Made by a program: the position numbers and the translations under genes
Source: a virus
Direction: 5' to 3' (one strand)
Length of the DNA stretch: 33,363 bases
IMG/VR virus record: IMGVR_UViG_3300031753_000027
Location: 1-33,363 of that record
The notes under the pieces: generated by a model
What the model saw: the letters and a program-made list of their open reading frames with translations, nothing else
What the model was told of the DNA's origin: nothing
Databases searched by the model: none
Part shown: positions 1-33,363 of the stretch, piece by piece
Layout of the letters: each line of letters begins with the position of its first letter
Position numbering within the stretch: position 1 is the stretch's first letter

Positions 1-70
1 CTCCAGAGGCAATGAGTCCCCGGTGCCACCTGTTCAAACCCGACTATCGGGCCGAAGATGACTACCGGGT

Positions 71-1036
71 TTAACCGCGCGAGGAATCTCGGAGCTGAGC
101 CGCGAAATACGCAATCTGTTCCTCTCGGTTCATTTGGCCGAGAGATTTCGGAATTTGCGCACGTTCACTGGCACGGGCCGGGATTGTTCTCACACTAGCT
201 GCCGGCTGACTTTCTTTCGCCGGAATCTTCTCTGTCCTCTGCGGAGGGCCCTCGTTTCTTGCGGGCCGATCGTCATGAAGTGCTTTGCTGTACTCGTGTT
301 CCAGATACGACAATATTTGCTCGAAAGAAGGATAACGCCCATAATTTCGTTGCGCGGCCGTCTCTGCGATGTCGTTCGCTTCTCGAATGAGCGCCTGAGG
401 GCGGCTCTTCGCTAAGCGGGCTAGCGTGGGATAGGTCTCAGTATCCTGAGCTTGTTTCAGGAAATCCGATTCTGCTTGCTGTTGTCTCGCGGCTGCGGCT
501 CGTTGCTCCTGTTGCCGCTGATATTCAAGACGTTCCTTGCGCTCGGCTTCTAGTTGGGAACGTAGGATTCTCGCCTGACCTTCGGGCGTCGATTCTGCTA
601 CAGCCTGCTCTGCTATCTCTCTAGGGCTTATTCCGAGCGCGTACATCGCCTCGCTACGTCTGTTGGGATCAGGATCTCGCAGGGCGTCGACCATCTCAGC
701 CTTGCGTTCGGCTGCCTCCCTTTGCTGGCGCTCGAACAAGGCTTGCTGCGCTAACTGCTCTCTCTCGTATCGCAGGCGCTGAGATTCCTGGGCCTCCCTC
801 TGGCGGCGGATGCGAGCCGCCTTCGCTCGATCTGCTTCGACTCGAGCACGGGCGAGCTTATCGGAGGCACTCTCTTTCGTAGGCAGGGCGGCCAATTCGG
901 CATGTTCGACGGTAGGCTCAGGGGAAACTTTCTCGAGATCAGGAGCAGGCGCCTCTATAGGTTTGGGGGCCGTGGGGGGCAGCGCTTCGCTAGACACAAC
1001 GATATCAGACGAATCATTCTCTTGCGGATTGGACAT
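71..1036 (-). CDS. Scaffold-like coiled-coil head protein
   Basis: 321 residues, highly charged and Ala/Arg/Glu/Gln-rich. An acidic, Pro-rich N-terminus (about 1-50) is followed by long predicted helix or coiled coil (about 55-215, with heptad-like ERQQREAAERK stretches) and a flexible C-terminus. No catalytic motif is seen. An AAGGAAAG ribosome site precedes the ATG. It lies directly downstream of the portal gene, the usual place for a capsid assembly (scaffolding) protein, with the major capsid gene expected just beyond the left edge. A GGAG at positions 1-4 (minus strand) could be that gene's ribosome site. The scaffold role is inferred from composition and position only. A minor head protein is the alternative. 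Confidence 0.6.
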   Translation of the reverse strand: MSNPQENDSSDIVVSSEALPPTAPKPIEAPAPDLEKVSPEPTVEHAELAALPTKESASDKLARARVEADRAKAARIRRQREAQESQRLRYEREQLAQQALFERQQREAAERKAEMVDALRDPDPNRRSEAMYALGISPREIAEQAVAESTPEGQARILRSQLEAERKERLEYQRQQEQRAAAARQQQAESDFLKQAQDTETYPTLARLAKSRPQALIREANDIAETAAQRNYGRYPSFEQILSYLEHEYSKALHDDRPARNEGPPQRTEKIPAKESQPAASVRTIPARASERAQIPKSLGQMNREEQIAYFAAQLRDSSRG

Positions 1037-1066
1037 GTTCTTTCCTTGCTGGTTTTCAGAGAGAAG

Positions 1067-2974
1067 CTAGGCAGCCATAGGCATGCCGGGAGGCATCGGC
1101 CCAGGTGGCATCCCGGGCGGACCAGGTGGCATCCCGGGCGGACCGGGAGGCATACCCGGCGGACCAGGGGGAGGGGGAGGCTTCATGTCGTTCGCTTGAG
1201 TGATCCAATTACGGAGCATCTCGAGCCGCCCTTCCTCAATTCCCTTCATCCGACGAACGCGGCAATACTCAGCCGTCGCGACTTTCACGGCTTCGTCAAG
1301 ATCCATAAACGGTTCAGGCGGCTGAAACTCTCCGCTCTTCAAAATGTCACTCACCATTTGTCTGGTGAGATTGTAAGAGGCGAATTCCGTTTCATCCTCG
1401 GCCTTCAGATCAGGAATTCCGTCCATGAGTCGACGTCCCGTCTTCGGATCCATGATGCCTGCGTTCACAAAGTCTTGTATCTGTTGCAACTTCGCGCTGG
1501 GGTCGCGGGCGAAGGCATTCGTTGGGACGAGTTGAAGAATATACTCCTCCTCTTCCATGTGAACGTCAGCCCACGTTACAACGTTCATCATCCGTCCCGA
1601 GTCTACTGCTTTTACCTTGAACTTCGGATTCCTCTGGCCTATCTCCCTGGCCAGTGCAATAACCTGCCTGGCAACCTTCAAGAAGAAGTGCTGATACTCT
1701 CGGAACGCGACCGAAAAGCGCTCGCTTTCGAGGTCCGTATAGGTCTGAAGAGCTTTGCCGGAATTAAGACCTGCGGGCTTCTGAGACTGAGCCGAAAGCT
1801 GAGATATCCCGGTAATTTCAAACGCTTTACCGTACAGTCGATCCAGTTGCTGATATACCTCTGGAGCGATCGCGGGAGGTGTCACGGCTTGAGGCATCGT
1901 GCCCGAATAACGGATCATTGAGCCGACGATGTCTGAGATGAATTGCGTGTTTACGTTAGAACCGTTCTCAATCATCCAGCGAATCGACCCGCTCATTCGG
2001 ATCGCTTTGCGAATCATATTCAGGATGACGTTGATCTCAAACTGGATGCCTTGCAGTTCTTCCGCCAGGCCTGTGCCCCAAACACCGAACTGGGGTTTTT
2101 GACGGTACATGTCTACGATAGGGAAATAAGGTTTCGTCCAAGGCTCGTCTAGAATAAGAACGCGGCCGCACGCGATCGTGTGTCTGCCGTCACCTGCCCC
2201 TTCGCACGAGGGCAAGTGCCAAGCCTCGTCGATGCATATCGTGTCGGTATATGCGTTATCTGCAACCGAGCCATCGTCGTAATCCCCCGTCGCCCGGGTC
2301 ACCGTGGCAAGTTCCTCGGCCGCTTCAGGCCAAATAGCCATCGCCTGCAATCGATCCACATACTTAGAACGATAGCGTGTACGCAGTGACTTCGGTCCAG
2401 AGTACGCTTCTTCATCGTCGCAATACGACTCCCCGGGAACGATCCGCTCTATGACAATTCGCTCTTCACCCGTGCCAACGTCGTCGGAATAGATCTGGAC
2501 AGAACCTGTTCCGGTAACCGCCATGTCAAGGGCCACTAACGGCGCTATCTCGTAAAGATCGGTCTCGTAGAATTGACCTGTGAGAAAAGTTTCTAAGGTC
2601 GCAGACTTCTGTTGTAGATCCCAGTCAGCGCCCGTAGTAATACACGAGACCATCGGGCGCTCGTTCGTCAATTTCGCAACGAAGGAATCGGAGCATGAGC
2701 GTATGACGTTTAGGCTCAGCCTCTCTCGTCCCGAATCTTGCTGGCGCTGAGAAAAGCGCCGGGGGGTGAGACCTAGAAGAGGAAGGTTTGAATAAAGCGC
2801 CGCGTATCTACGATAGTTCTCTTGTCTGTTGCGGTCGTTCTTTCGGATGGCTGCCGCCGTGGACGTCATCCGAACGGCGCGCTCTTGCTCGAAATCGGGC
2901 AAATACCAGCGGCTGTCCCTTGCCTTCAGTGCCTCTAGGCCTTTTATGTGCGTGGAAGACTTCGCGGGCTTCAC
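1067..2974 (-). CDS. Phage portal protein
   Basis: 635 residues, a typical portal length. The portal forms the dodecameric ring at the capsid vertex through which TerL pumps DNA. Visible features are a long mixed alpha/beta body with a receptor-like segment around residues 285-330 (an FGVWGTGLAEELQ block followed by a long helix), a following GISQLSAQSQKPAGLNSGKA segment typical of podovirus-type and related portals, and an acidic helical C-terminal part. The last 40 residues are a collagen-like run of PPG and PPGM repeats encoded by 21-bp tandem units. The start is a GTG at 2974. The gene follows TerL and two short genes on the same strand and is followed by the scaffold-like gene, the usual packaging-to-head order. 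Confidence 0.85.
   Translation of the reverse strand: MKPAKSSTHIKGLEALKARDSRWYLPDFEQERAVRMTSTAAAIRKNDRNRQENYRRYAALYSNLPLLGLTPRRFSQRQQDSGRERLSLNVIRSCSDSFVAKLTNERPMVSCITTGADWDLQQKSATLETFLTGQFYETDLYEIAPLVALDMAVTGTGSVQIYSDDVGTGEERIVIERIVPGESYCDDEEAYSGPKSLRTRYRSKYVDRLQAMAIWPEAAEELATVTRATGDYDDGSVADNAYTDTICIDEAWHLPSCEGAGDGRHTIACGRVLILDEPWTKPYFPIVDMYRQKPQFGVWGTGLAEELQGIQFEINVILNMIRKAIRMSGSIRWMIENGSNVNTQFISDIVGSMIRYSGTMPQAVTPPAIAPEVYQQLDRLYGKAFEITGISQLSAQSQKPAGLNSGKALQTYTDLESERFSVAFREYQHFFLKVARQVIALAREIGQRNPKFKVKAVDSGRMMNVVTWADVHMEEEEYILQLVPTNAFARDPSAKLQQIQDFVNAGIMDPKTGRRLMDGIPDLKAEDETEFASYNLTRQMVSDILKSGEFQPPEPFMDLDEAVKVATAEYCRVRRMKGIEEGRLEMLRNWITQANDMKPPPPPGPPGMPPGPPGMPPGPPGMPPGPMPPGMPMAA
1081..1180 (-). 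repeat. Tandem 21-bp repeats encoding PPG/PPGM tail of portal
   Basis: About four imperfect 21-bp units encode a Met-Pro-Pro-Gly-Pro-Pro-Gly heptad at the C-terminus of the portal protein. The two central units are identical. The last encoded residues lose the periodicity. A low-complexity Pro/Gly tail on a portal is unusual and is likely length-variable between relatives. Confidence 0.85.
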
Positions 2975-2980
2975 GGATTT

Positions 2981-3178
2981 CTATTCATCTTCCCAAGGAA
3001 AGAGTGTTTGCGCCTGCTCTCTCGAGGTTAGGACGGCATCCCACCTCGGCCTTTGAGCTACTAGATCAGCCATACAAAGCCAGGCCTCCCTCCATTCCGC
3101 AGGTGCATTGGAGTCCTTTGACATGCGTTTGATGAATGAAGAGCAGGCTTCGCGTTCTTCGATACGTCCATCACTCAT
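2981..3178 (-). CDS. Small hypothetical protein between TerL and portal
   Basis: 65 residues from the ATG at 3178. The ATG overlaps the end of the upstream gene by 8 nt and is preceded by a GAGG ribosome site. The open frame extends 17 codons further upstream, but that part lies inside the preceding gene and lacks its own ribosome site. The product is hydrophilic and helical with a Trp-rich middle (AEWREAWLCM) and an acidic C-terminus (PWEDE). I do not recognise the family. Its position between terminase and portal suggests a packaging or head-completion accessory role, which is inference. Confidence 0.55.
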   Translation of the reverse strand: MSDGRIEEREACSSFIKRMSKDSNAPAEWREAWLCMADLVAQRPRWDAVLTSREQAQTLFPWEDE

Positions 3179-3422
3179 GCTCTGCCTCGTCGGGCCAACC
3201 GGCGCTTGAAGCGAAAAGAATCTCCTCATCGGTCAAGTCACGTCCGTTAGTGTCTTCGTCCCTAGCGATCGGGACGCTGAAAGAGGCGCGCATCGCCTCA
3301 ACAGTCTTAGAGACTTTCCTAGGCTCCGGACCTAAAACCAGGTCTATATCTGAAGTCTTAAGTTGGATGATTCCTAGTTCCCTCATCTCTTTGACGAGGG
3401 CTCGTAATTCACTCTTCTCCAT
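3171..3422 (-). CDS. Small hypothetical protein downstream of TerL
   Basis: 83 residues from the ATG at 3422, chosen because GGAGG lies nine bases upstream. It overlaps the 3' end of the TerL gene by 14 nt, indicating translational coupling. The N-terminal half is a charged helix (MEKSELRALVKEMRELGI), followed by LKTSDIDLVLGPEP and an acidic C-terminus. The pattern 'LVKEMRELGIIQLKTSDIDLVLGPEP' class, a short helix followed by an amphipathic strand, is common in small phage proteins encoded beside terminase. No function can be assigned. Confidence 0.6.
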   Translation of the reverse strand: MEKSELRALVKEMRELGIIQLKTSDIDLVLGPEPRKVSKTVEAMRASFSVPIARDEDTNGRDLTDEEILFASSAGWPDEAEHE

Positions 3423-5073
3423 AGACATCTGCCTCCATGCGCTCAATCCAATCACATTTGCCTTTGACCGCGGCCGCGTTGCCTTTGCGTTCTATGTCAG
3501 CCCATTGTTGCTCTTCAGCCACTTTGATTAGAGCGAGCCTCTCGGAAGCGCTGAGGGCAGGGCTTCTAAGTATAGGGTCGGGTATCTGCTTCGAGAGCAC
3601 TAGCGCTAGCGCCGCAGCATAGTCCGCGTGGCGACCGTCTGCCGTACGGGGCAAGTCGATTGAGATACCGCTCTGAGTCACACGCTTTCGGATGGAGAGA
3701 AGGTCGGCTCGAAACGTAGGATCGTCCGGTATCTCAAGTGCGTCATCTGCCAAGCGCATGCGCATGGACTCGAAATTATCCACCTTGCTACGAGCGGTTG
3801 TAGCCTCGTCGTAGACCGAAAGGCCGTGCCTGTGACCGATTGCTTTCACGAAATCCGCGCCGTGCTGGTCACTCCACACGTGCGTGATCTCGTACCCGCG
3901 AAGAAGCCCCGCGATTTCTTTCAGAACGTCGTCGGGATTCAAAGGACTCGTTCGACTGCCGATCCATTGCTTCGCTAGAGCTACCGAGTGAACGATACGA
4001 CCGGCTATGACTCGTTTGGTAGCTACGACTAGGGTCCACGCGTTCCCTCTCGTGCCTGGATCCATGGCAGCCACGTAGGAATGTCCCTCTTCTTTTGGCA
4101 GAGTGACGGAGCCCTTACGCGTGGCTCTATCGATTTCCGTGGTGGCTATAAGCGCCGTTTCCGGCTCGGCGAATTCCCCTAGGACGTCGGTACGGTAGGA
4201 TTGTTCTGCCGAGAGACGTAGCTGTTCGCATCTCTCCGGTGTCCACCAAACCGGATTCATGGCCGTCGCCGGCGCACGGATCACTACGATAGACGGTGAG
4301 GGCTTCTTCCAGTGTTCCTGCACAGCCTCGTAAATGGGGCCGCGCGGGGCCCACGGGGAGCCGATAGCAACTAGCTGCGCACCCGGGAGTAGACGGCCGA
4401 GCACAGCACGTCTGGCGTCATCGAAATTGATTATCCCGTCCGCCTCCCCATTCATACGCGGCGCTTCGTCGAAGATGCAACCAGCCGACCATCGCGCTAC
4501 AAGCGAGCCGCCGGCTTTGCTGCCTGCGACGACGCGTACCTCTACCGGCCGTCCTGACGGGTGTTTGAGTGTGACCGTATCTGCCGTGGGAGGGACCTTG
4601 AGAAGGGCCTTTAGCGCGGGGCGGTTCGTAACGGTCCCGATGAGATGGCCCACTACGACGCGGGCGACGTCCATCGTCAAGGAGACGACAGACACGCGAG
4701 CGACCTCGCCGGGGCGAAGCCTAGATAGGTCGCACGTCAAAGCCGCTCGGACGGCGAGAGCCGCTGCGAGGAGAGACTTTGCCGTTCGTATCCCTGAGAG
4801 CACGACAAGCTCTTTCGGTCGTAGATTGTTCGGCCAGTTCGAGACGTCACCTATCGCTTGGATGACGTCGGGATGGGTGGCTAAGTCTCCAAGGGATTGA
4901 CCGTCCGCGATGCGGCAGATCGCTCGCTGCAAGGGTGTTGCTGTGGTTAAGCCGAATGCATGCTCAGAGGTGAGCATCTCTTCGAGCGTGAACGTCTTGA
5001 CCGATCGGCGAATATGCTCGGCTTGTAGAGACTCGAGATGATCGAAGTCTTGTGCCGTGGGCGTGGGTTTCAC
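3409..5073 (-). CDS. terL: Terminase large subunit (packaging ATPase/nuclease)
   Basis: 554 residues. The motor ATPase that drives DNA into the prohead and the nuclease that cuts it. The N-terminal ATPase shows a deviant Walker A (SGIRTAKS, 93-100), Walker B CIFDEAPRM with D202/E203, and coupling motif AIGSPW near 237-241. The C-terminal RNase H-fold nuclease shows AMDPG (D338), SDQHGAD (D402) and RHADYAAALA (D484), the usual three acidic positions. The start ATG overlaps the preceding stop as ATGA (5070-5073). It begins the packaging-portal-scaffold operon. The small terminase is not obvious next to it. The two minus-strand genes at 8602 and 9287 are weak candidates. Confidence 0.95.
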   Translation of the reverse strand: MKPTPTAQDFDHLESLQAEHIRRSVKTFTLEEMLTSEHAFGLTTATPLQRAICRIADGQSLGDLATHPDVIQAIGDVSNWPNNLRPKELVVLSGIRTAKSLLAAALAVRAALTCDLSRLRPGEVARVSVVSLTMDVARVVVGHLIGTVTNRPALKALLKVPPTADTVTLKHPSGRPVEVRVVAGSKAGGSLVARWSAGCIFDEAPRMNGEADGIINFDDARRAVLGRLLPGAQLVAIGSPWAPRGPIYEAVQEHWKKPSPSIVVIRAPATAMNPVWWTPERCEQLRLSAEQSYRTDVLGEFAEPETALIATTEIDRATRKGSVTLPKEEGHSYVAAMDPGTRGNAWTLVVATKRVIAGRIVHSVALAKQWIGSRTSPLNPDDVLKEIAGLLRGYEITHVWSDQHGADFVKAIGHRHGLSVYDEATTARSKVDNFESMRMRLADDALEIPDDPTFRADLLSIRKRVTQSGISIDLPRTADGRHADYAAALALVLSKQIPDPILRSPALSASERLALIKVAEEQQWADIERKGNAAAVKGKCDWIERMEADVYGEE

Positions 5074-5345
5074 GCGAGCGTCAAAGGCTTACGGGCAACC
5101 TGTACGTTGACTTGTTTTGACTCGACGCTATCCTCGTCAGTAAGCTCGTAGTCGCGCACCATGTGCCACGGAACTCGGATCTTCGTTTCTTTCTGCGTAT
5201 CTCGAATCACCGCTTCGACGCCGATATCTACGAGAACTTCATAACGAGCGTCCTCTACAATTGAGATTCGTGTGGCATTCACGCCGGAAACCGGGCGTCC
5301 TAGCCGGACGTTGTCTCGAAAGAAAATACTACGGCACTTTTTCAT
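5070..5345 (-). CDS. Hypothetical protein upstream of TerL
   Basis: 91 residues. The ATG has an AGAGGT ribosome site, and the stop overlaps the TerL start by 4 nt. The sequence looks like a small beta-rich domain: RISIVEDARYEVLVDIGVEAVIRDTQKETKIRVPWHMVRDYE alternates hydrophobic residues, with a basic N-terminus. I do not recognise a family. The IRVPWHMVRDYEL segment reads like a strand followed by a short helix. Translational coupling to TerL makes it part of the packaging operon, but a small-terminase role is not supported because no HTH is visible. Confidence 0.6.
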   Translation of the reverse strand: MKKCRSIFFRDNVRLGRPVSGVNATRISIVEDARYEVLVDIGVEAVIRDTQKETKIRVPWHMVRDYELTDEDSVESKQVNVQVARKPLTLA

Positions 5346-5358
5346 GATTTACCTCTTG

Positions 5359-5706
5359 CTACCTTTTGCTAGTGGCCCAGCTGTCACCGAATGTTTCGGT
5401 GATGTGCGGGGTAAGCAGTCGAACGAACGACTCTTCCCATGCTTCGATGCGGCTATCATCTCGATCTAAACCGAACGCGGCCGCGGTTGAGTAGATTGCC
5501 CCTGATAGATTCAACATTGCGTGCAATACTTCATGTACGAGTGTTTGGATAATCAACGTCTTAGGTGTGTCTACGTGAATCCAAATCGTACATGTATTCG
5601 CATCGTAAAGCCCGTAGCAGCCTACAAGCTCTTTATGGTCTTCCGATGAACCGACCTGAATCGGGATCTTTGAGCCACAAACCTTTATGAAACCGAATCG
5701 TTTCAT
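5359..5706 (-). CDS. Putative zinc metallopeptidase-like protein (HExxH)
   Basis: 115 residues from the ATG at 5706, which overlaps the upstream stop as ATGA. It carries LVHEVLHAM, an HExxH zinc-binding helix, followed about 30 residues later by RIEAWEESFVRLL, whose Glu could be the third ligand as in SprT- or ImmA-like minimal metallopeptidases. The N-terminal half is beta-rich (FGFIKVCGSKIPIQV, TCTIWIHVDTP). No signal peptide is seen, so it should act in the cytoplasm. ImmA-type proteins cleave phage repressors, but no repressor partner is adjacent, so the substrate is unknown. Related short phage proteins with this architecture are often annotated only as hypothetical. Confidence 0.65.
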   Translation of the reverse strand: MKRFGFIKVCGSKIPIQVGSSEDHKELVGCYGLYDANTCTIWIHVDTPKTLIIQTLVHEVLHAMLNLSGAIYSTAAAFGLDRDDSRIEAWEESFVRLLTPHITETFGDSWATSKR

Positions 5707-6170
5707 GGCTCGTGCGTCATAATCTGCGGCACATATCGCCACGTGCTAGGTACGTGCTCCGCAACGGGCGAAATACGCCAGCCCTGTCCGTCACGCTCAC
5801 GAGGGAGGCGAGCGGCACACAAGACGTCACGGCGATCCAGCAAATCGGCGACTAGCATCTTGGAGATGCCGAGCCGGCGCGTGTTCGCTCTCACGTAGAC
5901 GTAATAAAGGCGCTCAGGGAAGACCAGCGACTTGACCGTCCACCCCAGGATCGTATCTGGATCGTCCTCGGGGCAGCACACCCTAACGACCGTCGAGGGC
6001 CACGATAGGACCCCACGCATCTCAGCCTTATGCCAGGCTACGAAATGCCTTCCGGCCTGGCGCGCGGGCTGGGAATCCTTGGCGCTAAGTAGCCAAGTAT
6101 CAAATATGAATGGCCTATCTGCTTCGGTGCCCTCGCGCAAGTCGAAGGGCAGGGGGTCGGCCGGGGTCAC
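5703..6170 (-). CDS. GNAT-like N-acetyltransferase
   Basis: 155 residues with a GTG start. The order of elements fits the GNAT fold: an N-terminal DLREGTEADRPFIFDTW strand-helix, a central VVRVCCPEDDPDTILGWTV strand pair, then LYYVYVRANTRRLGISKMLVADLL, which matches the acetyl-CoA pyrophosphate-binding motif A (R/Q-x-x-G-x-G/A) in the degenerate form R-R-L-G-I-S-K. GNAT-like proteins of this size are common phage accessory genes, sometimes modifying hypermodified DNA bases or host proteins. The substrate cannot be read from sequence. No clear ribosome site precedes the GTG. It overlaps the HExxH gene downstream by 4 nt. Confidence 0.6.
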   Translation of the reverse strand: MTPADPLPFDLREGTEADRPFIFDTWLLSAKDSQPARQAGRHFVAWHKAEMRGVLSWPSTVVRVCCPEDDPDTILGWTVKSLVFPERLYYVYVRANTRRLGISKMLVADLLDRRDVLCAARLPRERDGQGWRISPVAEHVPSTWRYVPQIMTHEP

Positions 6171-6202
6171 GCCATGTGGCGAGAGGAAAGAGACTTATTG
6201 CC

Positions 6203-6781
6203 TCACTTCCCGTACGGATTCTCGTGAACGATCGAGACGGGCTCCGTCAGGTCGACCGTAGTATCTGCGTGCACTGTCGTGACTTGCACCGGCATCTTGC
6301 ACGCGACCATCATCGACTGGTGGCGATTGTTCCAGGTCCTAGACGCGCCGAACACCGAGCCGCCGAAGGCTCCCATCCGTTCCGACGTCTCAATGTCGTC
6401 GATGCCGCCGTCGCGGGCGATCACATTGTAGCCGTACGGGCAATAATAGCTTATTGTCTGCCAACACCACGAAACGTTTCGGCATTCAACGACGAAACCC
6501 TCTCGGCCATCGGGCGTCGTAACCCGCTCGACGTAAGGTGCTCTCGCCGTCTCAGTAGTTGCTGAGCACGCCGCCAGGATGGCACCCGCGGCCAGCGCCG
6601 CGCTCACCTTGGCGGCCATGATGAGCGCCTCGACCACTGCACTACGGGTCTTGGCGGATTCCTTGGCGAGGGTGACGAGGCGGGCTGCGGCATCGGGGGT
6701 CAAGGAGACCTCGACCTTGCGCTTGTGTCGCAGGTGGCGCGGGGTTGCGTACCACTTCGAGGTTTTAGGGTTGCTGCTCAT
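6203..6781 (-). CDS. RHH DNA-binding domain in frame with a lipoprotein (possible dual-start gene)
   Basis: 192 residues. Residues about 20-58 read as a ribbon-helix-helix domain (KVEVSLTPDAAARLVTLAKE, then TRSAVVEALI). The helix runs directly into MAAKVSAALAAGAILAAC, a classical lipoprotein signal ending in a lipobox (LAAC, Cys 72), followed by a small Cys-containing domain with CWQTISYYCPYGYNVI. As one polypeptide this is odd, because a cytoplasmic DNA-binding domain would precede a secretion signal. An internal ATG at 6619 (codon 55) with an upstream GAGG could start a free lipoprotein of 138 residues. The outer ATG has its own GAGAGGG site. Either a fusion or two products from one frame; I favour two starts. 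Confidence 0.6.
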   Translation of the reverse strand: MSSNPKTSKWYATPRHLRHKRKVEVSLTPDAAARLVTLAKESAKTRSAVVEALIMAAKVSAALAAGAILAACSATTETARAPYVERVTTPDGREGFVVECRNVSWCWQTISYYCPYGYNVIARDGGIDDIETSERMGAFGGSVFGASRTWNNRHQSMMVACKMPVQVTTVHADTTVDLTEPVSIVHENPYGK

Positions 6782-6867
6782 TGTAATACCCTCTCTCCCA
6801 CTAACGCATATTCATAGGCTTCGACCGTTGCCTCCAAGTTATCGAAGCGTTGCGACTCGCCGATCGA

Positions 6868-6911
6868 GATTGGTCAAATGGCCGTCAAATAAGTGGGAGA
6901 CTGTCGCTCAC
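6868..6911. repeat. 44-bp perfect direct repeat, copy 1
   Basis: A perfect 44-bp copy of 6958-7001, separated from it by 46 bp. It lies between the serine recombinase and the RHH/lipoprotein gene. Read on the minus strand it holds the same last codons and stop (VSDSLPLI) as the recombinase 3' end but is out of the gene, so it is a detached duplicate of that end. Confidence 0.95.
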
Positions 6912-6957
6912 GTTGTTCATAACAATACTCTATCACTGGCCGGCCATCCTGCAACTT

Positions 6958-7001
6958 GATTGGTCAAATGGCCGTCAAATAAGTGGGAGACTGTCGCTCA
7001 C
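6958..7001. repeat. 44-bp perfect direct repeat, copy 2 (recombinase 3' end)
   Basis: The second copy of the 44-bp repeat. It contains the final codons and stop of the serine recombinase plus 17 bp beyond the stop. The 46-bp spacer (6912-6957) contains a ggccggcc palindrome and a small inverted repeat (ttgtt/aacaa). The arrangement could be a recombination scar or a recombinase target site. Confidence 0.95.
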
Positions 7002-7685
7002 CATGTTTGCAATCTGCTGAGCGGCGAACGGCCGTCCGTTGCGGGCGAGCTTCCCTTCGGACGCGAGAGCCTTGCAGATTTTGCCGAATGACAGCCCCCT
7101 AGCTCTCAGCGTTCTAGCTCGCACGATCGTCTCCTGCTCACTGTGAACGGCCGCGAGCGAGCCGCCCGTAAGGGTGTGCCCGTATGGCGCATGACCGCCA
7201 GTATATCGGCCCTGCTCTTTCAGATGCTGCATGGCCACGGCCGTGCGCTCGCTGATGGCCTCGCGCTCCCATTGCGAGACGCTGGCCAGCACATTCAGCA
7301 CCAGCCGCCCCGCAGCACTGCGGGTGTCAATCTGCTCGCTCACGCTCAAAAGCGCCGACGTAGCGAAGGGGCCGGCTATCAATTCCCCTAGATCTTTGAC
7401 GCTTCGCGTTAGCCGATCTAGCTTTGCGACGAGCAATCCTTCGGCCCGCCCTGCGGCTAACATGGCCAATGCTCGCGCTAGGCCGGGCCTAGCAAGCGTT
7501 TTTGCCGATAGCCCTTCCTCTACCGTCTCTATGATCTCGAGCCCGTATAGAGCCGCGTAGGAGGCGACTTGTGCTTTCTGGGCGTCGAGGGATATTCCCT
7601 CCTCCACTTGCTTTTCGGAAGAGACCCTTACATATGCCACCACGCGCGTACACGTCGACGCGGGCTTGGCTGCTCGGCGGGCCAT
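6975..7685 (-). CDS. Serine recombinase (resolvase/invertase family)
   Basis: 236 residues. The N-terminal catalytic domain has VVAYVRVSSEKQ with the nucleophilic Ser (one of S22/S23), LDAQKAQV, LVAKLDRLTRS, and the R-rich WEREAISERT helix E region. The C-terminal part (GRYTGGHAPYGH..., FGKICKALASEG, FAAQQIANMV) is a short helix-turn-helix DNA-binding domain as in small phage and plasmid recombinases. It is far smaller than large serine integrases. The ATG overlaps the upstream stop as TAATG. A phage that also has a tyrosine integrase does not need this for integration, so inversion of a segment or resolution of multimers is more likely. The 44-bp repeats at its 3' end are candidate substrates. 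Confidence 0.88.
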   Translation of the reverse strand: MARRAAKPASTCTRVVAYVRVSSEKQVEEGISLDAQKAQVASYAALYGLEIIETVEEGLSAKTLARPGLARALAMLAAGRAEGLLVAKLDRLTRSVKDLGELIAGPFATSALLSVSEQIDTRSAAGRLVLNVLASVSQWEREAISERTAVAMQHLKEQGRYTGGHAPYGHTLTGGSLAAVHSEQETIVRARTLRARGLSFGKICKALASEGKLARNGRPFAAQQIANMVSDSLPLI

Positions 7686-7891
7686 TAGTTACAACACTCC
7701 ATAATACACCGAGCTTGATTCAACGCCTCTATCAAATTCCCATAGAATTTGACGTGGTACACATGGAGGCTCCACTGCCATTCTATCTCCCACGCATCAC
7801 CGTCCCTGCTATATCGCACGGAACGCGCGCCCTTTTTCGTCTTGATTGCTTTCGGCGTCCATTTAGGCCGCGGGCGATCTTCGTTGCTCAT
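7685..7891 (-). CDS. Small hypothetical protein coupled to recombinase
   Basis: 68 residues from the ATG at 7891, whose product begins MSNEDRPRPKWTPKAIKTKK. The stop overlaps the recombinase ATG by one base (TAATG). After a basic N-terminus comes an aromatic strand-rich segment (DAWEIEWQWSLHVYHVKFYG), then a helix with Cys at the end (ARCIMECCN). The basic start and beta-sheet-like middle would suit a small DNA- or recombinase-binding accessory factor, but no family is recognised. The open frame extends upstream to 8014, though that part looks non-coding. Confidence 0.5.
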   Translation of the reverse strand: MSNEDRPRPKWTPKAIKTKKGARSVRYSRDGDAWEIEWQWSLHVYHVKFYGNLIEALNQARCIMECCN

Positions 7892-8368
7892 GTTCTGAAT
7901 ATACGACCGGCCAGTGGCATTCTGGAGTGCCTCGGAGTCGATTGGCTTCATTTCGGTCGCAGCACTCCACCGACTCTGGAGAACTGGACGCACTTCTGCG
8001 CAGAGTCTCCACACCGACCCTACAAGCCCTTGTCCAGGTAGGCACTAGGGCGCAAACTATAAAGGCGGGGTCCCGCATTGATAAAAGTGAGAGAGCCTGC
8101 GACCGGCCACCAGCCCCAGGTGCTCCTCAACTGCCTCCTTTTATGGCGGCTGCAAACGTAAAAGGCTCGATTTCCAAGGACGTGATGGAGCGTCTGGCCG
8201 CTCCTCTTTCCTTCTTGTCGGCGGAGCGCCTGCATGTGTCTAAATGTAGTTTGCCAAATTGTCAAAACGTTGACAATTTGGCATAAGGATCGCGCGCGCG
8301 GCCTTTTTTTCGGTGTAAAACATGTGTGAAACTCAGGGGCGCATGAAGCCAGCCCTGTGGGGGACGTG
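7892..8368. other. Gene-free divergent control region
   Basis: About 480 bp between a minus-strand gene and a plus-strand gene with no convincing coding sequence. It holds a perfect 14-bp-arm palindrome at 8252-8283. Near the left end, two inverted pairs interleave: 7923-7930 with 7962-7969, and 7933-7940 with 7971-7978 (one wobble). That would allow a pseudoknot if transcribed. A run of seven to eight T at about 8304-8311 follows an alternating GC stretch. Several open frames cross this region on both strands, but none has a coding-like product. Confidence 0.6.
8252..8283. promoter_or_regulatory. Operator-like perfect palindrome with embedded -35-like hexamers
   Basis: Two perfect 14-bp arms (tgccaaattgtcaa and its complement) flank a 4-bp centre. 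Each arm carries TTGACA, a consensus -35 hexamer, pointing outward. On the minus strand a TAGACA lies 17 bp downstream as a poor -10. No good -10 is seen on the plus strand. The site lies where transcription diverges (genes at 7891 minus and 8369 plus), so it is a likely repressor operator. No cognate repressor is identified. Confidence 0.7.
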
Positions 8369-8605
8369 ATGCTCTTCAAGACGACGCCAAAGCAGGCGAT
8401 GAAGCTCGCCTCGATCATGGTCAAGATGGATGCCGCGGGTTTGGATCGGAACTTCATCGTGACCGCCTCCAAGCTGGCTAGAACCGATCAAGGGGTCTAC
8501 GACCTCATGGCCCTATGGCACACGACCAAGGATGACTCGGAGAGGGACGAGGTCGTCGCGGACATTCAGGAGTCCCTCGACGACTACCGCGCTCATCGTC
8601 CCTAA
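8369..8605 (+). CDS. Small hypothetical protein, divergently transcribed
   Basis: 78 residues from the ATG at 8369. A GTG 12 bases upstream is an alternative, and a GGGGGA lies just before the ATG. The product is helical: a basic N-terminus (MLFKTTPKQAMKLASIMVKM), a middle reading FIVTASKLARTDQGVYDLMALW, and an acidic C-terminus. It is the only plus-strand gene in the first 13.9 kb. It lies just downstream of the palindromic operator and converges on the next gene with a 4-nt stop overlap. That isolation would suit a lysogeny or early regulatory gene, but no HTH is clear and no family is recognised. Confidence 0.55.
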   Translation: MLFKTTPKQAMKLASIMVKMDAAGLDRNFIVTASKLARTDQGVYDLMALWHTTKDDSERDEVVADIQESLDDYRAHRP

Positions 8606-9300
8606 AAAGGCAATCTCAGAGCGTGCTTCAACGGGAGCGGCGTCGCAATCGTCCATAGCTTGCGTCGCTGCACTTCGAAGAGCGTCCTACATATTCGCTT
8701 GGCGTCTTTCCCCTCGGCACCCTTGAGAGACCTAGCAATCCTTGCCAGAGCTTCGCGGATTGCACTTTGTCGACGCTTTAGTCTCTCTGCCGTGCGTGAT
8801 TGACTGAATCTCGCATCCCAGAATGTAACAAGCAGTTCAAGATCTCGTTCTGTTATTTGGGCATCTGATAGTGCTGCCCTAATCTCTCGAGCCGACAGAT
8901 CCCACGCAAGCTCCTGGACGGATCGCAAACGCCACATCGCGCGCCGTAAGCGGTATCTCACACCAGCGCCAGTTAGTCCTACATCTGCCGCAATGCTCGC
9001 AGATGTCTCACCGCGCATGAGATACCTTCGCACTAAGTACGCTTCCTCGATCGGGAGCGCCCAGTCTAGAAGTTTCGTGACCCGGCTCGGATCGTCAGCG
9101 GCCAGACAAAGCAGCATGCGGTACAGAGCAGGAGACAACCGACGACGAGACGACTCTTCCTCTGGCTCTTCGAATCCCCCTGCCTCTTTGAGAAGCAACG
9201 CAGTCTCAGGATCTGGATCTCTTGACGCAAGCACGCGCTCCATTCGGCCCGTGAGAGGGACCGTATCCCAATCCCATTCCTGAGGGTCATTCGTCGACAT
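8602..9300 (-). CDS. Protein with two sigma-region-4-like HTH segments
   Basis: 232 residues from the ATG at 9300, overlapping the upstream gene by 14 nt. The N-terminal 60 residues are acidic. Two segments look like helix-turn-helix units of the sigma region 4 kind: LVRRYLMRGETSASIAADVG then LTGAGVRYRLRRAMWRLR (about 90-135), and LVTFWDARFSQSRTAERLKR then RQSAIREALARIARSLK (about 155-190). No sigma region 2 is present, so it is not a complete sigma factor. It could be a transcription regulator or, since small terminases also use HTH DNA-binding domains, a distant small terminase. It lies 3.5 kb upstream of TerL on the same strand. Confidence 0.6.
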   Translation of the reverse strand: MSTNDPQEWDWDTVPLTGRMERVLASRDPDPETALLLKEAGGFEEPEEESSRRRLSPALYRMLLCLAADDPSRVTKLLDWALPIEEAYLVRRYLMRGETSASIAADVGLTGAGVRYRLRRAMWRLRSVQELAWDLSAREIRAALSDAQITERDLELLVTFWDARFSQSRTAERLKRRQSAIREALARIARSLKGAEGKDAKRICRTLFEVQRRKLWTIATPLPLKHALRLPF

Positions 9301-9667
9301 CATCGTCCCCTTTACCCAACAGAGGGACACCCAATACTGCTTCCGCAACCTGGCGCCTGCGCTGCTCTAACTGCTCGTCCGTCAGTACGGCAACGGATAG
9401 CTCTTCCATTTGGGAGGATTGCGTCATCTCTAGAAGCGTCCTAGCCGCAGCCACGCGCGCGACTGACGACGCCCTAGGATCCGTAGCGAGCGAGCGAAGG
9501 TTTCGAATCATCTCATCGCGAAGAACGGCCGCCGAGGGCAACGGATCGGAAGCCACGCCCATGCCTTCCGCCAAGTCATCGTCCTTCCTTTCCGCACCCT
9601 TCCGAGGCCTCGGGTCGCGCCATTCTGGCCTCCATCCCGGCGGGCGATTAGGACGATTGTCGCTCAT
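9287..9667 (-). CDS. Hypothetical helical protein
   Basis: 126 residues from the ATG at 9667 (an alternative start lies six codons upstream). The N-terminus is Pro/Arg-rich and likely disordered (NRPPGWRPEWRDPRPRKG). The middle is helical (SAAVLRDEMIRNLRSLATDP, then RASSVARVAAARTLLEMTQ), and the C-terminus is very acidic (GKGDDDVDE). The ARVAAARTLLE helix resembles the central helices of some small terminases and of DNA-packaging adaptors, but this is weak. It overlaps the gene before it by 20 nt and the gene after by 14 nt, so the three are one operon. Confidence 0.5.
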   Translation of the reverse strand: MSDNRPNRPPGWRPEWRDPRPRKGAERKDDDLAEGMGVASDPLPSAAVLRDEMIRNLRSLATDPRASSVARVAAARTLLEMTQSSQMEELSVAVLTDEQLEQRRRQVAEAVLGVPLLGKGDDDVDE

Positions 9668-9794
9668 CAAACGGCCACCCTTCAATTAGATCCTCAATCT
9701 CTTCAACCGTCTTGCCCTCGGTAGCAATCCCCATTGCGTGCGCGATGTTCTCTAGCTCCGTCCTGAGCAGGCTTTCTAAATCTTCTTTCGTCAT
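9648..9794 (-). CDS. Very small SAP/HeH-like protein
   Basis: 48 residues. The ATG overlaps the protease stop as ATGA (9791-9794), and the gene overlaps the following one by 20 nt. The sequence MTKEDLESLLRTELENIAHA followed by MGIATEGKTVEEIEDLIEGW has the helix-extension-helix pattern of SAP/HeH motifs: L-x(2)-LL, then A-x(2)-GI, then GKT-x-EEL/I. These bind DNA or RNA in other phage and host proteins. The fold assignment is by eye. Confidence 0.55.
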   Translation of the reverse strand: MTKEDLESLLRTELENIAHAMGIATEGKTVEEIEDLIEGWPFDERQSS

Positions 9795-10468
9795 GAAACC
9801 CTCGCTTGCAAGAAAAGTCGAATGTCCTTTGCAGCGACGAACAGATTTAGATTCTGACCTCTTGCGAAGTTCCCTCGCGTGATTCCTACAAGCTCTCCAG
9901 AACCGTTAAAAAGCCCGCCGCCTGACGAGCCTGGTCCGATGGGCGTCGTTGCCTGGACGCACCACATCGAAAGTCCTTCCTCAATGTCAACGTACGGTCT
10001 CAACGCGGCCACTTGCCCAGCCGAGAAAGACCACCACAGCCCCACCGGGTGCCCCATGGCGTAAACGTCCGCCCCGACCAATGGGTCATCGCCGAGCGTC
10101 GCCCACGGGTGGGCGCCTGGGCTCAAGGCCACTGCGAGTGCCAGGTCGTGTGTAGGATCTACGCGCGCAAGTACGGCCGGGTTAATTGCGATATGCGTCC
10201 CGCTTTCATTCTCCTCGACGCCGTTCGAAACAGCGAAAGAGACCTTGTCGCCGGGAGACATATCTGCCACGCAATGAGCGGCCGTTAGGATTCGATTCTC
10301 GCCGACCCAAACGCCTGAGCAGAACGGATCACCAATGTCCGTCACCAGGGCCACAGTGTCCTGCCTCAGGGCACTGACCAAATGGTCTCTACTAATCGGA
10401 AACGCCGTCGGCAGAGAGTAGGAAACAGCACACCCGGTTAGACATAACGCGACTACTTCTCGCAGCAT
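9791..10468 (-). CDS. Trypsin-like serine protease, predicted lipoprotein
   Basis: 225 residues from the ATG at 10468 (a TTG seven codons upstream is less likely). The N-terminus MLREVVALCLTGC is a short lipoprotein signal with lipobox LTGC. The chymotrypsin-fold triad is intact: H65 in TAAHC, D108 in HDLALA, and S182 in GPGSSGGGLF. Bacterial V8/HtrA-like members share the AMGHPVG and GELVGITRG segments seen here. It should act at the envelope or outside the cell. A complete secreted trypsin-like protease is rare in phage genomes. It may be a moron that alters host or competitor proteins in the lysogen, or may process a virion protein. It sits in an operon with small genes of unknown role. 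Confidence 0.88.
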   Translation of the reverse strand: MLREVVALCLTGCAVSYSLPTAFPISRDHLVSALRQDTVALVTDIGDPFCSGVWVGENRILTAAHCVADMSPGDKVSFAVSNGVEENESGTHIAINPAVLARVDPTHDLALAVALSPGAHPWATLGDDPLVGADVYAMGHPVGLWWSFSAGQVAALRPYVDIEEGLSMWCVQATTPIGPGSSGGGLFNGSGELVGITRGNFARGQNLNLFVAAKDIRLFLQARVS

Positions 10469-10494
10469 AAAATCAAGTATGTCCCACAACGGAA

Positions 10495-10662
10495 CTACTT
10501 ACAAGACTTGACGCCAGTGCTGATACAGATCTTGTGTTCTCTGCAATAACGCTCCACGTCAGATAGACTCCGTGCATGCACGCCGTCTTCAAACAGTTTG
10601 GCGAGTGCATACAGATTCGTATACTTTCGAAGCCATGCAACGATGATCGCTCTCTCGCTCAT
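10495..10662 (-). CDS. Small hypothetical protein
   Basis: 55 residues from the ATG at 10662, three bases after the stop of the RuvC-like gene. The product starts MSERAIIVAWLRKYTNLYAL and contains LSDVERYCREHKICISTG. It is helical, with two cysteines. No family is recognised. The immediate adjacency suggests co-transcription with the upstream nuclease gene. The downstream protease gene starts 27 bases after its stop. Confidence 0.45.
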   Translation of the reverse strand: MSERAIIVAWLRKYTNLYALAKLFEDGVHARSLSDVERYCREHKICISTGVKSCK

Positions 10663-10664
10663 CG

Positions 10665-11156
10665 CTAACGACCGCGGGCCCAAAGCCCAATACCCACGGC
10701 GTCAAGCACATTGTGCTGCTTGCCGGGAGAGATTCCTTCGAGGGCCGCGGCGAGAATCTCTTTCTCGTAGCCATTGAGCGAAGCTCGAATTCGCTTGTGA
10801 TGTATCTCTTTGGGTACCTGACCCTTCCACGTCGCCGGTTCGATGAAGTTCACTTGCACAGCGTGCACTTCGTAGATTCCCGCCCAGCGACCGGCATCCC
10901 TCGCAAGCTTCACAATGTCATTCGGCGGGACCTTGCTCCGCGGATAGATAACCGGGGATTCAATCCACGCGGTCTCAATCAACGAGACGGCCGGACGGGC
11001 CTCGCTCCGTAGCACGACATGGTGCCTGCACTTGCGGGGGTCGCCGAGACCGCAGGCGATGAGACCACCGGCAGCGATCCCTGAGCCAGCCGACATAGTC
11101 GCTCGGCTCCAGATAGCCCAGCCTGTTTCGTTCCCGGGGTCGATTGAGACGTACAT
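10665..11156 (-). CDS. RuvC-like Holliday junction resolvase (RNase H fold)
   Basis: 163 residues. The start MYVSIDPGNETGWAIW carries the first catalytic Asp (D6) in the RuvC signature. E66 in WIESPV and D152 in KQHNVLDAVGIGLW (with H148) fill the second and last acidic positions. The length matches RuvC. It would cut branched DNA made during phage recombination or replication so that packaging is not blocked. It is the first gene left of the candidate replication origin, transcribed away from it. The upstream region has no clear ribosome site for the ATG. Phage RuvC-like enzymes often differ in DNA specificity from the host protein. Confidence 0.82.
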   Translation of the reverse strand: MYVSIDPGNETGWAIWSRATMSAGSGIAAGGLIACGLGDPRKCRHHVVLRSEARPAVSLIETAWIESPVIYPRSKVPPNDIVKLARDAGRWAGIYEVHAVQVNFIEPATWKGQVPKEIHHKRIRASLNGYEKEILAAALEGISPGKQHNVLDAVGIGLWARGR

Positions 11157-11275
11157 GGTTCAGGAGTGATATTGCCCCTGGCGGGGGTGTTATTTTTTAT
11201 TTCGCCGTTTGCTATCTAGGCCGTCACTGGAGGTTCTTTTTTCTTTTTTGAATCCACCCCCATTGACTCGCGCCG

Positions 11276-11300
11276 TCCCCATGCCCTCTAGGCATGGGGA
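11276..11300. repeat. Perfect 10-bp inverted repeat (hairpin)
   Basis: Arms tccccatgcc and ggcatgggga enclose a 5-nt loop. No T-tract follows on either strand, so an intrinsic terminator is not supported. It abuts the iteron cluster and may be part of the origin. Confidence 0.7.
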
Positions 11301-11305
11301 ACGGC

Positions 11306-11483
11306 GGCGAAAGTCGTCAACGGGGCACTTTCGCCGACTTTCGCCAAACGGCGAAAGTGGAAGGCACCGAGTTTCCTGAATCCTTCTGAGTAGTTACGTT
11401 ATTCATCGAATCGACTTTCGCCGACTTTCGCCAAAGGCATGACTTTCGCCGACTTTCGCCAAAACCGATCGGTTGGCGAAAGT
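11306..11483. repeat. Iteron cluster: nine copies of ACTTTCGCC
   Basis: Forward copies start at 11327, 11337, 11414, 11424, 11442 and 11452. Reverse copies start at 11306, 11350 and 11475. Three pairs of forward copies are spaced exactly 10 bp apart, one helical turn, so each pair presents two sites on the same DNA face. This is the pattern of initiator-binding iterons. A repressor-binding array is the alternative. Confidence 0.85.
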
Positions 11484-11591
11484 CGATAGTGAGCGATTTC
11501 GCATACTTACGAAAATGAACATTTTGTCCGTGATAAATATCTTCTTTTTCGAGCTGCTCAGCATTTTCTACCAATTATTTTCTGAATGATT

Positions 11592-13670
11592 TCAAGTTTT
11601 TTCAGTTAGCAGTGCATATTTGATCCTGTTTAAAGAACATTCCTCTATTGTCCCCATTTCCCGCAACTCCCCGTATGCCTTTCTGTAGATGATTCGATTT
11701 CGGTCGGCGAATGTGTCGTCTAGGACCTTCTTAGGCATCCCTGAAGAATGAGGCTTCAGCTTTTGCTCAATCAAAGCCTTCATGCTCTCAACCGTGTCCT
11801 TCAGTTCGACCTTGGGAGACTCCGTGACGATGCGTAGCCCGTGGTCGCTTAGCTGGATGCGGATGTCTTTAGGCGTTCTGCCGGCGCCATCCTTGACGGA
11901 CGTCATCGTAGCAGTGACAGTGTTATCGGCTTCATTCTTCTCTACGTTTTCGAAAGCGAATACGCGATCGCATGCTGCAAAGATGGCAGTGGACCCGCGG
12001 ATAGCCTCTCTCTTGTCCCCTCCATTACCTTTGCGAGCATGGTGAATGAAGATGACGCTCGTCTTGACCTGATCTGCCACGCGACCTGCATGGTCCAAGA
12101 TCAAGTCAGCGCGAGCGTCGTTTTCATCAAGGCTAGGGCCCGCGCGTCGAAACGAATCTATGATCAGCAGATCGGGCCTGGTATTTGCTAAGGAGACCCA
12201 TTCCTCAGGATCTTCTAGGCTGATTCCGGGGTAGGACGAGTGCCACAATCTTTGCTCTACCTCGTCATCCTGCACACCTAAGAGCTGCAGACGGCGGAAT
12301 GTCTCGTGCTCTCCGCTCTCGTAATCAACTATGACAGCCTTGCCTTGTTTAACCGGGAACTGCTCTAGCCATGGCTTGCCCGACGCGACAGCTAGAGCAA
12401 CAGAATGCGCAAGCCACGTCTTCAAGGATCCACCGTGTGCCACGAACATGATTACTTCCTCGCGCGCGATGATCCCTTCGATGAGGTACTGAATCGGAGG
12501 GATCGGTCGGTTGTGGTTTGAGGTATGAAACTTGAACTTGCCAACCTGGACTCTAGTTTCTCTAAGGGATTCGAGGTTCTCGACGGCATCTACGGACTCG
12601 GCTAGCTGCGGTACTTCGATCACTGGCTTGATTGAGCTAAGCCTAGCCTCAATGTTGCTTCTCCATTCGTCTTCTAGCAGTCGACGAACGTAATCTACGA
12701 CGGTTACCCCTAGACGTTCGGACAGCCTTGTCCACCCCGTGGTGGGGGCGTCCTTATTTCGAGCCCACGTCCTCTCGACGGTATCCTGGCGTTTTTTACG
12801 GTCCTCGTCGCCAGCAAGGCGACAGACGTAGCAGAGGAACTCTAGTCCGTCCTCCTTCGGCCAACCTTCGTTATGTAAAGCCCCGGCTAAGGCGAACTGC
12901 GTCTCGTGCCTACCGTTCCCCATGGCTGGCCAAAGAGCAGCTAAGGCGCCTGCGGCCATTCTTCTCTTTTCAGATAGTGGATGAGAGGGACTGTTTTCGA
13001 CGGGAGCCTTAGGTGTCTCGGGTGAAGAAAACTCCGCGGGTTTCAGACTATCGAGCACCGTACACGGGCCGGGTATTACCAGGGACCGATAACCCGCCGT
13101 TCGGATCGGACAGTAGAAGAGTCGAACAATATCTAGTGCGTTCTGATCTTGCTCGCCTCTGCTTTGCAGGTATGGCTTGACGCGAAGCTGCCATTCATCG
13201 GGTGTAGCCTCACGATCCAGTAGCTCGAACACGCGCAGACGCCACGTGCCGTCTTCCGTGTTGCGTTCCGTCGCAGTCGTGTGAATCGCTAGGAACCTAT
13301 CAGGAAGCAGTTCGCGAATTTTTTCGCATGCCTCTTCGAACGTATCAGCCGCTAGGTGGTCAAAGTCATGGCCTATGACTTGTCGACCTAGACAGTGCTC
13401 TTTTCTCCTAACAAATCCGTCGAACCTCGCAAGGACTAGTGCGGGTAAGTCTTTCTTGACCTCTCCTCGGCTCTTAGAATCGGAGGCCTCCGCAAGCCGC
13501 TTTACTAGAGTCTGTTCTTCTTCAGGCCATTTAGGATCGTTGAACAGCGCCGAGACAATCTCGGTCGGCTTCTCTACTAGCCAAGTCAGAAACTCTTCGC
13601 CGTCCAGGTCTGAAATAGCTCTGAACAGCCTTCCCATGTTGTCACGGTTGAGAACGCCTACGTGGATCAT
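11592..13670 (-). CDS. Replicative primase-helicase (RepA/RecA-fold ATPase)
   Basis: 692 residues from the ATG at 13670. The frame opens 8 codons upstream at a TTG. The C-terminal half is a RecA-fold hexameric helicase of the RepA/AAA_25 kind: HGGSLKTW Walker A near 411, AVIVDYESGEHE, DLLIIDSFRRAG Walker B near 500, and SVIFIHHARKGNGG. The middle (about 235-330) carries a PriCT-like helical segment (LAGALHNEGW... and TVERTWARN). An N-terminal primase active site is not obvious, though a divergent archaeo-eukaryotic primase domain is possible. It would load at or unwind from the origin region lying directly downstream. It follows the small HTH gene. Confidence 0.8.
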   Translation of the reverse strand: MIHVGVLNRDNMGRLFRAISDLDGEEFLTWLVEKPTEIVSALFNDPKWPEEEQTLVKRLAEASDSKSRGEVKKDLPALVLARFDGFVRRKEHCLGRQVIGHDFDHLAADTFEEACEKIRELLPDRFLAIHTTATERNTEDGTWRLRVFELLDREATPDEWQLRVKPYLQSRGEQDQNALDIVRLFYCPIRTAGYRSLVIPGPCTVLDSLKPAEFSSPETPKAPVENSPSHPLSEKRRMAAGALAALWPAMGNGRHETQFALAGALHNEGWPKEDGLEFLCYVCRLAGDEDRKKRQDTVERTWARNKDAPTTGWTRLSERLGVTVVDYVRRLLEDEWRSNIEARLSSIKPVIEVPQLAESVDAVENLESLRETRVQVGKFKFHTSNHNRPIPPIQYLIEGIIAREEVIMFVAHGGSLKTWLAHSVALAVASGKPWLEQFPVKQGKAVIVDYESGEHETFRRLQLLGVQDDEVEQRLWHSSYPGISLEDPEEWVSLANTRPDLLIIDSFRRAGPSLDENDARADLILDHAGRVADQVKTSVIFIHHARKGNGGDKREAIRGSTAIFAACDRVFAFENVEKNEADNTVTATMTSVKDGAGRTPKDIRIQLSDHGLRIVTESPKVELKDTVESMKALIEQKLKPHSSGMPKKVLDDTFADRNRIIYRKAYGELREMGTIEECSLNRIKYALLTEKT

Positions 13671-13722
13671 TTTGACGTCCAAGGGAGGCTCCAAGATAGA
13701 CCGATGCTTCCATCAGTGGACT

Positions 13723-13947
13723 TCATCGCCCTTCCTCCTGCTCAAGCATGTCGAGCCCTTGTAGAATCTTCATCTTCGTTCGGCGTTGAAGAGGACCTCC
13801 GGCCAGGCAGCGCCACAGAGAATACGTCGTAATGTCGATCCGCTCGGCCACGATGTACACCGTATGCTTGTCAATCTGTTTCGTAAGACGAGCACGCGTC
13901 TCAGGGGCTGCCGGGCCAAGGTTCATATCAGCACTCAATTCAGTCAT
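13723..13947 (-). CDS. Small HTH DNA-binding regulator
   Basis: 74 residues. The ATG has a GGAGG site seven bases upstream. Residues about 25-65 (DKHTVYIVAERIDITTYSLW, then RCLAGGPLQRRTKMKILQGL) have the spacing of a Cro/CI-like helix-turn-helix, with the LAGG-P-RR-T segment as in short phage HTH proteins. It is divergent from the nuclease gene with only 26 bp between start codons, and the two ribosome sites are side by side. It may therefore control both directions. Its C-terminus is acidic (QEEGR). Confidence 0.65.
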   Translation of the reverse strand: MTELSADMNLGPAAPETRARLTKQIDKHTVYIVAERIDITTYSLWRCLAGGPLQRRTKMKILQGLDMLEQEEGR

Positions 13948-13973
13948 GTTCTAACCTCCGTTGGAAGGAGATA

Positions 13974-15299
13974 TTGCCCCAGGGCATCTCGCTATTTCAA
14001 AAACAACGTCGCCGACCGGGGCTATTTCTAGCAGTGGCACTTCTTCTCTCCGCGTCGCAGCTGCAGCTGTTAACCGAATGCCAGCGAAAATGGGGGTTTC
14101 GGTACCTCGAGAAGCTGCGAACACCGCAACACCCCAGCGCCGCGCTAGGGCAAGAGGTGCATGAGAAACAGCTTGGCCCATACCTAACGCAGGGAAAAGC
14201 CTTTGATTTCACGCGCCCGAGCGGCGAGATAGCACAAGCCTTAGTGCCGTTGCTTCCTCTGCCAGGTACGCCCGGGCTTCACTTAGAGCGCCGGTTCGAG
14301 ATCCCGTCCCCTTCCGGTAAGTTCAGTTACCAGGGATACATTGATCTCTACGCGCCCAATTCGACGTGCGTGCCTGGGATCGAACGAAGCTCGTTGAACG
14401 ATTTGTCTCCATCGCCCCTAATCGGAGACTTCAAGACGACGTCTAATCTCGCTTACGCTAAGACATCGGAAGGCTTGGCGACCGATATACAAGCCCAGCT
14501 ATACAGCTGGGCTCTTATGGTGGAAGAACGAGCCAACGAGATAGATCTCGTGTGGTTCTATACACGTACGCGCAAACCACATAAGGCGCAACGCGTGCAC
14601 CTGCACGTATACAAGTCGCACGTAGACGAGCAATTCGAGCGGATAGATGAAATAGGACGCCGCGTCGAGGCTATTAAAACAGCATCACCAGCGGTTGAAG
14701 ATCTCCCTCCTAACGTTCGCATGTGCGAGCAATACGGCGGCTGTCCCTACAGATACAAGTGTAATATCGCGCCGCCCGCCTTCGCGCGGGCGCAAGAGAA
14801 AGGAACGTCCATGAATAGTATGACCAATGATTTCCTGGCCAAACTTCGTAAGGCGACAGCACCCACCGCTGATGCCCATCCCGTGGCGCCACAGAGCCCG
14901 CCCCCTGCGGCAGTCAAACAGGTAGATATGTTCGAAAGCAGCGAGGTGCAGCTACCAGCGTGGGCTACCTCGCCGGTCGATCCCTTGACCGCGAAGAAGG
15001 CACCCGCACCTGTGGTAATGCCTGCAATCAACCCTCCAGAATCGGCTCTACCCCCAGCGCCTCCTACCGGCGTGGCCGCTCCCAGCGAGACGTCGGAAAC
15101 ACAGAAGAAGCGCGGACGTCCGCGGAAGGAGGCCACGATTACGGAATCAATACAGCAGGCACTAACTGAACCTGTCCACCCCCTGCCAGGCTCCTTCGAA
15201 GATTTCACGGAGAGGTTGCGCCGATGTGGTGTGAAAAAGCTTCAGATGCCCACTACGGAAGTAGACGGAATTACTTTTTGGTCGATTGAGCTAGCGTGA
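13974..15299 (+). CDS. Cas4/RecB-like PD-(D/E)XK nuclease with AT-hook tail
   Basis: 441 residues from a TTG at 13974 that follows AAGGAG by three bases. A GTG at 14034 is the alternative and would begin just before the conserved SASQLQLLTECQRKWGFRYL. The nuclease domain has H63 (GQEVHEKQ), IGDFKTT (catalytic Asp, Lys) and the QAQLYSWAL motif. Cys near the start plus MCEQYGGCPYRYKC make a four-Cys iron-sulfur signature as in Cas4/AddB. After about residue 275 comes a Pro/Ala-rich linker, an AT-hook (KKRGRPRKEA) and a small folded end (VDGITFWSIELA). An internal ATG at 14811 with a GAGAAAGGA site could make the tail alone. It likely processes DNA ends in recombination with the adjoining helicase. 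Confidence 0.8.
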   Translation: MPQGISLFQKQRRRPGLFLAVALLLSASQLQLLTECQRKWGFRYLEKLRTPQHPSAALGQEVHEKQLGPYLTQGKAFDFTRPSGEIAQALVPLLPLPGTPGLHLERRFEIPSPSGKFSYQGYIDLYAPNSTCVPGIERSSLNDLSPSPLIGDFKTTSNLAYAKTSEGLATDIQAQLYSWALMVEERANEIDLVWFYTRTRKPHKAQRVHLHVYKSHVDEQFERIDEIGRRVEAIKTASPAVEDLPPNVRMCEQYGGCPYRYKCNIAPPAFARAQEKGTSMNSMTNDFLAKLRKATAPTADAHPVAPQSPPPAAVKQVDMFESSEVQLPAWATSPVDPLTAKKAPAPVVMPAINPPESALPPAPPTGVAAPSETSETQKKRGRPRKEATITESIQQALTEPVHPLPGSFEDFTERLRRCGVKKLQMPTTEVDGITFWSIELA

Positions 15300-17833
15300 T
15301 GATCCCTGCCGTCGCGCACACGGCAGACTTTCAGCGCGTTCTGTCGCTCCCGCGGCGCGTATGGTCCGAGGAGGATCTCGAGAAACTGGCGCTCGATCTC
15401 ACATCTATATTGAAGACACCGGCGGGCACTATGCGCTTGAAGCACATTCAAGCGCTGGCGCTCCACGACGCCGGTGTCTACGGGGGGCTCTTCGGGCCGA
15501 TCGCCGTGGGAGGAGGTAAGACACTTCTGACACTCCTATTGCCGGCCGTGCTTGAATCTAGGAGACCGCTGCTTCTCCTGCCTGGCGGGCTAATAGAGAA
15601 AACGCAGAGAGAGCGAATCGAACTATCCAAGCAATGGCGCATCCCGTCGTCACTACGAGTGTTCTCGTATGACATGCTCGGAAGGGTAGAAGCAGAATCG
15701 GAGCTAGCTACGTATAAGCCAGATCTGATTATTGCGGACGAGTGCTTCACGGGTACGACCTTAGTGCGCACGGAGAATGGCCCGCGACGCATTTCTGACA
15801 TCGTCCCAGGACAATACGTATGGTCGCTCGGTATTGGTGGACCTGAGCTTAGAGAGGTATTGGGAGTAGGGGAGACACTGACAAATGAGCTGTATCGAAT
15901 ACACTTCGAAGGCAAGCACTACGATTGCACTGCCGGACATCCGTGGCTTACCCGGCAAGGTTGGAAGTGCTCGGCGGAGCTCAGTGTGGGTGATGAAGTC
16001 GTGCGAGACATGCGGCCAGAGTTTCAAGTCAAGGCCGTGCCAGAAACGAAGGTTCTGCTCGAGGAAATGCGTATACACGAATCCGAAGCTAGTGGAGGAC
16101 TGGTCCGAGAGAATGTCGCGGTCGAATCCTGGCCAATATCGGAAGATCAATGGAATGACACGACCGGAAGTCCGAGAGAAAGTATCCGCAACTCATCGCA
16201 AGAATGGTACCCGTCCGAAGATCCAAGGGGGCAATGGCCGAGGAATGACGATCCAGCAAGCGTCTTTACTCTCGGCTTTAGGGCATGGCTGGAAGGCCGA
16301 AAGGAGATTTCCTTGGGGCAGGTGCGCGATCCCGGCATGGCTAGTGGATATCTCTCACGAGAAAGCGAAAATTGCGGTCGAGGTGGACGGGAACAGTCAC
16401 AATACTCTGGCAGTAAGAGCGCGAGACGAGAGGAAAAGGCTATTTTTAGAGGGGTTGGGTTGGATCGTGTTGAGGGTATCGAACGACATGGTATCCGAGA
16501 AGTTGGTAGAAGTTGTCGAGTATATAACCTCCACGTTGAAGGAACGAACAACTTCATACTCGAACACGGACATGTAGTTCATAATTGTCACAAGCTTAAG
16601 AACAAGCGCGCCGCCGTGACCCGTCGCGTCGCTCGGTACATGCATGATCAGCCGCTCACCCATTTCTGCGGGGTGAGCGGAACGATCATGTCACGGTCCC
16701 TAAAGGACTTCGCACACATCCTGCTGTGGTGCCTGAAAACGTCGGCGCCCGTGCCCACGGCGTTAGAGGAAATTGAAGAATGGGCCGAGGCACTCGACGA
16801 AGGGGTCGACCCGTTGGCCCGGCGGAAACCAGGCGCCTTGCTCGAATTCTGCACCGAGGAGGAGAAGAAGGCGCGCCACCCTGCGAGAGTCGGTTTCTGC
16901 CGTCGTCTAACAGAGACACCCGGTGTCGTAGCGACCGTAGGTGAAGGAGAGCACGTTGATTGCAGCATCTATGTTCGTGCAAGCCGGCACAAAGTCTCAG
17001 CCGAAACGGAGCGCCATTTCGAGACATTGCGATCGGCATGGGAGACTCCCGATGGCTGGCAGCTTTCGCAAGCAGTAGACGTTTGGAGGCATGCACAGGA
17101 GCTTGCCTTGGGTCTTTTCTACGCGTGGGAACCTCGGCCACCTACGCCTTGGCTCGAATCGAGGCGTGATTGGAATCGGTTCGTTAGAGAGACCATCTCC
17201 CGCGGACGAACCTATGACTCGGAGCTTCACGTAGCCAACGCATGCGACGCGGGAAAGCTTCCGACCGAAGCGCTCGCCAAGTGGCGATCGATTCGAGACA
17301 CGTTCACTCCTAACGTTATCCCCGTGTGGTGCGACGATAGCGCGCTACACGCATGCGCCGATTGGATGAAAAGCCCTGGGCTCGTTTGGGTGGAGCACAG
17401 GTTCTTCGCGCAACGTCTCTCCGAGCTAACTGGCGTTCCCTACTACGAAGGGGGTGGTTTCGATGCCACTGGAAAGTACGTAGAAGACGCGCCGAGCAAC
17501 ACGTCCGCAATCGTAAGCTGTGATGCGAACAGAGAAGGCAAAAACCTACAGAAGCTCTGGCACCGCAATCTGCTCGTCTGCCCGCCCGCCTCTGCTGCGC
17601 ATTGGGAGCAACTCATTGCGCGTACGCACAGGCCCGGACAGACGGCAGACGAGGTGATCGTGGACATCCTGCTAGGGTGCCGTGAGAACTTCGACGCGTG
17701 CCAGAAAGCCCTAGAAGGCGCTCGCGCGATTCAAGAAGTGACGGGGAAATCTCAGAAGCTCTTACTGGCGGATATTGTCCTACCTAGTGAGAGCGAGGTC
17801 GATCGCATCGGCACGCCGCGATGGCGCAAATAA
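15299..17833 (+). CDS. SF2/SNF2-like DNA helicase interrupted by an intein
   Basis: 844 residues, 563 after splicing. The ATG overlaps the nuclease stop by one base (TGATG). Motif I is GPIAVGGGKT (71-75). The DECH box is split: DE is 147-148, the intein is residues 149-429, and CH is 430-431. Motif III is GVSGTIM. The second lobe ends in REGKNLQKLWHRNLLVCPP and IARTHRPGQ (motif VI near 774), the arginine-finger signature of SNF2-type enzymes. It should remodel or unwind DNA in replication or recombination with the Cas4-like nuclease. Activity requires splicing, because the ATP-hydrolysis motif is broken in the precursor. Confidence 0.88.
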   Translation: MIPAVAHTADFQRVLSLPRRVWSEEDLEKLALDLTSILKTPAGTMRLKHIQALALHDAGVYGGLFGPIAVGGGKTLLTLLLPAVLESRRPLLLLPGGLIEKTQRERIELSKQWRIPSSLRVFSYDMLGRVEAESELATYKPDLIIADECFTGTTLVRTENGPRRISDIVPGQYVWSLGIGGPELREVLGVGETLTNELYRIHFEGKHYDCTAGHPWLTRQGWKCSAELSVGDEVVRDMRPEFQVKAVPETKVLLEEMRIHESEASGGLVRENVAVESWPISEDQWNDTTGSPRESIRNSSQEWYPSEDPRGQWPRNDDPASVFTLGFRAWLEGRKEISLGQVRDPGMASGYLSRESENCGRGGREQSQYSGSKSARREEKAIFRGVGLDRVEGIERHGIREVGRSCRVYNLHVEGTNNFILEHGHVVHNCHKLKNKRAAVTRRVARYMHDQPLTHFCGVSGTIMSRSLKDFAHILLWCLKTSAPVPTALEEIEEWAEALDEGVDPLARRKPGALLEFCTEEEKKARHPARVGFCRRLTETPGVVATVGEGEHVDCSIYVRASRHKVSAETERHFETLRSAWETPDGWQLSQAVDVWRHAQELALGLFYAWEPRPPTPWLESRRDWNRFVRETISRGRTYDSELHVANACDAGKLPTEALAKWRSIRDTFTPNVIPVWCDDSALHACADWMKSPGLVWVEHRFFAQRLSELTGVPYYEGGGFDATGKYVEDAPSNTSAIVSCDANREGKNLQKLWHRNLLVCPPASAAHWEQLIARTHRPGQTADEVIVDILLGCRENFDACQKALEGARAIQEVTGKSQKLLLADIVLPSESEVDRIGTPRWRK
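15743..16585 (+). other. Intein in the helicase DECH box
   Basis: 281 residues. Block A begins CFTGTTLVRTENGPRRISDI with Cys1. Block B is YDCTAGHPWL with the TxxH pattern. Block F is CRVYNLHVEGTNNFILEHG, and block G is HVVHN followed by Cys of the C-extein. All splicing residues are intact. The stretch between blocks B and F (about 16020-16480) in the intein frame is Ser/Arg/Glu-rich and has no recognisable endonuclease. The endonuclease is in the +1 frame (15993-16577). Confidence 0.9.
15993..16577 (+). CDS. Homing endonuclease encoded out of frame inside the intein
   Basis: 194 residues, ATG at 15993, in the +1 frame relative to the helicase/intein. It starts with a zinc-finger-like CETCGQSFKSRPCQKRRFCS followed by RKC, then a NUMOD-like MTRPEVREKVSATHRKNG. 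A Vsr-like nuclease core follows: AIPAWLVDISHEKAKIAVEV, DGNSH, RARDERKRLFLEGLGWIVLR. The catalytic Asp, the EVDG-x-x-H and the D-x-x-R-x-x-x-L-x-x-x-GW pattern fit the EDxHD (I-Bth0305I/DUF559-like) homing nucleases. Its 5' end overlaps the end of the intein N-terminal domain (VGDEVV) and its 3' end overlaps block F. A GGAG lies 14 bases upstream. It should make the double-strand break for intein homing. Confidence 0.82.
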   Translation: MKSCETCGQSFKSRPCQKRRFCSRKCVYTNPKLVEDWSERMSRSNPGQYRKINGMTRPEVREKVSATHRKNGTRPKIQGGNGRGMTIQQASLLSALGHGWKAERRFPWGRCAIPAWLVDISHEKAKIAVEVDGNSHNTLAVRARDERKRLFLEGLGWIVLRVSNDMVSEKLVEVVEYITSTLKERTTSYSNTDM

Positions 17834-17864
17834 GAAGGATCGCGGGGGCTATATCTCTACTGTA

Positions 17865-17961
17865 GACGGCATCTCAATCAGCCCTAGAAAGTAAGGCTTG
17901 GCGAGTGACCCTGCTTTACCGGCCGGTATGCAGGCTCTCTAGGGCTGATTGAGGCGCCGTC
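17865..17961 (+). promoter_or_regulatory. Long structured element in the leader of the next gene
   Basis: A perfect 15-bp stem (17873-17887 with 17939-17953) is extended outward by a 6-bp stem (gacggc 17865-17870 with gccgtc 17956-17961). It encloses an inner 7-bp stem (gtaaggc with gctttac, one wobble) and a ccggccgg stretch. No U-tract follows. It lies in the 154-bp gap before the gene at 17988, so a leader RNA controlling that gene, an RNA-processing site, or a protein-binding site is possible. I recognise no known riboswitch. Confidence 0.7.
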
Positions 17962-17987
17962 CTCTACCCTCAACCAGAGAAAGCTCC

Positions 17988-18497
17988 ATGTCTACACAAG
18001 CAATTCAAGCATCCCAGCAGGCGACCGAATACCGTAATGCATTTCGCTCCGCTCAAGTCTTTGGCAAAGGTCGTTATTTCGAACCAGGGCGCTACCTTCT
18101 CGAGGTAGATAAGTTGTTCTACAAGCGAACTCTCATAGACGGTGCTGCGAAAGAATCTATCATTTGCGAATTCAAGATCCTTGAGAGTTCAAACCCTGCA
18201 TTCGAAGTAGGTAGTACCGTTTCGTCTGTTTTTTCTTTCGCTAACAAGGGCTGGTTGTCCCGTTTCAAGATGATGGTTCTAGCTCTCGTAGGAGCAGACC
18301 CGGACCGCGCGCCGGCTGCCGCGCAGGAAGCGGCGGGGGACATATACGCAGCGCTCCGAGACGACTCGGAACGGGAACGAATCGGGTTGCCAGAGAATTT
18401 CATGCGCGGACGCAAGGTCCGAACAGAGGCCATGGCTGGCAAGACTAGCAATGGCCAGGACATAACAAATATGAAGTGGGAGCCGGTAGCCCAATGA
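17988..18497 (+). CDS. Conserved-looking phage replication-block protein (possible ssDNA-binding)
   Basis: 169 residues from the ATG at 17988, preceded by a GAGAAAG site. The open frame extends upstream into the leader hairpin but lacks a start signal there. The first half is beta-rich (FGKGRYFEPGRYLLEVDKLF, then ESIICEFKILESSNPAFEVG), which could be an OB-fold or similar barrel. The second half is helical with an acidic DDSERERIGLPENFMRGRKV segment, and the C-terminus ends in MKWEPVAQ. Position between a helicase and a DNA polymerase would suit a single-strand binding protein, but no aromatic motif proves this. I do not recognise a family with confidence. Confidence 0.6.
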   Translation: MSTQAIQASQQATEYRNAFRSAQVFGKGRYFEPGRYLLEVDKLFYKRTLIDGAAKESIICEFKILESSNPAFEVGSTVSSVFSFANKGWLSRFKMMVLALVGADPDRAPAAAQEAAGDIYAALRDDSERERIGLPENFMRGRKVRTEAMAGKTSNGQDITNMKWEPVAQ

Positions 18498-18781
18498 TAT
18501 GGGTAGCGACAGTATTGAAGACCCTGGTAACAGCAGCCGCGGGCGCATGGCTCATGCGTGTATGGTGCTACCGGACGCGAGACCTCAGTGGCGAGCGGTG
18601 CGAAGTGTTCGTACCGCAGTATGATCAAGTCAGATTGTATCTAACGAAACGACAGCTATCCCTTACGTTTACGTCTAATGACGCCGTCTCAATCGCGAAG
18701 ATGCTTTTACATTCCGCCTTTGAATCAAATCCCGGAAAATGGCTAACACCTAAGCAAGAAGACAACCCAAACGCAAACTGA
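18494..18781 (+). CDS. Hypothetical protein with N-terminal membrane segment
   Basis: 95 residues. The ATG overlaps the previous stop (ATGA, 18494-18497). An N-terminal hydrophobic helix (MIWVATVLKTLVTAAAGAWL) is followed by a basic turn and a small soluble domain with DQVRLYLTKRQLSLTFTSND and a Pro/Asn-rich end. One membrane pass with the remainder cytoplasmic is likely by the positive-inside rule. No family is recognised. Confidence 0.5.
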   Translation: MIWVATVLKTLVTAAAGAWLMRVWCYRTRDLSGERCEVFVPQYDQVRLYLTKRQLSLTFTSNDAVSIAKMLLHSAFESNPGKWLTPKQEDNPNAN

Positions 18782-18792
18782 GAATTACCTCC

Positions 18793-18837
18793 GCTCTCAC
18801 AGTAGGCCGGGCATTCTCCCTCGCCTCCTGTGAGAGC
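18793..18837 (+). promoter_or_regulatory. Stem-loop upstream of small gene
   Basis: A perfect 10-bp stem (gctctcacag 18793-18802 with ctgtgagagc 18828-18837) has a 25-nt GC-rich loop. It lies in the 77-bp gap between genes, 21 bases before the ATG at 18859. There is no T-tract, so it is more likely a leader or processing element than an intrinsic terminator. Confidence 0.65.
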
Positions 18838-18858
18838 ACATTCAAGAAGGAAAAGACG

Positions 18859-19119
18859 ATGGCCAGACGCGCTAATAAGATTGCGTGGTCCGAGACGCCA
18901 GAGGCGAATGCGACGTATGTCCAACGAAGGGCAGAGGCGCAAGCAAAGGCTAATGAGACGGGGTTTGATTATAGGCTCGCTTTCAATGAATTGGTGAAGG
19001 ATTACATGATTAGCTTGCTGCCGATGAAGAAGAATCGATATGGATTTGAGCTTTGGTGCGAAGTGGTGAGTTGTGAGGACCTATCCAAGTGCCGCCCCGG
19101 GCACGGACCGATGGGATGA
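18859..19119 (+). CDS. Small hypothetical protein
   Basis: 86 residues. The ATG is preceded by AAGAAGG, a strong ribosome site. The N-terminus is basic and helical (MARRANKIAWSETPEANATY, VQRRAEAQAKANETGFDYRL). A central FNELVKDYMISLLP helix follows, and the C-terminus has two Cys (WCEVVSCEDLSKC). No family is recognised. The strong ribosome site and the upstream stem-loop suggest it begins its own translational unit. Confidence 0.55.
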   Translation: MARRANKIAWSETPEANATYVQRRAEAQAKANETGFDYRLAFNELVKDYMISLLPMKKNRYGFELWCEVVSCEDLSKCRPGHGPMG

Positions 19120-19138
19120 AAGGCTAGAGGGAACCTCC

Positions 19139-19423
19139 ATGCTCAAAGAAGTCTGTCACTGCGGCCACGATCGATTATCTCACTACGTCGATGCTGACTA
19201 TCAGCCGCCGCGCGCTGGCGTTTGCCTAGCGATGCACTGTCATTGCCGCAAATACGTAGATAGAAATGAGGCCCAATCGGCCGAGCGACCGTCTCGCCCG
19301 AACCACGTATCGTGGTGCCGATGCCGTCAATGCGTAGCCTTCTCTAAGGCGGAAACCTATCACCCCGACGATGACGAGCATCATACTCCTACGCTCCCGT
19401 ACCTAGGGGAGTTCTGGCCATGA
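19139..19423 (+). CDS. Small Cys/His-rich zinc-binding-like protein
   Basis: 94 residues from the ATG at 19139, seven bases after GAGGGA. The N-terminal half is Cys/His-rich: CHCGHDRLSHY, then GVCLAMHCHCRKY, spacing typical of a small zinc ribbon seen in many phage and actinobacterial proteins. A second cluster CRCRQC follows, and the C-terminus is acidic and His-rich (YHPDDDEHHTP). The frame opens upstream at 19073 but overlaps the previous gene. Function unknown; DNA or RNA binding is a reasonable guess. Its stop overlaps the next ATG. Confidence 0.6.
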   Translation: MLKEVCHCGHDRLSHYVDADYQPPRAGVCLAMHCHCRKYVDRNEAQSAERPSRPNHVSWCRCRQCVAFSKAETYHPDDDEHHTPTLPYLGEFWP

Positions 19424-19584
19424 ATGTTCCCGGGAACGTGCCCGCCTATCCGGTTGCGTGGGTCGCACGGCATAAGAACAAACGCAAGCTCATAATCGCA
19501 AGGCTCTGGATCGAGGCTAGAGAGCTTGCAATGCAACACTTTCAATGTGGGCCCGATGATCTGTCTATAGAGAAGGCAAAATGA
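19420..19584 (+). CDS. Very small basic protein before DNA polymerase
   Basis: 54 residues, joined to the previous gene and to the polymerase gene by ATGA overlaps at both ends. The product starts MNVPGNVPAYPVAWVARHKN and ends in GPDDLSIEKAK. It is basic in the middle (RHKNKRKLIIARLWIEARE) with a long helix. The translational coupling on both sides is the best evidence that it is a gene. It may bind nucleic acid, but this is only inferred from charge. Confidence 0.55.
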   Translation: MNVPGNVPAYPVAWVARHKNKRKLIIARLWIEARELAMQHFQCGPDDLSIEKAK

Positions 19585-21677
19585 ACGTCGTAGCCTTCGA
19601 TACCGAAACGGCGCTCATTCGCCCGGCGCTTCAAGCCCCGCCGATGGTCTGTCTCACGTGGCAACGAACGGGGATGGAGCCTCGAATTGACCACGTGAAG
19701 GACGCGGAACCTAGGATTAGAGGCTGGTTAGAGGATCAGAACACATTACTAGTCGGCCACTATACTACCTATGACACGGCCGTCATATGTGCTCAGTTCC
19801 CACGGTTGACTCCACTGGTGTTTCGCGCCTATCGGGAAAGTCGGATCACTTGTACTAAAAAGCGACAGCAACTGTTAGATATCGCTGGAGGAGTCTTCCG
19901 CGGGCGTCTCGGAGAAAAGGGGCGATGGATTACACATGAATATAGCCTAGATGCTTTGTCCCGCCGTCTTCGAGGTATCGCCATGCAAAAAGACGGCTGG
20001 CGCCTGGAGTACGCAAACTTCATAGACGTGCCTATAGCCAAGTGGCCCGAAAGAGCGGCAGAGATTCAAGAGAAGGCTCGCATTCGCCGGGCTGAGTTAC
20101 CCCCCGATCCAGTTGACAAGAAGGATGCGCACTATGATGAAGTGAGGAATCTGAATGCGATTCTCGCAGATGAGCCGGAAGGCGCGATTAAGTACCCCCT
20201 TGACGACGCGACCGCAACCCTAGAGGTATATCTCGCGCAAGAGAAGCATGCGGACTATCTCAGAGACCAGTATAGACAATCATTTGCAGAGTTTGCACTC
20301 TACCTCTCCAGCGCCTGGGGGCTTCGAACTAATCCGGGAGGCGTAGAGTCGCTTTCCGTCGAAACGGAGAAAGCCCTCGCAGAGATAGAGCAAGATCTCG
20401 TCAAAGCAAACCTAGTTCGCGAAGACGGCACACGGGATACGAAGGCTGCAAAACGCCTTATGGCGAGCGTATGCCGAGCTAATGCCATCCCTATACGCCG
20501 AACGGAGGGCCATACAAAGCCTGACAAGCACGGTGTAGTTTGCGCTGATACCATAGGAGAAGCGTGCGAAGAGCACGTATGCCTAGACTCAGATGCGTGT
20601 GGTGCTGTATGTGGGATGGGCATTACGGCGGTAGATAGCGGCGAGATATGTCTGCTTGAGGGAGAAGAAGGGCAGCTACTTGGACAGTACTCGGAATTCT
20701 CTACCCTGAAGAAGGTTTTGTCGACGGACGTCGAAATGCTGAAACAGGGAACAACGTATCCTGTTCACACGCGATACGATATAGCAGAAACAGGCAGAAC
20801 GACGAGTTCCAAGCCAAACATTCAGAACCTGAGGCGACTGCCTGGGATCAGGGAAGCTTTCGTACCTAGGGACGGAATGGTATTCGCGCAGGCAGACTAT
20901 CCTCAGCTCGAACTTTACACCCTAGCTCAATGTTGTTTCTCATGGTTGGGTCACTCGAAGCTAGGAGAGGCATTGAACGCAGGTCTAGATCCTCACCTCG
21001 CCATGGCCGCAACGATTTTGGGTATCGATTTAGCGACGGCGAAAGCTCACAAGAAGCGCGAAGACGTACAGAATGCTCGACAGACGTCAAAGGTAGCTAA
21101 CTTTGGCTTCCCTGGAGGCCTAGGTCCCGCGAGCCTCATTCTATTTGCGCGTAAGACGTACGGCGTTACCTTGACTCAAGAGCAGGCCCGAACACTTAAA
21201 GAGCAATGGCTGGCGACATGGCCGGAGATGCGAGAGTATTTCGCTCGCGTCAATCAACTGTTCGGCGACGATTGTGAGCGCGCGTCGATCGAGACGCTGT
21301 TTACGGAACGCCACCGAGGTGGCGCCACCTATTGCGCGGCGTGTAACAACGGCTTTCAGGCGCTGGGCGCGGATTGCGCGAAGCGAGCATTGTGCCTCGT
21401 CGCAGAGGCGCAATATTGCGAACCTGGTTCTCCTCTCTATGGCACACGAACTGTCGCGTTCGTTCACGACGAAATCATCGTTGAATGTAATGACGACAGT
21501 AAGGCGCATGACGTCGCTTTAGAGTTAGCTCGTCTCATGGTTGATGGAGCCAACGAATACTTGAAAACTGTTCCTATAAGACTGTCAAATATGGAGCCCA
21601 CACTAATGCGAGTGTGGTCCAAGAAAGCAGAACAACGGTGGGATGTGAACAAGAGGTTAGTACCGTGGACGCCGTGA
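19581..21677 (+). CDS. Family A DNA polymerase with 3'-5' exonuclease domain
   Basis: 698 residues. The N-terminal exonuclease has D7 and E9 (VAFDTETAL), a second motif GHYTTYDTAVI and a third YPLDDATATLEVY. The polymerase has motif A ADYPQLELYTLA near 438, the O-helix RQTSKVANFGFPGG near 498 and motif C VHDEIIVE near 627. Compared with E. coli Pol I (KAINFGLIYG) the O-helix keeps K and F but has Gly-Gly where Ile-Tyr occurs. This variant is common among phage enzymes. It would replicate the phage genome. The ATG overlaps the preceding stop, and the stop overlaps the sigma gene start as GTGA. Confidence 0.93.
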   Translation: MNVVAFDTETALIRPALQAPPMVCLTWQRTGMEPRIDHVKDAEPRIRGWLEDQNTLLVGHYTTYDTAVICAQFPRLTPLVFRAYRESRITCTKKRQQLLDIAGGVFRGRLGEKGRWITHEYSLDALSRRLRGIAMQKDGWRLEYANFIDVPIAKWPERAAEIQEKARIRRAELPPDPVDKKDAHYDEVRNLNAILADEPEGAIKYPLDDATATLEVYLAQEKHADYLRDQYRQSFAEFALYLSSAWGLRTNPGGVESLSVETEKALAEIEQDLVKANLVREDGTRDTKAAKRLMASVCRANAIPIRRTEGHTKPDKHGVVCADTIGEACEEHVCLDSDACGAVCGMGITAVDSGEICLLEGEEGQLLGQYSEFSTLKKVLSTDVEMLKQGTTYPVHTRYDIAETGRTTSSKPNIQNLRRLPGIREAFVPRDGMVFAQADYPQLELYTLAQCCFSWLGHSKLGEALNAGLDPHLAMAATILGIDLATAKAHKKREDVQNARQTSKVANFGFPGGLGPASLILFARKTYGVTLTQEQARTLKEQWLATWPEMREYFARVNQLFGDDCERASIETLFTERHRGGATYCAACNNGFQALGADCAKRALCLVAEAQYCEPGSPLYGTRTVAFVHDEIIVECNDDSKAHDVALELARLMVDGANEYLKTVPIRLSNMEPTLMRVWSKKAEQRWDVNKRLVPWTP

Positions 21678-22234
21678 ATGCAGCCGATCATATAGGCCTG
21701 GTGTACCACGTCGCTAAGCGCTTCAATCGCCGAAACGAGAGCTTTGATGACCTAGTTCAGGCAGGTGTGTTTGGTCTAATCAAGGCGGCAGAATCCTACG
21801 ACCCGTCTCGAGGTTGTTTCTCTACCTTGGCGTGCTGTAAGATACGGACGTATATAGCTCGGTATTTACGAGACTGTACTAGGATAATTCATATCCCTCA
21901 CCACGTGCGATCTGGAGTAACGAAACCTGTAGAGTGTCCGGGAACCGTCGTCGCGAGCTTGGATGCCCCCATCGATGAGTTTTCAACTCTGCATGATCGC
22001 TGCGGGGACGGCACTCCTAGTTCTGAAGAGCAGATCGAAGAGGCGGAAATTTCTCGTCTGATTTGGGCGCACGTGGATAAGCTGAAAGAGCCATATAGAG
22101 AGGTCATTCATCTTAGATATCGGGACGGCATGACGTTACAGCAAATAGGCGATCGTTTCGGACGAACAAGAGAGAGGATGAGGCAAATAGAAGAGCAGGC
22201 TTTAGCAATGCTCCGAAAGAGGGTGAAGCTATGA
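21674..22234 (+). CDS. Sigma-70 family RNA polymerase sigma factor
   Basis: 186 residues if the GTG at 21674 (GTGA overlap with the polymerase stop) is used. A GTG at 21665, seven bases after AGAGGTT, is the alternative. Region 2 is DDLVQAGVFGLIKAAESYDP with SRGCFSTLACCKIRTYIARY. Region 4 is LRYRDGMTLQQIGDRFGRTR with ERMRQIEEQALAMLRKR. It has the full small-sigma architecture and should redirect host RNA polymerase to phage promoters. It sits between the polymerase and nucleotide-metabolism genes. The late minus-strand structural and lysis operons are plausible targets, which is inference. Confidence 0.9.
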   Translation: MNAADHIGLVYHVAKRFNRRNESFDDLVQAGVFGLIKAAESYDPSRGCFSTLACCKIRTYIARYLRDCTRIIHIPHHVRSGVTKPVECPGTVVASLDAPIDEFSTLHDRCGDGTPSSEEQIEEAEISRLIWAHVDKLKEPYREVIHLRYRDGMTLQQIGDRFGRTRERMRQIEEQALAMLRKRVKL

Positions 22235-22668
22235 GCGGATTGAAAGTGTACGTGGCAGGAGCATCTGCAGAGGCAGAAGTAGTCTCCGAGTATATAGAGA
22301 GACTGAAGGGTTATGGGATCGACGTGACGCTCGATTGGACGAAAGACGTCATAGAGCAAGGAGGTGGCAACGCAGGATTGGCGGATCCTCAGAGGCGGCA
22401 TTTTGCAAAAAAGGATCTGAAGGCCATCGCTGAAGCGGATATTCTTTGGCTGATCATTCCTCCGTTTGACATGGTGTCGTATGGCTGTTGGGTAGAGCTA
22501 GGATATGCGCTAGACACAGGCCTTCGCATCTTCGCCTCTGGCGACTATAGGTGCAGCATATTCACGTCATTGACAGACTCTTGCTACGACTTTCACGAGG
22601 AAGCGCTAGAGCGTATCTGGCGAGAGGATCGTAACGCCAGGCAAGGAAGATTGTCATGTCTGAAGTAA
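22231..22668 (+). CDS. Nucleoside 2-deoxyribosyltransferase-like protein
   Basis: 145 residues, ATGA overlap with the sigma gene and a GAGGG site. The Rossmann-like fold shows KVYVAGASAEAEVVSEYIER at the start, then IDVTLDWTKD, a central helix with KKDLKAIAEADILWLIIPPF and the GCWVELGYAL motif carrying the likely catalytic Glu. This is the pattern of the nucleoside 2-deoxyribosyltransferase superfamily, which exchanges or removes bases on deoxynucleosides or nucleotides. Next to a diphosphohydrolase-like gene and the DNA polymerase, it probably shapes the dNTP pool. Exact substrate is unknown. Members of this superfamily also act as nucleotide-processing effectors in signalling. Confidence 0.78.
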   Translation: MSGLKVYVAGASAEAEVVSEYIERLKGYGIDVTLDWTKDVIEQGGGNAGLADPQRRHFAKKDLKAIAEADILWLIIPPFDMVSYGCWVELGYALDTGLRIFASGDYRCSIFTSLTDSCYDFHEEALERIWREDRNARQGRLSCLK

Positions 22669-23045
22669 GGCATACAGACCCTCAAACGGGGGGGCAAAAG
22701 GGAGTGAAACCCGAGCGCTTCGAGCTAATACCCTGGGACGCCATGGAGGAAGTGGCGCGTGTGTACGGAGCCGGCCCTGCAAAAAAGGGGTATGACGAAT
22801 GGAATTGGCTTCGAGGATATAGCTGGAGTCTTTCTCTCGGTGCAGCCTTCCGACATCTTGCGAAATTCTCATTAGGATATGATTATGACACTGGACCTAA
22901 AGGTACGAATTGCCATCATCTTGCCTGTGCCGCATGGCATTGTTTGACGATGCTGACGTTCTTCCTTCGTCACCTCGGAACCGATGATCGAAAAAAGTCC
23001 CCTGTTATTGACAGCAATATATGGATAGACCCCGATGAGGACTGA
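22656..23045 (+). CDS. dATP/dGTP diphosphohydrolase-like protein
   Basis: 129 residues, overlapping the previous gene by 13 nt. The pattern WDAMEEVARVYGAGPAKKGY, then EWNWLRGYSWSLSLGAAFRH and a helix with HHLACAAWHCLTMLTFF, matches the phage domain known as dATP/dGTP diphosphohydrolase N-terminal (formerly DUF5664). Proteins with this name are annotated in phages with 2-aminoadenine (Z) DNA, though the domain is much more widespread. No PurZ or DatZ gene is visible in this window. The likely role is to change the purine dNTP pool during replication. The substrate is not proven by sequence. Confidence 0.7.
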   Translation: MSEVRHTDPQTGGQKGVKPERFELIPWDAMEEVARVYGAGPAKKGYDEWNWLRGYSWSLSLGAAFRHLAKFSLGYDYDTGPKGTNCHHLACAAWHCLTMLTFFLRHLGTDDRKKSPVIDSNIWIDPDED

Positions 23046-23226
23046 AGAAGCCAAAGAGCGAAAAGAACGTCGACGGCAATACGATCGCGTACGAGACAAG
23101 ACACCGGAACGCATCGCCAAACGTCGAGCGCGAGACGTGCGCCGTCACGCTCAGGAGCGAATCGTCTTACAGGCTGTGAAACTCCTAAAACAGTTACTCC
23201 TAGAAGGATTCAAAGGTTGTAAATGA
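23035..23226 (+). CDS. Small basic helical protein
   Basis: 63 residues. It overlaps the previous gene by 11 nt and the next by 4 nt (ATGA). The sequence is dominated by Arg/Lys/Glu (EEAKERKERRRQYDRVRDKT, then RIAKRRARDVRRHAQERIVL) and ends in a hydrophobic helix VLQAVKLLKQLLLEGFKG. It looks like a single long amphipathic helix, perhaps nucleic-acid binding. No family is recognised. Confidence 0.55.
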   Translation: MRTEEAKERKERRRQYDRVRDKTPERIAKRRARDVRRHAQERIVLQAVKLLKQLLLEGFKGCK

Positions 23227-24245
23227 AACCTAGCACCCTACAAACCGCTCTAGATCAGTATACGAAGGCCCTGGCCTCGCGAGCTGAGAAGAGCGAGATA
23301 GCTACTCTGCGAAGAGATCTGTTGGCTCTTCGTAGCAGCCTAGACACCCTGGCAGCCATGACCTCTCGCCCACTTAAGCCTGTGGCTAGGAGGGAAAGAG
23401 CATCAGGCATGCGCGAGGCGACGGCGGTAGCAGGTCTCTCCGATGTTCATTGTGAGGAGAAGGTTCGACTGGGCGAGACGCCCGTAGGCAATGAGTACAG
23501 CCTTGCCATTGCAGGGCACTCAATCCGACGCTTCTTCGAGGGGTATAGGTGGCTTATTGACCTCTATCGGGAACGCTTCGCGATCCGTGACGCTGTGCTT
23601 TGGCTGGGGGGAGACCTTATGTCCGGGCACATACACGAGGAACTGAAAGAGAACACAGTAAGCGCGCCCATTGAGACCATCCTCTGGCTCAGGACGCACA
23701 TCAGGTCAGGGATAGATTTCCTGCTGGAAGACGAGCAGCTAGAGATGCTCCACGTTCCTTGCTCCTACGGCAATCACGGTCGTTCTACAGCCAAGTCCTA
23801 CCGCGCCCTCGGCGCGACTCACTCGTACGAATGGCTACTGTACCAGTGGCTGGCGTCCGAGTATGAGGGAAACCCCAGGGTCAAGTTCCTAGCGGACCAA
23901 AGCGCTCATCAGTACTTGACCGTCTACGACTACGATCTGCACTTTCACCACGGGGACGAAGCCACATATCTAGGTGGAGTGGGCGGCATTACAGTGCCGC
24001 TAAACAAGTCCATCTCCCAATGGGATCGCGCTAAAAGCTGTCACTATCACAACTTCGGTCATTTTCACACTTACCTAGACACTGGCCGAATCGCTGTCAA
24101 TGGTTCGGTTATTGGCTACAACGCATATGCGATGAGCATAAAAGCGGAGCCCGAGCCTCCGCAACAGATGTTCTATCTCATAGATTCGAAGCGGGGAAAG
24201 ACTTGCAAGTCCCCCATTTGGGTGCGTGAAACACCTACACGGTAG
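23223..24245 (+). CDS. Calcineurin-like metallophosphoesterase
   Basis: 340 residues. An N-terminal helix (about 1-50) may be coiled coil. The metallophosphoesterase motifs are in order: D74 and H76 in GLSDVHCE, D131 in WLGGDLMSG, N184/H185 in YGNHGR, His in FHHGDEATY, and H280/H282 in FGHFHTY. This is the SbcD/Mre11-like phosphodiesterase signature with a di-metal site. Phage members near replication genes act on DNA ends or on nucleotides. There is no SbcC partner here, so a free nuclease or phosphatase is likely. The gene begins in an ATGA overlap and ends the first part of the replication operon, before a 260-bp gap. Confidence 0.85.
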   Translation: MKPSTLQTALDQYTKALASRAEKSEIATLRRDLLALRSSLDTLAAMTSRPLKPVARRERASGMREATAVAGLSDVHCEEKVRLGETPVGNEYSLAIAGHSIRRFFEGYRWLIDLYRERFAIRDAVLWLGGDLMSGHIHEELKENTVSAPIETILWLRTHIRSGIDFLLEDEQLEMLHVPCSYGNHGRSTAKSYRALGATHSYEWLLYQWLASEYEGNPRVKFLADQSAHQYLTVYDYDLHFHHGDEATYLGGVGGITVPLNKSISQWDRAKSCHYHNFGHFHTYLDTGRIAVNGSVIGYNAYAMSIKAEPEPPQQMFYLIDSKRGKTCKSPIWVRETPTR

Positions 24246-24505
24246 GAACGTGAAGGTCCACTGTGGAGATAGACGGCCTCCCCCACTATTATCCAGAGTA
24301 GGTGGAGTGCTGCTACCGAACTGGAGCTGATCCCCTCCAGATTCGCAAGCTCCCGTCGTTCTACATTACATAATGAACAGCACGGCCGAAAAAATCCGAC
24401 CGTGCTGTTCTCCCTGACTAACAACCCTGGCCGCCCGTAGCTCGCCAAAGCCAACGGTAGGCTCCCTTCGTCGCGAGGGTTATTCGCGAAAAAGGCCGGA
24501 TTGTC
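24246..24505 (+). promoter_or_regulatory. Intergenic region with terminator-like hairpin
   Basis: 260 bp without a gene. A perfect 11-bp stem (gaacagcacgg 24375-24385 with ccgtgctgttc 24400-24410) encloses a 14-nt A-rich loop. A shorter 6-bp stem (ctggag/ctccag) lies upstream at about 24324-24343. The tail is tccctg rather than a U-run, so an intrinsic terminator is only partly supported. A leader or promoter region for the next gene is equally possible. Confidence 0.5.
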
Positions 24506-25120
24506 ATGCCCACAGTACTAGCTGGCGAGAAAAACGCAAGCCCTCCCGAGTACATTTACCGACAGGCCCCTTCGGCAGATCGCCGCCGAATCCAAGCCGA
24601 GGTGATCGCGGCGTATAGGCCCATGGTCGCGCGCTCGGCGCGGCAAATGGTCCAAGCCCAATATTATAAGGAAGCAGCTCACGTCGGGGAGATTGGTCTT
24701 CTACTCGCATTAGAGCGCTATGACGCGGCGAGAGGATCATTCTGGGCGTTCGCCTCGCACTACGTGCGTAATGAGATAGAGATATGGTTGCGCGAAACTG
24801 TACACGCTCGACCACGTTCCCATCGATGTCTCGAAGGACAGGCTCAAGAGGAGCGTGACTCGCAGCGTTGGTCAGTGTCTTCGGACAAGATGCAAATCGC
24901 CAGTGAGGTGCCCTCACCTGAGGAGCTAGTTCGAGAGAAAGAGCTACGAGGGCTGTTAGGGAAGTTCTTGTCTGAGCTTTCCGATGCCGAGCAGCACCTC
25001 TTGTTATGCGCTAAGAGAACAACGAATGATGGAGGTGTAGAAGCCGGAAATAATCTCAGGTCTCGGGGCTATATCTCTCTTATGAAACGCGCGACGGCGT
25101 TTCTCAAAGGAGGTAAGTGA
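24506..25120 (+). CDS. Second sigma-like factor
   Basis: 204 residues. A sigma region 2-like core is clear: HVGEIGLLLALERYDAARGS and FWAFASHYVRNEIEIWLRE, parallel to the first sigma factor's region 2 (QAGVFGLIKAAESYDPSRG). Before it is MVARSARQMVQAQY as in region 1.2/2.1. The C-terminal part (LGKFLSELSDAEQHLLLCAK, then GNNLRSRGYISLMKRATAFL) occupies the place of region 4, but the HTH is weak, so it may be altered or degenerate. It follows its own leader hairpin and begins a new translational series of small genes. Confidence 0.75.
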   Translation: MPTVLAGEKNASPPEYIYRQAPSADRRRIQAEVIAAYRPMVARSARQMVQAQYYKEAAHVGEIGLLLALERYDAARGSFWAFASHYVRNEIEIWLRETVHARPRSHRCLEGQAQEERDSQRWSVSSDKMQIASEVPSPEELVREKELRGLLGKFLSELSDAEQHLLLCAKRTTNDGGVEAGNNLRSRGYISLMKRATAFLKGGK

Positions 25121-25121
25121 G

Positions 25122-25298
25122 ATGTACTCCACTTCGGTTAAGGATCTTTACGCTGTCATCCGCCGCCGCGGGGGGCTTACGAATACCCTTCGCATGGAGA
25201 CGCTGGTAGCTGATCTGTATATCAATCAAGGGTGGCCCATTACGGAGAAGACGTTGCACGCGGAAGCGGCTCCGACCATCCCGGCGAAAGCTGCATGA
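25122..25298 (+). CDS. Small hypothetical protein with strong ribosome site
   Basis: 58 residues, starting two bases after the sigma stop with AAAGGAGG eight bases upstream. The sequence begins MYSTSVKDLYAVIRRRGGLT and continues with LRMETLVADLYINQGWPITE. Helical, mildly basic, no membrane segment. The GGLT-x(10)-LVADLY pattern could be a short HTH, but this is not firm. Its stop overlaps the next start as ATGA. Confidence 0.55.
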   Translation: MYSTSVKDLYAVIRRRGGLTNTLRMETLVADLYINQGWPITEKTLHAEAAPTIPAKAA

Positions 25299-25459
25299 TT
25301 CGCGCCGCCGCGTCGGCGGCTTGGACCGTCATTATGGTGATCGGGATCGCAATCAACGTTCTACTTTTTGCCAGCAACATAGGTTCTAGGCCGCAGGCTG
25401 CGCTGGTGAATATGGGTTCCTCGTTTCTGTTGCTACTCGGCCTTACCTCGAGGGAGTGA
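25295..25459 (+). CDS. Small two-pass membrane protein A
   Basis: 54 residues from the ATG at 25295 (ATGA overlap with the previous stop; the frame's earlier start at 25232 lies inside that gene). Two hydrophobic helices are visible: AWTVIMVIGIAINVLLFASN and ALVNMGSSFLLLLGL, joined by a short polar turn. It resembles its neighbour at 25462 in length, topology and in the A-x-VN-x(3)-S segment, which suggests paralogues. No function known. Confidence 0.6.
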   Translation: MIRAAASAAWTVIMVIGIAINVLLFASNIGSRPQAALVNMGSSFLLLLGLTSRE

Positions 25460-25461
25460 AG

Positions 25462-25626
25462 ATGTTTCAGAGAGTCTTTCTATTAGGTCAATTGACCTGC
25501 GTTCTGTTCAATCTAGGCGTCTTCGCCTGGGAAGCATCACGCGGAAACGTCGGAATGGCTGTGGTCAATTTCACGGCTGCTTCGTCGTGTGGCTTCGCTG
25601 CTTGGCTGGATTGGGTGGGAATATGA
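25462..25626 (+). CDS. Small two-pass membrane protein B
   Basis: 54 residues, GAGGGAG before the ATG. Two hydrophobic helices: MFQRVFLLGQLTCVLFNLGV and AVVNFTAASSCGFAAWLDW, with a Glu/Arg turn between. Same length and layout as the gene just upstream, with similar AVVN and ALVN segments. Its stop overlaps the methyltransferase ATG as ATGA, so it is co-translated with it. No holin role is implied, because the lysis cluster is elsewhere. Confidence 0.6.
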   Translation: MFQRVFLLGQLTCVLFNLGVFAWEASRGNVGMAVVNFTAASSCGFAAWLDWVGI

Positions 25627-27413
25627 GCGCCTATTCTATCACCCAAGGAGACGTCGTCGAAGTCCTTCGAGGGTTTCAGGATAACTCGTTCGACGCGCTA
25701 TTTTGCGATCCACCGTACGGCTTTTCGTTTATGGGCAAGGCGTGGGATTACGACGTACCATCCGTAGAGTGCTGGGCTGAGTGCTTGAGAGTTCTCAAGC
25801 CAGGCGCGCCCTTGCTCGCGTTCGGCGGTGCTAGAACGTATCACCGCTTGGCGTGTGCCATCGAGGACGCCGGGTTCGAGCTACGGGATTGTTTGATGTG
25901 GCTCTACGGAAAGGGATTTCCAAAGAGTCAAAACATCTCACTGGCCATTGACAAGTCGGCCGGTGCGACGCGAGAGGTCGTAGGTACGCGTGTTCTTACC
26001 GGGAATGCCGCCATCTCTACGAAGGAGAAAGGAGGGACCTATGGTATACAAGTAGGAAGCGTCCCACCGAAGACGGTGAACGTAACGGAGCCGGCCACAG
26101 AGCTTGCGCGAGCTTGGGAGGGATATGGTACCGCGCTAAAGCCGGCATATGAGCCTGTCGTACTAGCCCGCAAACCGCTAGACGGCACGATGGCACAAAA
26201 CGTCGAGCGGTGGGGGGTTGGAGGATTGGCGATTGATGCGTGTCGACTTGATTGGATCGGCAAGCCTTCCGGGTGGTCGAAGACAGGTAGCGAGGCGAGC
26301 GAGAACGTCGCGATGTCTGGGGCGAACTACGCCCGCGAGGCGAAGCCGGACGCCGATGGCCGCTGGCCCGCGAACCTCCTCTTAGACGAAGACGCTGCAG
26401 CCCTCCTAGACGCCGAAGTCGGTGGGAAAGGGTTTCTTAATCTCAAGCCGGCACATGAGCCTGTCGTACTAGCCCGCAAACCGCTAGACGGCACGATGGC
26501 GCAAAACGTCGAGCGGTGGGGGGTTGGAGGATTGGCGATTGATGCGTGCAGAGTAGGCAGTGAAGGCGGCGGGACTCATTGCAGCAACAGAGACGCACAA
26601 GGACGGTGTCTCGGACACAGAGATAGGAACGGTCGTCTCTGGGAGACGATTCACTCGGCCGAAAAGAAAGAAAAGTTAGTGAGACCTAGTAAAACTCTCG
26701 ATGATAAAAACGTATTTGGCCCAGGATTAGGAGCTGACACACAAGTAGAGCCTGATGGACGCTGGCCCGCGAACCTGATCCTCGACGAAGACGCTGCAGC
26801 CCTCATAGACGCTGAAGTAGGTAATCGCCCATCGACCCCGTTTCGAGAGAATACCGCCACGGGCAACGTGCTGCCCTTGAAGAAGAGAACGGCCGGGGGG
26901 TACTCGGACGGAGGAGGGCCGAGCCGCTTTTTTTATACCACTAAGGTGAGCACCAAAGAGCGAGAGGCAGGGTGCGAATATCTCCCGCTTCGTAGCGCCG
27001 GCGAGGTTCCGGAGCGGGACGATAAGTGTAAAGATTGTGTTGGTCGCGGATGGATTAACGATGGAGGCGTCCTAAGTAAGGATCCAGGCTTCGAGTGTCC
27101 GACGTGTCTAGGCAACGGTCGAGTTCGGACGGCCGGCCTTGACGATCCTCTCGCCGGGGCGGGCCGCAGGGGCGGCGCTCGCAATAGTCATCCGACGTTA
27201 AAGCCCATCTCCCTAACTACGTACCTCGCGCGACTAATCATGCCTCCAACCTCGGGTGTCATTCTGATCCCGTTCGCGGGCTCAGGTTCCGAGATGATCG
27301 GAGCCATAAAGGCTGGATGGTCTGGCGTGTTCGGTATCGAGAGAGAAGATGAATACGTGAGGATTGCGAGGGCGAGGCTCGCGTATTGGTGCCCGGGAAG
27401 TGAGGCGGCGTGA
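25623..27413 (+). CDS. DNA methyltransferase (N6-adenine/N4-cytosine type) with internal duplication
   Basis: 596 residues from the ATG at 25623 (ATGA overlap, GGTGGGA upstream). The catalytic DPPYG motif is at 29-33 and the AdoMet-binding FAGSG motif is near 552, the motif order IV then I of beta-class enzymes. The middle is duplicated: a block KPAYEPVVLARKPLDGTMAQ continuing to GGLAIDACR occurs twice, 102 codons apart, as does DGRWPANL followed by LDEDAAAL. Between the second copy and motif I is a DnaJ-type pair of CxxCxGxG zinc motifs (CKDCVGRG, CPTCLGNG). No restriction endonuclease is nearby, so it is an orphan enzyme likely protecting phage DNA or marking it. Confidence 0.88.
   Translation: MSAYSITQGDVVEVLRGFQDNSFDALFCDPPYGFSFMGKAWDYDVPSVECWAECLRVLKPGAPLLAFGGARTYHRLACAIEDAGFELRDCLMWLYGKGFPKSQNISLAIDKSAGATREVVGTRVLTGNAAISTKEKGGTYGIQVGSVPPKTVNVTEPATELARAWEGYGTALKPAYEPVVLARKPLDGTMAQNVERWGVGGLAIDACRLDWIGKPSGWSKTGSEASENVAMSGANYAREAKPDADGRWPANLLLDEDAAALLDAEVGGKGFLNLKPAHEPVVLARKPLDGTMAQNVERWGVGGLAIDACRVGSEGGGTHCSNRDAQGRCLGHRDRNGRLWETIHSAEKKEKLVRPSKTLDDKNVFGPGLGADTQVEPDGRWPANLILDEDAAALIDAEVGNRPSTPFRENTATGNVLPLKKRTAGGYSDGGGPSRFFYTTKVSTKEREAGCEYLPLRSAGEVPERDDKCKDCVGRGWINDGGVLSKDPGFECPTCLGNGRVRTAGLDDPLAGAGRRGGARNSHPTLKPISLTTYLARLIMPPTSGVILIPFAGSGSEMIGAIKAGWSGVFGIEREDEYVRIARARLAYWCPGSEAA
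26139..26242 (+). repeat. Methyltransferase internal repeat, copy 1
   Basis: 104 bp that recurs at 26445-26548 with only two mismatches, both transitions. The offset is 306 bp, exactly 102 codons, so the reading frame is kept. The synonymous positions are also conserved, which points to a recent duplication. Confidence 0.97.
26445..26548 (+). repeat. Methyltransferase internal repeat, copy 2
   Basis: Second copy of the 104-bp repeat. A further related pair lies downstream (about 26355-26424 and 26754-26823), more diverged, showing the duplicated unit is at least 290 bp with a variable centre. Confidence 0.95.
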
Positions 27414-27589
27414 TGAAAGATCGCGAAAAAGAATTATGTCGCGTAAGCCGTAAGGAGTTACTGAACATTATTGCTAACCTTATTTGTGACAACAATCGAT
27501 TGTCAGATCAGCTTACAGTTGTGCAAGAAAAGTGCAGTAGTTTGCTAGAAGAGTTTCGGGAAAGTAGGAAATCATGTCAAACGAGCTAA
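27413..27589 (+). CDS. Small coiled-coil protein
   Basis: 58 residues, ATGA-type overlap with the methyltransferase stop and 16-nt overlap with the next gene. The sequence MKDREKELCRVSRKELLNII, NNRLSDQLTVVQEKCSSLLE forms a long amphipathic helix with heptad spacing, so it is probably a dimeric coiled coil. Base composition is more AT-rich than its neighbours. No family recognised. Confidence 0.55.
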   Translation: MKDREKELCRVSRKELLNIIANLICDNNRLSDQLTVVQEKCSSLLEEFRESRKSCQTS

Positions 27590-27915
27590 AGGAAATCTCT
27601 TTGGATGGTGTGAAGTATCTCAGGGCCGATTGTGTTGGAGAAGCCCCCAAGCCCGGAAAGAGAGCGGTAGTCGTGCTCGACCGTGGTTGGATTGTAGCAG
27701 GTGACGTGTCCACATATGAGGACGAGCATGGACAGACAAGGCTGAGGATCACTCGATCTGTCCATGTTCGTAGCTGGACGGGAATAGGCTTCGACGGTAT
27801 GATAGCGGCTCCAAAGAGCGATAAAGTCATCATACAGCCGATGTCAAATGGCTTCGATTGCCCTGGGGATTCTGAGTTGTTCCGTGTGCCTGTTGACGAT
27901 AATTGGGGACTGTAG
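27574..27915 (+). CDS. Hypothetical beta-rich phage protein (DUF6948-like by eye)
   Basis: 113 residues. Strand-rich pattern: KRAVVVLDRGWIVAGDV, TRLRITRSVHVRSWTGIGFD, then a Pro-rich end with ELFRVPVDDNWGL. The order 'V-x-R-x(n)-G-x-V-x-G', then 'W-x-G-x(3)-IA' resembles a small phage domain known as DUF6948, though the match is only by memory and pattern. It precedes the Gly/Tyr repeat genes by three bases. Function unknown. Confidence 0.5.
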   Translation: MSNELKEISLDGVKYLRADCVGEAPKPGKRAVVVLDRGWIVAGDVSTYEDEHGQTRLRITRSVHVRSWTGIGFDGMIAAPKSDKVIIQPMSNGFDCPGDSELFRVPVDDNWGL

Positions 27916-27918
27916 AAG

Positions 27919-28122
27919 ATGCTGAGACCTATCGGCAACGGCTACGGCTACGGCTACGGCTACGGCTACGGCTACGGCTACGGCTACGGCTACGGCTACG
28001 GCAACGGCTACGGCAACGGCTACGGCTACGGCAACGGCTACGGCAACGGCTACGGCAACGGCTACGGCGACGGCTACGGCGACGGCACTATAACTAGACA
28101 CTTGAGACGTCGAAGATGCTGA
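27919..28122 (+). CDS. Gly-Tyr/Asn repeat protein 1
   Basis: 67 residues. A short lead MLRPIG is followed by about 45 residues of GYG/GNG/GDG dipeptides encoded by the GGCTAC/GGCAAC hexamer repeat, then a basic tail TRHLRRRRC. It starts three bases after the preceding stop, and its stop overlaps the next gene, which has the same lead and tail. The conserved ends around a variable repeat in two copies support real coding. Ribosome site is weak (GTAGAAG). Likely disordered or fibrous; function unknown. Confidence 0.6.
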   Translation: MLRPIGNGYGYGYGYGYGYGYGYGYGYGNGYGNGYGYGNGYGNGYGNGYGDGYGDGTITRHLRRRRC

Positions 28123-28352
28123 GACCTATCGGCTACGGCAACGGCTACGGCAACGGCAACGGCTACGGCGCCGGCGACGGCGACGGCGACGGCTACGGCA
28201 ATGGCTCCGGCAACGGCTACGGTAACGGCTACGGTAACGGCTACGGCAATGGCTACGGCTCCGGCTCCGGCAACGGCAACGGCTACGGCGACGGCTACGG
28301 CAACGGCTACGGCAACTGCTGCGGCTACGGCTACGGCGACGGCACTGTAACT
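27933..28352 (+). repeat. Hexanucleotide repeat tracts (GGCTAC/GGCAAC)
   Basis: Two tracts, about 27933-28086 and 28130-28346, of near-perfect GGCTAC with GGCAAC and GGCGAC variants. Period 6 keeps the frame of the repeat genes. On the reverse strand the same tracts are open as Ala-Val runs, which I treat as shadows. Such tracts should change length by slippage. Confidence 0.95.
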
Positions 28353-28379
28353 CGACACTCGAGACGTCGAAGAACGTAA
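28116..28379 (+). CDS. Gly-Tyr/Asn repeat protein 2
   Basis: 87 residues. Same lead (MLRPIG) and tail (GDGTVTRHSRRRRT) as the upstream gene but a longer and more varied repeat with Asn, Asp, Ser, Ala and Cys among the Gly/Tyr. It overlaps the first by 7 nt, so the pair arose by tandem duplication and has diverged by repeat unit change. The basic tail could bind nucleic acid or capsid DNA. No homologue is known to me. Confidence 0.6.
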   Translation: MLRPIGYGNGYGNGNGYGAGDGDGDGYGNGSGNGYGNGYGNGYGNGYGSGSGNGNGYGDGYGNGYGNCCGYGYGDGTVTRHSRRRRT

Positions 28380-28389
28380 AGAGGGCAAA

Positions 28390-28605
28390 GTGAGGCTACT
28401 GGTACTCGTCGGTATTTTCATCGGGGTTTGCCTGTTTGGAAGTGTTTTTGCTTTCCAAAGGCTTGAGTTCTGGGCTCACAGGCACTTTGAAGTAAGGATT
28501 GATAGATGCCCTGCAGGTTGCATCATAGTATCCCTGGGGTGGGTTGGAGTTACTTGGCTAATGGCGGAGTGCTACACGGCAGAATCCTCAGGGGATGGAA
28601 GCTAA
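28390..28605 (+). CDS. Small membrane protein before xis
   Basis: 71 residues with a GTG start. Two hydrophobic segments are visible: MRLLVLVGIFIGVCLFGSVF near the start and CIIVSLGWVGVTWLMAEC, with a charged loop FWAHRHFEVRIDRC between. It overlaps the excisionase start by 11 nt. Possibly a superinfection-exclusion or immunity membrane protein, given its place beside xis and int, but nothing in the sequence shows this. Confidence 0.5.
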   Translation: MRLLVLVGIFIGVCLFGSVFAFQRLEFWAHRHFEVRIDRCPAGCIIVSLGWVGVTWLMAECYTAESSGDGS

Positions 28606-28918
28606 AGTGAGCCCGGCTCTCCTGTCCCTGCTCGAAGCCGCCGAGTACCTGGGTGTAAGCCGCTCATCGTTCAAGGAGCTTGTGCAGCCTTTCGTGCCGT
28701 GCGTGCGCATCGGTCGCCGCGTGCTATTTGACCGTGTAGACCTCGACGCATGGGTAAGAGAACGCAAGGCGGCTGGACCATCCGAATCCCGGCCGGCGCA
28801 AATCGTTCGGTCTACGTCGTTCGATTCCGACACAACGGGCAACGGGTCTCGAAGTCCACGGGCTGCGCAAATCCTGACGAAGCTTCGGTCGAAGCCGCGC
28901 GTATCTATGCCGAGGTAG
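28595..28918 (+). CDS. xis: Excisionase-like HTH protein (MerR/AlpA type)
   Basis: 107 residues. The N-terminal 50 residues match the HTH_17/excisionase pattern: LSLLEAAEYLGVSRSSFKEL, then VPCVRIGRRVLFDRVDLDAW and VRERKA. The remaining C-terminal half is low-complexity and overlaps the int gene by 169 nt in another frame. The real functional part is probably the first 55 codons, with the tail a read-through of int coding sequence. It likely directs excision with the integrase. The large overlap couples expression of the two. Confidence 0.75.
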   Translation: MEAKVSPALLSLLEAAEYLGVSRSSFKELVQPFVPCVRIGRRVLFDRVDLDAWVRERKAAGPSESRPAQIVRSTSFDSDTTGNGSRSPRAAQILTKLRSKPRVSMPR

Positions 28919-29868
28919 TAGGTGGTCGCAGAGTAGCTAGGCCCGCATCAGGGGACTTTGCAGCTACAGTAGCAGACTATCTAGCAGACTTTGAACTTGA
29001 GACGAGCCCCGAATGGTCGGCCATCGTCACGATCTATTTCCGAGCGCACCTGATCCCTTTCTTCGGTTCGTTCGAGGCGTTCACTCTGGCGTCTTACGGC
29101 GATTACGGTCGCATGAGACTGCAGAAGGTCACACGGCCTACGGTCCGGAAAGAGCTTAGCGCATTGCGAAGGTTCGTAGCATGGTGTGCAGAGCACGACC
29201 GCATCCTGCCGCCAGTGCCGTCCCTGCCGAAGCACGGTCAGCCAGGCAAGCGCGCCAAAAACGCCCGCAAGCGCAAGGCGACCGTCTTTACAGCAGATGA
29301 AGCGGCGCGCATCCTGGCAGCCATGCCGGAGCGCAGTCAACGAACAGGGCATTGGATTCGTCCGCTCTTTACGGTGCTGTGGGAGACGGGCCTACGTCCT
29401 ACGAGTGTCCTAAAACTCGAGACGCCGCTTCACTACCGCAAGGGTGCCGACGTCATCTTCATCAGCCGAGAGATAGACAAGGAAGGCTTCGAGCGCACCT
29501 TGCCTATCTCACATGCCGCTCAGGCTGCCCTCGACCTTGCGGTCCCCGCGGTCCCCGGTCGAATCTTCCTGGCGCCCAAAGGTTCCCTCAGGGTGTACCT
29601 AGCCGATGCACTGCAGGCAGCTGGCCTAACCTCCCGAAACATCAGCACCTACGACTTTCGACACTCTCGAATCACGGTCGCGGCTAACTCCCCCGGCCCC
29701 CTGACGGGTGCTTCCTACCTGGCAGGTCACAAGCATGCAAGCACCACGGCGCTCTATATCCACGCTGGAGAAGAAGCGGCCCGGGCAACGCTGGCAGCGA
29801 TGTCTGGGGACCGCAGCGGGGACCGCAGCGGTAAAACGAAGAGCAAACCGAAAAAGAAGAGTGGCTAA
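28750..29868 (+). CDS. int: Tyrosine integrase
   Basis: 372 residues. An N-terminal arm-binding strand region (WTIRIPAGANRSVYVVRFRH), a core-binding helical domain (about 70-160), then the catalytic domain: R216 in TGLRPTSV, K244, R304/H305 in TYDFRHSRIT (the usual first His of HxxR is Tyr here), H327 in LAGHKH and nucleophile Y336 in ALYIHAG. The C-terminus is basic (TKSKPKKKSG) and contains a duplicated GDRS encoded by the GGGGACCGC repeat. It starts inside xis and ends 14 bp before the candidate att core. Integration into a tRNA-Leu gene is inferred from that core. Confidence 0.93.
   Translation: MGKRTQGGWTIRIPAGANRSVYVVRFRHNGQRVSKSTGCANPDEASVEAARIYAEVVGGRRVARPASGDFAATVADYLADFELETSPEWSAIVTIYFRAHLIPFFGSFEAFTLASYGDYGRMRLQKVTRPTVRKELSALRRFVAWCAEHDRILPPVPSLPKHGQPGKRAKNARKRKATVFTADEAARILAAMPERSQRTGHWIRPLFTVLWETGLRPTSVLKLETPLHYRKGADVIFISREIDKEGFERTLPISHAAQAALDLAVPAVPGRIFLAPKGSLRVYLADALQAAGLTSRNISTYDFRHSRITVAANSPGPLTGASYLAGHKHASTTALYIHAGEEAARATLAAMSGDRSGDRSGKTKSKPKKKSG
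29539..29556 (-). repeat. Candidate integrase arm site, inverted 18-mer within int
   Basis: The reverse complement of this 18-mer equals 30023-30040 exactly (two GGGGACCGC in tandem). It lies inside the int coding sequence (LAVPAVPG). With copies at 29806-29814 and 29818-29826 this makes six GGGGACCGC sites around the att core. Confidence 0.8.
29806..29826 (+). repeat. Two tandem GGGGACCGC copies at the int 3' end
   Basis: Copies at 29806-29814 and 29818-29826, 12 bp apart, encode the GDRSGDRS repeat of the integrase C-terminus. They lie about 60-75 bp left of the tRNA-derived core, a distance suited to integrase arm binding. Confidence 0.75.
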
Positions 29869-29882
29869 GTATGCGTAATTAT

Positions 29883-29940
29883 TGGTGCGAAGGGCGGGAC
29901 TTGAACCCGCATGCCAGTTACGGCGCTAGCACCTCAAGCT
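29883..29940 (-). other. Candidate attP core: 3' part of a tRNA-Leu(GAG) gene
   Basis: On the minus strand this gives an anticodon loop with GAG, the 3' anticodon stem, a long variable arm (gcc-loop-ggc), a T-arm gcggg-ttcaagt-cccgc, a 7-nt acceptor strand ccttcgc, discriminator A and CCA at 29885-29883. No matching 5' half follows, so it is not a whole tRNA. This is the typical remnant left in the phage so that the host gene stays intact after integration. Confidence 0.8.
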
Positions 29941-30022
29941 CGCTAACGGGATCGGAACCCCCGAAAACACCGAGAAAAACGATGAGTCAAGGGTTGCCTA
30001 AGGCCCCTAAAAGCCGCCCAGT

Positions 30023-30040
30023 GGGGACCGCGGGGACCGC
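30023..30040 (+). repeat. Candidate integrase arm site, tandem GGGGACCGC
   Basis: Two adjoining copies of GGGGACCGC, about 85 bp right of the tRNA-derived core and oriented opposite to the identical 18-mer inside int. Placement on both sides of the core matches the P and P' arm layout of tyrosine-integrase att sites. Confidence 0.75.
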
Positions 30041-30059
30041 AAAACTCTAACGCTAGAAC

Positions 30060-30539
30060 CTAACCGGCGTTTTGTTGCGCTTCCGGATCTGGCGTTAGAA
30101 ACAGGGCTCGCTCTTCTTGCCGGCGCTTTAGCAAGCTGTTGTCTACGACTAGCTTTCCCGTCGCAGGATCCGTTCGGTGATCCCAAAAAATGATCGCGTC
30201 CGCTGCTTGCTGCACGTTGCCTGCGTTGAACTGAGACCGAATGCTCGACGCCTTAAGTGCGCCCGTCCCGCAGTTGAACGTGAAGCTCACGAGCGCGTCG
30301 AATTGATTCTGAGTCATGGGCGACGTAATAATAGAATTCACGCCAGACTCAGCCCAGGCCACGTCCGAGGCCAGCATAGCCATCGCGAGGCCTTGCGTGA
30401 TGCCGTCCGGGAATGACTCGCCGGGACGAAGGAGGTGGCCATAGCCAATCGTGTCCTTGCCCGCGGAGTCCTTGTAGGTGTGAAGAACACAGCCCTCATG
30501 ACGGGCGATAAACTGTAGGCCGTTAGGGGAGGTTTTCAC
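30060..30539 (-). CDS. Endolysin, GH24 lysozyme (muramidase)
   Basis: 159 residues from the GTG at 30539 (GTGA overlap with the upstream stop and GGAG eight bases before). The catalytic triad of T4-type lysozymes is intact: E15 (ARHEGC), D24 (YKDSAG) and T30 (TIGYGH). The helical lobe contains MTQNQFDALVSFTFNCGTGA and the C-terminal LKRRQEERALFL. No signal peptide or SAR segment is visible, so it needs a holin to reach the wall. It cuts the MurNAc-GlcNAc bond of peptidoglycan. It ends the lysis cluster, converging on the int gene across the att site. Confidence 0.93.
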   Translation of the reverse strand: MKTSPNGLQFIARHEGCVLHTYKDSAGKDTIGYGHLLRPGESFPDGITQGLAMAMLASDVAWAESGVNSIITSPMTQNQFDALVSFTFNCGTGALKASSIRSQFNAGNVQQAADAIIFWDHRTDPATGKLVVDNSLLKRRQEERALFLTPDPEAQQNAG

Positions 30540-30700
30540 GATGCTCCTAAATGAATTCGTTCGCCTGTCTCGGCGTCGACGTACCATTGTGCCGGACAGG
30601 CGTATTTGGTGGTCCTACCCACGATCGTCGCCGTGAGAAGAGTCAACGGCTTCTCATTGCGATCGGCATCGAGGCGAGCCTTTTTTACCGGGTACTTCAT
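30536..30700 (-). CDS. Small hypothetical lysis-cluster protein
   Basis: 54 residues from the ATG at 30700, which overlaps the upstream stop as ATGA. It begins MKYPVKKARLDADRNEKPLT and contains CPAQWYVDAETGERIHL, a short beta-like pattern with one Cys. Basic and small. No family recognised. The gene's stop overlaps the endolysin GTG. Confidence 0.5.
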   Translation of the reverse strand: MKYPVKKARLDADRNEKPLTLLTATIVGRTTKYACPAQWYVDAETGERIHLGAS

Positions 30701-30990
30701 TGGCCACACCATCCAAGCCCTTGCACGCTCGCAGGTGTAGTAGCTGCGCACGTGAGCGGCGAGCCATTCGGCATACGAACTAGTCGCGTGTTCTCTACGG
30801 CTTGAAGCACCTCTGCGCAATCGCTAGCCGTACCCGCCTCGCAACCCGCCGCGGCCAATCTTGTACAAGCCTCGGCGCACGGGTTAGGGCCATCGGCCGA
30901 CGCATCCGAAGCATCCGGAGGCATAGGCGCGGGGCCCGGTGTTACGTGGCACCCTGTCATAAGAAAAATCGCGACTAATGCGGTACGCAT
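30697..30990 (-). CDS. Small predicted lipoprotein of the lysis cluster
   Basis: 97 residues from the ATG at 30990 with a GGAGG upstream. Signal MRTALVAIFLMTGC ends in lipobox LMTGC. After it comes a Pro/Asp/Ala-rich linker (PGPAPMPPDASDASADGPNP), then CAEACTRLAAAGCEAG and further Cys (SDCAEVL, TCAATT, GWC). The paired-Cys pattern after an Asp-rich linker recalls Myxococcota lipoproteins. It could be an Rz1-like spanin component, since it lies between the peptidase and the endolysin, but no coiled-coil Rz partner is seen. Confidence 0.65.
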   Translation of the reverse strand: MRTALVAIFLMTGCHVTPGPAPMPPDASDASADGPNPCAEACTRLAAAGCEAGTASDCAEVLQAVENTRLVRMPNGSPLTCAATTPASVQGLGWCGQ

Positions 30991-31757
30991 GGCCACGCCT
31001 CCCATGCCGCATCGAGCCAATCTTGGCCGACGAGGCACTTGCCCTTGTCACACCAGCCCTCGCCCCAACTGTTCGTTAGGGTGAATGTGTAATTACCCGC
31101 AGCGTTGATCGTGTAGCCAGAGAGGTACACCGCGTGCCCTCCGCCTTGCGTGTCGGACATGTTCGGTTTGCCTGCCACTTGACCAGCCTGAAGATTTTCG
31201 AACGTCGTATCGCAGAAGAACGCGACTACGACCGGAAAACCTAGTGAGATTGCTTGTGCTAGCGTTGCCGGCTGCTGCAAATCAGACTTGTACGGTCCGA
31301 GAATGGGTCGCGAGTTAGCTACCTCTAGATCGGCAATTGACGGCTCCGTAAGCACGTTAGAAGCGTCGCAGTCCGAATTCCTGCCTTCTACTGAAGTGCC
31401 CATGGGGCACACACCGAATTCTCGAACCGCTTGGAAGACATCCGCGAGCATGGCCCCGCTATCTGAAAGCGGAGGCAATGTCCCCCCGGCTATAGTAGCT
31501 ACTCCTCGCTCTAGTCCGCGAGTAATCGCATAGATGCTTTTAGGGCTAGGGACCCATGTCAGCGTCCCTTCATAAGCCGTGTAGATAGCTGCGGCTGTTG
31601 CATGAGCCGTACAAGCGCCGGTAGGACCCTGGTCTAAAATCTGCGGCTGATATTTGCTCAGGTCAGCCGATGGAGGAATCGAACCTACGTCCGGAGCCAG
31701 TAACCTGTAGGCCAGTTTATGCGCGTCAGATGGCTTACAGCCTTTGCCCCGAATCAC
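30975..31757 (-). CDS. Papain-like C1 cysteine peptidase
   Basis: 260 residues. Active-site residues are all present in order: Q43 (oxyanion) and C49 in LDQGPTGACTAHA, H208 in GGGHAVYLSGY and N229 in LTNSWGEGW. The preceding segment PPSADLSKYQPQILDQG is the usual approach to the mature papain domain, so there is little or no propeptide. There is no signal peptide. It may reach its target through holin lesions or be a virion enzyme. Complete papain-like enzymes are uncommon in phages. A role in degrading host envelope protein or in processing tail proteins is possible. The ATG overlaps the upstream gene's stop. Confidence 0.9.
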   Translation of the reverse strand: MIRGKGCKPSDAHKLAYRLLAPDVGSIPPSADLSKYQPQILDQGPTGACTAHATAAAIYTAYEGTLTWVPSPKSIYAITRGLERGVATIAGGTLPPLSDSGAMLADVFQAVREFGVCPMGTSVEGRNSDCDASNVLTEPSIADLEVANSRPILGPYKSDLQQPATLAQAISLGFPVVVAFFCDTTFENLQAGQVAGKPNMSDTQGGGHAVYLSGYTINAAGNYTFTLTNSWGEGWCDKGKCLVGQDWLDAAWEAWPCVPH

Positions 31758-32242
31758 GGGGTGGCCTCAAGAGCCGCCTTGACGTGCATCGCTTCCTTCT
31801 GAGCCGGCGTGCCTTGGACTCGTGTGTCTTTCGACGTTGCAAGGATGGCAATAACAGCCGCCATGTCCATACCACACGGGGCAGCTACATCGTCCACGAT
31901 TTGAGCGACTGACATGTTCTTCGCAGCGTCATCTAGAACGCGCGTCGCACAATCGACCGCCGCGGGCTCTATCGTGTGAAAGAGAGAGCATCCGACTACC
32001 AAGGCCATTAGGGCAGCTGCCACTACGGCACCCGCGGATCCTGCTCCTGTGCTTGGGGGTGTCTTGCTCGAGGAGACGGAATCACTCACTAGACCTAGGA
32101 CCGTCTTGACGAGGGTAAGAACCGAGACCGCTATGGCAGGTAATACGAGCGCACCGTTCGCTTGCTCGTTCATAACCCACGTTACTGCTACAACTGCGAA
32201 CGCGAGAACCAATTGAGCCCAGTGGGGTAGCTTGAGATTCAT
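31754..32242 (-). CDS. Holin-like membrane protein with a third lipobox-like segment
   Basis: 162 residues. The first 55 residues hold two hydrophobic helices (LVLAFAVVAVTWVMN and ALVLPAIAVSVLTLVKTVLG) with a short polar turn, as in class II holins. A Ser/Thr-rich linker (SSSKTPPSTGAGSAG) leads to a third hydrophobic run AVVAAALMALVVGCSLFHTI with a lipobox-like VVGC. The C-terminal 70 residues are soluble with two Cys (VDCATRVL, APCGMDM). It lies between the peptidase and another membrane protein, so a holin or holin/spanin-like role is likely. Function by position only. Confidence 0.6.
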   Translation of the reverse strand: MNLKLPHWAQLVLAFAVVAVTWVMNEQANGALVLPAIAVSVLTLVKTVLGLVSDSVSSSKTPPSTGAGSAGAVVAAALMALVVGCSLFHTIEPAAVDCATRVLDDAAKNMSVAQIVDDVAAPCGMDMAAVIAILATSKDTRVQGTPAQKEAMHVKAALEATP

Positions 32243-32442
32243 TTCGACCCTTCCTTGTTATCCTTAGACTTCAACAGTCTATTAATAGACCGTCTTCCCA
32301 ATTCGGCCACGACGGCAAGAATGAAAACGGAAAGCATCTTCTGCAAGAAGCTTAGTGCCTCATCTGGAACGATGGCTACGAATGCAGTGATCGCGGCGTT
32401 AGATATCGTGCCTGCCGTTGAAAAATGATGACTCTCATCCAT
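32239..32442 (-). CDS. Small membrane protein, candidate holin or antiholin
   Basis: 67 residues from the ATG at 32442 with GAGG eight bases upstream. The gene overlaps the next by 4 nt. A hydrophobic region covers AAITAFVAIVPDEALSFLQK and MLSVFILAVVAELGRR, and the C-terminus is Lys-rich (LLKSKDNKEGSK). This resembles small class III or other one-pass holins. With the next gene it forms a two-gene membrane pair upstream of the peptidase and endolysin. Confidence 0.6.
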   Translation of the reverse strand: MDESHHFSTAGTISNAAITAFVAIVPDEALSFLQKMLSVFILAVVAELGRRSINRLLKSKDNKEGSK

Positions 32443-32452
32443 GACAACAACC

Positions 32453-33363
32453 TCATGAAGCATTAATGCACTCGGCGCGATACACGGCGTAATGAGTGCC
32501 GTTCAACGCTGCAAACCAAGCCACTTGAACCTTTACGGTCGTGCCAGCCACAGCGACGGTATAACTAGGAGGGTAATTTGCAGCTGTCGAAGCATCAGAC
32601 CAATCTGCCGAAGCCGACCCGCCGGCTGGCGAGTCTATTAACGTCACAGTGCCGCTGACGTTTTTTACTAGCACTTTCATCCAGAAACCTGCAGAATCTC
32701 CAACGGAGCCTACGCCAGCAGACCCCCCCGTCCGTCTTGACGTCACCTGGAAATCGACAAGTACGGTTGAATTCGTAGGAACCGTGTAAGCGACCAAATC
32801 GGTGTTCGTAGCATCCGTTGTTGTTACACGGTTACCGCTCTCTTCGACCCATTGGTGAGCTGCACTGGTGTCATATTGCTTCCAGATACCTAGAGCTTCG
32901 TTCAAACCGTTACCTGTCGCGAAGCTGACACCTGAGCCATCGGGACGATAGATATATCCGCCGGTAGGCCATATCCCTCCGCTCCCTGGCGTGGCCGATT
33001 CTACTTTTAGTACTCCCGTGACACTAGGATAGGACAGGATTATATTATCCGAGGTACCGAGCGTAAGACCCGCCGACGTCACGCTCACACCTACCGGGCT
33101 ACCGTCCAGCATGAAACGACTTTTGCCGGTAGTGCTTGTAGGACCGATATAGGTATTTGTCCCGTCACTCGACAGAACTGGATTCGTACCAGCTGGAGCG
33201 CTCGTATCAGGGAAGGCGTATATGGCCGCTAGTCCAGTATTGTCCTCTCTGGGGCCTAAGGCCCAAAAGTTCGTACTACCGGAGGAGACATGCCAGCCAC
33301 CCACGCCTGTTCGACGGTTCTCTTCTACCGGGGAGGACCCATTCCAATATCCGATGGGCCTGA
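32453..33363 (-). CDS. Tail fibre or structural protein, partial (cut by right edge)
   Basis: 303 residues within the window. The frame stays open to the last base, so the start lies outside. The sequence is Gly/Ser/Thr-rich with repeated short strand patterns (TGKSRFMLDGSPVGVSVTSA, GLTLGTSDNIILSYPSVTGV) and ends in a jelly-roll-like domain (TVPTNSTVLVDFQVTSRRTG, VKVQVAWFAALNGTHYAVYR). This composition is typical of tail fibres, spikes or appendage proteins. The final domain could be receptor-binding. It is the first of the late minus-strand genes visible from the right, followed by lysis genes. Confidence 0.7.
   Translation of the reverse strand, partial: RPIGYWNGSSPVEENRRTGVGGWHVSSGSTNFWALGPREDNTGLAAIYAFPDTSAPAGTNPVLSSDGTNTYIGPTSTTGKSRFMLDGSPVGVSVTSAGLTLGTSDNIILSYPSVTGVLKVESATPGSGGIWPTGGYIYRPDGSGVSFATGNGLNEALGIWKQYDTSAAHQWVEESGNRVTTTDATNTDLVAYTVPTNSTVLVDFQVTSRRTGGSAGVGSVGDSAGFWMKVLVKNVSGTVTLIDSPAGGSASADWSDASTAANYPPSYTVAVAGTTVKVQVAWFAALNGTHYAVYRAECINAS

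Follow-up and report, generated by a model that had tools for sequence, protein, structure and literature searches.

Canonical inteins such as PI-SceI carry a LAGLIDADG or HNH endonuclease domain in frame between the two halves of their Hint domain, are inserted in a conserved motif of the host protein and show presence/absence polymorphism. Inteins without an in-frame endonuclease are usually taken as having lost it. Another arrangement, reportedly described by Dassa et al. in 2009, is that of fractured genes, or split inteins, in which a free-standing Vsr-like endonuclease gene is located between the two halves and whose representative is I-Bth0305I. Non-canonical inteins of actinobacteriophages are the subject of a 2025 preprint by Gosselin et al. 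that, going by its title and by its citation elsewhere for overlapping frames, reportedly may describe related cases. This preprint may overlap with the present data, whose interest lies in their breadth, in the selection signal of the two frames and in the coding rule. A literature search for precedents retrieved only the ShiLan insert, which contains an out-of-frame HNH endonuclease gene with neither a splicing domain nor an intron (2025, PMC11855218).

The locus described here was found in a viral stretch of 33,363 nt (IMG/VR record IMGVR_UViG_3300031753_000027), hereafter the window, and most likely (probability of ca. 0.88) corresponds to a mobile intein in which the gene of the homing endonuclease overlaps the intein frame and is not fused to it as a domain, with splicing, internal initiation, cleavage and homing all being predicted. 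It resembles canonical inteins (represented in this data set by L293 and L318) in its Hint domain, in the position of the endonuclease between the Hint halves, in its insertion within a conserved motif and in its presence/absence polymorphism, but differs in that the nuclease has an overlapping gene of its own in the +1 frame while the intein frame itself only displays a disordered linker. Its nuclease model has a fold neighbour of the Vsr/EDxHD type in I-Bth0305I (3r3p), the representative enzyme of fractured genes, and four of the loci collected here (L049, L072, L083 and L109) share their exact split layout, whereas the window and the other cis loci keep the intein as one unbroken chain that the nuclease gene fully overlaps. 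As for the ShiLan insert, the host frame stays open through an insert with an out-of-frame endonuclease, the distribution is patchy and translation is a puzzle; unlike ShiLan, the window has a full intein with a Hint domain around the nuclease, the nuclease belongs to a different family, and selection was measured on both frames.

The host gene (15296-17833, plus strand) was designated as an SNF2/ResIII-like superfamily 2 helicase because of motifs read directly from the sequence (GGGKT, DECH, SGT and QLIARTHRPGQ) together with 29% identity to the ctsHD2 helicase, its C-extein having no Pfam helicase match. The original prediction had this frame open throughout a 281-residue intein bearing the splicing blocks (15743-16585, plus strand), and both coordinates and motifs were confirmed. 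The insertion point falls between the Glu and the Cys of helicase motif II (DE|CH), and the splicing motifs comprise C1, T63-A-G-H66, V-Y-N-L-H-V and H-V-V-H-N|C, with H280 and N281 followed by a Cys as +1 extein residue. The Pfam Intein_splicing profile matched residues 42-281 (E=2e-7) with 31.4 bits, which is under the curated cut-off of 35.8, and the NCBIfam intein_Cterm profile scored 16.4 bits, above its cut-off of 15.6 (E=0.008); the low Pfam score is offset by the homologues and by the fold, both of which support an intein. AlphaFold indeed predicted a complete Hint fold with pLDDT mostly above 90, composed of an N-terminal half (residues 1-90, 15743-16012, plus strand, pLDDT above 90) and a C-terminal half that contains blocks F and G (residues 235-281, 16445-16585, plus strand). 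Foldseek neighbours of this model in the PDB were the Ssp DnaB and Mtu RecA inteins, and intein profile matches were also obtained by sequence. By its motifs and its predicted Hint fold the element is an intein, for which splicing activity is predicted. The locus recurs, 100% identical, on a near-identical IMG/VR contig of 38,285 bp.

Between the Hint halves, the intein frame continues as a stop-free linker (residues 100-209, 16040-16369, plus strand) with a pLDDT below 50. Neither a Pfam search nor structure prediction of the window intein found an endonuclease in this frame, in line with what had been claimed from the sequence. An in-frame endonuclease overlooked by Pfam was rejected given the low pLDDT of this middle part and its lack of amino-acid constraint. 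A hidden domain was likewise rejected as an explanation for the few conserved intein-frame residues of the overlap (L105, Q136/Q200), which were interpreted as shadows of nuclease codons, an example being NNP, which gives (E)QP in the shifted frame. Rather than a domain, this middle part is a disordered, stop-free shadow of the nuclease gene.

The +1 frame of the window is open from 15882 to 16577 and contains the nested nuclease gene of about 195 aa (15990-16577, plus strand), with either GTG 15990 or ATG 15993 as likely start and TAG 16577 as stop. Both candidate starts fall in the codons of the VGDEVV strand of the intein. A Shine-Dalgarno-like GGAG (15976-15979, plus strand) occurs within the Hint codons Ala-Glu-Leu, with a 10-nt spacer to the GTG, and the TAG is located 8 nt before the intein end, within the codons of HVVHN. 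The overlap that had been proposed with the VGDEVV strand at the 5' end and with block F at the 3' end is therefore present, and it extends into block G. The predicted product comprises a CxxC...CxxxC zinc finger (Cys 5, 8, 23 and 27; 16002-16070, plus strand) and a DUF559/Vsr-like PD-(D/E)XK catalytic core (16326-16559, plus strand) recognised by profile match, invariant residues and fold. The match to DUF559 (PF04480) has an E-value of 3.8e-11 and 43 bits for a cut-off of 20.6. Invariant residues of the core are D120, E131, D133, G134, H137, D146, W158, R162 and N165, of which D120, E131, D133, H137 and D146 are unchanged throughout an alignment of 58 nuclease sequences. AlphaFold returned a confident fold for the +1 product (mean pLDDT 89.7). 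Among its closest PDB structures in Foldseek were 3hrl and the homing endonuclease I-Bth0305I (3r3p), with Vsr (1vsr) ranking fourth. The match to 3r3p had E=6e-3 (TM 0.72 by target) at the level of the overall fold and only E=0.3 by sequence profile, the nuclease being a possible member of the EDxHD homing endonuclease family. The claim of a nuclease with a Cys finger and a Vsr-like core is upheld, the term Vsr-like being valid at the level of the fold.

A search of 50,697 phage records with the nuclease (tblastn) retrieved 41 isolate-phage records, in which all matches lie inside a host gene that is in many cases annotated as a helicase and whose intein frame is offset by one base. Among the carriers are Corynebacterium phage phi673, Vibrio phage CP-T1 and Pseudomonas phage MR14, as well as numerous marine Vibrio phages; in the eight isolate-phage regions that were inspected, the nested gene is never annotated. 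Profile scans of IMG/VR and GTDB genomes extended the set to a total of 228 fetched loci having the nuclease between Hint halves, which represent 151 distinct inteins (147 in cis and 4 split); all family statistics given here relate to loci selected by the HMMs of this analysis. Profiles were needed for relatives to be found in IMG/VR, where the single window protein only matched its own near-identical contig, and a search of PLSDB gave one weak partial match. Across all loci the nuclease is in the +1 register every time, never in +2 and never in frame. When loci were retrieved with the intein frame only, about 48 out of 79 had the same nested nuclease, and natural controls were also obtained, namely the canonical in-frame LAGLIDADG inteins L293 and L318 and a mini-intein of 140 aa (L310). 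Among 128 representatives, the first intein residue is always C (128/128), the +1 residue is Cys or Ser in 126, and 110 are inserted at DE|C or DE|S. Rather than an oddity, this two-in-one layout is, from the sequences compared, a widespread and seemingly mobile family in phage and bacterial sequences. It is not limited to helicase motif II since five nested inteins of the same family (L257, L263, L276, L231 and L311) sit at another site, for instance GRDFRNG[IV]|CGVP. One Planctomycetota contig has a shortened nested nuclease of 101 aa within a 200-aa intein (L122:3896-4198), which is possibly a decaying element in transition to a mini-intein.

Selection was analysed separately in the two frames using 12 disjoint close pairs that differ by 673 substitutions. 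These are distributed as 146, 125 and 402 over nuclease codon positions 1, 2 and 3 (host positions 2, 3 and 1, respectively). They cause 224 amino-acid changes in the nuclease for 446 (sd 10) expected, and the nuclease frame is therefore under strong purifying selection; in the intein frame, 474 changes were observed for 442 (sd 10) expected. The intein frame has no stop over 128 loci, where 1,096 would be expected after shuffling of nuclease synonyms and 1,319 from extein codon usage. The nuclease codons reflect this, as T is never used before AA, AG or GA (0/2002) versus 4615/8313 before other codons. The same frame has 19-21 stops in free-standing relatives, which have no host frame to protect, and 15-30 in relatives with a split host. 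The nuclease is conserved in its amino acids, and the middle of the intein is unconstrained in sequence and selected only for the absence of stops. Mutations would be channelled to the third positions of the nuclease, that is to host first positions, and rejected if they create a host stop.

These data bear on whether the +1 ORF could be open by chance, merely shadow the intein frame or stem from an indel error in a single contig. Two open frames over 585 bp may occur by chance, and redrawing the host synonyms leaves the +1 frame of the window open in 2% of trials. The original prediction that the double openness exceeds chance is nevertheless borne out, with an i.i.d. probability of 5e-5 for an open frame of 195 codons, a mean of 7.9 host-frame stops when the nuclease synonyms of the window are shuffled and 0/20,000 shuffles free of stops; among the nuclease codons of the window that end in a pyrimidine, 0/16 end in T before AA, AG or GA versus 28/56 elsewhere. 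Homologues with a nuclease frame broken by stops were not the case, both frames being open at the 147 cis loci, which supports the reading of the same DNA as coding for two proteins whose expression is predicted. Compensating indels are excluded by the identical register in 147 distinct inteins, isolate genomes included. Together with the DUF559 homology, the purifying selection on the nuclease and its confident fold, this makes a chance or artefactual frame vanishingly improbable. An intein that is dead, the nuclease being merely a gene parked in a non-functional helicase, would agree with the disorder of the mid-frame and its unconstrained amino acids. This is also highly improbable, since C1, TxxH, HN and the +1 Cys/Ser are kept across the intein family, the Hint halves are the best conserved parts of the frame and stops are excluded.

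Regarding expression, host-frame translation would yield the helicase-intein precursor, and the intein, made up of the Hint fold and a disordered stop-free linker, would excise itself from the helicase. Ribosomes would also initiate inside the intein coding region, shortly past the N-Hint half, and by following the +1 frame into block G would produce the zinc-finger/Vsr-like nuclease as a free protein. An ATG start candidate exists in 98/128 loci, with a median start (all candidates) 14 nt after the N-Hint half, and a Shine-Dalgarno-like match was found in 72/128 loci for a null of 30%. In several Vibrio and Pseudomonas phages, the conserved Hint strand supplies a GAGG through its Asp-Glu-Val codons. 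In 7/128 loci, no obvious start precedes the finger. Programmed +1 frameshifting of helicase ribosomes, which would fuse the nuclease to the N-extein and the N-Hint, could account for the uniformly +1 register and for loci where a clear Shine-Dalgarno or start is missing. It is unlikely, however, in view of the frequency and position of the ATG candidates and of the Shine-Dalgarno-like sites, nearly twice the null; moreover, a stop just upstream of the ATG closes the +1 frame in several isolates, no conserved slippery motif was noticed in the course of the other comparisons, and the independent antisense families (see below) cannot arise by frameshifting. Judging from these start signals, internal initiation is the likeliest route of nuclease expression, ahead of frameshifting.

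With respect to mobility, Vibrio phages with helicases 95-99% identical have three alleles at one DE|CH codon boundary. The full allele, in Vibrio phage K391, is a 356-aa intein with the nuclease. The second, in Vibrio phages K389, K453, K459 and PS65A.1, is a mini-intein of 150 aa from another lineage and without the nested frame, and the third, in Vibrio phages 234P10, 141O35-1 and 1.024.O, is empty and uninterrupted at DE|CH. The more distant Vibrio phage 13VV501A (79.8%) has a mini-intein of 143 aa. In these five phages (L329-L333: K389, K453, K459, PS65A.1 and 13VV501A), the mini-intein of 143-150 aa occupies the exact site of the nuclease-bearing intein. Nucleases that are 50-60% identical reside in helicase exteins whose identity is close to or under 30%, or for which no relationship is detectable. 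Patchy presence at one site and incongruence between nuclease and extein indicate probable recent movement; occupied and empty alleles occur in close relatives and the spread is unlike that of the host gene, as for a homing element, with cleavage predicted. Presumably, helicase genes lacking the intein are cleaved by the nuclease at the codons of motif II, and repair would then copy in the whole element. Neither a co-conversion tract nor cleavage-site evidence was seen, which counts against homing. Phage homing endonucleases are able to act in excluding competing phages, and the nested nuclease might have been kept for such a role, homing having been lost, as strong purifying selection over a long divergence can reflect a benefit to the phage. 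The patchy presence and the incongruence point instead to recent movement, so that such a role in place of homing is rather doubtful, and a mobile intein with an overlapping endonuclease gene is preferred.

Other states of the element were also detected. In L049, L072, L083 and L109 the helicase is split and has many host-frame stops, with the N-Hint on one ORF and the C-Hint on the next, and at its two ends the nuclease gene shares 101-107 and 130-136 nt with them. These four loci are candidate natural split inteins of the fractured-gene type, from which the window differs by its uninterrupted ORF. In two others (L050 and L095), the nuclease is free-standing beside an uninterrupted ResIII/DEAD helicase gene. 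This suggests a path, with no direction assigned, between nested inteins, split inteins and a nuclease that stands free close to its target. The GC content of the flanks is 0.30-0.39 for split loci and has a median of 0.54 for nested ones; as nested loci reach down to 0.25, GC content was rejected as the sole switch between the two layouts and is a tendency only.

All amino-acid pairs were enumerated over the five alternative registers for unavoidable host stops. In only two of them can every protein be encoded while host stops are avoided: same strand +1, in which xxT before AA, AG or GA must be avoided, which is always possible since xxC is synonymous, and the opposite strand in codon register, in which TTA, CTA and TCA must be avoided. 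There are 5 unavoidable stop pairs in same strand +2, and 5 and 6 in the other antisense phases. Other endonuclease lineages were found in +1 within unbroken inteins (L300, of the HNH type, L297 and L301), and a further three occupy the opposite strand in codon register, namely a zinc-finger/Vsr type (L279 and L325), a NUMOD4-HNH type (L289) and an HTH/Vsr type. For the latter, fetched separately, all 62 non-redundant loci with an open host frame are in the antisense codon register, with a Hint match in 58; two further members have no spanning host frame. These HTH/Vsr antisense inteins are L352-L430 (for example L360:3887-5965 on the minus strand and 3995-4741 on the plus strand), and some of the hosts examined are Mu gpF-like head proteins. 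In 46 antisense loci, Leu TTA/CTA codons are absent (0/777 versus 168/1107 in host genes) and so are Ser TCA codons (0/673 versus 86/702). The sole case in a forbidden phase, L295, has a host gene already broken into halves. The chance of seven lineages all being in allowed registers is (2/5)^7 = 0.0016 if they are independent, as judged by domain content, and if the five frames are equally likely, bearing in mind that antisense frames in codon register also open most easily by chance in GC-rich DNA. Overlap coding is probably a second, general means by which inteins carry homing endonucleases, which the genetic code would limit to same strand +1 or the antisense codon register, one of these being used by at least seven lineages in unbroken inteins; split inteins with free-standing endonucleases may arise once host-frame stops appear.

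The recognition of mobile inteins would change in that many of those collected here without an in-frame endonuclease hide a conserved nuclease gene missed by annotation. The loci also form an extensive natural collection of long overlapping genes, in which selection can be tested frame by frame and a simple rule describes the permitted overlaps; they offer a way of connecting free-standing endonucleases with the cis and split forms of inteins, and are a source of uncharacterised putative site-specific nucleases and compact inteins.

Finally, two other features of the window were noted. The phage encodes a sigma-70-like factor (regions 2 and 4) that adjoins a family A DNA polymerase, along with a tyrosine integrase (21614-22234 and 28750-29868), which suggests a temperate lifestyle. 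A DNA methylase gene (25587-27413) has an in-frame internal repeat in which P-A-[YH]-EPVVLARKPLDGTMAQNVERWGVGGLAIDACR occurs twice, and which looks like a segmental duplication.

Follow-up and report, generated by a model that had tools for sequence, protein, structure and literature searches.

The two tandem reading frames of glycine-alternating repeats found in the DNA analysed here (hereafter the window, all 33,363 bases of virus record IMGVR_UViG_3300031753_000027) are a duplication of a single gene, the second member of a two-gene module that is widespread in phages. The first gene of this module, gene A (27574..27915, + strand), encodes a 113-aa partner with a predicted Sm/LSm-like fold, which has 334 relatives on viral contigs. 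The second, gene B, encodes a short low-complexity protein with an array of X-Gly units, in which X is mostly Tyr, Asn or Asp. We consider it almost certain that A and B form a conserved protein-coding module. B is only occasionally duplicated in tandem as it is in the window; five other loci also show this (L010, L115, L156, L178, and L137).

Tandem copies of gene B in the window

The first copy, B1 (27919..28122, +), encodes a 67-aa (Tyr/Asn/Asp-Gly)n protein and its ATG lies 3 nt past the gene A stop (TAG AAG ATG), so that the two genes are separated with no overlap. The second copy, B2 (28116..28379, +), encodes an 87-aa (Tyr/Asn/Asp/Ser-Gly)n protein and shares its first 7 nt (ATGCTGA) with the end of B1. 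Both copies begin with the same 18-nt lead ATGCTGAGACCTATCGGC, encoding MLRPIG (27919..27936, +, in B1, with an exact copy at 28116..28133, +, in B2), which occurs twice in the window vs 0.01 occurrences expected from shuffles. Both also end in a basic tail followed by the stop codon: TITRHLRRRRC in B1 (28087..28122, +) and TVTRHSRRRRT in B2 (28344..28379, +). The two overlapping frames with a common lead and a basic tail had been described in the original prediction, and the ORF calls place them exactly there. Tandem Repeats Finder reports one hexanucleotide array of the GGC NAC type (27933..28343, +; score 402, 67.7 copies of CGGCTA), which comprises the cores of B1 and B2 and is broken by the B1 tail and the B2 lead.

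The array of the window is also open in further frames on both strands, so that being open is no evidence of coding by itself; what establishes the Gly-X frame is its retention in relatives. Of 59 complete, non-identical B genes that were picked solely via their upstream gene, 56 keep a P[IVA]G lead and 51 a basic tail. With lead, tail and frame kept, and with most relatives showing a start/stop overlap with the conserved upstream gene, the B genes are very probably translated, as had been proposed. One further contig, IMGVR_UViG_3300031715_000015, carries gene A, B1, and B2 identical to those of the window. A near-identity search of reference phages gave no match, and Rfam had none in the window. 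The Pfam matches of B to TrAA12, KRTAP, and keratin were rejected as low-complexity and below the cut-off, and the only NCBIfam match, for B2, was of the low-complexity kind and also below the cut-off, with window gene A and four other A/DUF6948 proteins matching nothing.

Residue composition was derived from 80 distinct gene A-family arrays (redundant copies removed, 2450 X positions). Tyr occupies 46% of X, Asn 23%, Asp 21%, and His 0.6%; within NAY codons, which account for most X positions, the first base of X is T in 1133, A in 560, G in 508, and C in 15 cases, so that His hardly occurs even though a single transition would turn Tyr into it. The mean entropy at position 1 of the X codon is 1.40 bits vs 0.18 and 0.30 bits at the two synonymous third positions, with position 1 more varied than both of them in 73 of the 74 arrays of at least 15 units. 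While NAC-GGC is the dominant unit in most arrays, another unit dominates in 7 of 74, and the array of cthkR962 uses mostly GGT/TAT-type codons with an unchanged dipeptide pattern. Differing DNA units combined with constraint at the residue level make a DNA-level function of the repeat unlikely, and this codon pattern indicates that the B array is selected as protein.

The arrays are hypervariable between fixed ends. Differing arrays with equal lead and tail are found beside identical gene A (L028/L029/L030/L032 and L092/L093), and differing arrays also beside gene A copies that are 98.4% or more identical (L037/L039/L040/L043). Gene B ranges from 162 to 270 nt among eight Pectobacterium-type phage isolates; in Taid, Amona, and Abuela, whose gene A is 99.7% identical, it measures 258, 204, and 222 nt. 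The array gene of six further Barba isolates has 210 nt in five and 240 nt in Barba19A, and Barba isolates of equal array length differ by Tyr/Asn exchange. The expectation that repeat length should vary through slippage is supported by the Pectobacterium-type phages and by the arrays that differ beside identical gene A. A diversity-generating retroelement seems an unlikely source of the variation, which is confined to the first codon position and almost never puts C in it; adenine-directed mutagenesis leaves a pattern unlike this C-poor variation.

Several other features of the window were recorded. Inside an 845-aa ORF (15296-17833, +) there is an insert resembling an intein (Intein_splicing, E = 3.6e-6, under the cut-off), and a DUF559-type nuclease ORF (15885-16577, +; E = 3.8e-11) is nested within the same ORF in another frame. 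Two separate sigma-70-like genes (21614-22234 and 24506-25120, both +) are present in this single phage record. A 21-nt tandem repeat (1097-1168) corresponds to the Pro-Gly-Met-rich C-terminus of a 635-aa ORF (1067-2974, -), and a papain-family cysteine protease gene (30975-31757, -; E = 3.6e-8) lies near a lysozyme gene. A DNA methyltransferase gene (25587-27413, +) contains the internal stretch EPVVLARKPLDGTMAQNVERWGVGGLAIDACR twice.

Pairing of gene B with gene A and DUF6948

A search of IMG/VR with a degenerate pattern of the lead plus two X-Gly units returned 17 stretches, one of which is the twin contig described above. The 16 others all encode M[FL]RPIG(XG)n. The pattern selects for the lead and not for any upstream gene; a full upstream ORF whose conserved ending, of the PV..xWG[LM] type, meets the B start codon or stops just short of it is present in 15 of the 16, and the remaining one, cut by its contig end (L006), shows the same ending. 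Starting from gene A instead, an alignment of 12 proteins gave 334 IMG/VR relatives, of which the best 80 (59 distinct proteins) were kept. An (X-Gly)n gene lies directly 3' of gene A on 78 of these best 80 viral contigs, 75 being recognized by script and three by reading (L029, L073, and L086); L091 and L099 have no adjacent B. All eight GTDB bacterial or MAG contigs with gene A likewise have B directly downstream (Phenylobacterium, Planctomycetota, Burkholderiales, Dechloromonas, a beta-proteobacterium, Hydrogenedentota, an FCB-group bacterium, and one other bacterium). In its overall interpretation the original prediction was partly borne out: very probable translation and length variation stand, while the two-gene module and the upstream partner had been overlooked.

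In 58 of 74 gene A-family loci the start codon of B and the stop codon of A share bases, in the form TGATG or TAATG, an arrangement commonly taken as translational coupling. A programmed frameshift joining A to B was considered and rejected, because the frame of B relative to A varies, being +2 in 66 of 74 loci, 0 in six, and +1 in two. The +2 frame is common because of the TGATG/ATGA-type overlaps, and A and B are treated here as two proteins. One candidate A-B fusion ORF was encountered (L277), which is cut at the contig end and may be read through.

The pair is also present in all 19 distinct reference phage records examined, plus the six further Barba isolates. These records are Rheinheimera phage Barba21A (gp18 and gp17), Eggerthella phage PMBT5 (gp37 and gp38), Rhodobacter phage RcapNL (gp47 and gp46), ctGfd272 (array annotated as "lamprin"), cthkR962, Iodobacter phage PhiPLPE (gp84 and an unannotated array ORF), Chlorobiaceae phage CV-1-33 (gene 26 and an array annotated in another frame), Vibrio phage IKEMa6-1, ct8d5349 (with a degenerate array), two faecal scaffolds, and eight Pectobacterium-type phages. 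In the public annotation of cthkR962 (L113) and CV-1-33 (L321) the arrays are given in a wrong frame, as MVMVMV and MAMAMA, which hides the B gene.

Window gene A matches no Pfam family at E = 0.1 and is therefore not a DUF6948 protein by profile. The connection to DUF6948 (PF22253) came through array-linked genes: many upstream proteins in the repeat-only scan described below belong to this family, and all 10 tested array-linked upstream proteins score 36 to 109 bits, above the curated DUF6948 cut-off of 27 bits. Six DUF6948 proteins gave 268 viral relatives, and among the best 80 of these an (X-Gly)n gene lies downstream in 79 loci, L281 being the single one without an adjacent B. Arrays of the DUF6948 branch have mostly Ser, Tyr, and Asp at X, and most of the DUF6948-linked B proteins seen are without a basic tail, so the tail is not general. 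A direct hhalign comparison of the window family with DUF6948 is weak (E = 6.5e-4, probability only 28%). The window-family HMM matches RcapNL and ctGfd272 proteins (E = 4e-6 and 8e-6), and the same two proteins are matched by the DUF6948 HMM at about 1.5e-4; against DUF6948, RcapNL gp47 has E = 1.3e-4, below the cut-off. Judged from these sequence comparisons, gene A is homologous to DUF6948 through intermediates, as a distant relative. A DUF6948 search of five GTDB genomes with gene A gave no match, and its controls were without a match too. In phrog_18306 (242 positions), window B2 matches positions 63-137 (E = 0.0038) and DUF6948 proteins match 151-237 (E = 2e-8 and 6e-7), which suggests, as a hint only, that this family represents a fused array and DUF6948 protein.

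The association was also approached from the repeat side, by scanning IMG/VR for the repeat alone with flanks ignored, which gave at least 80 loci with at least 85 array ORFs. When the upstream genes were tested with the HMMs of gene A and DUF6948, a gene A or DUF6948 gene was found directly upstream on the same strand of 55 of the 68 testable arrays, among the matches listed. The 85 arrays listed divide into these 55, seven with such a gene elsewhere within 3 kb, 17 too near the end of a contig or locus for a decision, and six with none. Among the matches listed, 56 A/DUF6948 HMM matches fall in the upstream zone of ~45 kb vs six in the rest of the 680 kb. Among the arrays that have no partner next to them are long proteins of structural appearance (L128 and L186) and MKYPKG-type arrays (L137 and L188), and arrays fused to other domains or without A were seen in these four loci and in L151.

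Two composite forms of the array protein were noticed on the DUF6948 side. In L118, L129, L157, L158, L182, and L184 a short GACIDGV-type domain precedes the X-Gly array in the same ORF, with DUF6948 upstream (Pfam-scored in L118 and L158, and assigned by sequence resemblance in L129, L157, L182, and L184). In L136, L144, L168, L324, and L325 arrays 3' of DUF6948 run into a C-terminal globular domain of the FNGDKVYIIDDIPT type, which we take to be DUF7666.

Predicted fold of gene A

The AlphaFold2 model of gene A, made with 52 proteins, has a pLDDT of 91.2. In a Foldseek search against the PDB almost all of its first 50 matches are Sm/LSm chains (best E = 1.2e-2, prob = 1.00), and VIA-align gives Z = 7.8 with an rmsd of 2.3 over 63 aligned residues. 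Among the top matches is 3by7, a metagenomic phage-like Sm protein (Z = 7.3). An independent model of DUF6948 (64 proteins, pLDDT 95.3) behaves in the same way: its first 50 Foldseek matches are Sm/LSm chains or chains of spliceosome/snRNP entries (best E = 1.9e-3, prob = 1.00), and structural alignment reaches Z = 8.2 with an rmsd of 1.8 over 68 residues. These Foldseek E-values are above 1e-3, and a Z near 8 may mean merely a common small-barrel arrangement. Among viral predicted structures, gene A matches DUF6948 (E = 3.5e-4) and, more weakly, cyanophage proteins, one of which is named Sm-like.

Taken together, the models make an Sm-like fold of gene A very likely. In Pfam searches the LSM profile (PF01423) matches neither gene A nor the tested DUF6948 proteins, and it has no match in the window at E = 1 with positive controls; for this reason A is called Sm-like by its predicted fold and not a proven Sm protein. 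The canonical uracil-contact motif of Sm proteins, taken from general knowledge, is not conserved in A by eye. Compared with Sm, LSm, and Hfq proteins including 3by7, gene A is alike in its predicted small beta barrel, and differs in having no LSM profile match or recognized Sm motifs and in a predicted helix between strands 3 and 4. Closest in layout are DUF6948 genes with downstream Gly-rich genes, which share with the window pair the two-gene order, the predicted fold and an alternating X-Gly partner; unlike them, window gene A has no Pfam match, and the DUF6948 partners use Ser/Tyr/Asp at X and mostly lack the basic tail.

Possible roles of the pair

Our best explanation combines the predicted fold of A with the composition of B. 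Gene A would provide a small Sm/LSm-type beta-barrel protein, and the overlapping or adjoining gene B a low-complexity protein in which every second residue is Gly and those between are Tyr, Asn, or Asp or, in modules of the DUF6948 type, Ser. The two may be made in step and bind each other; a physical complex of this kind is moderately probable. The Tyr-rich array, together with the Arg tail in the gene A branch, could act as multivalent stickers, A would bind RNA or, less likely, DNA, and in the early phase of infection the pair would come together as an RNA-protein assembly or a condensate. Such an assembly, considered alone, we regard as a possibility that leans toward the doubtful. The account as a whole, a co-translated Sm-like A and a sticker B forming an RNA-protein assembly in early infection, is plausible yet tentative.

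The eukaryotic proteins SmD1, SmB, and Lsm4 are Sm/LSm proteins with low-complexity tails, RG or Q/N-rich; like the phage pair with its predicted Sm-like barrel, they combine an Sm barrel with low-complexity, aggregation-prone sequence; unlike in these proteins, the phage low-complexity part is a separate overlapping gene of (Y/N/D/S)G composition. FUS-like sticker domains are Gly-rich chains with Tyr at regular intervals and Arg in other places, features in which B resembles them. B differs from them in being strictly dipeptide-periodic, about 40-160 aa long and phage-encoded, and in that its phase separation is putative. The regular aromatic stickers in a flexible spacer that mark phase-separating proteins are present in B, with Tyr at 46% of X.

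The genomic surroundings were surveyed with 150 neighbouring proteins drawn from 238 clusters. The 25 commonest families comprise primase, helicase, HNH and other endonucleases, exonucleases, Erf, DNA methyltransferases, replication initiation, and one unnamed family, with no structural family among them; each was matched by just two or three proteins, so this is a tendency only. In the window the module is flanked by a DNA methyltransferase and by an HTH/excisionase-integrase pair. In PMBT5 the pair is part of the replication module, with the gene for the single-stranded DNA-binding protein on one side and that for the replication initiator/helicase loader on the other (PMC9394477).

Other roles fit parts of this evidence. 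A function in host takeover or counter-defence, in which the pair binds a host protein or a defence RNA and an arms race diversifies the array, is unlikely. A small early-region gene pair with broad phylogenetic spread, whose arrays are replaced beside near-identical gene A, would suit such a function, but slippage and recombination alone could give the array variability, the composition of X is held constant and not diversified, and no defence link was seen. Action on DNA is rather unlikely as well. An Hfq-like Sm barrel with a sticker could gather or shield replicating phage DNA as a replication or recombination compartment, and the neighbouring replication, recombination, and methylation genes, the basic Arg tail of B and the DNA-binding mesh of the original prediction all point that way; the core of B is acidic, however, with Asp at 21% of X, and the tail is not a general feature.

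We judge it quite improbable that B serves in the virion, as an adhesin or at the tail tip, in the manner of the glycine-rich gp38 of T-even phages, with hypervariability setting receptor range and A serving as chaperone or attachment partner. B shares with these polyglycine-sandwich adhesins a glycine-rich, hypervariable core, held in B between fixed ends, PMBT5 gp38 is annotated as "adsorption protein", and a tail fibre gene adjoins the pair on the opposite strand in Pectobacterium phages. Hypervariable segments are described for the polyglycine domain of S16 gp38 (PMC6851490). The same paper gives gp38-type proteins, which are part of the tail fibre tip, Gly runs, a gp37-binding N-terminal helical domain with a Trp module, and an adjoining fibre gene, and this is not the pattern of B: its alternating X-Gly array without Gly runs or helical Trp module stands among early genes, between a short lead and a short tail, and is preceded by gene A and not by a fibre gene. 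A is moreover predicted to fold like Sm and not like a tail chaperone, and the commonest neighbour families belong to DNA metabolism or are unnamed. Six PMBT5 virion proteins identified by mass spectrometry (PMC9394477) include neither gp37 nor gp38, although the titre was low and the arrays have no tryptic sites. Finally, it is extremely improbable that the array is a non-coding, slippage-prone hexamer repeat with incidental open frames, as the several open frames on both strands might suggest, given the conserved lead, tail, and frame of B, the fixed upstream gene, the exclusion of His from X, and the single dipeptide pattern written in different DNA units.

DUF6948 as a name, Sm-like phage proteins and low-complexity proteins are already known. 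We believe that the near-obligate pairing of A with B and the Sm-like prediction for DUF6948 are new. A full-text literature search, with most subscription journals and preprints outside its scope, found no paper on DUF6948 or DUF7666, and within the same limits the portions consulted of the literature on phage Sm-like or glycine-rich phage proteins hold no description of an A-B pair. The main text of the Barba phage paper (PMC6715854) does not mention glycine, repeat, or tandem.

With these results a Pfam family of unknown function acquires a fold prediction and a gene that nearly always accompanies it, and overlooked low-complexity phage ORFs, some of them annotated as "lamprin", as "adsorption protein" or in a wrong frame, become one system. 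Because cultured phages carry the pair, expression, interaction, RNA binding, and condensates are directly testable. A broader and more doubtful proposal is that DUF6948 and its relatives are a phage-wide Sm-like family in which the low-complexity tail is encoded apart, by an overlapping and hypervariable gene, the two jointly building a ribonucleoprotein body in infected bacteria. Such a body would mirror, divided over two genes, the combination of Sm and low-complexity parts in eukaryotic RNA granules. If such RNA-protein bodies do form, bacterial viruses would possess Sm-plus-sticker scaffolds of their own, and sibling phages would be natural array-length variants of them.
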